Both the position numbers and the translations under genes were made by a program. From the NCBI GenBank assembly GCA_005239725.1, contig SBBM01000021.1, positions 1 through 43,384 of the forward strand: a stretch of 43,384 bases of DNA, read 5' to 3'. Below the pieces are notes generated by a model. The model saw only the letters and a list, made by a program, of their open reading frames with translations. It was not told the DNA's origin and did not search any database. This stretch comes from Planctomycetales bacterium. GTDB taxonomy: Bacteria > Omnitrophota > Gorgyraeia > Gygaellales > Profunditerraquicolaceae. Below are positions 1 to 43,384 of this stretch, piece after piece (positions within the stretch are counted from its first letter, which is position 1; each line of letters starts with the position of its first letter).

Positions 1-681
1 CAGGTTAAACCCCAGCCAGCGCGAACCCAGGATATTTTCCGGGCTATCCGGCGGGACAACGGCGCCCGCCTTAAACCATGTGGGATGTTCGATTTTATTG
101 ACAACCTTAAAGGTGCCTGCCGGAGTAGAATTATTTTTTCCGGTTGACACGGTATATGTTTTAATAACCTCTTCTCCTGTTTTCAGCATAAGGGTATTCT
201 GGGATTTATCCACCAATATGCTAAAAGGCGCATTCCATACCTTTATTTTTTTGCCAGGTATAATCTTGTCGGTAGTTAAATTGTTGCCCATTTTAATTAA
301 CTCTACCGTAGTATGGAATTCATTGGCGATCTTGTTCAACGTGTCGCCCGGCTTTATCTCATAAAGCACGCTCCTGGGCGTGATAACGGGAGAAAATAAC
401 AATTTTATATTCAGCTCATCAATTTTTTTCTGCCAGGCGATGATATCGCTTGAATTTGAAAATCCGTTTATCAATGCCTGGTATACCTTCCTGGCCTCCG
501 AGAGGTTGCCGTTCTTCTCAAATTCTTTGGCATGAATAAGCAAATTCGATAAAGAGTCTGGGTTATCTTTTTCCTTTTGCAGAAGCATACATGCCTGCCT
601 CTTATTTCTGTATAGAGTTACAAATATAAATGAGGCGGCCGAAACTGCAACAATAAGAAACAGAGCCAATATCTTTTTCAC
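1..681 (-). CDS. LysM / L,D-transpeptidase (YkuD) protein, C-terminus cut by window edge
   Basis: The start is GTG at 681, preceded by AAGGAGG at good spacing; 227 codons are open to the left edge. The protein begins with a hydrophobic segment (about residues 4-22), giving a membrane anchor or uncleaved signal. A short helical, TPR-like linker follows, then a LysM motif (YEIKPGDTLNKIANEF, about 119-134) and the beginning of a YkuD fold (ILVDKSQNTLML, then the TPAGTF motif). The family makes 3-3 cross-links in peptidoglycan or attaches lipoproteins to it, in the periplasm. The catalytic HxxxxxSxGC(I)R segment would lie beyond position 1, so activity cannot be judged. The gene sits 13 nt downstream of the DUF212 gene and is probably co-transcribed with it. 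Confidence 0.85.
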   Translation of the reverse strand, partial: MKKILALFLIVAVSAASFIFVTLYRNKRQACMLLQKEKDNPDSLSNLLIHAKEFEKNGNLSEARKVYQALINGFSNSSDIIAWQKKIDELNIKLLFSPVITPRSVLYEIKPGDTLNKIANEFHTTVELIKMGNNLTTDKIIPGKKIKVWNAPFSILVDKSQNTLMLKTGEEVIKTYTVSTGKNNSTPAGTFKVVNKIEHPTWFKAGAVVPPDSPENILGSRWLGFNL

Positions 682-694
682 TAATACCCTCCTT

Positions 695-1141
695 TTATTG
701 CGCTATCCAGGCAATAAATACGCCCAATAAAAATCCCACAATAACCTCTATGGGGGTATGCCCTATAAGCTCACGGAGCCTGCCTTCCCGGATTTTACCC
801 TTCCAATACATATCATCCATTATCTTATTTAAAATCCGGGCCTGCTTGCCGGTTGCATGCCGCACCCCCTGAGCGTCAAACATAACTACAATCGCAAATG
901 ATGACGCCAGAGCAAAATAGACACTGTCAAACCCGTACTTAAAACCGATTAAGGTAGCCAAACATGAGGCGCCTGCCGTATGGCTTGAAGGCATGCCTCC
1001 TGTTCCGGCAAACCAGCGGAAATCGAACTTCCTCTGGATGATAATTCCGGTGATCACCTTTATCGCCTGCGCGATTACCCAGCTTAAAAGCGTCACCATA
1101 AAAATTTTATTCCTGGCTATCTGGGCAAACACTTCTCCCAT
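695..1141 (-). CDS. DUF212 (YuiD-type) divergent PAP2 family membrane protein
   Basis: This 148-residue protein carries the family blocks GGMPSSHTA (about 48-56), DAQGVRHATGKQA (about 89-101) and LRELIGHTPIEV near the C-terminus. These mark the DUF212/YuiD family, which is related to acid phosphatase/haloperoxidase PAP2 proteins. Three or four hydrophobic segments place it in the cytoplasmic membrane. The family substrate is not established; a lipid-phosphate phosphatase role is only inferred from the PAP2 relation. Length is normal for the family. Its ATG overlaps the stop codon of the upstream coiled-coil gene (TAATG), indicating translational coupling. Confidence 0.85.
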   Translation of the reverse strand: MGEVFAQIARNKIFMVTLLSWVIAQAIKVITGIIIQRKFDFRWFAGTGGMPSSHTAGASCLATLIGFKYGFDSVYFALASSFAIVVMFDAQGVRHATGKQARILNKIMDDMYWKGKIREGRLRELIGHTPIEVIVGFLLGVFIAWIAQ

Positions 1142-1770
1142 TATTTCACCTCAAAAACCGGCTCTACTTCTATTTTCACTTTAGGCAGAGTCGGCCTGCC
1201 TTCTTTTATTACGAATCCGTAGTTCCCCCCATTTCTCTCTTTAATCCTTTTCTTAACCTCAGGCCTGCTTTTTCTCTCCGGCCTTACCTTGCGCATCTGC
1301 TGTTTTACTTCTTTTATAGCCTTTTTTAACTCCCGTATGGAATTGAAGCGCGCCTGAAGACTTTCTTTTTCCAGAGTAACCTGGTAAACACGCACCTTTA
1401 AGTCATCGCTTTCTTCCCTTAAGGCTGTCCGCTCTGCCTTTAAGGCAACTACTTCGGAGCTTAATTGCTCAATCTCATTTTGCGCCGCCTTAAAATCTGC
1501 GTTAATCCCGGCTAATTTTTCTTCGGCCAGCTTTAAACTTTCGTTTAATTCCGAATTCCTCGCTTCCGCTGATTTCCGGAATTCTTTTTCTTCGCTAAGC
1601 GATTTCACCAAATCCTGCTTCTGATTTTCTAAATCTGCCAACTGCGCTTTTATCCGGGTAACGGTATAGGCTAATTCGCGTTTTTCTCTCTCGGACTGAA
1701 TATACTTAAAGCCGACGAAGGCAGCTATGCCTAATAGCGATATTATGAAAAAATTTCTGTACTCAGACAC
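1141..1770 (-). CDS. Membrane-anchored coiled-coil protein of unknown function
   Basis: The 209-residue protein has one N-terminal hydrophobic helix (about 7-22), a long heptad-like coiled coil (about 25-150) rich in Glu, Lys, Leu and Ala, and then a very basic stretch (about 152-180) ending in a short hydrophilic tail. I do not recognise a family. The start is GTG at 1770, with GGAGG a few bases upstream. It is the first gene of the string leading to the L,D-transpeptidase, which hints at a cell-envelope role, but only by position. A sigma70-like promoter lies just upstream. Confidence 0.7.
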   Translation of the reverse strand: MSEYRNFFIISLLGIAAFVGFKYIQSEREKRELAYTVTRIKAQLADLENQKQDLVKSLSEEKEFRKSAEARNSELNESLKLAEEKLAGINADFKAAQNEIEQLSSEVVALKAERTALREESDDLKVRVYQVTLEKESLQARFNSIRELKKAIKEVKQQMRKVRPERKSRPEVKKRIKERNGGNYGFVIKEGRPTLPKVKIEVEPVFEVK

Positions 1771-1795
1771 CCATTCCTCCGGAATGTATTTTATT

Positions 1796-1823
1796 ATTAT
1801 ATAATAGCCCGAACAAAAAGCAA
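1796..1823 (-). promoter_or_regulatory. Probable sigma70-type promoter for the 1770-to-left-edge operon
   Basis: On the minus strand, TTGCTT (1823-1818) and TATAAT (1801-1796) are separated by 16 bp. They lie 26 bp before the GTG start at 1770. The -10 box is a consensus match and the -35 box matches four of six positions. Confidence 0.55.
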
Positions 1824-2024
1824 GGACTATAAGTGTATTAGTATATTTAGCTAGCGAAATTTGAGCGCCTAATGCTTTTGTTCAGCGAAACTCCGCCTCA
1901 GGTAGAGCCTCTTAGAAGCATGGCGAGCAAGGATGAGTAATTAAAATCTTGGTTAGACTTTGCTTTCTCTTGCGTCTATTAAAGCAAGGGCGGTTTATAG
2001 GCTTTTAATAAAAACGGGTGGCTT

Positions 2025-2566
2025 ATGCTGGCAAAGGTTTTCCGTTCTGGAGTATTAGGAATAGAGGCGTATCCTGTTGAAATATAAGTAGATATCACAA
2101 GGGTACTACCGGCGGTAACAGTAGTGGGCCTGGCAGATGCCTCAATAAGAGAAAGCAAGGAACGCCTAAAATCTGCGATAAAAAATTCCGGGTTTGACTG
2201 GCCGGCGGAAAGGACTACCGGAAGCCTTGCACCTTCGGATATAAAAAAGGGGCAGGATCTGATCTGGCGATTGCCTTGGGGTACTCAGTGCCAGCCTTCA
2301 GATAAATAGCGAAAATTTAAAGAATTATTGTATTCTTGGGGAACTCGGCCTTGACGGCTCTCTCCGGCCTGCCTGCGGCACACTCGCCATTGCATTGGCT
2401 TACGTTAAATCTAAAGCCAAATATGATACTTCCCTGCCATAATGCCCGGGAGGCGGCCATGGTTTCAGGTATAACTGCCTATCCTTTAAAGACATTGAGA
2501 GAAGCCGTAGAATTCCTGAATAACTCTATACTGCTAATTATTTACTGCACTTCCAGCCTCCGTTGA
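2025..2566 (+). pseudogene. Decayed N-terminal fragment of a comM/yifB gene
   Basis: Reading from ATG 2025, the translation parallels the N-terminus of the intact ComM encoded at 2766-4292: MLAKVF, then PAVTVVGLADASIRES, then KSAIKNSGF and LAPSDIKK. The frame is broken by a TAA at 2085-2087 (a Glu codon in the intact copy), a shift near 2255-2265, further frame changes around 2310-2340, and another near 2440. Homology is recovered each time (DLAIALG, GELGLDGSLRPACG, NAREAAMVSGITAYPLKTLREAV). Homology stops at about residue 170 of ComM, so the AAA/Mg-chelatase domain is missing. The reading frame is clearly non-functional. It lies in the opposite orientation to the intact gene and is too divergent to be a very recent duplicate. 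Confidence 0.85.
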
Positions 2567-2633
2567 GAAGCTGAACACACATTTCCCCTTCAGAGCTTAA
2601 ACAACATGACGCCAAGGTAGTATTTTGAGACAT

Positions 2634-2765
2634 TTAACCAGAAAATCAAAGAACCGAGTTCTATTTTAAAAAATGCTTGCGAAAGTAGTGGCATTACAAA
2701 AAAGGCTGCTATGCACTTTACGTGAATAATTATTCACTTTTTGGCTATCGTAACTTATTGGCCTG
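2634..2765 (+). pseudogene. Possible tyrosine-recombinase (integrase) C-terminal remnant
   Basis: A short plus-strand reading (about 2636-2720) gives IKEPSSILKNACESSGITKK, then AAMHFT and a TGA. It resembles the segment before the HxxRH box of tyrosine recombinases, which usually reads like KKACEKAGI..KVTPHxxRHSFATHLL. The TGA falls where the conserved Arg would be, and HFLAIVTYW follows after a nine-base interruption within a perfect palindrome (2722-2737). The match is short and only suggestive. No other gene is visible between 2567 and 2765. Confidence 0.3.
2722..2737. repeat. Perfect 16-bp palindrome
   Basis: GTGAATAATTATTCAC is its own reverse complement. It lies inside the suspected integrase remnant and just downstream of the comM stop codon. 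It could be an operator-like site, a terminator without a U-tract, or a scar of rearrangement. Confidence 0.6.
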
Positions 2766-4292
2766 CTAAAACAATTCTCTATCTAAACTTCTATACTGAA
2801 CCGCTTCAGAAATGTGTTCTGGTTGAATTATTTCTGAATCAACCAAATCAGCAATGGTTCTGGCTACTTTTATAATTCTGTCATAGCTTCTTGCGGAAAA
2901 GTTAAGTTCTTGAATTGCCATTTTAAGCAAGTTTTCTGCCTCACTATCCAATACACAAAATTTCTTAATCATCTTGTTAGTCATCTGAGAATTGAAATAA
3001 ATGCCTGCATCTTTAAATCTCTTAAGCTGAATCTCCCTTGTTTTTTCAACTCTCTGGCGAATTTTGCAGGAAGGCTCTTCTTCTTTCTTTGCAGTTAGGT
3101 ATTCATATTTTAATTGCGGCACTTCTATGTGAATATCTATTCTATCTAAGAGTGGTCCTGAAATCTTGCTTCTGTATCTTTGAATCTGAGAAGTGCTGCA
3201 TTTGCAGGCTTTAAAAGATGATGTGTAGTTGCCACAATAACAGGGATTCATAGCGCAAGTAAGAAGAAAATTACTCAAAAATGTTAAAGTCCTGCTTGCC
3301 CTTGCCACAGTTACCTTGCCATCCTCAATAGGCTGTCTTAAACTTTCCAAGGCGTTGCGATGAAATTCAGGCAACTCATCCAGAAACAAAACTCCGTTAT
3401 GGGCTAAACTTACCTCTCCGGGCTTAGGATCCTGCCCCCCTCCTACAAGGGCGATGTCCGAAGCAGTATGATGAACTGTCCTAAAGGACCGCGTTGTAAT
3501 TAAGGGTGTTTCTTTGTTTAAGAGACCGGCAATACTGTAAATCTTGGTAACTTCAAAGATTTCCTCGTCACTCATCTCTGGCAAGATAGTAGGCAGTCTT
3601 TTCGCAAGCATAGTCTTACCTGCTCCAGGAGGTCCAATCATTAGAATATTATGAAATCCGCTTGCGGCAATCTCTAAGGCCCTTTTAGCCAAATACTGGC
3701 CTTTAACCTCAGAGAAATCCACATCATATTCCTTTTTTTCTATCAAGTCATGTATCTCTAATTTTAAAGGCTTCTTATCCAGAAAATCGGAAAGTAGATA
3801 TACGGTTTCCCGAAGAGTTTCTACAGGATAAACATCGATTTCTTTTATTATTGCTGCCTCGCAGGCATTCTCCTTAGGACAGATTAGTTTCTTAATAGAA
3901 GAACTTCTCAAATATAATGCAATGGGAAGAACTCCGCAACCCTTTCTTATTTTTCCATCCAAGGCCAGCTCTCCCAAGAATACAAAATCTTTTAAGATTT
4001 CAAAAGGAATTTGATTGCTCGAGGCAAGAATTCCTAAGGCAATGGCTAAATCAAAAGAAGAACCTTCTTTTTTAATATCTGCTGGAGCAAGATTTACAGT
4101 TATCCTTCCTGCGGGATATTCATAGCCACAGTTTTTAATAGCGCTTTTCACCCTATCCCTGCTTTCCTTAACTGCCGTATCAGGAAGGCCAACCACTGAA
4201 ACAGCAGGCAATCCTTGTGCAACATCCACTTCTATTTCCAGTAAATAACCCTCTGTGCCAAAGGTTGAAGCCGAGTATAATTTAGAAAGCAT
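2766..4292 (-). CDS. comM: ComM/YifB family Mg-chelatase-like AAA+ ATPase
   Basis: The protein has about 508 residues, the usual family length. It contains an N-terminal S5/Lon-protease-like ChlI domain (about 1-170), Walker A GPPGAGKT (about 220-227), Walker B GVLFLDELPEF (about 300-310), a Cys-rich CAMNPCYCGNY block, and the C-terminal Mg-chelatase helical region with LLDRIDIHIEV. ComM is a hexameric helicase that promotes branch migration of DNA taken up in natural transformation. I chose the ATG at 4292 rather than the upstream GTG at 4301, because AGGAGG then sits 8 nt before the start and the decayed paralogue also begins at this Met. The gene is A+T-rich in codon choice and is flanked on both sides by decayed mobile-type genes, so it may have arrived with, or be a target of, an integrating element. 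Confidence 0.93.
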   Translation of the reverse strand: MLSKLYSASTFGTEGYLLEIEVDVAQGLPAVSVVGLPDTAVKESRDRVKSAIKNCGYEYPAGRITVNLAPADIKKEGSSFDLAIALGILASSNQIPFEILKDFVFLGELALDGKIRKGCGVLPIALYLRSSSIKKLICPKENACEAAIIKEIDVYPVETLRETVYLLSDFLDKKPLKLEIHDLIEKKEYDVDFSEVKGQYLAKRALEIAASGFHNILMIGPPGAGKTMLAKRLPTILPEMSDEEIFEVTKIYSIAGLLNKETPLITTRSFRTVHHTASDIALVGGGQDPKPGEVSLAHNGVLFLDELPEFHRNALESLRQPIEDGKVTVARASRTLTFLSNFLLTCAMNPCYCGNYTSSFKACKCSTSQIQRYRSKISGPLLDRIDIHIEVPQLKYEYLTAKKEEEPSCKIRQRVEKTREIQLKRFKDAGIYFNSQMTNKMIKKFCVLDSEAENLLKMAIQELNFSARSYDRIIKVARTIADLVDSEIIQPEHISEAVQYRSLDRELF

Positions 4293-4366
4293 ATCTACCA
4301 CCTCCTGATATAATAGACGTAAGGAATGCTAAAATCTAACCGGAATTTTTGAAAAGCGAAGTGAAT

Positions 4367-4541
4367 ATGGAAAAGTGATTTAGGGGTGTAAAGGATTTAT
4401 CCGAATATCTTAGGTATGAGTAAGCATACGGTTTACTATTGAGTGCAGATAAGAAAAATACCTTATGTGAAAATGGGCAAGATTGTAAAATTTGATTTAA
4501 GGGAAATTGAAGAACGGCTTAAAGAACGCAAAGTTAATTGA
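4367..4541 (+). pseudogene. Decayed excisionase-type helix-turn-helix gene
   Basis: Fragments in two frames rebuild a typical small MerR/excisionase-like DNA-binding protein: MEK...VKDLSEYL in one frame, then GMSKHTVYY in the next, and finally VQIRKIPYVKMGKIVKFD and LREIEERLKERKVN before TGA at 4539-4541. A TGA interrupts near 4379, a frame change lies near 4415, and another TGA interrupts just before VQIRK. Such proteins usually direct integrase-mediated excision or act as small regulators in mobile elements. Apart from this remnant I see nothing coding between 4293 and 4630. Confidence 0.7.
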
Positions 4542-4630
4542 ATCTTCTGTTTGAGGTCACTGTCGCTGAAAAAAACGGGACCTTTCAGAGGCTATGTAAT
4601 ATAGAAGCCTGGACAGGTAACGGCTGCGAT

Positions 4631-4873
4631 CTATTTGAACCGTATTAATATATATACGGCGGAAAAGAACGTGGCGATAATTATGAAAAGGCCCATTATG
4701 CTTGTATTACGGATTTCTTTGGTTAAAGATACGGGCTCAATGCGCCAGTTTATCCTGGCGTAGAATCTTTTTTGTATTTCAATCGCAAGATGCGGCTTTA
4801 AGAATATAAAGAAACCGATTATAAGGCTAACCGCAAGAATTATTCCAAAGGCGATGAGGGGAAAAAGGCTCAT
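4631..4873 (-). CDS. Small two-helix membrane protein
   Basis: The 80-residue product has hydrophobic helices at about 5-26 and 56-76, with a basic loop between them (KRFYARINWRIEP). No family was recognised. Its ATG overlaps the stop of the upstream GGDEF/HD-GYP gene by 4 nt (ATGA), so it is very probably translated from the same mRNA. The tight coupling suggests a membrane partner for the c-di-GMP enzyme, but that is inference from position only. Confidence 0.65.
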   Translation of the reverse strand: MSLFPLIAFGIILAVSLIIGFFIFLKPHLAIEIQKRFYARINWRIEPVSLTKEIRNTSIMGLFIIIATFFSAVYILIRFK

Positions 4874-7212
4874 TTCTTGTTTTTTTCTTGGGAGAGGATT
4901 TTTAAGAATACCTCAACAACTTTCGGGTCAAATTGTTTTCCTGAGCCGCTCTTGATTATCTTTACTGCTTCCTCCCCGGGATAAGCTTTACGGTAAGGAC
5001 GATTGGAAGTCAATGCCTGGTAAACATCCGCCACTGAAATTATGCGCGCCCCTATGGGTATATCTTCGCCTTTTAAGCCAGCAGGGTAACCCTTGCCGTC
5101 CCACCTTTCATGGTGATAAAGGATTAACGGGATTATGCCGTGCAGGAATTGGATGGGCCTTATGATATCTACGCCTATCTGGGGGTGCTTCTTAATCTCG
5201 TCAAATTCTTCCGGGGTAAGCTTGGCCTTCTTGCCCAGGATTTTTTCGCTTATCCCGATTTTGCCTAAATCATGCAGGATGGCTGCCTGCCTGATATTTT
5301 CTACTTCATTCTGGGATAAATCAAGCAGGCGCGCTATTTCCGTGGCGTAATAAATAGTCCTCTCGCTGTGCTCACCTGTATAGTGGTCTTTGAATTCAAT
5401 AGTCTTTGCGAAGGCAAAGACCGCCTCGATCAAGCTCTGGTTTGACTGCTTGGTAAGTTTATCTATTTTCTTTTTAAGCAGCGTGACTTCGGCGCTTTCC
5501 TTTCCTTTCTCGGAGAGGGAGTGCCTTTTCTTCTTTATATCCTGTGATGAGTAAACCTTGTTCCCTCCGTATTCTTTGACTTCGCCCAAAATATTCTCGG
5601 TAAGCTCAATTAAATCCATGCCTTTAATTACTCTATCCTCAGGGTATGAGGCAACGGCTATGCTCAGCTTAATTTTTACGGTATGCTTCTTATCGCCAAA
5701 GTTATAAAGGTTAAGGGCATTGAGTATCCTGCGGGCCAAAGTCACGGTTTGCTGCCTGTTTATGCCGGGGCAGATGCCCACAAATTCTTCTCCCCCGAAC
5801 CTGACGATAATATCGTAACGGCGGACCATTTTTTTGAGCTGCCTTGCGAATTGCTTCAATATCATATCGCCGAATTGATACCCGTAAACATCGTTTATTG
5901 ACTTGAAATAATCTATATCCAGCATTATTGCCGAGAGGGAAGTGCCGAGCCTGCGCGCGCGGTAAAATTCCGCTTCAATGATATCCGCAAGGTAAAGGTG
6001 GTTATAGAGGCTGGTCTGGTAATCTTTTAACGCCAGGCTTTGAAGTTTTCTGTTCGTCTTTGCGAGCTCCTTATTCAGCCTTTCTAGCTCTTCTTCCGCC
6101 TTTTTACGCCTGGTAACATCCTGGGCTACCTCTACTACGCCTGTGACATTATCATTCTCATCCTTAACCGGAAACCCTCTTATAAACCAGATTCTGCCGT
6201 CCGGGCTGGTTATCTGGTGTTCCTGCGGTTTTCCCGTCTGCCGGGCCTTTATCACCGAACACCCTGGGCAGGCTTTTTTTCGGCTATGCCATATTTCATA
6301 ACAATACCGGCCTATCAAGTCCTCGGGTTTTACCCCTACCGAATCCCCCGCGGCTTTATTGGTCCACATAACCCTGGATTGCAAATCATGATACACTACA
6401 AGGTCAGTCAAACTGTTTAAAACAATTTCTTTTTGCTCCTCCGCACTCTTAAGCGCCTTTTCTATTTTTTTGCGTTCGGTAATGTCAAAAGATATCTGTA
6501 ATACTGATTTTAAATTTCCGGAAGAATCATAAACAGGATCGCCATTGGTGAGGAGGTCAAGGTATGTGCCGTCTTTTTTGCGGAAACGGTATTCGCAGTT
6601 ATAAATGGGCTTTTTGCTTTCTTGCAATAAGCGGCAGTGGCTTAGCGTCTTTTCGCTGTCATCGGGGTGAAGGTAAGAGAAAAAATTTGTGCCTACAAGC
6701 TCCTGGATTTGATATCCCGCAGCTTTACAAAAAGGCTGGTTTACAAACTGAAAAACCCCGTCCAGCTGGATTTCGGAAACAAACTCATGCATTGTCTCCA
6801 CTAGGTCCCGGTAACGCCTTTCAGAGGCCCGGGCGGATTCCTCTATGCGCTTGCGCTCGGTAATATCCTCTCCGGAGCTTAAAGTCCCGGTTATCTTATT
6901 ATCCTGGTTCCTAAGGACGGTATTGTGCCAGCGAATAAGCTTCTCTTCGCCGGTTTTAGTCAAAACAGGATTTTCAAAATAATCCGCCACTGTTATTTCT
7001 CCTGAAATCAATCTTAAAAATACAAGCCTTACTTCATTGCGCAACCTTTCCGGGATAAAATTATCAAACCAGTTCTTGCCGATAATCTCGTTTTCCTGGT
7101 AACCTAAAACTTCGCAGCCCTTTTTATTGATAAGGTCTACTTTCTGTTCGGTATCAATGACTACGAAAATTACCGTCGCGATATTAAGATAATCTTCTAC
7201 CCGCTTCTCCAT
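4870..7212 (-). CDS. PAS-PAS-PAS-GGDEF-HD-GYP c-di-GMP turnover protein
   Basis: The 780-residue protein has no membrane segment, so it is cytoplasmic. Three PAS domains (about 1-125, 126-250, 255-372) end in the usual DITERK-type linkers. The third contains Cys304, Cys315 and Cys318 (CYEIW...ACPGC), a possible metal or redox site. The GGDEF domain (about 395-560) has an active-type GGEEF at 473-477 and an RxxD inhibitory site (Arg464-Asp467) at the canonical spacing. After a charged coiled linker comes an HD-GYP domain (about 590-778) with HDLGKIGI (His647-Asp648) and HHERWDGKGYP (GYP at 708-710). Both synthesis and hydrolysis of c-di-GMP look chemically possible. It lies 9 nt after folE in the purH operon, a mixture of housekeeping and signalling. 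A PilZ protein encoded at 31128-33074 is a possible receiver. Confidence 0.95.
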   Translation of the reverse strand: MEKRVEDYLNIATVIFVVIDTEQKVDLINKKGCEVLGYQENEIIGKNWFDNFIPERLRNEVRLVFLRLISGEITVADYFENPVLTKTGEEKLIRWHNTVLRNQDNKITGTLSSGEDITERKRIEESARASERRYRDLVETMHEFVSEIQLDGVFQFVNQPFCKAAGYQIQELVGTNFFSYLHPDDSEKTLSHCRLLQESKKPIYNCEYRFRKKDGTYLDLLTNGDPVYDSSGNLKSVLQISFDITERKKIEKALKSAEEQKEIVLNSLTDLVVYHDLQSRVMWTNKAAGDSVGVKPEDLIGRYCYEIWHSRKKACPGCSVIKARQTGKPQEHQITSPDGRIWFIRGFPVKDENDNVTGVVEVAQDVTRRKKAEEELERLNKELAKTNRKLQSLALKDYQTSLYNHLYLADIIEAEFYRARRLGTSLSAIMLDIDYFKSINDVYGYQFGDMILKQFARQLKKMVRRYDIIVRFGGEEFVGICPGINRQQTVTLARRILNALNLYNFGDKKHTVKIKLSIAVASYPEDRVIKGMDLIELTENILGEVKEYGGNKVYSSQDIKKKRHSLSEKGKESAEVTLLKKKIDKLTKQSNQSLIEAVFAFAKTIEFKDHYTGEHSERTIYYATEIARLLDLSQNEVENIRQAAILHDLGKIGISEKILGKKAKLTPEEFDEIKKHPQIGVDIIRPIQFLHGIIPLILYHHERWDGKGYPAGLKGEDIPIGARIISVADVYQALTSNRPYRKAYPGEEAVKIIKSGSGKQFDPKVVEVFLKILSQEKNKK

Positions 7213-7221
7213 AACTCCCTT

Positions 7222-7779
7222 TTACTCCTTGAGTAATGCCAGAGTTTCGGCGCGCGTTTTTTCGCTCTGCCTGAATACCCCCCTCACCGCTGATGTCACG
7301 GTAAGCGTCCCGGGTTTTTTCACGCCGCGCATTGACATGCACATGTGTTCTGCTTCTATAACCACCATGCACCCCCTCGGTTTTAACTTTATCATGATAA
7401 TCTCGGCAATTTGGGTGGTCAGGCGCTCCTGGACCTGGGGCCGTTTAGCTAAAATGTCAACTACCCGCGCCAATTTGCTTAAACCGGTTACCCTGCCCTT
7501 ATTGGGAATGTAAGCTATATGCGCCTTGCCCAGAAAAGGCAGGAAATGATGTTCGCACATGCTGTATAACGGTATGCCTTTTAAGAGGACTATCTCATCG
7601 TGTTTTTGGTCTAAAATAACTTCGAGTTCCTTTTTTGGATCATTTTTCAGGCCGGAAAATATCTCTTCATACATCTCAGCAACGCGCTCAGGGGTGTGCA
7701 GCAAATCTTTCCGTTTAGGGTTTTCGCCTATCGCCTCCAGTATCTCCTTAACCGCGCGCACAATCCTTTTCTTATCCAT
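7222..7779 (-). CDS. folE: GTP cyclohydrolase I (FolE)
   Basis: This enzyme converts GTP to 7,8-dihydroneopterin triphosphate, the first step of folate synthesis; its product may also feed queuosine synthesis. The 185-residue protein carries the zinc ligands Cys75 and His78 (MCEHHFLPF) and Cys147 ([11 protein letters not shown]), plus the pterin-pocket block [20 protein letters not shown]. Length is normal for a bacterial FolE. It lies 9 nt downstream of mnmE and 9 nt upstream of the PAS-GGDEF-HD-GYP gene. Together with folC, pabB and pabC in this window it accounts for a good part of folate synthesis. Confidence 0.97.
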
Positions 7780-7788
7780 GCCCTCTCG

Positions 7789-9183
7789 CTACTTACCTAT
7801 GCAGAAATCGCTAAATATCTTATCCAATAAATCCTCCGTGAAACCCTTACCGGATATATTATCCAGATAACCCAGGGCATCCTTAATATCCTGGGCAACG
7901 AACTCTACCGACAACCTATTATCTAATGAATTGAGCGCTTCGGCAATAAGTTTTTGCGCGCTTTTGACCGCCTGTATGTGCCGGAGGTTACTGGCCACGG
8001 AGGTCTCTCCCCCGGTAATTTTCCCTGCATAAACCAGCTCAACAATCGCCTCCTCCAGAAAGTTGATATTTTTTGATTTTTTTGCCGAAAGGCTAATAAC
8101 GCGGTTAAAAAATTTGGCAATTTTTCCTTTGTCAATTTTTTGTTTTAAGTCTATTTTATTTATCACCGCGATGACGTTCTTTTTCTTTACCCTCCTGAAA
8201 ATGATCTCATCCTCCTTGCCTAATTTCCTGCTTCCGTCAAACATTAAGATTATCAGGTCCGCCGAATCAACATATTTTTTTGTGCGCAGGATCGCCTTTT
8301 TTTCCACTAGGTCTCTGGGCTCGACTATCCCGGCTGTATCCACAATCCTTATGGGTATGCCTTTTATATCAATGATTTCCTCGATTGTATCCCGGGTCGT
8401 CCCGGCTACCGGAGCGACAATAGAACGTTCCTCTTTTAAGAGCGCATTTAAAAGCGAGGATTTACCCGCATTCGGTCTGCCGCATATTACGACGTTTATC
8501 CCTTCGCGCAATACCCTGCCGCGCCTTGAGCTATCCAACATATCTTTTAGCTCTTTATTGATTTCATTTAACTTTTTTGCGATGCCTTCTTTATTGGCGG
8601 GGCTGATATCCTCTTCGGGAAAATCTATATTTGCCTCGAGGAGCGAAAGGATATCAAGAAGGGTCTTGCTTATTTTATTTATAGCAGACGACAAGGCCCC
8701 GCGCAACTGCTCTACCCCCATCTTCAGGGCGGAATCTGTTTTTGCCCTTATGATATCTAAAACCGCTTCGGCCTGCGACAAATCAATCCTTCCGTTTAAA
8801 AATGCGCGCCTGGTGAATTCTCCGGGGGAAGCGCACCTTGCCCCGTTTTCTAAAACCAAATCTAATATTCTGCGCAAAACTATAATACCGCCATGGCAAT
8901 TTATTTCAACGATATCTTCCTTAGTGTAGGATTTTGGGCCGCGCATAACTGTAAGGATAACCTCATCAATGGCACCGGTCTGCCGGTTAAACGGGTCAAG
9001 AATATGGCCGTAATGTATAGTATAAGTTTTAAAATCCGAGGGTTTTCTGTTATTCTTGGAAACAAAAATCTTATCGGCAATCTCCAAGGCATTTTTTCCG
9101 CTTATGCGCACAATGCCTATGCCGGAGTCGCCTATGGAAGTCGCGATTGCCGCGATAGTATCATCTAAATTCATGCTTTTCAT
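7789..9183 (-). CDS. mnmE: tRNA modification GTPase MnmE
   Basis: MnmE, with MnmG, installs the carboxymethylaminomethyl group on wobble uridine 34 of several tRNAs. The 464-residue protein has the N-terminal folate-binding domain, G1 GRPNAGKSS (235-243), G2 in the GTTRDT loop, G3 DTAG (282-285), G4 NKID, and the diagnostic C-terminal FCIGK with the conserved Cys461. Neither the ATG at 9183 nor the second ATG at 9174 has a strong ribosome binding site. The reading frame overlaps the end of folC by 23 nt if the first is used. A folate-dependent enzyme encoded next to folC and folE makes metabolic sense. MnmG is not in the window. Confidence 0.97.
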   Translation of the reverse strand: MKSMNLDDTIAAIATSIGDSGIGIVRISGKNALEIADKIFVSKNNRKPSDFKTYTIHYGHILDPFNRQTGAIDEVILTVMRGPKSYTKEDIVEINCHGGIIVLRRILDLVLENGARCASPGEFTRRAFLNGRIDLSQAEAVLDIIRAKTDSALKMGVEQLRGALSSAINKISKTLLDILSLLEANIDFPEEDISPANKEGIAKKLNEINKELKDMLDSSRRGRVLREGINVVICGRPNAGKSSLLNALLKEERSIVAPVAGTTRDTIEEIIDIKGIPIRIVDTAGIVEPRDLVEKKAILRTKKYVDSADLIILMFDGSRKLGKEDEIIFRRVKKKNVIAVINKIDLKQKIDKGKIAKFFNRVISLSAKKSKNINFLEEAIVELVYAGKITGGETSVASNLRHIQAVKSAQKLIAEALNSLDNRLSVEFVAQDIKDALGYLDNISGKGFTEDLLDKIFSDFCIGK

Positions 9184-10441
9184 ATGCGCGCGCTTCTCCG
9201 ATTACAAATAAAGAGCCGGTTACCAGAATTAAATCTTTTTTATCTGCTATTCTTTTTGCCAAAATAATTGCCTCTCTAACTCTCCCTGTAAGATAAACCT
9301 CCTTGCCTTTAAAATACCCTGCTAGGGCTTTGGGCTCTGAGGCACGGGGATTATCAGCCTTGGTCAAAATTATTTTGTCGGCAAAATCTTGCAACTCTTT
9401 GCAAATCCCTCTTATGTCTTTATCCCTGGAAATGCCCAGGACTAAAATTATTTTTTGGGCGGAAAAATTTTCCTTAACCGCTGCTTTCAATGCCTTGCAG
9501 GAAGCGACATTTTGCGCGCCGTCCAAGACAAGCAGCGGATTTTTGCCAATAACTTCGCACCTGCCCGGCCAGCGGGTATTATAAAGGCCGTTTTTTATCA
9601 CATGCGGGTTTATTTTGGCGCCAAGCGCTTTTACCGCAGCAACTGCACAAGCCGCATTCACCCTTTGATGCCCACCCAAAAGCCCCAGCTTGGCATTTAT
9701 ATCTCCACCTACCTCATATAACTTTGCGCCTGTTCCTTTACACCTGTTCCTGATAACCTCCCTTGCTTCCTTTTCCTGCGGTGCGCTGATTACAACCTGC
9801 CCTCCCCCCTTTATTATCCCGGCCTTTTCCTGCGCAATCTCTTTCAATGTATTGCCTAATTTCTGCGTATGGTCATAACTTATGGGCGTAATCACGCAGA
9901 CTAAAGAATTAACGGTATTAGTGGCGTCAAGCCTGCCGCCCAGACCCGTCTCTAAAACCGCAAAATCTACTTCTTTCTCCTTGAAATACACAAATGCTAA
10001 TGTTGTGTAAACTTCAAAGAATGAGAGCGGGCCATATTTTGAGTCCCGATTGTATTTTTCGATTGCTGGCCTTAATTTTCGTACCAAATCTACCAATTCT
10101 TTCCTGGAAATCATCCCTCCAAATTCTAAATTTTGATTTTTGATTTTTGATTTTTGATTTAATATCCGTATCCTCTCCCTCACATCCGAGAGGTGCGGAG
10201 AAGTATAAAGTCCGACTTTGTAGCCCGCTTCCCTTAATATGTAAGCTGCAAAGGCGCAGGCCGAGCCTTTTCCTTTTGTGCCGGCAACATGGATACACCT
10301 TAATGAATCCTGCGGATTACCCAAAGACTGCAGGAATTCTTTTATCCGTTCCAGTTTAAATGATTGCTTATAAGGAAAGGCGGACTTTTTCTCATAATTA
10401 ATGAAGGAATCTAAATAGCGGATTGTTTCCTGGTAGGCCAT
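9161..10441 (-). CDS. folC: Folylpolyglutamate / dihydrofolate synthase FolC
   Basis: FolC adds glutamate to dihydropteroate and/or folate in the cytoplasm. The 426-residue protein shows the P-loop GTKGKGS (54-60), SPHLSDVRERI, a Mur-ligase-like central domain (FFEVYTTLAF, LETGLGGRLDATN), and the C-terminal LVLDGAQN block. An in-frame low-complexity insertion, NQKSKIKNQ (about 95-103), sits in the loop after the SPHL block and is encoded by a 7-bp tandem repeat. It lies between purH (3-nt gap) and mnmE (overlap). Confidence 0.95.
   Translation of the reverse strand: MAYQETIRYLDSFINYEKKSAFPYKQSFKLERIKEFLQSLGNPQDSLRCIHVAGTKGKGSACAFAAYILREAGYKVGLYTSPHLSDVRERIRILNQKSKIKNQNLEFGGMISRKELVDLVRKLRPAIEKYNRDSKYGPLSFFEVYTTLAFVYFKEKEVDFAVLETGLGGRLDATNTVNSLVCVITPISYDHTQKLGNTLKEIAQEKAGIIKGGGQVVISAPQEKEAREVIRNRCKGTGAKLYEVGGDINAKLGLLGGHQRVNAACAVAAVKALGAKINPHVIKNGLYNTRWPGRCEVIGKNPLLVLDGAQNVASCKALKAAVKENFSAQKIILVLGISRDKDIRGICKELQDFADKIILTKADNPRASEPKALAGYFKGKEVYLTGRVREAIILAKRIADKKDLILVTGSLFVIGEARAYEKHEFR
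10131..10160. repeat. Heptanucleotide tandem repeat inside folC
   Basis: The plus-strand unit TTTTGAT occurs just over four times without interruption. It encodes the KSKIKNQ-type insertion of FolC. Gain or loss of one unit would shift the reading frame. Confidence 0.9.
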
Positions 10442-10444
10442 TAT

Positions 10445-12007
10445 TTAATGCTTGAAGTGCCTTATGCCGGTAAAAACCATGGAGATTTTATATTTATTAC
10501 AGACAGCGATTACCTCGGCGTCGGAAATTGAGCCCCCGGGCTGGATAATAGACTTTACGCCTGCCTTAGCCGCCTCAATGATGCCATCGGGCCGGGGAAA
10601 GAATGCATCCGAAGCCAGGCATGAATTTTTACCCAATTTGCCTGATTTGCGTTTAGCGATAGCTACCGATTCTACGCGCGACATTTGTCCTGCGCCTATG
10701 CCTACGGTCTTTGTGCCGCGGGTAAGGACAATGGCGTTAGACTTTACGTGCTTGGCAACCTTCCAGCCGAACAACAGGCTCCCCATCTCTTTTTTAGTTG
10801 GCTTCTTTTTGGTAACCACCTTGAGGTTATCCGAATCAAAAAGTTTTGAATCTTTATCTTGGAGCAACAACCCGCCGTTTACGTGTTTAAAATCATATTC
10901 ATCTTGCGCGCCGCCCAAATCTTTCAGTTCTATAAGGCGCAGGTTCTTTTTATTTTTGAATAAATCCGCAGCCGCTTTCTCTATTGCCGGCGCGATTATA
11001 CACTCCAGAAATCCACTTTTTGCGATAACCTTTGCCGTCACATAATCAAGCTTCCGGTTTAACGCCACTATCCCGCCAAATGAGGAAAGCAGGTCGCACT
11101 TCCAAGCACTGACAAATGCCTTTGCCAGTGTTTTATCCTCGGCAACTCCGCAGGGATTATTGTGTTTCACAATAACTGCCGCAGGCCCGTCAAATTCTTT
11201 AACCAATTCCACGGCAGCATTTAAGTCCAGGATGTTATTGAAAGACAATTCCTTGCCCTGCAACTGTTTTAACTTAATAAGCCCCTTTTCGCCGGATTTC
11301 ACTTTATAGAATGCGGCCTTTTGATGCGGGTTCTCGCCGTAACGCAAATCCTGTATTTTTTCAAAATCAAGATTAAATTCTTTAGGAAATCCTTCTGACC
11401 GGCGACCGGCGACCGGCGACCGGCGACTTAAATATTCGCATATCTTGTTATCATAATGGCTGGTGAGATTAAATGCCTCTACCGCCAAATCCCGCATTAA
11501 ATCCTGCGATAAGGAACATTTATTATTTTTTAGCTCCTCAATGATTTTAGCGTAACGCGCGGGGTTACTTACTACCGCCACATCTTTGTGGTTTTTGGCT
11601 GCCGAGCGCAGCATTGACGGCCCTCCGATATCAATATTCCCAATGGCTTCTTCTATGCTTACCCCTGGCCTTGCTACGGTCTTTTCAAAAGGGTATAAAT
11701 TCACCACCACCATATCTATAAGGCCGATTCCCTGTTCTTTTAAAGTTTGCATGTGTTCGGGATTATCCCTTAAAGCCAGGAGCCCCGCGTGTATTTTAGG
11801 GTGCAGTGTTTTTACCCTGCCGTCAAGCATCTCCGGAAAACCGGTATATTCCGAAACTTCTTTTACCGGGACATTATTTTCTTTAAGCAATTTCGCCGTG
11901 CCGCCGGTTGAAATAATCTCCACGTCAAGTTTATTCAACTCTTGGGCAAACTCCAATATCCCCGTCTTATCCGATACGCTAATCAAGGCCCTCTTAATTT
12001 TAGCCAT
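10445..12007 (-). CDS. purH: Bifunctional AICAR formyltransferase / IMP cyclohydrolase PurH
   Basis: PurH performs the last two steps of de novo IMP synthesis, using 10-formyl-tetrahydrofolate. The 520-residue protein has the MGS-like cyclohydrolase domain at the N-terminus (ISVSDKTGI, STGGTAKLL, MLDGRVKTLHPKIHAGLL) and the AICARFT domain from about 205 onward, with catalytic KHNNPCG, the FPRPDGI block and QPGGSISD near the end. An in-frame insertion SRRSPVAGRRSEG (about 194-206) between the domains derives from a 7-bp tandem repeat. It is the first gene of the purH-folC-mnmE-folE string. Confidence 0.97.
   Translation of the reverse strand: MAKIKRALISVSDKTGILEFAQELNKLDVEIISTGGTAKLLKENNVPVKEVSEYTGFPEMLDGRVKTLHPKIHAGLLALRDNPEHMQTLKEQGIGLIDMVVVNLYPFEKTVARPGVSIEEAIGNIDIGGPSMLRSAAKNHKDVAVVSNPARYAKIIEELKNNKCSLSQDLMRDLAVEAFNLTSHYDNKICEYLSRRSPVAGRRSEGFPKEFNLDFEKIQDLRYGENPHQKAAFYKVKSGEKGLIKLKQLQGKELSFNNILDLNAAVELVKEFDGPAAVIVKHNNPCGVAEDKTLAKAFVSAWKCDLLSSFGGIVALNRKLDYVTAKVIAKSGFLECIIAPAIEKAAADLFKNKKNLRLIELKDLGGAQDEYDFKHVNGGLLLQDKDSKLFDSDNLKVVTKKKPTKKEMGSLLFGWKVAKHVKSNAIVLTRGTKTVGIGAGQMSRVESVAIAKRKSGKLGKNSCLASDAFFPRPDGIIEAAKAGVKSIIQPGGSISDAEVIAVCNKYKISMVFTGIRHFKH
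11397..11427. repeat. Heptanucleotide tandem repeat inside purH
   Basis: The plus-strand unit GGCGACC is present about 4.4 times in perfect tandem. It encodes the RRSPVAG-type insertion between the two catalytic domains of PurH. The sequence is unrelated to the folC heptamer, but period and copy number are almost the same. Confidence 0.9.
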
Positions 12008-12051
12008 CTCAAAGTTCCTTTTTTAATTTAGCCTCTATACATTGCTTGCTA

Positions 12052-12624
12052 TTAATATTTTATTTTAAAAACCTGGATGCGACTATTCCCCGAATCAGCA
12101 ACATAGAGGTAGCTTCCTTTTACAGCAAGACCACCCATAAACGAAGAAAACTCCCCTAAACCCTCGCCTCTTTTGCCAAAGGTAAATTTAGGATAAATGT
12201 TCCCATCTGGATTAATTTTAAAAACCTGGATGCGACTATTCCCCGAATCAGCAACATAGAGGTAGCTTCCTTTTACAGCAAGCTGTTGTCCTGTGGAATA
12301 CATTATGGTAACGCCTTTAGAACTTTTATCAAAATAAGAAGTCGCAAAAAGCTTGCCTCTAAATCCGAACTTAAAAATCTGAATACCTTCGCAGAAATCT
12401 GAAGCATATAGACAATTTGCATTGATAAGCAGTCCGGTTGGCCAAATAATAGGCAAACCGAGAGCCATGCTATCTTGCGCAAATAAATCTTTTCTTTCCC
12501 AAATGATTCTAGACATTGCAATTAAACTTTTCGGTTCTTTTTTTATTGCGTTAAAATAAAACATACTTATTCCCATAGTTATTACCAAAAAGATAATTAT
12601 AAATAAATTCATTATTCTTTTCAT
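12052..12624 (-). CDS. Small NHL-repeat protein with N-terminal membrane anchor
   Basis: The product has about 190 residues. I chose ATG 12624 because AGGAG lies 10 nt upstream; an earlier ATG at 12645 overlaps that site. A hydrophobic segment (about 5-24) is a signal or anchor. Two clear NHL repeats follow, each with SYLYVADSGNSRIQVFKI, after a more divergent one (ANCLYASDFCEGIQIFKF). NHL propellers normally have five or six blades, so about three is short: this may be an oligomerising or truncated protein. It lies 52 nt or more downstream of the giant surface-protein gene, and ligand or partner is unknown. Confidence 0.7.
   Translation of the reverse strand: MKRIMNLFIIIFLVITMGISMFYFNAIKKEPKSLIAMSRIIWERKDLFAQDSMALGLPIIWPTGLLINANCLYASDFCEGIQIFKFGFRGKLFATSYFDKSSKGVTIMYSTGQQLAVKGSYLYVADSGNSRIQVFKINPDGNIYPKFTFGKRGEGLGEFSSFMGGLAVKGSYLYVADSGNSRIQVFKIKY
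12062..12282. repeat. Identical 68-bp direct repeats within the NHL gene
   Basis: Copies at 12062-12129 and 12215-12282 are identical over 68 bp and lie 153 bp (51 codons) apart. They encode the same NHL blade. Perfect identity, including third positions, points to a recent internal duplication or gene conversion. Confidence 0.85.
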
Positions 12625-12697
12625 CTTATTTTTTCTCCTGAGCATTTTAAACTTCCGATTTTATTTTTTATCCCCCTGGCCATGTCTGACCCATTAC

Positions 12698-15600
12698 CTA
12701 ATCTTCTCTAGGTGTATTGTTGAACTTCAGTTCTTTAGTATTTGTGTTATCGGCATAGTCATAGGCCATAGCTTTAAATATGATGCTCGGTGACTTTATT
12801 TCGATGCCCTGGTATTTTTGTTTTATCTTCCATTCGGACTCATGGTTCTTTAGTTTAAGTTGCAAGGTTTGGTTATTGTCTAGGCTAAAGGAGCCTGATT
12901 GTAGTTGTTTTAGTATATCATTTGGATTAAGGGCTTTTATCTCTAGTTCCTGGTCTTGGGGTTCAATTTCAACTTTTAGTTCATTAGAAATTTTAAGTTC
13001 TTGCTTAAAGCCGGTGATTGAAGGAAGGTTTAAACCGCAGGTGATGCTCTTTAGGCCGGAGAGAGAATCCTGGCCTGAGTAGGTAAGCTGATACCAATTA
13101 CCAGCCTCTTCATCCTTGTCGTCATCGTTATCCCAGTCTTTATTTTTGTTTTCTTTTGTATCTTTATTGACTTTCTTATCATACTTGTCTTTGTCTTCTT
13201 TAGAGTCTCTATGTTCTTTTTCCTCCTCCTGCTCAGAGACTTTGATAGGTTTTAATTCCAGGGTTATCTCAGGTTTATTTTTGTCTATGTTCAGGATAAT
13301 TGAGGTTGAGATAGTGTTACCGGCAAGGTCGGTTGCTTGGCCTCCGATATTCTGGTTTTTTCCTTCAGTAGTTACGGTTTGAGGTTCGCTGACGGAAGCA
13401 ATGCCGGAGAGGACATCAGTAGCAGTGAAAGTTATGATTACATCAGTATTATTCCAGCCGAAAGAATTTGGTTGAGGCGAAGTTATAGTAGTTATAACTG
13501 GAGAGGTTTTGTCTATCTTTAGTTCTCGAGATTTAACTTGTTCGGTATTCCCGGCGGTGTCAATTGACCTGTAATAGACTTTAGTTGTTCCTTCAGTAGT
13601 TATGGTTAATGGTTCTGTGTAGATAGTCCAATTTAAGCTATCGAAGCTGTATTCGGTTTTGGCTAAACCAGAACCAGATTCAATATCGGTTGCGGATAAA
13701 GTTATGGTTACCTCAGTATTATTCCAGTTGTTTGAGTTAGGTAAAGGTGAGGCTGAGGCTGTAGTGATAGGTGGAATATTATCTGTGATAGTAACAACTT
13801 TATTCACTATTCCATTAGTCCTGGTTATCTCGGGTACACTTGGAAAGTAAATAGTGGCAAAATTGATGATTTCTGCTCCGGAGGGGGGATCCTTTTTGAC
13901 ATTTACGCTTAATTCCGCATAACCTCCTTGCTTGGGAGCCACTTCACCTACGAGCCAGGTGATTGTGCGGGTTTGGAAATTGTAGGTTCCTGGAAGAGTA
14001 AGTTGAGTTCCAGTTTTAACGTCAATTACCGGACCAACCTGTAAAGTTGAATCATCTAAGTCTTCATCCAGAGTATCGGCAAAGTAAACACCGTAAGCGA
14101 TACCTTCTCCTTCGTTTTCATATTCAATCGTATAATCCAACCTTTGACCCGGAGAAACATTACCTTCAGGGCCGTATTTAATGTTGGGGTCGTGGGCAGG
14201 CACATTTTCTTGTGGGAAAGTCCCTGTTTTTTTCTTGCGAAATTCTTTAAGCACATCTTTAAGTTTATCTACATCTTCTATTGTAGGCTTTCGTTTATAT
14301 TTATCCCTAAAGTCATTTAAAACCGGGATCCATTCCTCATGCTTTATGCCAGGGATAGTTATTACATCTACGCCCTCCATTGGCTCAATATTATAAGTTG
14401 TAAGAAATCCGGTAGATACGCCACCTTCCCAAATAATTTCAGCTCTATTGCCTGTTTCTTTCGGGTAAAGTTCAATTTGCGAAAAAAGCTTACCTTGACC
14501 TTCAGCTTGTTCTATTTTTCGTATTAAATCTTCTATTACGCTGTCTCCCTTTGCAATCGAAATTAAATCGGTTTTACCTATAATGCGTTTTTCTATCTCA
14601 TACTTTATCGGTCCCAATCTATAGTTATCTGGTATCAAATCATCTCCCTGCAAAACAATTACTTTTTTAAACTGTGCTTTCGCTGCTTTTACATCATCTT
14701 GCGTAACCAACTGCGGAGAAATTATGTACAGCACATCTCCAGTTATCCGCTTATTTTTTGCTTGAGTAACGTAAGTTGTAGCACCTGCGCTAAAAGCTAT
14801 CCATTCTGGCCGATAACCACTAATTGGGCTTGTTACGCCTACACCATTTCTATCGGTAGAAATATCTTTGGAAGCAAGCCGAGCCTCTAAAGCACCTGTA
14901 ATAAAGTTGGTTTTATCATATAAAGGATACCATTTAGCATTGTTATCATGGACAAATTCTCCAAGGTCTTTATTTCCGTTTGAGTCTTGAGAATCAAAAC
15001 CCATACCATTACTCACACCATTCTCTTCAGTGCTATGTAAAATTATGTCTAAGATATAAGCTCTATTCTCTAAAAATAAATGAGCTGGAAGACCCCATGG
15101 AACATCGGCTTGTATACTTAAATAGCCTATGCTTTTTGCCGGAAGTGCGCCTAAATTCCAGACTACTCTGTGCACATAATTATTATAATAAGCTCCTTGG
15201 GAAGCAGACTTATAATTAACTAAAAAATCCGGATAAAAATAAACTATCGCTTCAGTTGCCGCCTTCAATCCGTCATTCCTATATTCAATAATGTAGTTTA
15301 TGGTCTGCCCAGGGCTGACGCGACTTGGGCCCCAGACGGTAACTTTAAGATCAGGCACAGGGACTTCCCCCAAATCTAATCTTTCAATCGTTCCTGATAA
15401 AGTTTTGGGAGTTTTGTTTTCATCTAAGGTCGCGGTGAGTTTTCCTAAGAGCGGTGAATTAAAAAGACCGCTAAGCGTGATTATCCCTGGTGAGTTAGTT
15501 TGGTTGTAGGCATAGGCATTGGAAGAACCCAAGGTAGAGTTATAGGAGATGATTGAAAAACCTTCTCCTTTGTATTCGTTTTCAGAAGTAAGGCGCAATT

Positions 15601-17881
15601 GAGTTAGAACCGCGTTTAAAGGACCGGTGTAAGAGCCAAAAGCGCTTCCTTCATAGTTACCTTGATATAAGTAAAGGTTAGAGGTAAAGGCATAAGAAGA
15701 TTGATAAGTTAAGGTTCCTTCTAAGTTTAGGGTTGCAGAGATTGTTTCGGTTTTCAGGCGGTTGAGCTTAAGTGTAGCCTGGAGTTTATTAAATACGCCC
15801 GAACCGGCAGTTGTCTCCGTGAGTTCTCCTTCAAATATACCGTTTAACTCTCCCTCAACTTCACCTTTAAGGTAGAGTTTGTTTTCCTTGGTAACAGGGT
15901 AAAGCATACCTTTAAGGGTTGCATTGTAAGATACGCCTTCTAAGGTAGCAGCAAGATCACCTTTTATGAGACCTTTATCTTTAAAGGAGCCTGAAGTTAT
16001 AGTTACGAATTCAAGGTTATTGAAATTAAGGCTTCCAGTAAGACTGCCGGTTATTGTAACATTGTTTAGGGTTACAGGTTGGCTGGAGAGAGTTTCGGAT
16101 AAGTTAGAATTGGTTGAAGACTTCTCAAGGAGAATAAAAGAAGCCATGGGAACATCAGCTAAAGAGTTCTGCAGGATAATTGTCCCATCTTCTCCGGGCT
16201 TGCCATTCCAACTCCCACCTGAACCGCCTTTGGCTTGGGTTATGCCAGCAAATGTAGATGTTTGATAATAAACCGCGATCCTTCCGCCACCGCCACCACC
16301 GTCACAGTTATTAGGATAAGAAGGAATATAACCGCTTCCGCCGTTGGCAATCATTGAGCCGGAACCAGATAGATCTTTAGTTATAATATATATGCTTCCA
16401 CCTGAACCACCGCCATTTCCATCTTTGCCATTGGCAGTAACACTACCATTAAGAGTAAAAGCATCGAGAACCGTTAACTTAATTGCTCCGCCGCCCTGGA
16501 CACCGCCGCCACTACCTAAATCTATAGGCACAATGGCTGAACCATAAGATGGTCCGCCGTAAGAATTACCCCAACAGCTGGCTGCCCCTTTACCGCCATA
16601 GCCGCCTCCACCTTTATTGTTACCTTTGCCTGGGCCTTGGCCCGAAGGATAACCAGCGCCATCCACAGAAATGGAAGAAGTAGAATCAACAATAAGATCA
16701 TTAACAATCAAATCTATTTTTCCTTGCGAAAGACTTGTAAGGAGAGATTTATTATTTAGAGTAACATTATCCAGAGCTAAAAGTTCTTTTCCAGAAAGTG
16801 TTACTGTAGAATTTTCGAGAATCAGCGAAGGCACGCTTAATGATTGAGCTCCGTTAAGAATAAGAGAAGAACCATTAAGCACAAAAGGATTGCTTGTGTT
16901 AATATTACAAATATCATTTAAATCCAAACTTGAGTTATTTTCTAAAGAAATAGAACTGGCATTAATTGAACTTGCGTCCCCTAAAACGAGAGAACTGCTT
17001 TTCAAAATAAATTGACCAGCTGTCAAATTAACACTACCTTGAGAAATTACCTGAGAATTGTCTAAGATAACTTTAGTAAAATTAAAAGGCGAGTCATTTT
17101 CCTGAAACTTGAAAGAATGCCCTGTGTAAAGAATATTATTTTGAGTATCAACGAATACCACTGTCCCGTCTTCGCCGGGTTTGCCATTCCAACTGCCGCC
17201 TGAACCACCTTTGGCTTGGGTTGTACCACTAAAGCTTGAAGATTGATAGTAAATAGCAATCCTGCCACCGCCCCCACCGCCATCACAGTTGTAAGAATAA
17301 TTAGGAACGTACCCGCTTCCACCATTGGCGCTGATTGATCCGGAACCTAAGAAGGCATTAGTTATTATATAGATACTTCCTCCGCTACCTCCTCCGCGTC
17401 CATCCTTGCCATTAGCAGAAATTTCACCATCGTTTGTAAAAACCCCTGAGATAACTAATTTAACAGCTCCTCCTCCTGAAGCATCTCCCGGCAAGCCGCC
17501 ACCGCTGCCTAATTCTATAGGTGCAATTGCAGAACCATAAGTTGGGCCGCCGTAAGAACTACCCCAACAACTGACTGCCCCTTTACCGCCATAACCGCCT
17601 CCGGATCTATTATAGCCTTTGCCTGGTCCTTGCTCTGAAGGAAAGCCGGAACCGTCGGCAGAGATAGATGAACCGCTTTCAATGGTAAGGTTTTTGGCAT
17701 TTAGAGTTACTGCGCCGTTAAAGGTAAGGATTGCGTTATTGGTTATTGAGACGTTAGTATATGCGTAGGTACCGGGTTGCCAGGTAGTGTTGGTTGAGAT
17801 GGTGAGATCTTGGGCGAAGGATATGTTAGCTAAAGCTAAAACCAAGACAAGGAAGAGCGCGGAGGTGGTGAGTCTTTTCAA
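12698..17881 (-). CDS. Giant secreted glycine-rich, DUF11-like and Ig-like surface protein
   Basis: The 1727-residue protein starts at TTG (17881) with a GGGGG ribosome site. A Sec signal peptide (LFLVLVLALANISFAQ, about 9-24) leads it out of the cytoplasm. Two glycine-rich modules follow at about 60-245 and 395-570, each ending in GGGGGGRIA, YYQ and AKGGSGGSWNGKPGEDGT. Next are a beta-rich region (about 600-840), a DUF11-like module (RVSPGQTINYIIEYRNDG, about 855), an unrecognised mixed region (about 950-1235), and a second DUF11-like module (NVSPGQRLDYTIEYENEG, about 1240). Two OmpL47/Ig-like repeats start near 1367 and 1459 (PNSNNWNNTEVTI, PNSFGWNNTDVII). A Lys/Glu/Asp-rich stretch (about 1547-1590) and a final beta domain complete it. 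No LPXTG, PEP-CTERM or barrel anchor is visible. An adhesin or matrix role is inferred. Confidence 0.85.
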   Translation of the reverse strand: MKRLTTSALFLVLVLALANISFAQDLTISTNTTWQPGTYAYTNVSITNNAILTFNGAVTLNAKNLTIESGSSISADGSGFPSEQGPGKGYNRSGGGYGGKGAVSCWGSSYGGPTYGSAIAPIELGSGGGLPGDASGGGAVKLVISGVFTNDGEISANGKDGRGGGSGGSIYIITNAFLGSGSISANGGSGYVPNYSYNCDGGGGGGRIAIYYQSSSFSGTTQAKGGSGGSWNGKPGEDGTVVFVDTQNNILYTGHSFKFQENDSPFNFTKVILDNSQVISQGSVNLTAGQFILKSSSLVLGDASSINASSISLENNSSLDLNDICNINTSNPFVLNGSSLILNGAQSLSVPSLILENSTVTLSGKELLALDNVTLNNKSLLTSLSQGKIDLIVNDLIVDSTSSISVDGAGYPSGQGPGKGNNKGGGGYGGKGAASCWGNSYGGPSYGSAIVPIDLGSGGGVQGGGAIKLTVLDAFTLNGSVTANGKDGNGGGSGGSIYIITKDLSGSGSMIANGGSGYIPSYPNNCDGGGGGGRIAVYYQTSTFAGITQAKGGSGGSWNGKPGEDGTIILQNSLADVPMASFILLEKSSTNSNLSETLSSQPVTLNNVTITGSLTGSLNFNNLEFVTITSGSFKDKGLIKGDLAATLEGVSYNATLKGMLYPVTKENKLYLKGEVEGELNGIFEGELTETTAGSGVFNKLQATLKLNRLKTETISATLNLEGTLTYQSSYAFTSNLYLYQGNYEGSAFGSYTGPLNAVLTQLRLTSENEYKGEGFSIISYNSTLGSSNAYAYNQTNSPGIITLSGLFNSPLLGKLTATLDENKTPKTLSGTIERLDLGEVPVPDLKVTVWGPSRVSPGQTINYIIEYRNDGLKAATEAIVYFYPDFLVNYKSASQGAYYNNYVHRVVWNLGALPAKSIGYLSIQADVPWGLPAHLFLENRAYILDIILHSTEENGVSNGMGFDSQDSNGNKDLGEFVHDNNAKWYPLYDKTNFITGALEARLASKDISTDRNGVGVTSPISGYRPEWIAFSAGATTYVTQAKNKRITGDVLYIISPQLVTQDDVKAAKAQFKKVIVLQGDDLIPDNYRLGPIKYEIEKRIIGKTDLISIAKGDSVIEDLIRKIEQAEGQGKLFSQIELYPKETGNRAEIIWEGGVSTGFLTTYNIEPMEGVDVITIPGIKHEEWIPVLNDFRDKYKRKPTIEDVDKLKDVLKEFRKKKTGTFPQENVPAHDPNIKYGPEGNVSPGQRLDYTIEYENEGEGIAYGVYFADTLDEDLDDSTLQVGPVIDVKTGTQLTLPGTYNFQTRTITWLVGEVAPKQGGYAELSVNVKKDPPSGAEIINFATIYFPSVPEITRTNGIVNKVVTITDNIPPITTASASPLPNSNNWNNTEVTITLSATDIESGSGLAKTEYSFDSLNWTIYTEPLTITTEGTTKVYYRSIDTAGNTEQVKSRELKIDKTSPVITTITSPQPNSFGWNNTDVIITFTATDVLSGIASVSEPQTVTTEGKNQNIGGQATDLAGNTISTSIILNIDKNKPEITLELKPIKVSEQEEEKEHRDSKEDKDKYDKKVNKDTKENKNKDWDNDDDKDEEAGNWYQLTYSGQDSLSGLKSITCGLNLPSITGFKQELKISNELKVEIEPQDQELEIKALNPNDILKQLQSGSFSLDNNQTLQLKLKNHESEWKIKQKYQGIEIKSPSIIFKAMAYDYADNTNTKELKFNNTPRED
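16170..17700. repeat. Duplicated glycine-rich module in the surface-protein gene
   Basis: Segments around 17148-17700 and 16170-16695 encode nearly the same Gly-rich module in the same order: GPGKG, GGGYGGKGA, CWG.SYGGP.YGSAI, NGKDG.GGGSGGSIYIIT, GGGGGGRIA, AKGGSGGSWNGKPGEDGT. The DNA is similar but not identical, so this is an older duplication than the one in the NHL gene. Confidence 0.8.
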
Positions 17882-17898
17882 TCGGGCCCCCTTTAGAT

Positions 17899-18600
17899 TT
17901 ATTTATTAAACCTGAAATTTGCCAGGTCTCCGTACTGCATTACATAATCTTTCTGCTCCAGGCGAAGCTTGCCTGCCTGCTTTGCCTGATTTTCCCCGCC
18001 CGCAGCTAAAAAATCATCTAAGCCGATAATCTCGGCGCGAATAAAGCCGCGCTGGATGTCGGAGTGGACTGCGCCAGCAGCTTCCCAGGCAGTTGTGCCC
18101 TTCTTAATCAGCCAGGCGCGCGTTTCTTTCTCTCCGGCAGTAAAGAAACTTGTGAATCCGCTTTCATTAAGGACTTTCATCAGCAGGTGATTTATATCTT
18201 CCAATTCTTCTTTAGCAACCAGCACAACGGGCCTCAACGTAAGGAGCCCGTATCCGGAGATTAACTGTTTTTCTTCGAAAGTTAACCCGGCCGTATTAGC
18301 AAACTCCTCTTTTCCCAGGATACCCTGTAATTTATTCAAGAGCGCCTTTTCCGGCCCCTCTTCGCAACGACTAAGGCGCGTCTCAATAAACTCCAGGTCC
18401 TTAAGGACCAGGTCCGTACGCGCCTCCTTCATCGCCAATATCGCGTCGGCGTCCAACAGAGAATCCTCGCCCATCACCTCCACCTGGACATAAGTCTTTT
18501 TCTTGGCTTTGACAAATTTATCAACCTGGTCAAGTTGGGCGTCTTTTATGTTATGCTTGCCTAAATTTATTTCCGGGATAGAAAATACGCCTATCTTCAC
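17899..18600 (-). CDS. YchF-like protein lacking the GTPase P-loop (DUF933/TGS)
   Basis: The 233-residue protein matches the C-terminal part of YchF/OLA1: SGFTSFFTAGEKETRAWLIK, GTTAWEAAGAVHSDIQRGFI, then AAGGENQAKQAGKLRLEQKD and a final FRFNK. Its front half also follows YchF in outline (DAQLDQVDKFVKAKKKT, then LVLKDLEFIETRLSR). The family start GLPNVGKST is replaced by SIPEINLGKHN, and switch II is missing, so no nucleotide-binding G1 motif exists. Full YchF has about 363 residues. The reading frame is intact, so this is a shortened paralogue and not an obvious wreck. It lies 70 nt downstream of an EF-G paralogue, suggesting a shared ribosome-related role. Confidence 0.82.
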   Translation of the reverse strand: MKIGVFSIPEINLGKHNIKDAQLDQVDKFVKAKKKTYVQVEVMGEDSLLDADAILAMKEARTDLVLKDLEFIETRLSRCEEGPEKALLNKLQGILGKEEFANTAGLTFEEKQLISGYGLLTLRPVVLVAKEELEDINHLLMKVLNESGFTSFFTAGEKETRAWLIKKGTTAWEAAGAVHSDIQRGFIRAEIIGLDDFLAAGGENQAKQAGKLRLEQKDYVMQYGDLANFRFNK

Positions 18601-18624
18601 CTTTTACCTCTCCCTGATCTTTCC

Positions 18625-18644
18625 CCTGCCTGACGGCAGGCAGG
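18625..18644. repeat. Inverted repeat between the EF-G-like and YchF-like genes
   Basis: CCTGCCTG and CAGGCAGG pair around an ACGG loop. There is no U-tract on either side, so it is more likely a small interspersed palindrome than a terminator. Confidence 0.75.
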
Positions 18645-18670
18645 CACCTCGTAGGCGGTATGGTTTATTT

Positions 18671-20629
18671 TTATTCCTGCTGTTCTTCAGGCTTTTTTGA
18701 GGCTTGATACTGGTTTATAATCCCTGAGGCAATTTTATGAGGAACCTCTTCGTAATGGGAAAAACGCATCGTATATGTGCCCCTGCCCCCGGTTATGGAG
18801 CGCAGGTCATTGGCGTAAGTAAACATCTCAGCTAAAGGGACTGAAGCCTTTACCATCTGGGATTTGCCTTTAATATCCATACCCATAATTCTGCCCCGCC
18901 GGGAGTTTATATCTCCGGATATGGCACCCAGATATTCTTCCGGGATAACTACCTCTACATCCATTATGGGTTCAAGCAAAACCGGGCCTGCGGATATTAC
19001 TGCTTTCCTTAAAGCCATTGCCCCGGCAATCTGAAAGGCCATATCCGAAGAATCTACCTCATGGTATGAGCCGTCCACAAGCGTTACTTTAAGGTCAACA
19101 ATGGGGTACCCCGCGACCGCACCTTCTGCGCATGCCTGGAGTATGCCTTTTTCTGCCGAGGGTATAAAGTTTTTTGGAATAGCGCCCCCGAAAATCTTAT
19201 CCACAAATTCAAAACCCTTGCCCCTCTCCTGCGGTGCAACCTCAATCCAGACGTCTCCGTACTGGCCGCGGCCTCCTGACTGACGTTTGAATTTCCCCTG
19301 TATCTTCACGCTCTTAGTAATCGTCTCTTTATAAGAGACTTTCGGCTTGCCGAGGTCTACCTCAACATTAAACCTCTTTTTCATCCTGCCGACCATCACC
19401 GCAAGGTGCAAATCTCCCAACCCGGAAATAATCAGTTCCTTTGTCTGCGGGTCATGCGCAACCTTAAAAGTAGGGTCTTCTGCGGCGAGTTTATGCAGGG
19501 CGCCCGAAATTCTGTCTTCATCCTGGCGTGTTTTAGGCTTAACCGATGCCGATATTGCCGGTTCAGGAAAAACAATAGGCTCAAACAAAACCTGTTCCTT
19601 TTCATCAGAGAGCGAATCCGAAGTTGTCGTATCTTTGAGTTTGGCGATTGCCACAATATCGCCGCAGGAAGCAGAATCAACCGTCCTCTGTTCTTTGCCC
19701 TGAAGAATATAAATAGACCCGATTCTTTCTTTAACCCTTTTATTTACGTTATAAAAACCGGTATTATTCATAAGTGTTCCGGAAAAAACCCGAAGCAGGG
19801 TAAGCTGGCCCACATAGGGGTCAGATATATTCTTAAAAACAAATGCCGCAAAAGTCCCATCCTGCTTAAAAGTCAGGTCTCTTTTTTCTTCGGTTTTTGC
19901 GGGACTACTTATTGCTATTTTTGTCCGCTCTAAGGGGTTAGGGAAATACTGAATGGCGATATCTAATAATTCGCTCAAGCCTTTATCTGCTAACGCTGAG
20001 CCCAAAACAACAGGAAAAACCTTGCGCTTATTCACTGCCTGATGCAATCCCTCTTTAAGTTCCTCATCGGATAACTTTGCACCTTCAAGGTATTTCTCCA
20101 GTAACTTGTCGTCACTCTCGGCAATGGCCTCAATCAAATCCGGAGACTCGCAGTCTATTATTGCCGCCCCCTTGGAAAACGTCCTCTTTATATCCGCTAT
20201 GACCTTATGGGCATCCACGCCTTCCTTATCGGTCTTATTGATGAATATAGCGCAAGGGATACCTGCTTCTTCCACTATTTCCCAGGCGCGTTCAGTCCCT
20301 ACTTCGACGCCGGAAGCCGCATCCACAACTATGACTGCGCTATCCACGGCGCGCACACCTGAAATCACCTCGCCGGAAAAATCAAGATAACCCGGGGCAT
20401 CAATAATCTGAAATCTCACATTTTTATAATCGCAGTATAAGAGACTTGAGTTTATGGAACTTTTCCTCTCTATTTCATCAGCGCTGTAATCGCTTACAGT
20501 AGTCCCATCACTAACAGTACCTTTCCGATTTGTGGCTTTAGAGAAATAAAGCAGGCTTTCGGCGAGGGTGGTCTTTCCTGACTGGGCGTGGCCTAAAAGA
20601 ATGACGCTCCGTTTGTTCGCGACATCCAT
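18671..20629 (-). CDS. Elongation factor G-like GTPase (FusA2 type)
   Basis: The 652-residue protein has all EF-G domains. G1 is GHAQSGKT (13-20), G3 DAPG (77-80) and G4 NKTD (131-134). Domain II is around 260-350. Domain IV contains RQSGGRGQYGDVWIEV and AVAGYPIVDLKVTL, and domain V contains LLEPIMDVEVVIPEEYLGA. It is shorter than canonical EF-G (about 690-700). The usual DTPGH is DAPGY, so the His that activates water in translational GTPases is Tyr, as in FusA2/EF-G2-type paralogues. It is probably not the main translocase; a ribosome-linked stress or tolerance role is inferred. The start has GGAG upstream and a strong promoter. Confidence 0.9.
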   Translation of the reverse strand: MDVANKRSVILLGHAQSGKTTLAESLLYFSKATNRKGTVSDGTTVSDYSADEIERKSSINSSLLYCDYKNVRFQIIDAPGYLDFSGEVISGVRAVDSAVIVVDAASGVEVGTERAWEIVEEAGIPCAIFINKTDKEGVDAHKVIADIKRTFSKGAAIIDCESPDLIEAIAESDDKLLEKYLEGAKLSDEELKEGLHQAVNKRKVFPVVLGSALADKGLSELLDIAIQYFPNPLERTKIAISSPAKTEEKRDLTFKQDGTFAAFVFKNISDPYVGQLTLLRVFSGTLMNNTGFYNVNKRVKERIGSIYILQGKEQRTVDSASCGDIVAIAKLKDTTTSDSLSDEKEQVLFEPIVFPEPAISASVKPKTRQDEDRISGALHKLAAEDPTFKVAHDPQTKELIISGLGDLHLAVMVGRMKKRFNVEVDLGKPKVSYKETITKSVKIQGKFKRQSGGRGQYGDVWIEVAPQERGKGFEFVDKIFGGAIPKNFIPSAEKGILQACAEGAVAGYPIVDLKVTLVDGSYHEVDSSDMAFQIAGAMALRKAVISAGPVLLEPIMDVEVVIPEEYLGAISGDINSRRGRIMGMDIKGKSQMVKASVPLAEMFTYANDLRSITGGRGTYTMRFSHYEEVPHKIASGIINQYQASKKPEEQQE

Positions 20630-20678
20630 CAGTAGCTCCTTTGGATAGGTTTAAGACCTCTTAATGGACAACGCCAAA

Positions 20679-20707
20679 ATTATATTATACGCGGGCTTTA
20701 AGGTCAA
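20679..20707 (-). promoter_or_regulatory. Sigma70-type promoter of the EF-G-like / YchF-like unit
   Basis: On the minus strand TTGACC (20707-20702) and TATAAT (20684-20679) are 17 bp apart. They lie about 50 bp before the ATG at 20629. This separates the unit from the KamA operon upstream. Confidence 0.75.
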
Positions 20708-20724
20708 GCAAAAACGGTCTCTGG

Positions 20725-21909
20725 TTATTCCAGGTAAGTATAAATCTTTGTCCGGTAGTTACGCAGGACATACTTTCCTTTTGCCTGGGAAAGTATATAG
20801 TTTGGGCTAATTGGAATTTTACCGCCGCCGCCGGGGGCATCAATGACATAGGTAGGCACGGCATAACCTGAGGTATGGCCCCTTAGTTTCTCCATTATAT
20901 TTATGCCCACGCTCACCGGGGTGCGGAAATGCTGCGTGCCTCTTACCGGGTCGCACTGATAAATATAATACGGCCTGACCCTTATTTTCAGGAGTTCATG
21001 CATAAGTTTACGCATAATATAAGGCCTGTCGTTTATGCCGTTTAAAAGTACGGTCTGGCTCCCCAAGGGGATTCCGGAATCAGAAAGCATACCGCAGGCT
21101 ATTTTAGTGCGCCTGGTAATCTCTTTTGGATGGTTAAAATGCACGCTCATCCAGAGAGGAGAGTATTTTTTAAACACGGAAATCAGGCCTTCAGTGATGC
21201 GCTGAGGCAAAGTCACAGGGACACGGGTGCCAATCCTTAAAAACTCCACATGCGAGATATCGGTTATTTTCTTAAGCAGGCTGTCTAAAACTTCGTCCTC
21301 GAGGAGCAAAGGGTCTCCTCCGGAGATAAGCACATCCCGGATTTTCTTATTCCCGCGGATATATTCAATTGCGGCATCCCACCTGTTCAATGAATTATCC
21401 GTATGTTCTTCATGGCCGACAATCCGCCTTCTTGTGCAATGCCGGCAATACATCGCACATTGCTCAGTGGCTAAAAGGAGCACTCTGTCAGGATAGCGGT
21501 GCACCAGGTGCGGGGCAGGCGAATCCGCATCTTCAGCAAGGGGGTCAATCATTTCATAAGGCCCGACCTGGAATTCATGTTTTAAGGGAACTGCCTGGCG
21601 CCGTATAGGGCAGCTTGGGTCATCTGGCTCGATTAATGTTGCCCAGTAAGGGGTAATAGCCATACTCAGCCTGCCCCTGGCATTCTTTATGCCTTCCTCT
21701 TCTTCCGGGTTAAGCCTTATAATCTGTGATATTTCGTCGAGCTTTGTAATACGGTTCTTTATCTGCCAATGCCAATCTTCCCAATCCAAAGGATTAACGT
21801 CTTTATAGAGGTTTATCTGCTGATAATCCCGCGCCCTCTTGCCGGGCTTTGCGATAACACTGATTTCCGCTGCAAGTTTCTGATTATCCGTAATCGCCGT
21901 ATTATCCAT
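20725..21909 (-). CDS. kamA: Lysine 2,3-aminomutase (radical SAM, PLP)
   Basis: KamA converts L-lysine to L-beta-lysine using SAM, a 4Fe-4S cluster and PLP. From ATG 21909 the protein has 394 residues. It contains the cluster motif CAMYCRHC (Cys151, Cys155, Cys158), HRYPDRVLLL before it, SGGDPLLL, RIGTRVPVTLPQRIT, YYIYQCD with the substrate-binding Asp, and DAPGGGGK with the PLP Lys and second substrate Asp. This is the full lysine 2,3-aminomutase pattern, and a better match than the shorter EF-P lysine mutase EpmB. ATG 21909 is preferred over an upstream start at 21954 because AGGAGG lies 10 nt before it. It overlaps the preceding ATP-grasp gene by 8 nt. No beta-lysine acetyltransferase (ablB) gene is adjacent. 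Confidence 0.93.
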   Translation of the reverse strand: MDNTAITDNQKLAAEISVIAKPGKRARDYQQINLYKDVNPLDWEDWHWQIKNRITKLDEISQIIRLNPEEEEGIKNARGRLSMAITPYWATLIEPDDPSCPIRRQAVPLKHEFQVGPYEMIDPLAEDADSPAPHLVHRYPDRVLLLATEQCAMYCRHCTRRRIVGHEEHTDNSLNRWDAAIEYIRGNKKIRDVLISGGDPLLLEDEVLDSLLKKITDISHVEFLRIGTRVPVTLPQRITEGLISVFKKYSPLWMSVHFNHPKEITRRTKIACGMLSDSGIPLGSQTVLLNGINDRPYIMRKLMHELLKIRVRPYYIYQCDPVRGTQHFRTPVSVGINIMEKLRGHTSGYAVPTYVIDAPGGGGKIPISPNYILSQAKGKYVLRNYRTKIYTYLE

Positions 21910-22909
21910 CCGTAGTTTTCCTCCTTTTTGAGGCGCTTGACAATATGGCCTCAATAAGATCTTCGTATTTCATACCCGCGGCATACGCCATTATCGGAAA
22001 ATTTGACTCTCGAGGGTTAAGCCCCGGAAGGGGGTTTATCTCCAGGACATAAGGTATATTATTTTTATCCAGGCGGATGTCCGTGCGGGAAATATCAAGG
22101 CACTGCACCGCACGATGGGTCCTTAAGGCTGTTTCTTTCACTAATTTTTCGGTCTCTTTATCCAGGCGCGCCGGGCAGTGGAATGTAGGGGTAAGCCCCA
22201 AATCAGCGTCACCCTGGAATTCCTTCATGCGCCAGGAATAAAAATATTCGCCGCTCTTTTTGCAGGTTGAAAAATCAATCTCCAATATCGGCAGGACAAC
22301 GGGCTTGCCGTTTTCCAGTATGCCCACGGTTAACTCCTTGCCGTCGATAAATTCTTCAACCAATACCTCTTGTTTATAGGCGTTTATTATCTCTTTAACC
22401 TTGGCAAAAAGTTCTTTTTCCGAATGTACGACATTGGAGGCGTTTATCCCTTTTGCCGAACCCTCGCAATTAGGCTTTACTATCAGGGGAAACTTAAGGT
22501 TTCGGTCTAACTTTTCATTTCCTTTCTGGAAAACCTGGAATGCCGGGGTAGGGATATTTTCTGCCTTGAGTATTTTTTTGGTGAGGGCCTTATTCAGGGC
22601 CAAGGCGAGGGAAAATGTGCTTGAGCCTGTATATGGTATGCCAAAATAGTCTAATATTGCGGGTATTTCGGATTCGCGGAACTTGCCGTGTTTTCCTTCC
22701 GCAATATTAAAAACCATGTCTATGCGGTTATTTTTAAAAAAAGAGAACAGGTTCGGGTGGTCCCCTTCGATGAATTTTACTTTGTGACCTTTAGACTCTA
22801 ATGCGCCCGTTATGGCATTTATGGTCTCCTGGGAGTCAAACTCCGAGAAATAATCCGCAGGCTTTGTTTCGTCTTCTTTTTTGAGGTTAAAAGTTAAGGC
22901 AATGTCCAT
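21902..22909 (-). CDS. D-Ala-D-Ala ligase-like ATP-grasp enzyme (second of two)
   Basis: The 335-residue protein has the ATP-grasp signature: FPLIVKPNCEGSAKGI (about 145-160), a VEEFIDGKELTVGIL strand and EINPLPGLNP near 300. The Ddl substrate loop differs from true D-Ala-D-Ala ligases: where Ddl has HGxxGEDG it reads FNIAEGKHGKFRESEIP. It belongs to a Ddl-like side clade of carboxylate-amine ligases. It overlaps kamA by 8 nt (ATGGATAA), so it is translationally coupled to it. A role joining an amino acid, possibly beta-lysine, to a peptide-like acceptor is inference; the substrate cannot be read from the sequence. Confidence 0.88.
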   Translation of the reverse strand: MDIALTFNLKKEDETKPADYFSEFDSQETINAITGALESKGHKVKFIEGDHPNLFSFFKNNRIDMVFNIAEGKHGKFRESEIPAILDYFGIPYTGSSTFSLALALNKALTKKILKAENIPTPAFQVFQKGNEKLDRNLKFPLIVKPNCEGSAKGINASNVVHSEKELFAKVKEIINAYKQEVLVEEFIDGKELTVGILENGKPVVLPILEIDFSTCKKSGEYFYSWRMKEFQGDADLGLTPTFHCPARLDKETEKLVKETALRTHRAVQCLDISRTDIRLDKNNIPYVLEINPLPGLNPRESNFPIMAYAAGMKYEDLIEAILSSASKRRKTTDG

Positions 22910-22930
22910 TTTAAATGAAAGCGCAATTTA

Positions 22931-23075
22931 GAGAACGAAGTGAACGTAACTTGCTGCCTGAATTTGACCCCACACCCAACCAACATGCCAGAACGCTATG
23001 GTTTTCTGGGTGTGGGGTAAGTTCGTAGGGATAAGTTATGTTCGCTTCGCTCCATAACTTATGTCCTCGCTTAAG
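22931..23075. repeat. Compound inverted-repeat element between the two ATP-grasp genes
   Basis: ACCCCACACCCA (22967-22978) pairs perfectly with TGGGTGTGGGGT (23007-23018). A second perfect stem, ATAAGTTATG/CATAACTTAT (23031-23040 and 23053-23062), overlaps the stop of the upstream ATP-grasp gene. The flanks carry GAACGAAGTGAACGTAACTT on the plus strand (22932-22951) and the related GAGCGAAGCGAACATAACTT on the minus strand (around 23052-23033), an imperfect terminal inverted repeat. It looks like a small non-coding mobile or REP-like element and supplies the last residues of the upstream protein. Confidence 0.7.
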
Positions 23076-24055
23076 TTATACCGTTTTAGCGCGGCATTTA
23101 ATATCTTGCCTATTATCTGGTTATAAGAAAGACCCACTGTTTTTGCCACTAACATAAACACATCTGCCGATGACAATGAAGGGAGGGGGTTTATCTCCAG
23201 GACATAGGGCTTCCCTTTATTATCAACCCTGAAATCCACCCTGCCGAAATCGCGGCATTCTATGGCATTAAATGTCTTCACTGCGAGTTCCGAAATTTCT
23301 TTCTTTAAACCGCGGCCTATGCGCGCAGGGCAGACGTATTCAAGCCTGTCATCTTTAATATGCCCGAAGGTATAAAATTTATCATTTAGCTTTAGCCTGC
23401 CGTCTATCTTTATCTGCACTATCGGCATCACTTCCGGCGGGTCATTCCCTATCAGGGCCACGGTAAACTCCTCCCCCTGTATAAACTCTTCTACCAGGGC
23501 AGGCTGCTTATAGGTTGCGGTGACGTATTCTACCTGCTTTTTCAACTCCTCCATATTTTCTACCCGCGAGGAGTCGCTCAGGCCCTTAGACGAACCTTCG
23601 CAACGCGGCTTGACAATAAGCGGAAATTTAAGGTGGTCGGTATTGATGAGCTCGCTTTCGGTTTTTACTTCGAAAAACCGGGGCGTGGTTATACCTTCGG
23701 CAATAAAGATTTTTTTTGCGATAATTTTGTCCAGCGAAAGCCCCAGGCTTAAGGCGTCCGCGCCCACGAAAGGTATACCTGCCATTTCCAGCAAAATCGG
23801 CACCTGGGACTCGCGGTTCCTTCCGGAGAGGCCTTCGGAAATGTTAAAAACAATGTCAACGTCCAGCTTATCCATAGATTCCAGGACATCTGCCACATTG
23901 CCGATTTTTTTAACCTGGAACCCTTGAGACTTTATGGCTGAAGCAATAAGATTTACGGTGTCCGGATGGTCAAATTCAGCGTTCGCATCCGGCGGGTCGT
24001 TATCCTTGAATTTGTAATCTGTCTTTAAATCGTAGGTTAAGCCGACTTTTTTCAT
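23036..24055 (-). CDS. D-Ala-D-Ala ligase-like ATP-grasp enzyme (first of two)
   Basis: The 339-residue paralogue of the enzyme encoded at 21902-22909 has FPLIVKPRCEGSSKGL, LVEEFIQGEEFTVALI, RVDFRV and YVLEINPLPSLSS. Like its partner it has a GLSGRNRESQVP-type loop (about 77-88) in place of the Ddl HGxxGEDG loop. The C-terminal residues EDISYGAKRT are encoded by the repeat element at the 3' end and are probably not ancestral. It is the first gene of the ATP-grasp/ATP-grasp/KamA operon and starts immediately after an intrinsic terminator in its own leader. Confidence 0.88.
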   Translation of the reverse strand: MKKVGLTYDLKTDYKFKDNDPPDANAEFDHPDTVNLIASAIKSQGFQVKKIGNVADVLESMDKLDVDIVFNISEGLSGRNRESQVPILLEMAGIPFVGADALSLGLSLDKIIAKKIFIAEGITTPRFFEVKTESELINTDHLKFPLIVKPRCEGSSKGLSDSSRVENMEELKKQVEYVTATYKQPALVEEFIQGEEFTVALIGNDPPEVMPIVQIKIDGRLKLNDKFYTFGHIKDDRLEYVCPARIGRGLKKEISELAVKTFNAIECRDFGRVDFRVDNKGKPYVLEINPLPSLSSADVFMLVAKTVGLSYNQIIGKILNAALKRYNLSEDISYGAKRT

Positions 24056-24165
24056 TCAATATAAAAAAAGGCTCTTATCTTTTAGAGCCTTAAATTTTCC
24101 CCCTCATTTTTTAGCTTTTCTTAACTTTCCTCCCCAAGGTGGCTTCTCCACTATCTGGTATAACA
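24056..24165 (-). ncRNA. Candidate regulatory leader (attenuator or riboswitch) of the ATP-grasp/KamA operon
   Basis: Between the promoter and the ATG at 24055 lies about 110 nt of leader. It contains a GUGG/CCAC hairpin (about 24151-24139), a purine-rich middle, and a terminator hairpin that ends a few bases before the start codon. A possible 15-codon mini-reading frame (GTG 24151 to TGA 24104) has five Lys codons but no clear ribosome binding site. I do not recognise a known riboswitch class. Premature termination controlled by a ligand, by translation of the mini-frame or by a protein is inferred from the layout. Confidence 0.5.
24062..24091 (-). terminator. Intrinsic terminator in the operon leader
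   Basis: On the minus strand AAGGCTCT (24091-24084) pairs with AGAGCCTT (24075-24068) around an 8-nt loop, followed by a run of T residues to about 24063. The position, downstream of the promoter and directly upstream of the first start codon, suits an expression platform. It would also stop read-through from the UPF0280 gene. Confidence 0.85.
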
Positions 24166-24171
24166 ACTATA

Positions 24172-24200
24172 AATTTATCACAACATATTGTCGTTGTCAA
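24172..24200 (-). promoter_or_regulatory. Strong sigma70-type promoter of the ATP-grasp/KamA operon
   Basis: On the minus strand TTGACA (24200-24195) and TAAATT (24177-24172) are separated by exactly 17 bp. The -35 box is a perfect consensus. It starts 8 bp after the UPF0280 stop codon. Confidence 0.8.
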
Positions 24201-24207
24201 GCATTTT

Positions 24208-24945
24208 TTAATCTGTTAACTCCACCTTTCCTCCGACGACAAAAGTATCTCCCAATATAATCAAGGCGCCTAAAATTCCTCTTAGAGAACGGGCAAAATT
24301 TAAGGCGGAGGGAAGGTCCTCTTTAGAATTCACGCGATTACCGGCAGCTGTGGCCACGGCATCCGCCAGAGAGGCATCTTTAGCCAAAATAACCACGCTA
24401 TCGGCGCATCCGAAACTCAAAGAGTGCCCCACAGTGCCCGAAGATGTGCATATGCCCAGAGGGGTATTTTCCGGTTTTATCTTCAGGCGCAATTTATTTG
24501 ACAACTTTGAATCCCCGGCATATATCCCTACCTTTAATATTCTGGTCGCCTTTAGAAATATATCGCCGCCGTTTTCGATAATCACGTCTTTAAAGCCCCG
24601 CCTTAATAAATCTCTGCCTAAAAATTTTGCAATTGCGCCTGCTACCGCCGCCATAGGGCCGACCTGCGCTTTTTTCGCACTTCGCGCCATATCCCGGACA
24701 ATCTCCGGCGCATTAAGCTCGACGGCGATAGGTTTAAGGCTGGTTAGAAATCTCCTGTCCTTGGCTATATAACCTTCAATCTGGCTGCGGTAAAGATTAA
24801 CTCTTTCTTTTACAAATTCTTTATCCAGAGGCTTATCAGTAAAAATCTGCAAATCAGTTTCCTTTACGCAAACCTTCTCCTGATACAATCTTTTTGAACA
24901 AGTCAGTTCGCGGTAAAACCTGGGCTGATATTTATTAATTTTCAT
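24208..24945 (-). CDS. UPF0280 family protein (ApbE-like fold)
   Basis: The 245-residue protein carries the UPF0280 core: SAKKAQVGPMAAVAGAIAKF (about 89-108), VIIENGGDIFLK (about 123-134), and LGICTSSGTVGHSLSFGCAD with AVATAAGNRV further on. The family is structurally related to the flavin transferase ApbE, but its function is not established. Length is normal. The ATG overlaps the HAD gene by 11 nt. It is the last gene of the long string that begins near 39.3 kb, and the next operon has its own promoter just after its stop. Confidence 0.85.
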   Translation of the reverse strand: MKINKYQPRFYRELTCSKRLYQEKVCVKETDLQIFTDKPLDKEFVKERVNLYRSQIEGYIAKDRRFLTSLKPIAVELNAPEIVRDMARSAKKAQVGPMAAVAGAIAKFLGRDLLRRGFKDVIIENGGDIFLKATRILKVGIYAGDSKLSNKLRLKIKPENTPLGICTSSGTVGHSLSFGCADSVVILAKDASLADAVATAAGNRVNSKEDLPSALNFARSLRGILGALIILGDTFVVGGKVELTD

Positions 24946-25555
24946 TCAGGTTAACTCCTATTTTCAGGAGGTCTTCCTTTAATTGCCGCGTGCCCTTATA
25001 AACAAAGGCACGGATGCCTAACTTGCGGGCTTCCTCAACAAGTTCCTCCCTATCATCGACATAGAAAGCCTCTTCAGGGGATACATTTAAAATTTCAAGC
25101 GCCTTTTTGTAAATTATGGGGCAAGGCTTTCTTGCCCCGATTTCAAAGGAAGTAAAAATATGATGGAAGGCGTCAAAAAAAGAAAACTGTTTTTTTAAAT
25201 ACTCCCAGTGCAGGAGATTTACATTGGAGAGCATGGCGAGGCGGTAATGCTTTTTCAGGCCCTTGGCAATGGCGTATAATTCTTCATTTTCCGGAGTGAG
25301 AAAGAATATTTCGTTCCAAATGGGAAGGAATGTATCGTAGGCTATTTCCGAACTCAAGAGCTTTCTTGCTCTAAAGAAAAATTCGAAAGGGGAAATTTTT
25401 CCTTCTTCAAAAAGGCAGGTAATCTCAGAGTCAAAAAAAAGCCGATACACCTCTTCGGGGGATTTGGTCGTAAAACAGGATATCCTTTCTGCGGCAATAC
25501 GGTGGTCAAAGTTTATCAGGACATTTCCCAAATCCAGGATTATGGCCTTTATCAT
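24935..25555 (-). CDS. HAD-superfamily hydrolase (YihX-like, subfamily IA)
   Basis: The 206-residue protein has motif I LDLGNVL near residue 7, motif II MLSNVN (about 112), a conserved Lys in GARKPCP (about 140) and motif III FYVDDREE (about 163). A DxG motif I with Asn-Val is also found in YihX-type sugar-phosphate phosphatases, so the missing second Asp need not mean inactivity. It probably dephosphorylates a small phosphate ester in the cytoplasm; the substrate is unknown. Start and stop overlap its neighbours by a few bases, so it belongs to the same transcript as PAC2 and UPF0280. Confidence 0.85.
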   Translation of the reverse strand: MIKAIILDLGNVLINFDHRIAAERISCFTTKSPEEVYRLFFDSEITCLFEEGKISPFEFFFRARKLLSSEIAYDTFLPIWNEIFFLTPENEELYAIAKGLKKHYRLAMLSNVNLLHWEYLKKQFSFFDAFHHIFTSFEIGARKPCPIIYKKALEILNVSPEEAFYVDDREELVEEARKLGIRAFVYKGTRQLKEDLLKIGVNLNEN

Positions 25556-26535
25556 TAATTTCCCTGGCCCTTTTTCTTTTTAAATAAATCCAGGAACCTG
25601 TCTTCGTATTCTTTGTAAACATTCCATTTATCAAGCTCGGTCTTCAACTGGTGGGCCTTGGAGATATCCGCCTTTGCTTCTTTAAATAACTTCTCAATAT
25701 TATCTTTAATGGAACCGGGGAGTTTTGTAAGCTGACTCAAAGTCTTTTTTATCTTTTCTATTTCCTCTTCGCCGATCGGGCCGGGGGCAGCAGGGCCCAA
25801 TTTAAAATAATCCAGGAGTTTGTTAATCTCGTCTTCCATGGCATGCGCCTGGTCTATGAGCCCGCTTAAATCTACCCGGATATTCAATATGCTGTTTAAG
25901 GCATCCAGGACGGCGTATGCGGCCTTGGGGTTTTCAATTTGAATGGTATAAAGCGGTATTTCTCCCAGGAGGCAAAATCCCTGGAAACCTTCCTTTTTTG
26001 CTATGCCTAAAAATAATCCGTTTAAACCGCTGATTTGGCCATTAGAAAGCATATTCAGACCGTACTTTTTTAAATTTTTATTAAGTTCATCGGAAGTAGC
26101 GGTAAACCAGACAGCGGGGTTCTGGGTATGGTCTATGGTTTGCGGCATAGCGGCAAAACTTATAATAGACTTTACCTTAAAAGCCCTGGCAAGGGCAATA
26201 ATCCTCTTAGAGTAATCCTGGGCGCGGGAGAGATCTGGCTGGGCATCGCTGGCAAAGATAATCAAGTCGCTCTTTGCGCCTACCTTTGCCGCCGCGTTCT
26301 TCCAATAATAGAATTTTCCGTAAGGCATCTCAGGCAGGCTTAATATGCCGTCTTTAACAATGCTTTCTGTAAGATAAAAGAAATCTTTTCCCGGAATTTC
26401 GGCGAACTCCTCGGCCTTTAATTTATTAATCAGGTAGGTTGCGGCCTTGACAGCTACTTCGCCCATGCCCGGCCAGGCAACAACTAAATACGGGTTTCTT
26501 AATTTCGGCTTTTTGTACAGTTTAATCTCGTCCAT
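25555..26535 (-). CDS. PAC2 family protein
   Basis: The 326-residue protein starts with a PAC2-type N-terminus (NPYLVVAWPGMGEVAVKAAT, about 14-33). It has the usual LIIFASDAQPD and LNGLFLGIAKKEGFQGFCLL segments, followed by a helical, charged C-terminal part (about 225-326). PAC2 proteins are related to proteasome-assembly chaperones, but bacterial members have no settled function. The start has AAGGAGG 5 nt upstream. Its stop overlaps the HAD start by 1 nt, and it lies 29 nt after the M20 peptidase gene. Confidence 0.85.
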   Translation of the reverse strand: MDEIKLYKKPKLRNPYLVVAWPGMGEVAVKAATYLINKLKAEEFAEIPGKDFFYLTESIVKDGILSLPEMPYGKFYYWKNAAAKVGAKSDLIIFASDAQPDLSRAQDYSKRIIALARAFKVKSIISFAAMPQTIDHTQNPAVWFTATSDELNKNLKKYGLNMLSNGQISGLNGLFLGIAKKEGFQGFCLLGEIPLYTIQIENPKAAYAVLDALNSILNIRVDLSGLIDQAHAMEDEINKLLDYFKLGPAAPGPIGEEEIEKIKKTLSQLTKLPGSIKDNIEKLFKEAKADISKAHQLKTELDKWNVYKEYEDRFLDLFKKKKGQGN

Positions 26536-26549
26536 ACGCCTCCTTGAAT

Positions 26550-26577
26550 GCCTAATGCTCTGGTTTAGCGAAATTCC
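26550..26577. repeat. Short interspersed sequence overlapping the M20 stop codon
   Basis: This 28-bp stretch matches 1867-1894 at 24 of 28 positions (shared core GCCTAATGCT...AGCGAAA). Both copies lie at gene ends or in non-coding DNA. A small dispersed repeat is possible, but two copies are weak proof. Confidence 0.4.
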
Positions 26578-27719
26578 TTTAGAAAATTCTCTAAAACCTG
26601 CGCTCCCCGGTAAAGGTTGTTTATCCTTGCGTACTCATCGGCTACATGCGCGCGCCCTTCGCAACCGAATCCCGTAGCGATAGCCGGGATATTTTTATCC
26701 TGGAAGAACGTGATAACAGTTGCGCCTTCAGAGCCCTGGATAACCGGCGAGATTTTCATTTTCTTTAACGAGGCTACCAGAGTAGCTACTAAAGGGTGTT
26801 TCTCATTTATAAAATAGGGTTTCTGTATCCCCTCCGGCTCTATTTTTCCCGCTAAAAGCGGAATCCCGCTTTGGCAGGAAAATTTCTTTACTTGCTTCCC
26901 GATAATCTTTTTTATGTCTCTTAACAATCCCTCCCCGGACATCCCGGGCAGGAACCGGAAATCCAGTTCAAACTCGCACCAGTCCGCCACCACATTAACC
27001 TTATCTCCGCCGTGGATTGTCCCCACATTCATCGTGGGGGCCTTAAGGTATTTATTTTTTTTATAGGCGTATTTAAAACCCCTTAACTCCCTGATTATGT
27101 CTATGGCTATATCTATCGCGTTTACGCCCAGCCAGGGATAAGCTCCGTGCGCCCTCTTCCCCTGCACCTTGACTTTAAGGTGCACCAGACCTTTTTGCGC
27201 AATAATTATTTTAAAATCATCGGCATCCAAAACCACGGCTGCGTCCGGCTTCAGTATGCCTCTATCCAGCAAAGGAATCAGTCCCAACTCCGAACCGGAT
27301 TCCTCATTGGCAGTTGCCGCAAAGATAAGATTATAATCTAAAACAACCTTTTCTTCAACTATGCTGTTTATCGCCTCTATCGCGCAGGCCAGATTTCCCT
27401 TGCAATCCGTAGCGCCTAACCCGTAAATCCTGCCTTTTTGAATTTTCCCGGCAAACGGCGCAAAACGCCATTTCTTTCCCGCGGGCACGGTATCTAAATG
27501 CGGGGTAATAAGCAGCGACTTCTTTTCAGGGTCATTGCCCAGCCAGGCCAGGACATTGGAACGCCCTTCTTTAAACTCATAGATTTTTGTTTTTGCGCCC
27601 AGTTTATCCAGGCAGCTTTTTACAAAACAAGCAATCTTGGATTCATTCCCCGGCGGGTTCTCTGAATTTATGCGGATTAAATTTTGCGTAAGTTTTATAA
27701 GGCGTTCTTTATTTATCAT
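26565..27719 (-). CDS. M20 family metallopeptidase (ArgE/DapE/ACY1 type)
   Basis: The 384-residue protein has the M20 metal ligands in order: HLDTVP (His near 73), GLGATDCKGN (Asp near 102), NEESGSE (the catalytic Glu pair near 137), a VLDADDF Asp (about 161) and a C-terminal His in GRAHVADEY (about 361). A lid/dimerisation domain (about 175-290) is present. Such enzymes remove acyl groups or cleave small peptides in the cytoplasm. No feature separates DapE, ArgE or a carboxypeptidase role. The start overlaps the stop of the M1 gene by 1 nt. Confidence 0.9.
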   Translation of the reverse strand: MINKERLIKLTQNLIRINSENPPGNESKIACFVKSCLDKLGAKTKIYEFKEGRSNVLAWLGNDPEKKSLLITPHLDTVPAGKKWRFAPFAGKIQKGRIYGLGATDCKGNLACAIEAINSIVEEKVVLDYNLIFAATANEESGSELGLIPLLDRGILKPDAAVVLDADDFKIIIAQKGLVHLKVKVQGKRAHGAYPWLGVNAIDIAIDIIRELRGFKYAYKKNKYLKAPTMNVGTIHGGDKVNVVADWCEFELDFRFLPGMSGEGLLRDIKKIIGKQVKKFSCQSGIPLLAGKIEPEGIQKPYFINEKHPLVATLVASLKKMKISPVIQGSEGATVITFFQDKNIPAIATGFGCEGRAHVADEYARINNLYRGAQVLENFLKEFR

Positions 27720-30523
27720 TAAAATGCCTGGTTTAATCCAAACCAGAAACGCGCATCCTCTTTCGGTTCGTTTATAGCCTGTGCCGCATCCAGCCTTAAA
27801 ATTACCTGTTCCAAGAATCCTGCTATATTAAAATGCAGGCGCAGGCCTGCGCCGGCGTCTTTTTTAAAATCCCTGTCACTAAAACTTGCGAACCAGGATT
27901 TTCCCACGTCAAAAAATCCCACGCCCTGGATTTTTTTTAACGAAACGATATTATCAAAAAAACTTATATTTAAATCATCCATTAAATCCAGGCGGTATTC
28001 GGCATTAAACATAACGGCCTGGGAACCGTTAACTGTCTTATAGGGATAGCCTCTTAATCCCTTTTCCCCGCCTAATTGAAACAGCCCTTTATCTGAAGGA
28101 TACCCTACACCCAATTTTACCCGGCTTGCGATTTTCTGTTTGGGTGTTGCGAAAAAATAACGGGTTAGCTCCGGGCTTGCCCGCCAGAAATAATTATCTC
28201 CACCTAAAAAATGCTCTGCATTTTCAATCGCCATATTAAGCTTCCAGCCATTCGAAGGGTCAGGGTAAGTGCCGTAACGGCCAAATTTTAAATTCATGCC
28301 CAGGATTGCCTCATCCTGCTTGGAATAATACAAGTTCCTTATGTCCTCAAGCCCGCCGGAGGTAAGCCCGCTTTTAAAATCGCGGTTCTTTAAAAGATAG
28401 AGGCTGGCGTGGTCATTCTCTTCGAATAAACTGTAACTTGCCGGCCAGAGTTCCTTGCGCAGGTAGAGTTTAAATCCCTCCAGGTCATCTTCGCCGCTTG
28501 GGTTATTATAATCAAAACCTTCAATGCCCCATTTAAGCATCTTGCCGAATAAATGCCTTTGCTCAAAACCAACTGTATTTTTTATCCTTTCTTCGCCGGA
28601 GTTATAGGCGCTGGAGAGGTATAAGATATTATCCTGGGGTTTTTGCAAAGACGCCTTCATGCCGATATCTCCGGACGTTAATTCCGGCCCGACAACAAAA
28701 CTATAAGCATCCTCTTTAAGAAAAACCGGGATTTCATACATGGGGTGGTATAAAACAACCGGCCGGAAATCGACCTTGCGCTTCCAGTTATTGTCTGTGC
28801 GGTCTAAATCCAGGACTTTATTTTCCGGGTCAACCTGCGCGGATTTTATCTTACTCCGGCTATCAACGATAATCTCCTTTTCTTTTCCTTTCCCGTCCCA
28901 GGCATAATCCATAATTTGTCCGTTTTGCAATTCCACCCTTAGATTAACCGGCATGGATATGGAACCGCGATTTGCCAAATATATTTTATTCCCTTCTACT
29001 TTTTTTACGCTGTAGCCGCAGATTAAAGACTTGTTCAGCCAGTCTTCAAAAAACCATCTTAAGTCCTTAGCACTTTCTTTTTCTGCCAATTCCTGGATAT
29101 CTTCTATGGATATGTTTTTAAAAGCGTAGTCCTTAAAATACCGTTGTATAAACCTGTTAAAGGCCTCGTCCCTCATCACATACCTGAGCATGCCTACGAT
29201 TTTTGAGCCCTTGCCGTAAGTAATGGAAAATATGGAGCTGGGCTCCTGGAAGCTGGAAAGCTTTCCTATAACCGGCCGGTCAAGCCCGTTTTTGGCAACA
29301 AAACTGTAGCGGTCGCTCTGGGCGCGCGAAAATGAAAAATTAGGCACCAGCCACTCTAAGAGCTCAGGTAAAACCATGACTTTTGCGTCAGGGCCGTATT
29401 TCTCATTCAGGTAATCCAGCACAAAATGCGAATTAAAGCCTTCGTCAATAAACATCTCGCTATACTCATCGGAGCCAACCAGGTTATAAAACCACTGATG
29501 CCCGGTTTCGTGCGCGACAAGGAAATCAAAATAGCGGATAAGGAATTTGGGCAGCCTATAGGCGCGGGTATCAATAAGTATGAGGTTTGCTGACTGCGTT
29601 CCGCCGTATCCCAGGTAACCGGGGACAATATTGAATTCATTATAGGGATAGGCGGTAAATTTCCTGGAATAATAATCCATTAAATCCGAAGCGAATTCAA
29701 GGGCTTTCCGGGCATAAAAAATATCGCCTTCAAGGTAATAAGAGTTTAACTTTATGCCGTTAAAATCCCTGGATTCCACTTTATAATCAGGGCTTATGCC
29801 TAAACCAAAATCCCGCAAAGGTGCCTCCGACTGTATCTCCAGGGTCTTTGTCCCGTCGGTATTTACGATTTCATTCTTTAACAAGCCGCTATGCGCAACC
29901 ACTTCATCTTTAGGCAGAGTCAGGCGGCAAGTGTAATTGGCAGCATCGGAAAAATAGGGCTGATGATAAGGGTAAAACGGATAATTATGCCACCCGTCTT
30001 TATCCAGCACCGAAAGCATGGGGTACCAACGCAACAGACTGATGATATTCCGGTGCCACCCGAACCTTCCGTAGGAATGCGGGATATCCAGCGCATAGCT
30101 CATATCGATAACTATTGAAAACCCGGACAGGAGGCTCCGGGGTAATTCAATTTTTAAAATAGTCTGGTCATCCCCTTCTATTTTATACGCAAGGTCCTGA
30201 TTATCGGAAGATATCGAATTTATCTTGAAGGCGCCTGCCTGGAAACCTTCCGGAAAAGGATTGATTTTAAAATATGCTGCGTATCTTGCCAGGAAGCGTT
30301 TTTCGGATTCGGAATATTTACGGTTAGGGTAAATGTGAAAATATATTTCCGACAATTCTTTATCGGTGTTATTGGTAAAAGTTACTTTTTGGCGTGCGCT
30401 TATTTTATGGCTTGTGGTGTCGATTTTTGCGTCTATTTCATAGCGCGGCAACTCTGCCGCAAAACAGATTAGCGGGAATGCAAAAGACAAAAACACAATT
30501 ATTTTAACGGGCATACTTCGCAT
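27719..30523 (-). CDS. M1-type peptidase fused to an Omp85-like outer-membrane beta-barrel
   Basis: The 934-residue protein starts with a signal peptide (IIVFLSFAFPLICFAAE, about 8-24). The first 580 residues follow M1 aminopeptidases: a beta N-domain, then HETGHQWF (about 337) with the third zinc ligand in DEGFNSHF about 20 residues later. The GxMEN exopeptidase motif is absent; GGTQSAN stands in its place. From about 620 the protein turns into amphipathic beta strands. These end in an Omp85/D15-like C-terminus: LGGEKGLRGYPY, GVGFFDVGKSW and a terminal Phe (FGLNQAF). This predicts an outer-membrane protein carrying a metallopeptidase domain. The stop overlaps the M20 start, pointing to linked peptide breakdown. 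Confidence 0.88.
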   Translation of the reverse strand: MRSMPVKIIVFLSFAFPLICFAAELPRYEIDAKIDTTSHKISARQKVTFTNNTDKELSEIYFHIYPNRKYSESEKRFLARYAAYFKINPFPEGFQAGAFKINSISSDNQDLAYKIEGDDQTILKIELPRSLLSGFSIVIDMSYALDIPHSYGRFGWHRNIISLLRWYPMLSVLDKDGWHNYPFYPYHQPYFSDAANYTCRLTLPKDEVVAHSGLLKNEIVNTDGTKTLEIQSEAPLRDFGLGISPDYKVESRDFNGIKLNSYYLEGDIFYARKALEFASDLMDYYSRKFTAYPYNEFNIVPGYLGYGGTQSANLILIDTRAYRLPKFLIRYFDFLVAHETGHQWFYNLVGSDEYSEMFIDEGFNSHFVLDYLNEKYGPDAKVMVLPELLEWLVPNFSFSRAQSDRYSFVAKNGLDRPVIGKLSSFQEPSSIFSITYGKGSKIVGMLRYVMRDEAFNRFIQRYFKDYAFKNISIEDIQELAEKESAKDLRWFFEDWLNKSLICGYSVKKVEGNKIYLANRGSISMPVNLRVELQNGQIMDYAWDGKGKEKEIIVDSRSKIKSAQVDPENKVLDLDRTDNNWKRKVDFRPVVLYHPMYEIPVFLKEDAYSFVVGPELTSGDIGMKASLQKPQDNILYLSSAYNSGEERIKNTVGFEQRHLFGKMLKWGIEGFDYNNPSGEDDLEGFKLYLRKELWPASYSLFEENDHASLYLLKNRDFKSGLTSGGLEDIRNLYYSKQDEAILGMNLKFGRYGTYPDPSNGWKLNMAIENAEHFLGGDNYFWRASPELTRYFFATPKQKIASRVKLGVGYPSDKGLFQLGGEKGLRGYPYKTVNGSQAVMFNAEYRLDLMDDLNISFFDNIVSLKKIQGVGFFDVGKSWFASFSDRDFKKDAGAGLRLHFNIAGFLEQVILRLDAAQAINEPKEDARFWFGLNQAF

Positions 30524-31131
30524 TTTGGTTTGCCCTTCCGGCAGAACTCCTTGCCTAATTTCACCAGCAACGCATGGTATTCGTTAAATAATTTTACATC
30601 AGTTTTTAATTCTCGCATAAATAAATTTTGCACAAATCCGTAATCAGATTTTTCCGGTAAAAGGCCATGACGTAAGAGTATCCTTTTGGTATAAGCATCC
30701 ACTACAAATACCGGCTTATTTAAGGCATAAAGCAGGATAGAATCCGCGGTTTCCGGGCCGATTCCGTTTACCGAGAGCAGTTCCTTGCGCAGAACAGACG
30801 TATCTGTCTTAGACATTTTTTTGACATTGCCTTTATAGTGGTCCATAAAAAAATTTAGAAAGTTCCTCAGCCGTCTGGCCTTGATATTATAGTAACCCGC
30901 CGGCTTTATGAGTTTTGCCAATTTATTTTCAGGCAGGCGGCATAACTTTTCCGGAATAAGTACCTTTTTTTTCTTTAGATTGGCTATTGCCTTCTCCACG
31001 TTTGACCAGCTTGTATTCTGGGTAAGTATCGCCCCTACCATCACCTCAAAGGGGGTCTGGCCAGGCCACCAATGCTGAGGGCCAAAAGACGAATATAGTT
31101 TTTTATAAATCAAGACGGGATTATGGTTCAT
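30499..31131 (-). CDS. HhH-GPD DNA glycosylase, endonuclease III-like
   Basis: The 210-residue protein has the HhH-GPD fold: LTQNTSWSNVEKAI (about 36-49), the hairpin VNGIGPETADSIL (121-133) and VDAYTKRIL with catalytic Asp145. The catalytic Lys of endonuclease III (GRKTA) is Glu127 here, so a monofunctional glycosylase without lyase chemistry is expected. The iron-sulfur motif is incomplete: Cys197, Cys204 and Cys207 are present, but the protein ends at CPLK, before the fourth Cys would occur. The reading frame ends inside the following M1 gene (25-nt overlap). It belongs to the Nth-related proteins; the target lesion is unknown. Confidence 0.85.
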   Translation of the reverse strand: MNHNPVLIYKKLYSSFGPQHWWPGQTPFEVMVGAILTQNTSWSNVEKAIANLKKKKVLIPEKLCRLPENKLAKLIKPAGYYNIKARRLRNFLNFFMDHYKGNVKKMSKTDTSVLRKELLSVNGIGPETADSILLYALNKPVFVVDAYTKRILLRHGLLPEKSDYGFVQNLFMRELKTDVKLFNEYHALLVKLGKEFCRKGKPKCEVCPLK

Positions 31132-33074
31132 TCCTTGAGTTCCAGGGGATTATAATTGTAGTAGGCAAAAAGGGTATAGGCAGTGCCGGATACAGAGCCG
31201 GTATTTTTTCCCTTAGGGGTCACCCATCCGTGGCCGGTATCCACAGAATCAACGCTGGCATAAGGCAGGCATCCTTCACCCTGGCCGGAAGGCGAAGGGC
31301 TGGAAATAATCATAGCGCACAACTCTCCGAGGTATTCATTGGCCTTGAACTCATAGGACCTGGCTTTTGCCGTCATGCCTTTTTTGTTGTAAAACTCGGC
31401 CATTATCTTAAAGGCTATAATCATCTGCGATGTCCATTCCGGGGAGACAACCCCACCCCTGGCTACATGCTTCTGAGGGGCAAAATCAAAACCTTTTATT
31501 TTTACGCTTTGTCCTTCGGGCCTTAAATAATCGACTTCCACCGCGCAAGTTTTTTCGGCAAACTCCATAATCTGGTCGGGATTCATGCCTACTTCTTCCA
31601 ATTTTTCAGGACCTATGGCTGCGATTGACCAGGCGTAAGTGTCGGTGGCAATAGTAGCATCGCCCTTACCGCGCATAATCGGAATATCGACCTTATCGTA
31701 AGTATTGCTTACCAGCCAACGCAATACCTTGTCTCTGGCCTGAAGATAACCCTCTTTACCTGTAATTTTATGCAGCATATTAAAGAATGCGTAGGCATCC
31801 AGGTTATGCTCGGTAGCGTACCAGGCAGTATCCGGCCCGCCCCTTATGCCGCCTTTTTTATCCTGGAGCAAAATAATCTTTTCCGCAATCCCTTCAGCCA
31901 GAGGAAGGTATTTTGAATCGCCGCTCTTTTTCACATATTGGAGGACGGCTATACCCAGCCATATATTCGGCCCGCTGTGCACAGTGTATTCCGCAGGGCT
32001 TCCGTCCGTGGCATAATAGGCATTGTAAAAAAGCCTGTCCTGCCCTTTTGCCTTTTTGTCAAAAAACTCAAATATTTTCTTTGCCCGCTCGAAATCGCCA
32101 AAATACACATACGCCTGAGAGGCTAAAGATTCGTCATATATGAAAGCCCACCCGGCAATGTCCGAATCCCCCTCAAAACTCATAACCAGGCCTGTGCGCG
32201 GGTTCTGGTGTATCATCAACCACCTGTACATCTTGTCAAAATTTGCCTGGGTCAGGGAAACCTTCCTCTGGTCTAAACGTAGCAATTCTTCGGTAACCGC
32301 ACTCTCCTTGTGTTGCAGGGAAATCAATTGGTCCTGTAAAAAAGCCTTGTCCTGAATAAGTTTATCTATCGTAGCGCTTAAATCGCTTATCTTTCTTGTA
32401 TTCCTGGCGCCTTCTGACTTAGCCATCTCTTCCAACTTTGCCCTTTCTTCTTCCACCGTCTGGATACGTAGCTGCAAACTTTGAATCTTTAACTGCAGGC
32501 TTTCCTTATCCCTGGTTATCTGATTTATATTCTGTTTGGCAACTGCCGATTCCTGCAGGATTTTTACCAGTTGTCCGACTAAATCTTTATTTCCCCTGGT
32601 TAATTGAAAATTGAGATAACTATTAACTGCAAGCCCCAGTCCAAGCATAACAATTATCGCCGTAACGCCAGGGGCGAACATTTTTTTCGTCCAGGCATAG
32701 CGCATAAGGCGCTTATTCGTCAAGAGGTCTATATCAAGGTATTTTAGCCCTATCAAGTATTTATTTTCTTCGAGAGAAATATCTTTAACCCAGACAACGC
32801 CTGCCCTGGCCCTTACCACGGGCCTGCGGAAAGGCACCTCAATCTCCAGTAATAATTCCGCCTCTTTACCCTTTATAAACCTGGTTAATTCATGTTTTAA
32901 ATTGTTTACGGCAAGGCAGATGCCGCCCTTGCTTATATTGTTGGTAAAACCCTGGATTTTATCGGAAAGCGGCTGTACCCCCCCGGGCCTTAAAAACTGA
33001 AAGGTTACCGGAAAGACAGTGTCTAACCTGAGATATTTCCTGTGTTCCGCGCCAAGCGGGTCCTCTTTACTCAT
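31128..33074 (-). CDS. PilZ - transmembrane - coiled-coil - (alpha/alpha)6 domain protein
   Basis: The 648-residue protein begins with a PilZ domain whose c-di-GMP motifs are intact: Arg12-xxx-Arg16 (RKYLRLD) and Asn46-x-Ser-xx-Gly51 (NISKGG). A membrane helix lies at about 132-153 and a long coiled coil at about 155-275. The last 350 residues resemble an alpha/alpha toroid of six-hairpin glycosidase type (GWAFIYDESLASQAYVYFGD, HNLDAYAFFNML, DTYAWSIAAIG). A topology with cytosolic PilZ and periplasmic toroid fits c-di-GMP control of a polysaccharide-related function, but this is inferred. An in-frame SPSPSGQGEG insertion (about 595) comes from a palindromic repeat. It overlaps both neighbours by 4 nt. 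Confidence 0.85.
   Translation of the reverse strand: MSKEDPLGAEHRKYLRLDTVFPVTFQFLRPGGVQPLSDKIQGFTNNISKGGICLAVNNLKHELTRFIKGKEAELLLEIEVPFRRPVVRARAGVVWVKDISLEENKYLIGLKYLDIDLLTNKRLMRYAWTKKMFAPGVTAIIVMLGLGLAVNSYLNFQLTRGNKDLVGQLVKILQESAVAKQNINQITRDKESLQLKIQSLQLRIQTVEEERAKLEEMAKSEGARNTRKISDLSATIDKLIQDKAFLQDQLISLQHKESAVTEELLRLDQRKVSLTQANFDKMYRWLMIHQNPRTGLVMSFEGDSDIAGWAFIYDESLASQAYVYFGDFERAKKIFEFFDKKAKGQDRLFYNAYYATDGSPAEYTVHSGPNIWLGIAVLQYVKKSGDSKYLPLAEGIAEKIILLQDKKGGIRGGPDTAWYATEHNLDAYAFFNMLHKITGKEGYLQARDKVLRWLVSNTYDKVDIPIMRGKGDATIATDTYAWSIAAIGPEKLEEVGMNPDQIMEFAEKTCAVEVDYLRPEGQSVKIKGFDFAPQKHVARGGVVSPEWTSQMIIAFKIMAEFYNKKGMTAKARSYEFKANEYLGELCAMIISSPSPSGQGEGCLPYASVDSVDTGHGWVTPKGKNTGSVSGTAYTLFAYYNYNPLELKE
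31273..31298. repeat. Palindromic insertion inside the PilZ-toroid gene
   Basis: CCTTCACC and GGCGAAGG form an imperfect stem (one A-C mismatch). The element encodes the low-complexity SPSPSGQGEG peptide within an otherwise structured domain. Confidence 0.6.
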
Positions 33075-35452
33075 CCCTTAAACGCCCTTTCAAATATTAT
33101 CCTCTCTTTAATCCTTTTAGCCAGGCCCTCAACAAACTTTTTAAAATCCGCATAGTCGGCCTGTGAAACCCGGTTTTTCTTTAACTCGACGTTCTCCCTG
33201 AATACTATTTTATTATTCCTGCGCTCATACCCGGCTTCATACCTTAGCCAGGGGTTTTCTTCGATTATGCTGGAAGGTATATATTTTACAATAAACTGCG
33301 GAGGTATTTCAACCTCGAATATTGTTTCCTTGGTATCTAATATGCCGAAATCAAGGGGGTACTTGCGTTTGTCTTTAGCTACCAGCGCCGTGTCTAAACC
33401 CGCCAATTGTGGCATTATCCTGAAAATGCCCGCGGCTGTCAGATACTCCGGGCCTTTAAATTCGTAGCGCAAGGTAACCGGCTTATTAAGGTCATCGAGA
33501 TTATCTATATTGTATTTATCTAATTTTGCGCCTATCGAAACACCCTGTATCCTTTCTTCCAATGCGTCGCGGATTAACTCCGGAGGCGTATACAACAACC
33601 AGCGCCTTTGGGCCTGCTGGTATACGCCGGAGGTAAAAATATCTTTCTCTGCTGCGATGCTTTCATCAGGGGCTATTTTCAATTTAAGTTCCTGCTTCAT
33701 TAAATTGTGCCTCCCGGAATAGAGAGGCGTCGTTTTTATTTCATACCCGTTTTTTTTGAAAAAGAGCACTTTCCTATCCTGGTCATCTCCGGGCAGGTCC
33801 CCGAAGGAACAGGTCTCTGCGGTTGGGTCCATGAAAATAATTTCTCCACCCAAAGATACTGCAGCAATGCAATGATTAAAAAGCGTGGAGGGAAAATCTT
33901 CGTTTAGATTATAATAATTTTTTGTCCCGATAAGCACGGGCCAGGCGGATAAACCGGCTTCTTTCAGCATGGTAACCAAAAGTATGGCCTGGTCTTTACA
34001 GTCGCCATATTTATTTTTAAATATATCTCCGGCGGGGTGCGGCTCATAGCCTGCCTGGCCGTATTCCACAGCCACATAACGTATGTCTTTGGCGCAGAAA
34101 TTATATATTGCCCGCAGTCTATCCTCGTCGGAAGCCTTGCCGCGGGTCAATTCCTTAACCTTTTGTTTTATCGCTTCATTCACTTGTATCTTATCTCTGG
34201 CAAGCCCCCACCACCAATTATAAATATCCTGCCAATTACTGAAAGTAGAAATAAGGAGCGCGGGATTTATTTCAACCTGCGGCGGCATATTTGATTCGGG
34301 TAAAATCTGCGGGATATTTTTGAAGCGCCAGGAATAAATCAGGCGGCCGTCTTTTTCCTGAACCTGGGGTTTTAATTCGGCGCCGAAATTATTGTAACCG
34401 GAATTTAATTCTTTAATGAGCAGCTTTTTTTCTTTAGGCAATGTCAGGGTAAAATTCGCCTTTATAATCGGCTCAGCCGCCTGGATAGGATAACTTAAGA
34501 CAATGTCTTTCTTATTGATAAGCTGGCTGGAATAAATCCTGACCTTGTATTCGACAACCGAACCCTCGGCGACTTCGGGGAAAGATATTATAAAAACGCG
34601 GGCATTACTGTAAAGAGGGAAGTTTAAATATTTAGATACGTCGCGGATATGGCGCGTTCCGACTTCTCTAACCGCGCCGTCCGGTTTTATTGTCCGGGCG
34701 TATTCCAATTCCACCTTTTCATCGGTAGAATCATAATCTATATGCGCCTCTGAAAACTCCTCCTTGCCGCGGGGGTTAAGGATTTTAATTACATAATGTA
34801 AGTAGGCAACCTGGGTATTTTGCGGAGTCACCTCAATTTTTTCGTCGCAGTAAAGAATTAAGGCCCCTGCCTGGGGATAATCCTGGGCCTGTGGCGCATT
34901 TGTTATGATTTCGTTCATCTTAGAATCCGCGTCTTTTATGTGCCTTTGCTTAACCTGCCTCTCTATGCCATTGATGCGCTCAGAGGCCAGAGGGGAGAAT
35001 GCGCCATCTTTTATCTTACGGTAAACTTCGAGCGCCTTATCAAAAAGGTTTAATTTTTCGCAGGTTAAGCCGTAATAATACAGGTATTCACCGTCTCCTT
35101 CCTCCTGGCGGTTAAATATCTCTAAGGCATCGGTAAAATTTGCCAAACGGTAATATGAGATCGCCAAAAACTTATTTGTCCCGGCTTCATTTGTTTTCCT
35201 GAATTCATCCCGGGCAGGGGCATAATCGCCGTGTGCGTAATAAAGTTTGCCTAATTCAAAATGCAGTTTATCTAAATTATCCCCTTTTGAAATCAGGTTT
35301 TTATATTCTTTGACTGCGCGCTGGTAATAGCTTTGCGACTGCGCGGCGTAATCCCTGGCTTCTTTTAATAAGTCTGCCCTCGGCATACAACCGGAGAAAA
35401 AAATCAAAACGCAAAATGACAATCCGAAATGTAAAATTTTTGGCTTCGGCAT
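33071..35452 (-). CDS. Lipoprotein with TPR, DUF3857 and transglutaminase-like domains
   Basis: The 793-residue protein has a lipoprotein signal peptide with lipobox FFSGC (Cys22). Four or five TPR-like helices follow (about 30-175), then a DUF3857 beta region (about 205-400) and a transglutaminase-like core with KYGDCKDQA (Cys near 485), FNHC (His near 527) and FMDPTAE (Asp near 542). A C-terminal beta domain closes it (DUF2569-like region absent). The triad is complete, so protease or cross-linking activity in the periplasm is possible. The substrate is unknown. It overlaps the PilZ-toroid gene by 4 nt and directly follows pabC. Confidence 0.88.
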   Translation of the reverse strand: MPKPKILHFGLSFCVLIFFSGCMPRADLLKEARDYAAQSQSYYQRAVKEYKNLISKGDNLDKLHFELGKLYYAHGDYAPARDEFRKTNEAGTNKFLAISYYRLANFTDALEIFNRQEEGDGEYLYYYGLTCEKLNLFDKALEVYRKIKDGAFSPLASERINGIERQVKQRHIKDADSKMNEIITNAPQAQDYPQAGALILYCDEKIEVTPQNTQVAYLHYVIKILNPRGKEEFSEAHIDYDSTDEKVELEYARTIKPDGAVREVGTRHIRDVSKYLNFPLYSNARVFIISFPEVAEGSVVEYKVRIYSSQLINKKDIVLSYPIQAAEPIIKANFTLTLPKEKKLLIKELNSGYNNFGAELKPQVQEKDGRLIYSWRFKNIPQILPESNMPPQVEINPALLISTFSNWQDIYNWWWGLARDKIQVNEAIKQKVKELTRGKASDEDRLRAIYNFCAKDIRYVAVEYGQAGYEPHPAGDIFKNKYGDCKDQAILLVTMLKEAGLSAWPVLIGTKNYYNLNEDFPSTLFNHCIAAVSLGGEIIFMDPTAETCSFGDLPGDDQDRKVLFFKKNGYEIKTTPLYSGRHNLMKQELKLKIAPDESIAAEKDIFTSGVYQQAQRRWLLYTPPELIRDALEERIQGVSIGAKLDKYNIDNLDDLNKPVTLRYEFKGPEYLTAAGIFRIMPQLAGLDTALVAKDKRKYPLDFGILDTKETIFEVEIPPQFIVKYIPSSIIEENPWLRYEAGYERRNNKIVFRENVELKKNRVSQADYADFKKFVEGLAKRIKERIIFERAFKG

Positions 35453-36280
35453 CTAATGCCCCCTGAGTAAAAGATTATATTTGCCCATCAAAAATGATGT
35501 CAAATTCCCGGATTTCCCTCCGCCGATTTTCTTTCCTTCCGCTGAAACAAGCGGCATAACCCCCATTAAAGAATTTGTGAGAAAGGCCTCATCCGCATTT
35601 TTTAAATCATTTATACTTAAATTACCTTCGTTGATATTTAATCCGGACTCTCCGGCTAAATCAAAGATAACTTTTCTTGTAATACCGGGCAAGCACCCGC
35701 AATTTAACGATGGCGTAAATATTCTCTTATTTTTAACTAAAAATATGTTTGTCCTGGAACCCTCGGTAACATAACCTTTATTATTCAAAATAAGCGCCTC
35801 ATCAAAGCCTTTTCGTTTTGCCTCGAGGTAACTAAGTTGACAGAGGATGCGGCCTGTGGTTTTTATCTGCGCAAGAGGCGATTTTTCATCCTGCCTTAAA
35901 GGCGATATACAGGCGCGGAATCCGGACTTGTAGATTTTGGCGGAAAATGGCCTGTATCTCTTCACGATAACTAAAATCTGCGCGGCGTTAATTGTTTTAA
36001 AAAAGGTGAGCCGGACATAAGAATCTTTAAAACCGTTTATTTTTACCGCCTCTTTTATAATGTCCTTTGCCCTATCAAGGGAATATGGGAATTTTAATCT
36101 GAGGCCAGAGCAAGAATTTTTGATTCTTTTTAAGTGCTCATCAAAATAGACTATTTTGCCGTTAAAACTACGCATAGTTTCAAACAGGCCCCATCCGTAT
36201 AAAAACCCGGGTTCAAGGGCTGAGATTAGCGCCTTCTTTGAAGATACAAATTTACCATCTAAAAAAATAATCTCTTCCAT
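35453..36280 (-). CDS. pabC: Class IV aminotransferase, probable aminodeoxychorismate lyase PabC
   Basis: The product has about 275 residues from ATG 36280 (MEEIIFLDGKFV); a GTG at 36295 would start inside a repeat hairpin and is less likely. Fold-IV PLP features are present: RLTFFK, the PLP Lys in IKTTGRI (about 143), DEALILNNKGYVTEGSRTNI and the GCLPGITRK phosphate loop. PabC releases 4-aminobenzoate and pyruvate for folate synthesis. Branched-chain or D-amino-acid aminotransferases share this fold, but the neighbouring pabB supports PabC. It ends one base before the lipoprotein gene begins. Confidence 0.85.
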   Translation of the reverse strand: MEEIIFLDGKFVSSKKALISALEPGFLYGWGLFETMRSFNGKIVYFDEHLKRIKNSCSGLRLKFPYSLDRAKDIIKEAVKINGFKDSYVRLTFFKTINAAQILVIVKRYRPFSAKIYKSGFRACISPLRQDEKSPLAQIKTTGRILCQLSYLEAKRKGFDEALILNNKGYVTEGSRTNIFLVKNKRIFTPSLNCGCLPGITRKVIFDLAGESGLNINEGNLSINDLKNADEAFLTNSLMGVMPLVSAEGKKIGGGKSGNLTSFLMGKYNLLLRGH

Positions 36281-36288
36281 CAATATGA

Positions 36289-36362
36289 GGGACACCCATC
36301 CAACTAAAGCAAAGGGTGTCCCTCCCAGGGGACACCCTGCCGATTGGCTAGATGGGTGTCCC
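36289..36362. repeat. Double hairpin repeat between pabB and pabC
   Basis: GGGACACCCATC (36289-36300) pairs perfectly with GATGGGTGTCCC (36351-36362). Inside it GGGTGTCCC (36314-36322) pairs with GGGACACCC (36329-36337). The element overlaps the pabB stop codon (36348) and encodes the last residues (KGTPI) of PabB. There is no U-tract typical of a terminator. Confidence 0.85.
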
Positions 36363-37748
36363 TTTTATTGCTTTGAGTATTCCCCTAGCCTTGACCAGCG
36401 TCTCTTTGTATTCGTCTTCCGGATGTGAATCAATAACAATGCCTCCGCCTGCCCCGAAATAAAGGTCATTTTTCTTTTTTAGTATAGTACGGATTAAAAT
36501 ATTGAAGTCCATATCGCCGGAAAAACTCAAATAACCCAAACAACCCGTATAAACATTTCTCCTCGTCGACTCCAGCTCTTCAATAATCTCCATTGCGCGT
36601 ATCTTAGGGCAGCCGGTAATTGAGCCTCCGGGAAAACATGCGCGCAGCAGGCTTATCCTGTCTTTATCATCGTAGAGCCTGCCCTCAACCGTAGCCGTTG
36701 TCTGATATACCGTATTATACTCCTCAAGCTCCCTTAATGCCTTAACTTTTATCGAGCCGTAGCTGCATACCCTGCCTAAGTCATTACGTTCCAAATCCAC
36801 AATCATAGTCAATTCTGCCTTGTCTTTTTGGCTTTTTAAGAGTTCATCCTTCAATCTTTTATCTTCCGCCCTATTTTCAGAACGCGGCCGGGTGCCTTTC
36901 ATCGGGCGGGTAGTTACAGTATCCCCGTGTAATTGCAAAAACCTCTCCGGAGAAGAACTTAAAATCTGGAAATCCCCGGCGTCAAAATACGCGCTGAAAC
37001 AGGAAGGATTAATCTTGCGCAGCCGTTCATAAATTTCAGATGCAGGCAAATCCGTTCGGGCATGGAATCTCTGCGAAAGGTTAACCTGGTATATATCCCC
37101 GCGCCTTATATATTCTTTTGCCTTCTTTACCGCCGACATGTATTTTTCTTTGGTAAAGTTGGAATGTAGTTTTAAATCACCGGCTCTACGGCTGATTTCC
37201 TTAGCCGTTTCTCTTTTTCTGGCGGGGTTGGAAACGAGCCTTATTATTTTCTTAAAGTTTCCCTCAGAGAGCAACTTGCCCTGCAGATAATTCTTCTCCG
37301 GGAATCCGCTTGCAAATATATGGAGAATTTTCTTAAGGTTATCAATTATAACTGCCGTATTATAAAAACCGAAAAAACAATCGGGGATCCCCATATCATC
37401 GGGATTCTGCCGTCTGAGTTTCTCTTCTAAAAGAAAACCCGTGTCATAACTGATATAACCTACCGCCCCTCCCAGAAAAGGGATACCTGTCTCTGGTATA
37501 GATAATCTATATTTGGCAAGCGCCTCTCTCAGCTTCCCGAAAGGCTCCTTCTCTTTCAGGCTAAAGATTTCAAACGGCTCTACCCCCAAGAATGAAAACC
37601 TGCCCATTGGGCCTGAGCTCAGGCTGCTATCAAGAAAAAAGCAATTTTTTTCGGCCTTTAGGGCCGAAAAAATTTCGAAGGGCGTGCTTTTCAATTTATA
37701 TGATTTCAATATGTAATATGCCATCGACTCTAAAGGTCCGTTCCTCAT
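36348..37748 (-). CDS. pabB: Aminodeoxychorismate synthase component I (PabB)
   Basis: PabB forms 4-amino-4-deoxychorismate from chorismate and ammonia for folate synthesis. The 466-residue protein has the chorismate-enzyme C-domain: RPMKGTRPRS, ELTMIVDLERNDLGRVC, FPGGSITGCPKIRAMEIIEE and GAGGGIVIDS. The PabB-typical Lys (MKGTRPR) favours PabB over anthranilate synthase. An ATG at 37724 is an alternative start with a family-like N-terminus (MAYYILKSY); either overlaps the DnaQ-WYL gene. No PabA glutaminase gene is in the window. The C-terminal KGTPI is encoded by the neighbouring repeat hairpin. Confidence 0.93.
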   Translation of the reverse strand: MRNGPLESMAYYILKSYKLKSTPFEIFSALKAEKNCFFLDSSLSSGPMGRFSFLGVEPFEIFSLKEKEPFGKLREALAKYRLSIPETGIPFLGGAVGYISYDTGFLLEEKLRRQNPDDMGIPDCFFGFYNTAVIIDNLKKILHIFASGFPEKNYLQGKLLSEGNFKKIIRLVSNPARKRETAKEISRRAGDLKLHSNFTKEKYMSAVKKAKEYIRRGDIYQVNLSQRFHARTDLPASEIYERLRKINPSCFSAYFDAGDFQILSSSPERFLQLHGDTVTTRPMKGTRPRSENRAEDKRLKDELLKSQKDKAELTMIVDLERNDLGRVCSYGSIKVKALRELEEYNTVYQTTATVEGRLYDDKDRISLLRACFPGGSITGCPKIRAMEIIEELESTRRNVYTGCLGYLSFSGDMDFNILIRTILKKKNDLYFGAGGGIVIDSHPEDEYKETLVKARGILKAIKGTPI

Positions 37749-38529
37749 TCCTTAAACAGCAGTGGCCGACAAGATAAGTATTATTCCGGTCCTTTTTTAT
37801 TTCTTTCGGAACAACATCCCGCAGGGAAACCGCAGCGCTTGAGCGGGAAAGATATTTTATATTCAATTTAACCCCCAGGTCAATTGCCTCCTGGATTTTG
37901 GCGAGCTTTTGATTGTGGATATTTTCGGAAAAGGCGACGTTTAAGCCGAAGAGGCTTAAGAAATTACTGAAATCCGATACCCCCTTTGACTTCAGTATCC
38001 CGGAAAGCCTCTCGAATACTTCCAGGGTCATCTCTACGTCGGAAAGTGCCCGGTGCTCCTGCTTATTTTTTACCCCAAAACTCTCTGCCACAAACCAAAG
38101 CGCATAACGTTCCAATCCGGGCATGAGCCGCTTTGCCATAGTGAGGATGTCTATGGTTGGCGCCTCTTTAGAAAGGCTTTCGCCTATAATTTTCAGCTCA
38201 TTGTTTAAGAACCCTAAGTCAAAAACAGCATTATAAGAACACAGGCAGCTGCCCCGGATAAAATCTAAAAACTTCGGGAGTATTTCCTTGGGCAAAGGGG
38301 CATCTTTAAGCATATTTTCGGTAATCTTATTCACCCTGAACGCGCTTTGAGAAATCGGCACGCCCGGATTTATTAACGACTGAAACGTGGATATTCTTTT
38401 GCTCCCCTTAATCCTGATACCGGCGATTTCAACTATCCTGTCGCCCGATTCCGGCTCTAACCCCGTGGTCTCGGTATCAAAAACAGTGAACTCCACCTCG
38501 TCTATATTCCCGGGAAGGATGTAGCTCAT
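37696..38529 (-). CDS. DnaQ-type 3'-5' exonuclease fused to a WYL-like domain
   Basis: The 277-residue protein has a DEDDh exonuclease domain (about 12-185): FDTETTG (Asp18, Glu20), SYNAVFDLGFL (Asp104) and EHRALSDVEMT (His159, Asp164). The C-terminal part (about 205-275) matches WYL ligand-binding domains: LNIKYLSRSSA, DVVPKEI, NTYLVGHCCLRNEERTFRVD. WYL domains usually sit in transcription regulators or CRISPR-associated proteins and bind nucleic acids or nucleotides. The protein may be a regulated nuclease in repair; it is not a standard polymerase III epsilon subunit. It overlaps the YkgJ gene by 4 nt. Confidence 0.85.
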   Translation of the reverse strand: MSYILPGNIDEVEFTVFDTETTGLEPESGDRIVEIAGIRIKGSKRISTFQSLINPGVPISQSAFRVNKITENMLKDAPLPKEILPKFLDFIRGSCLCSYNAVFDLGFLNNELKIIGESLSKEAPTIDILTMAKRLMPGLERYALWFVAESFGVKNKQEHRALSDVEMTLEVFERLSGILKSKGVSDFSNFLSLFGLNVAFSENIHNQKLAKIQEAIDLGVKLNIKYLSRSSAAVSLRDVVPKEIKKDRNNTYLVGHCCLRNEERTFRVDGILHIEII

Positions 38530-38993
38530 TTTAGTTTAAGTTTTAACTTTGCGAGATTCAGAACTCCCTCATATTGTTGGATAAGCCGGGGGTTGTTTTT
38601 TAACATACCGGCGTAAGGGGGCTTACTTAAAATACAAGATAGATACTTCACATATTTCTTAAATTCCGGTTTATTCAAATTTTCCCTGGCAAACGGGCAG
38701 TTAAGGTCTAATGCCAGGAATGCTTTTTTGCCCCTCCTATTGATAAGAAACGGATAAAGCCGGCATTCAAAAGGCCGACGGGGATAAATTTTACATTTAT
38801 TCTCTTTGGGCATAAAAAAAGAGCAGATAAATTCTTCCTTCGCAGGGATAAGCGGAATAAAATTATTTTTAAGGTCAAGCCGCCTTTTTTCGTTTTCCGA
38901 AACCTTTACAGGCCAAACACTATCCTCTTCGGCAAACCGGCAGCAGCCCTGGCATTTTAAACAGATTTCTTCAGGGATAAATTGATTTAGCAT
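38526..38993 (-). CDS. YkgJ family Cys-rich metal-binding protein
   Basis: The 155-residue protein has the family signature CLKCQGCC (Cys-x2-Cys-x2-Cys-Cys, about 12-19) and further Cys in FICSFF, NKCKIYPRRPFECRLYPF and LNCPFA. YkgJ-type proteins are thought to bind zinc or an iron-sulfur cluster; their physiological role is not settled. The C-terminus is basic and lysine-rich. It is tightly linked to the DnaQ-WYL gene (4-nt overlap) and lies 23 nt after the tRNA-binding protein gene. Confidence 0.88.
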   Translation of the reverse strand: MLNQFIPEEICLKCQGCCRFAEEDSVWPVKVSENEKRRLDLKNNFIPLIPAKEEFICSFFMPKENKCKIYPRRPFECRLYPFLINRRGKKAFLALDLNCPFARENLNKPEFKKYVKYLSCILSKPPYAGMLKNNPRLIQQYEGVLNLAKLKLKLK

Positions 38994-39016
38994 AAGACCC
39001 TTCGTTGCTTCGTCTT

Positions 39017-39337
39017 TTATTTTACTATGCTTCCTATGGAGACCTCTTTTTCCGGCATAAGTATGACCGGCCCATTTTCACCCTGAGCAGCCAAAAGCAT
39101 TGCCTGGCTTTCTACGCCTCTTAAGATCGCGGGCTCCAGGTTATCTACGACCACAATTTGCTTTCCCAAAAGCTCTTCCTTTCGGTAAGAACTCCTGATA
39201 CCTGCGACAATCTGTTTTGTCTTATCTCCCAGGTCAATAGTCATCACATAAAGCTTGGCCGCATTCGGATGTTCGATAACCTCTTTTATTTTAGCCACTT
39301 TCAACTCTATTTTTTTAAACTCCTCGAAAGTAATCAT
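39017..39337 (-). CDS. Stand-alone tRNA-binding domain (MetRS beta / CsaA-like)
   Basis: The 106-residue protein is a single OB-fold EMAP-like domain: FKKIELKVAKIKEVIEHPNA (about 7-26), KLYVMTIDLG, QIVAGI, and LRGVESQAMLLAA. This is the pattern of the free C-terminal subunit of methionyl-tRNA synthetase (MetG beta), with CsaA as the alternative. It probably binds tRNA and helps a MetRS encoded elsewhere. It is the first gene of the long minus-strand string that runs to 24.2 kb. Confidence 0.9.
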   Translation of the reverse strand: MITFEEFKKIELKVAKIKEVIEHPNAAKLYVMTIDLGDKTKQIVAGIRSSYRKEELLGKQIVVVDNLEPAILRGVESQAMLLAAQGENGPVILMPEKEVSIGSIVK

Positions 39338-39375
39338 CGTAATGCCTCCATATTTATTTAATGACAGGCGGGCAA

Positions 39376-39409
39376 CAAGGGAAGGCCTTTTTAAGAAAGC
39401 CTTCCCTTG
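39376..39409. terminator. Strong hairpin between the Lpp-like and tRNA-binding genes
   Basis: CAAGGGAAGGC (39376-39386) pairs perfectly with GCCTTCCCTTG (39399-39409) around a 12-nt loop. There is no long U-run on the minus strand after the stem, so it is a terminator without U-tract or an mRNA-stabilising hairpin. It marks the likely border between the two units. Confidence 0.55.
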
Positions 39410-39422
39410 CGGGTTTCAAGGC

Positions 39423-39722
39423 TTACTTAAGGTTGGGTTCTTTTTTCTCCAGGGATTTTTGCCGCATCTTTAACTCGTTGATTTCCTTATAAAGCTTATC
39501 CAGCGAGTTTTGATGGAAAATTTCATTCTCCTGCATCTCTTTCTGCTGATTATCCAGCATCTCCTGGAGTTGGGCTATATGGGCGTCTCTATCCTTTACC
39601 GCTTGATTCAATTGAGATACTTCGTTTTCCAGCTGCTCGGCCTTTTTTGCCTTTTCAATGGTCGCGCAACCGGAGAGGCTTAGAATACAAGACCCTAAAA
39701 TTAAAATTTTTATTGCTCCCAT
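39423..39722 (-). CDS. Small Lpp-like coiled-coil lipoprotein
   Basis: The 99-residue protein has a lipoprotein signal with lipobox LSLSGC (Cys19). Nearly the whole mature part is a predicted coiled coil (EQLENEVSQLNQAVKDRD onward). The ribosome site AAGGAGGG lies right before the ATG. It resembles Lpp/YbgF-N-type envelope spacers, though the C-terminus lacks the Tyr-Arg-Lys end by which Lpp is linked to peptidoglycan (here EPNLK). An outer-membrane-attached periplasmic rod is inferred. Confidence 0.8.
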   Translation of the reverse strand: MGAIKILILGSCILSLSGCATIEKAKKAEQLENEVSQLNQAVKDRDAHIAQLQEMLDNQQKEMQENEIFHQNSLDKLYKEINELKMRQKSLEKKEPNLK

Positions 39723-39772
39723 TTTCCCTCCTTATTTGCCATTCCCATATGGGTTTGGAATAGGTTATTTTT

Positions 39773-40081
39773 TTATAGGCCCTGCAGTCGTAGCGATAAA
39801 TCTATAAGTGTCTTGACCAGAAACGACCTTAGAAACATAATTATCAAGAATGCAATAATGGGCGAGATATCAATGCCGAATTTTAATCCGAGCGGTAATA
39901 CCCTTCTTATCGGCTCTAATACCGGCTCGGTAACCTTATATAAAAACTGCACAATCGGGTTAAAGGGATCGGGGTTCACCCAGCTAATCAATGCCCTGAT
40001 AAGTATGACCCAGTAATATATTCTTAGGACTATATCCAGGACACCGGCCACGGATACCAAAAAGTTAGAAGCCACAAACAT
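39773..40081 (-). CDS. YggT family membrane protein
   Basis: The 102-residue protein has the family core RALISWVNPDPFNPIVQFLY (about 29-48), followed by TEPVLEPIRRVLP and two flanking hydrophobic helices. YggT proteins lie in the cytoplasmic membrane; roles in osmotic shock tolerance and cell division or plastid nucleoid organisation are reported for family members. GAGGAGG lies 9 nt before the start, behind its own promoter. Confidence 0.92.
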   Translation of the reverse strand: MFVASNFLVSVAGVLDIVLRIYYWVILIRALISWVNPDPFNPIVQFLYKVTEPVLEPIRRVLPLGLKFGIDISPIIAFLIIMFLRSFLVKTLIDLSLRLQGL

Positions 40082-40105
40082 ATACCTTATCCTCCTCGTA
40101 AAATC

Positions 40106-40134
40106 AGTATACTATTATAATAATGCTTTGTAAA
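40106..40134 (-). promoter_or_regulatory. Sigma70-type promoter of yggT
   Basis: On the minus strand TTTACA (40134-40129) and TATACT (40111-40106) are 17 bp apart. They lie 24 bp before the ATG at 40081 and just after the stop of the hemerythrin gene. Confidence 0.75.
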
Positions 40135-40137
40135 TTC

Positions 40138-40707
40138 CTAATTGGGGGAACCGCCCAGGTAGGCTTCCCGTAGATAATCCAGGAAGACGTGGAACCTTTC
40201 GTGCATGCCTGAACCGATTCTTTCGATCTCTATCCTCTCAAATTTCTCAGATAACTCCTCCTGTTTGTTTTTGGAGAGGCTTGCGTCCGCCATGGGATAG
40301 AGCAGGTTATCCTCTTTATCAATATGCCGGGATAAAAGGTTAATATAATTCCTGGCATTTTTAATAAATTTTAACGCGGCCTCCTCGTCCGCCTTCGCCT
40401 TATATCCCATAACTGCCTCTTTCATCATTAAGGCGTAATCCCGCCCCTCCTTATGCTCGGCAAGCATAACTCCCAGCGGGCCGCCTTCTTTTAGGACCCC
40501 TGCCTTTTCCATTGCCGGGAAAAGCAGGTCCTCCTCTTTTGCGTGGTGGCATTTATCGGCAAAAACCTGGATAAATTCGATTATATGCTCAAGATGGTTT
40601 GTATCAACGCGCTTGCCTGCTTCGAGCCTTTTGCAGATCTCCTCCAAAACTTCAAGCATTAATTTTATTCCTGCGTGCTCTGCCTTCAATTGCTCGGTGG
40701 CTTTCAC
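40138..40707 (-). CDS. Hemerythrin HHE-domain protein
   Basis: The 189-residue four-helix protein carries the metal ligands of an HHE cation-binding domain: EHAGIKLML (His11), CHHAKEEDLLFP (His54 or 55, Glu59), LAEHKEGRD (His85) and RHIDKEDNLLYPMAD (His near 128, Glu near 132). Such proteins bind a di-iron centre and sense or store oxygen or NO, or supply iron for cluster repair. It is cytoplasmic with no signal. It follows the 51-residue basic protein gene by 4 nt and is probably co-transcribed with it. Confidence 0.92.
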   Translation of the reverse strand: MKATEQLKAEHAGIKLMLEVLEEICKRLEAGKRVDTNHLEHIIEFIQVFADKCHHAKEEDLLFPAMEKAGVLKEGGPLGVMLAEHKEGRDYALMMKEAVMGYKAKADEEAALKFIKNARNYINLLSRHIDKEDNLLYPMADASLSKNKQEELSEKFERIEIERIGSGMHERFHVFLDYLREAYLGGSPN

Positions 40708-40711
40708 CGCC

Positions 40712-40867
40712 CTACCTCAAGCCCGCGTCAACCCGGAAATGCTTAATTTCCGCCGGAAGAGAAGGAATTTTATACCCCGCTTCTTTCTTTTTCTTCTTGC
40801 AGTGGCGCAGGTCAGAGGCGTGTTTTTTACTCATCCCAAATGCCTTTCTTTTTCCTTTAGTTGACAT
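40712..40867 (-). CDS. Small basic protein, 51 residues, unknown function
   Basis: I chose the ATG at 40867 because GAGGAGGT lies just upstream; a longer reading from 41008 has no such site and crosses the promoter. The protein is very basic (MSTKGKRKAFGMSKKHASDL, then CKKKKKEAG) and has one Cys. No family was recognised; nucleic-acid binding is suggested only by charge. It lies 4 nt before the hemerythrin gene. Confidence 0.6.
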   Translation of the reverse strand: MSTKGKRKAFGMSKKHASDLRHCKKKKKEAGYKIPSLPAEIKHFRVDAGLR

Positions 40868-40918
40868 CCTTACCTCCTCGAGTTCAATTGCAATTGATGC
40901 CGGCTGGCGTTTATAAAG

Positions 40919-40930
40919 ATTATACCACTT
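40919..40930 (-). promoter_or_regulatory. Extended -10 promoter for the basic protein / hemerythrin unit
   Basis: The minus strand reads TGGTATAAT (40927-40919), an extended -10 element about 50 bp before ATG 40867. The -35 region is poor. Confidence 0.5.
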
Positions 40931-41100
40931 CCTTATAAAATTTCTAAAAAATTTAAAGAAGGCTGAAGGGAAATTACTTATACGCTTTCCACGCTTTTGC
41001 GGTCGCATTTTACGACTTCAAGCCGGGTGCCTAAGGAAACTGTCCCCCCGGGAAGAAAGAGGGATGATTGAATTCCCTGCTTATAGCAATCCAGAAAAAG

Positions 41101-41129
41101 GTTAAATTTTTGTATTATGGTGGTATAAT
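41101..41129 (+). promoter_or_regulatory. Putative plus-strand promoter
   Basis: TATAAT at 41124-41129 has a weak GTTAAA -35 at 41101-41106 (17-bp spacer). It lies 52 bp before the small plus-strand reading frame. Confidence 0.45.
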
Positions 41130-41181
41130 AAGTTCTATACCGATGCGGCTTTGGAATTCAATTCAAGAAAGGAGAAGGGAT

Positions 41182-41349
41182 ATGCCCTGGATTATACTTC
41201 CTCCCCGGCTCTGGCTTCTTGTGCGTAGATACCAGACGGATAAAAATTACAGAAAATTCATCAACTGGCTTTATATGATTTTCGGTGGCAGCGCGATTAT
41301 CGCTACTCTGGGCGGGATAATTTATGGCTGGTTACGCCACTCTCTTTAA
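41182..41349 (+). CDS. Small single-span membrane protein, 55 residues
   Basis: ATG 41182 follows AAGGAGAAGGGAT, a good ribosome site. The product has an amphipathic basic front (LLVRRYQTDKNYRKFIN) and one hydrophobic helix (about 30-48, YMIFGGSAIIATLGGIIYG). It is the only apparently intact plus-strand gene in the window. Its 3' end overlaps the end of the convergent PrsW gene by 47 nt. No family was recognised. The promoter, ribosome site and sensible membrane topology argue for a real gene. Confidence 0.5.
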   Translation: MPWIILPPRLWLLVRRYQTDKNYRKFINWLYMIFGGSAIIATLGGIIYGWLRHSL

Positions 41350-43123
41350 TCCCATAAAACTCTTCCAAACCTAAACTTTCACGGTGTATAAACGAAGCAA
41401 TAAAATAAGACGTAACTACTGTGCCCAAATACAATGGGAGTAGGGCTGCATTTGCGACTTTTGGCGAATATGTCCAGGAGGCGTCTAAATAGATAAGAAT
41501 AAGCAGCAAAAAATAAATCACAAACAGATAAAAGGGGCTGGGCAACAAATGCAGGGGAATTTCGCTTTTGTTGTGTTTTAGCTCTTCTATTTGCAAAGAC
41601 TGTCTGATGAGTTTCATTAAATATGACAGTGCCCAGATAAGCATAAGAAAAGCCGCAGGAGGAATTATTGGCGGTCCAATCAGGATAAAGTCGTAGAGAC
41701 CATGAAAACTTACCGCAACAATGATTCCCCGCATAAGGAATTTTAAAGACAAGAGGGTCTTAGCGGGGGTTTTCTCCTTCCCATATTCTGCTGCGCGGTA
41801 GAGATGATAACCCAATATTCCGGAAAGCGTAAAATGGAGGGGGGCAGCGGTGAGAAATCTGCCCACAAAAGTAACATCGCCTCTTCCGACGAAGTAGGAA
41901 TAGTTTTCTATTGTAGCAAAACCTAATCCCGACAAACCAGCGAATAGGATAGCATCGTAAGAATTATTGACTCTCCGGGTTAATCTCCAAACGAAAATAA
42001 AAGGAATAATCTTGGCTAACTCTTCTCCTAACCCAACCACGAAAATACAGAAATTGAGGTTATGCATAAACGAAGCAGTGAGATTAAGACCGAGATTGAA
42101 TTCAAAAAAGTCATACCAGATTCCCGCGGCAATTGTAGAGATGCCGCCGAGAGAAAATATAAAAAGGCGAGAGATAAGCGGGTCTCGCTCAAAGATATCA
42201 AAACCAGAAAAGTAGAGGAACCAGAATATCCCGATAAGAGTAACCGCGATTAATGCAAAAATATCCAATCCTTCGAAGTGCCGCATAAATCCTGTCCATA
42301 TATACTGCGGTACGTCTTTCATTAAATAAAAAATATTATTTTTCAAAGAATAGGCTATCCGGCCGAAATAAGGAGCGCGGATAATGGCTTGTAAGGCGGG
42401 GATATCTTTGAATCTTATGGCATTGTAGATTAAATTTTCAATGGCAAACTCCACTGCCCCTTCCTGGGCAATTTCTTTTTCAAAATAACCTCTTGCTTCA
42501 TCCCACTGACCCTTGCTGGCTAATACAAATCCCATACAATTATTGAGGTATTTCAGTTGGGGATTATATTGGAGAGCGTTCCGGAAGGCATTGAGCGCCT
42601 CATCATCTCTTTTGTCTAATAGATAAATATATCCGATAGCCCACCAGCTGACCGCTTCTTCGGGATAAAACGCCACGCGCTGGGTGTAACGCGGGAGCAT
42701 ATGTTTTAAAAAACCTGCTTCAGATCCAGTTGAGGAAAGACACTCAAACGCAGTCTTGATTAAATTTCTTTGCCGGTCAACGTTGTCCGGCTCAGCCGCC
42801 GCCAGCCGGGTATAGATTTCTCTTGCCCGGCAGGGAAGGTTATATGCCAGATATCCCTCAGCGAACCTTTCTTCAGAGAAGGGAATTTTAGATAAATAAA
42901 AATTCGTAAAGATTATAATAGACACAGAGGCAAGAAATAGAACACCGGTAATGACTTTATGGCTTTTTTTGTTCTCCATGAAAATAAGGACAGGGAATTT
43001 AAATAAAAGCAGATAATATAACAAATAATATATCAAAGATGGTATAGAAACGAAAAGATCCTTTAAGGTGATTTTTGTCTTCCAGGTAAGTTTCTCTTGG
43101 TTCCGGGGAGGAGGCTTTTTCAT
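41303..43123 (-). CDS. PrsW-family intramembrane protease with TPR region
   Basis: From ATG 43123 the protein has 606 residues; the TTG at 43138 lies inside the likely -10 box (TATAAT, 43143-43138), so the ATG is preferred. One N-terminal membrane helix pair is followed by a TPR-like domain (about 85-270: NLPCRAREIYTRLAAAEPDN, YNPQLKYLNNCMGFVLASKG). The second half is a multi-span domain with all PrsW motifs: GEELAKIIPF, FATIENYSYF, LHFTLSGILGYH and SFHGLYDF. PrsW is a membrane-embedded metalloprotease of the CAAX/ABI group that cleaves anti-sigma factors. The TPR part may present a partner. The target is not visible here. Confidence 0.88.
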   Translation of the reverse strand: MKKPPPRNQEKLTWKTKITLKDLFVSIPSLIYYLLYYLLLFKFPVLIFMENKKSHKVITGVLFLASVSIIIFTNFYLSKIPFSEERFAEGYLAYNLPCRAREIYTRLAAAEPDNVDRQRNLIKTAFECLSSTGSEAGFLKHMLPRYTQRVAFYPEEAVSWWAIGYIYLLDKRDDEALNAFRNALQYNPQLKYLNNCMGFVLASKGQWDEARGYFEKEIAQEGAVEFAIENLIYNAIRFKDIPALQAIIRAPYFGRIAYSLKNNIFYLMKDVPQYIWTGFMRHFEGLDIFALIAVTLIGIFWFLYFSGFDIFERDPLISRLFIFSLGGISTIAAGIWYDFFEFNLGLNLTASFMHNLNFCIFVVGLGEELAKIIPFIFVWRLTRRVNNSYDAILFAGLSGLGFATIENYSYFVGRGDVTFVGRFLTAAPLHFTLSGILGYHLYRAAEYGKEKTPAKTLLSLKFLMRGIIVAVSFHGLYDFILIGPPIIPPAAFLMLIWALSYLMKLIRQSLQIEELKHNKSEIPLHLLPSPFYLFVIYFLLLILIYLDASWTYSPKVANAALLPLYLGTVVTSYFIASFIHRESLGLEEFYGIKESGVTSHKLSRPE

Positions 43124-43137
43124 CTTTAACCCTTTCA

Positions 43138-43143
43138 ATTATA
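43138..43143 (-). promoter_or_regulatory. -10 box of the PrsW gene
   Basis: The minus strand reads TATAAT 14 bp before ATG 43123, giving a very short leader. The -35 region is not convincing. Confidence 0.4.
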
Positions 43144-43215
43144 CACCGCTTTAATAAAAAGAAGAATTCTTTTTTCTTTTTTGCTTTTCTGGTTGACTTT
43201 TAAGAAACGCAGTGA

Positions 43216-43384
43216 CCTTACCCCCTGAACGATAAGAAGGGTTTAGAGGAGAAACTGCCAGAGATAGAGAGAAGTAGCGGCGGGTGGTTAGAACCAGCAA
43301 AAGAATTCGTAACTGCTTGTAATCAAGCAGGTTCTGTCGCTGGGCAGGAAATTTTAAGCCTCAAAAAAGATTTTTTAAAAGTTC
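43216..43384 (+). pseudogene. Recombinase-like C-terminal fragment running off the window
   Basis: After a TGA at 43213-43215 one plus-strand frame stays open to the edge for 56 codons. It contains KKGLEEKLPEIERSSGGWLE, then PAKEFVTACNQAGSVAGQEI and LSLKKDFLKV. This resembles the C-terminal region of large serine recombinases, where a WLEP..EF segment precedes an EKRDFLKK-type motif. No start codon, zinc ribbon or catalytic domain lies upstream in the window, so this is probably a remnant; the part beyond 43384 is unseen. Between 43144 and 43215 I see nothing else. Confidence 0.4.

Follow-up and report, generated by a model that had tools for sequence, protein, structure and literature searches.

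A conserved leader with an intrinsic terminator, very likely a transcription attenuator, upstream of an ATP-grasp and lysine 2,3-aminomutase operon in Omnitrophota

The AG1-AG2-KamA operon and its leader

The window (the whole stretch of 43,384 nucleotides that was analysed) contains an operon of two ATP-grasp ligase genes, AG1 and AG2, and a lysine 2,3-aminomutase-type gene, KamA, which is preceded by a promoter, a leader and an intrinsic terminator. The features of the locus are the following:

24208..24945, minus strand: UPF0280/PRK04334-type gene, with its stop codon just before the promoter; not a constant neighbour in relatives
24195..24200, minus strand: −35 hexamer TTGACA, invariant in the 53 non-redundant leaders tabulated
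24172..24180, minus strand: extended −10, TG + A + TAAATT (lineage consensus TRTGNTAAAAA)
24092..24165, minus strand: 5' part of the leader RNA, with a start at about 24165 predicted from the −10
24104..24151, minus strand: GTG mini-frame of 15 codons, 5 of them Lys; not conserved
24063..24137, minus strand: match to model R1 (77 positions), 58.1 bits
24129..24133, minus strand: GGAGG of the conserved unpaired core
24092..24128, minus strand: rest of the core up to the stem, diverged in the window (GCTAAAAAATGAGGGGGAAAA, no UUG)
24061..24091, minus strand: intrinsic terminator with an 8-bp stem, an 8-nt loop and a T-run; the only covarying helix
23036..24055, minus strand: AG1, ATP-grasp ligase of the D-Ala-D-Ala-ligase type, first gene of the operon, with its start codon after the terminator
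21902..22909, minus strand: AG2, second ATP-grasp ligase of the D-Ala-D-Ala-ligase type
20725..21954, minus strand: KamA, lysine 2,3-aminomutase-type radical SAM enzyme; the listed start overlaps AG2 and the true start may lie further in

The product of KamA scores 527.3, above the curated threshold of 525.4 for lysine 2,3-aminomutases, and aligns with structure 2a5h over 363 residues, including the QCD and VxDAPGGGGK segments, which we take to hold the two lysine-binding aspartates. This resemblance, the closest that KamA has, gives no more than indirect support to the lysine or beta-lysine chemistry guessed at in the original prediction. The protein stops about 50 residues short of the C-terminus of the Clostridium enzyme 2a5h. 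An EF-G-type gene lies after KamA (18671-20629 in the window), and EF-G and/or ychF follow the operon in many relatives. Nothing was found in the literature on the AG1-AG2-KamA operon. Beta-lysine is an osmoprotectant, and a lysine 2,3-aminomutase gene of Dehalobacter is under riboswitch control (PMC9337991). Both facts render regulation of an aminomutase operon plausible; neither bears on the present leader.

The promoter, the leader and the 8-bp terminator stem with its U-run before the start codon, all of which had been predicted from the window alone, were located on the minus strand between 24200 and 24061. The −10, TAAATT at 24177-24172, is separated by the predicted 17-nt spacer from a perfect TTGACA and carries a TG extension, with 10/12 matches to the consensus. 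The leader is about 100-105 nt long, and its terminator stem-loop, AAGGCTCTAAAAGATAAGAGCCTT (24091-24068), is followed by the T-run, which leaves 6 nt before the ATG of AG1 (24055). The small hairpin described earlier is also present, as a weak one of 4 bp. Folding of the window leader was not unusual with respect to shuffles (z = −0.42, single sequence) and, as a consequence, comparison with relatives was needed to decide whether the element is real. In the core, GGAGG is kept and UUG is missing at the expected place, for which reason the window copy is regarded as diverged. The AG1 start has no Shine-Dalgarno sequence in the window and in most relatives; such a sequence does precede many other window genes. 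Finally, a dyad, ACAATAT.TTGT, occurs in the promoter spacer (24178-24194) and again about 31 bp downstream, near +10, and the same is seen in relatives. This dyad looks like a possible tandem operator; its conservation is modest, and it could not be told apart from promoter and AT bias.

Conservation of the promoter, the leader and the terminator

Among 53 non-redundant leaders, those without a recognisable promoter having been left out, TTRTGNTAAAAA is nearly invariant and TTGACA fully so. The pattern TTGACA-N14-TGNTAAAA gave 74 matches in 30 genomes, compared with 1 for the reversed pattern used as control and 8 for the TGNTATAAT variant. On these counts, TGNTAAAA is the usual strong extended −10 of the lineage and the leader promoter an ordinary, strong one, so that the earlier description of its −10 as merely good was an understatement. 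A special sigma factor for an odd −10 was rejected, since TGNTAAAA is common in these genomes. One and the same scan found both the core and a terminator within 200 nt in 49 of 65 leaders and behind 0 of 40 other promoters with the sequence of the leader promoter.

Model R1 was built from alignment A1, comprising 28 leaders from GGAGG to the U-run. In the window's own genome it recovered only the window site, at 58.1 bits, the next best place scoring 24.4. Across 58 relatives, it was present as a single copy in each of 35 genomes, always directly upstream of AG1; in G015 a second match was antisense and overlapped the main one. The positive genomes include six outside the training set (G038, G041, G044, G046, G051 and G023), and R1 was not detected in G005, G020, G024 and G027, which are the genomes lacking a close AG1 ortholog. 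The AG1 protein itself was found in most relatives, where the upstream sequences have a common layout. A scan of GTDB contigs for AG1 yielded 80 loci, and every one with a named phylum belongs to Omnitrophota. R1 matched just upstream of AG1 in 78 of these 80 loci, some of which may repeat genomes of the 58-relative scan, and one additional weak match was antisense. Conservation upstream of orthologous operons, on which the original prediction had made itself depend, was therefore observed.

The order AG1-AG2-KamA and the leader in front of it are constant around these loci and the upstream neighbour varies, being a UPF0280 gene, a HAD gene, an unrelated gene or a gene on the opposite strand. 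Since the upstream gene changes while the operon is constant, the promoter and the terminator belong to AG1 and not to the neighbour. For the same reason, a terminator of the upstream gene was rejected. An independent small RNA was rejected as well, because the element was never found away from AG1 in the 58 genomes and 80 loci. In 41 of the 78 loci, no more than 30 nt separate the ATG of AG1 from where the terminator match ends, mostly without a Shine-Dalgarno sequence and with no room for a promoter, and therefore AG1 would be expressed there only via read-through of the terminator. Palindromic insertions of about 60-200 nt were seen between the terminator and the AG1 ATG at L110, L143, L101, L103, L105 and L016 (for example CACAATTTATG...CATAAATTGTG), and they resemble repeat or MITE-type elements.

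In other families of the order and the class, a promoter of the same type is found at the site and the sequence of the terminator is replaced with its position kept, the different sequences being AAGAGACAC.., GGGATAG.., GGGACTC.., AGGAACC.. and GGCC.. In addition, many of these families again show GGAG(G/A) plus, ahead of the stem, AAAUUGAAA or AAUCAAAA. Under the scan used, the promoter or the core was missing in families f15, f25 and f34, and the terminator in a few loci. All these data indicate that the leader is not a product of chance and that, with high probability, it is a genuine on/off switch not described before.

The unpaired core and its spacing

In the mutual information over 65 non-redundant leaders, the terminator alone covaried convincingly while keeping its pairing. 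In an 80-row alignment, which was fitted to the terminator helix, 6 of 7 terminator pairs have changed on both sides, a value reached by 0 of 500 shuffles. No conserved pairing was found outside the terminator in the 65 leaders, and the region there is C-poor (7% C) with folding energies like those of shuffles (mean z −0.02). A looped-out hairpin between GGAGG and NTG can be drawn in single sequences (the window and L104) and was discarded for want of covariation, as was pairing of a U-run and an A-run around the core, where no compensatory change was seen.

The core in relatives reads GGAGG-N12-15-(U/G/A)UG-RAAAA. From GGAGG to NTG there are 13.2 ± 0.84 nt, a spread partly set by the search (11-15 allowed), from NTG to the stem 24.8 ± 1.5 nt, and from GGAGG to the stem 38.1 ± 1.6 nt (n = 74, spacings taken from motif-matching rows); the distance from the promoter to GGAGG varies freely (sd 13 nt). 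Taken together with the replaced terminators, this marks the spacing and the unpaired core as the parts that selection would keep, whereas the terminator sequence turns over. The first base of NTG is T in 56, G in 3, A in 2 and C in 0 of 61 leaders, in rows selected for NTG, and an in-frame stop occurs within 8 codons of it in 45 of the 61. A peptide as such is unlikely to be what matters, because conservation does not extend to the reading frame that follows NTG, and the triplet itself is missing from the window, from L160, L175 and L132 and from some leaders of families f23 and f39 (AAUCAAAA). A short peptide that recurs in one clade (TTG GAA AAA xxx GGN, MEKxG) was likewise rejected as a conserved product, because elsewhere the A-run has indels, a stop follows at once (NTG-TAA) or NTG is lost. 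The Shine-Dalgarno sequences of ordinary window genes, where present, stand at short spacing, and thus the 12-15 nt between GGAGG and NTG do not make a normal start site.

A proposed mechanism and its alternatives

A promoter, a leader and an intrinsic terminator before the start codon, conserved together with the operon, are what is expected of an attenuator, and we consider it very likely, from comparative sequence data, that the leader is a cis-regulatory transcription attenuator of AG1-AG2-KamA. The premature termination foreseen in the original prediction is strongly supported by the comparison; the two ways proposed there of controlling it, by a riboswitch or by lysine codons, are not.

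As to how it could work, transcription from the strong housekeeping promoter would produce a leader of about 100 nt and would end by default at the terminator before AG1. A competing antiterminator hairpin appears to be absent, and some 38 nt ahead of the stem begins the rigid, unpaired, C-poor GGAGG-N12-15-UUGRAAAA. If a trans-acting factor occupied this core before the polymerase passed the U-run, the hairpin would be kept from forming and read-through would result. The most economical factor would be a ribosome, or a 30S subunit, that GGAGG retains on the leader, in many cases at a minimal ORF of 1-8 codons. The coupling would be of the pyrBI type, and expression would then depend on how soon a ribosome loads as RNA polymerase advances. 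We lean slightly towards this combined reading, namely a cis attenuator lacking an antiterminator hairpin, with read-through upon occupancy of the core and the ribosome as the most economical factor. For the ribosome taken by itself as the factor that acts on the core, our assessment stays a little below even.

One of the closest known systems is the leader of pyrBI in Escherichia coli, which has a 44-codon ORF spanning the terminator and U-rich pauses, whereas the ORF of the present leader is minimal or absent and its frame is not conserved. In both, the leader combines an intrinsic terminator with a ribosome-binding sequence, a putative one in the present case, no antiterminator competes, and a ribosome near the hairpin would block it (PMC4824070). 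As for placement, GGAGG and NTG stand at a fixed distance, but the spacing is long and NTG is missing in the window and in some other leaders. In E. coli, a ribosome with its stop codon within about 27 nt of a terminator represses that terminator, and pyrBI is controlled in this manner (PMC4824070). Most in-frame stops in the leaders would put a ribosome closer to the stem than these ~27 nt. However, ribosomes usually fail to repress terminators that lie in the first 100 bp of a coding region (PMC4824070), and a pause or fast ribosome loading would therefore be needed. The GGAGG-NTG spacing of 12-15 nt, greater than that of ordinary window genes, and the loss of NTG in some families count against the ribosome, and the divergence of the core in the window copy counts against the combined reading.

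The main rival is that the core is the site for a dedicated RNA-binding protein or a base-pairing small RNA that prevents or favours the terminator, with GGAGG unused by ribosomes. An unpaired conserved sequence at a fixed distance from the stem, a frame that is not conserved and the persistence of GGAG and the A-run in families where UUG is replaced would all suit this explanation. Protein-dependent antitermination is known for the targets of TRAP, HutP and LicT, in which a conserved sequence near the terminator is read by a protein. The present leader likewise has a conserved sequence near its terminator, but it shows neither GAG/UAG triplet repeats nor a RAT-type hairpin, and no candidate protein gene was recognised in the conserved neighbourhood. 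In addition, a single target per genome is unusual for a global RNA-binding protein, and the GGA-binding protein CsrA was excluded, being encoded in 0 of 35 genomes with the controls positive. We regard this rival as rather unlikely.

A terminator of fixed efficiency that damps a strong promoter, or a short terminated RNA that is itself the product and leaves the operon to leak-through, seems to us improbable to a further degree. No alternative structure was found, termination would yield a short, well-defined RNA, and in many loci insertions part the terminator from the ATG, all of which would fit. However, a conserved core 38 nt upstream would be needless for a fixed terminator, a small RNA gene would be expected to occur sometimes away from AG1, which was never the case, and the AG1 ATG lies within 30 nt in 41 of the 78 loci.

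Very little speaks for a riboswitch in which lysine, beta-lysine or an operon product would be the ligand that switches the terminator, and we give it only a slight chance. A leader with a terminator before a metabolic operon is a suitable layout, and the tandem Na+ and c-di-AMP riboswitches of Dehalobacter ablA exert terminator-based control before a lysine 2,3-aminomutase gene (PMC9337991). However, those are large structured aptamers, whereas the terminator is here the sole conserved and covarying structure in 65 non-redundant leaders, which gave no sign of a covarying aptamer fold or antiterminator. The C-poor core is no more structured than shuffles, and Rfam families, the lysine riboswitch among them, did not match the leader at gathering or relaxed thresholds.

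A lysine-codon leader-peptide attenuator is scarcely credible: the predicted 15-codon GTG frame with five Lys codons is indeed present (24151-24104), and the leader RNA, the intrinsic terminator and the metabolic operon recall the trp and his attenuators, but the frame is private to the window genome and has no ribosome-binding site, the best Lys frame per leader averages 1.15 Lys codons versus 1.17 in shuffles, and neither a conserved run of cognate codons nor alternative, mutually exclusive hairpins were found in the 65 leaders. A frame as Lys-rich as that of the window arises in 1.3% of shuffles of the window leader.

A second leader, of about 190 nt and also conserved, was seen behind a TTGACA..TRTGNTAAAAA promoter and before a gene for a signal-peptide protein (MSKRLILILALAF...). 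It occurs at L256:215-520, L257, L258, L259, L231, L232, L236 and L239, and in the window's own genome at G000:C28:29899. It shows long-range complementarity (TATACCACTGG...CCGGTGATATA, with GGAGGTGAA inside) and gave no Rfam, tRNA or tmRNA match of note.

Attenuators are known as a general kind; the present leader, which is real, undescribed and deeply conserved, is very likely one of them. Almost nothing seems to have been published on gene control in Omnitrophota, and among the papers searched none joined this phylum with riboswitches. The layout is kept from close relatives to families whose AG1 proteins are about 50% identical. Tentatively, this may represent a class-wide Omnitrophota attenuator working without an antiterminator fold, in which a GGAGG-UUGRAAAA core, fixed in its distance from a replaceable terminator, would be read by the ribosome or an RNA-binding factor. 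The leader offers a convenient system in which to study how a terminator can be controlled without an antiterminator, and it points to AG1-AG2-KamA as a regulated pathway of these bacteria.
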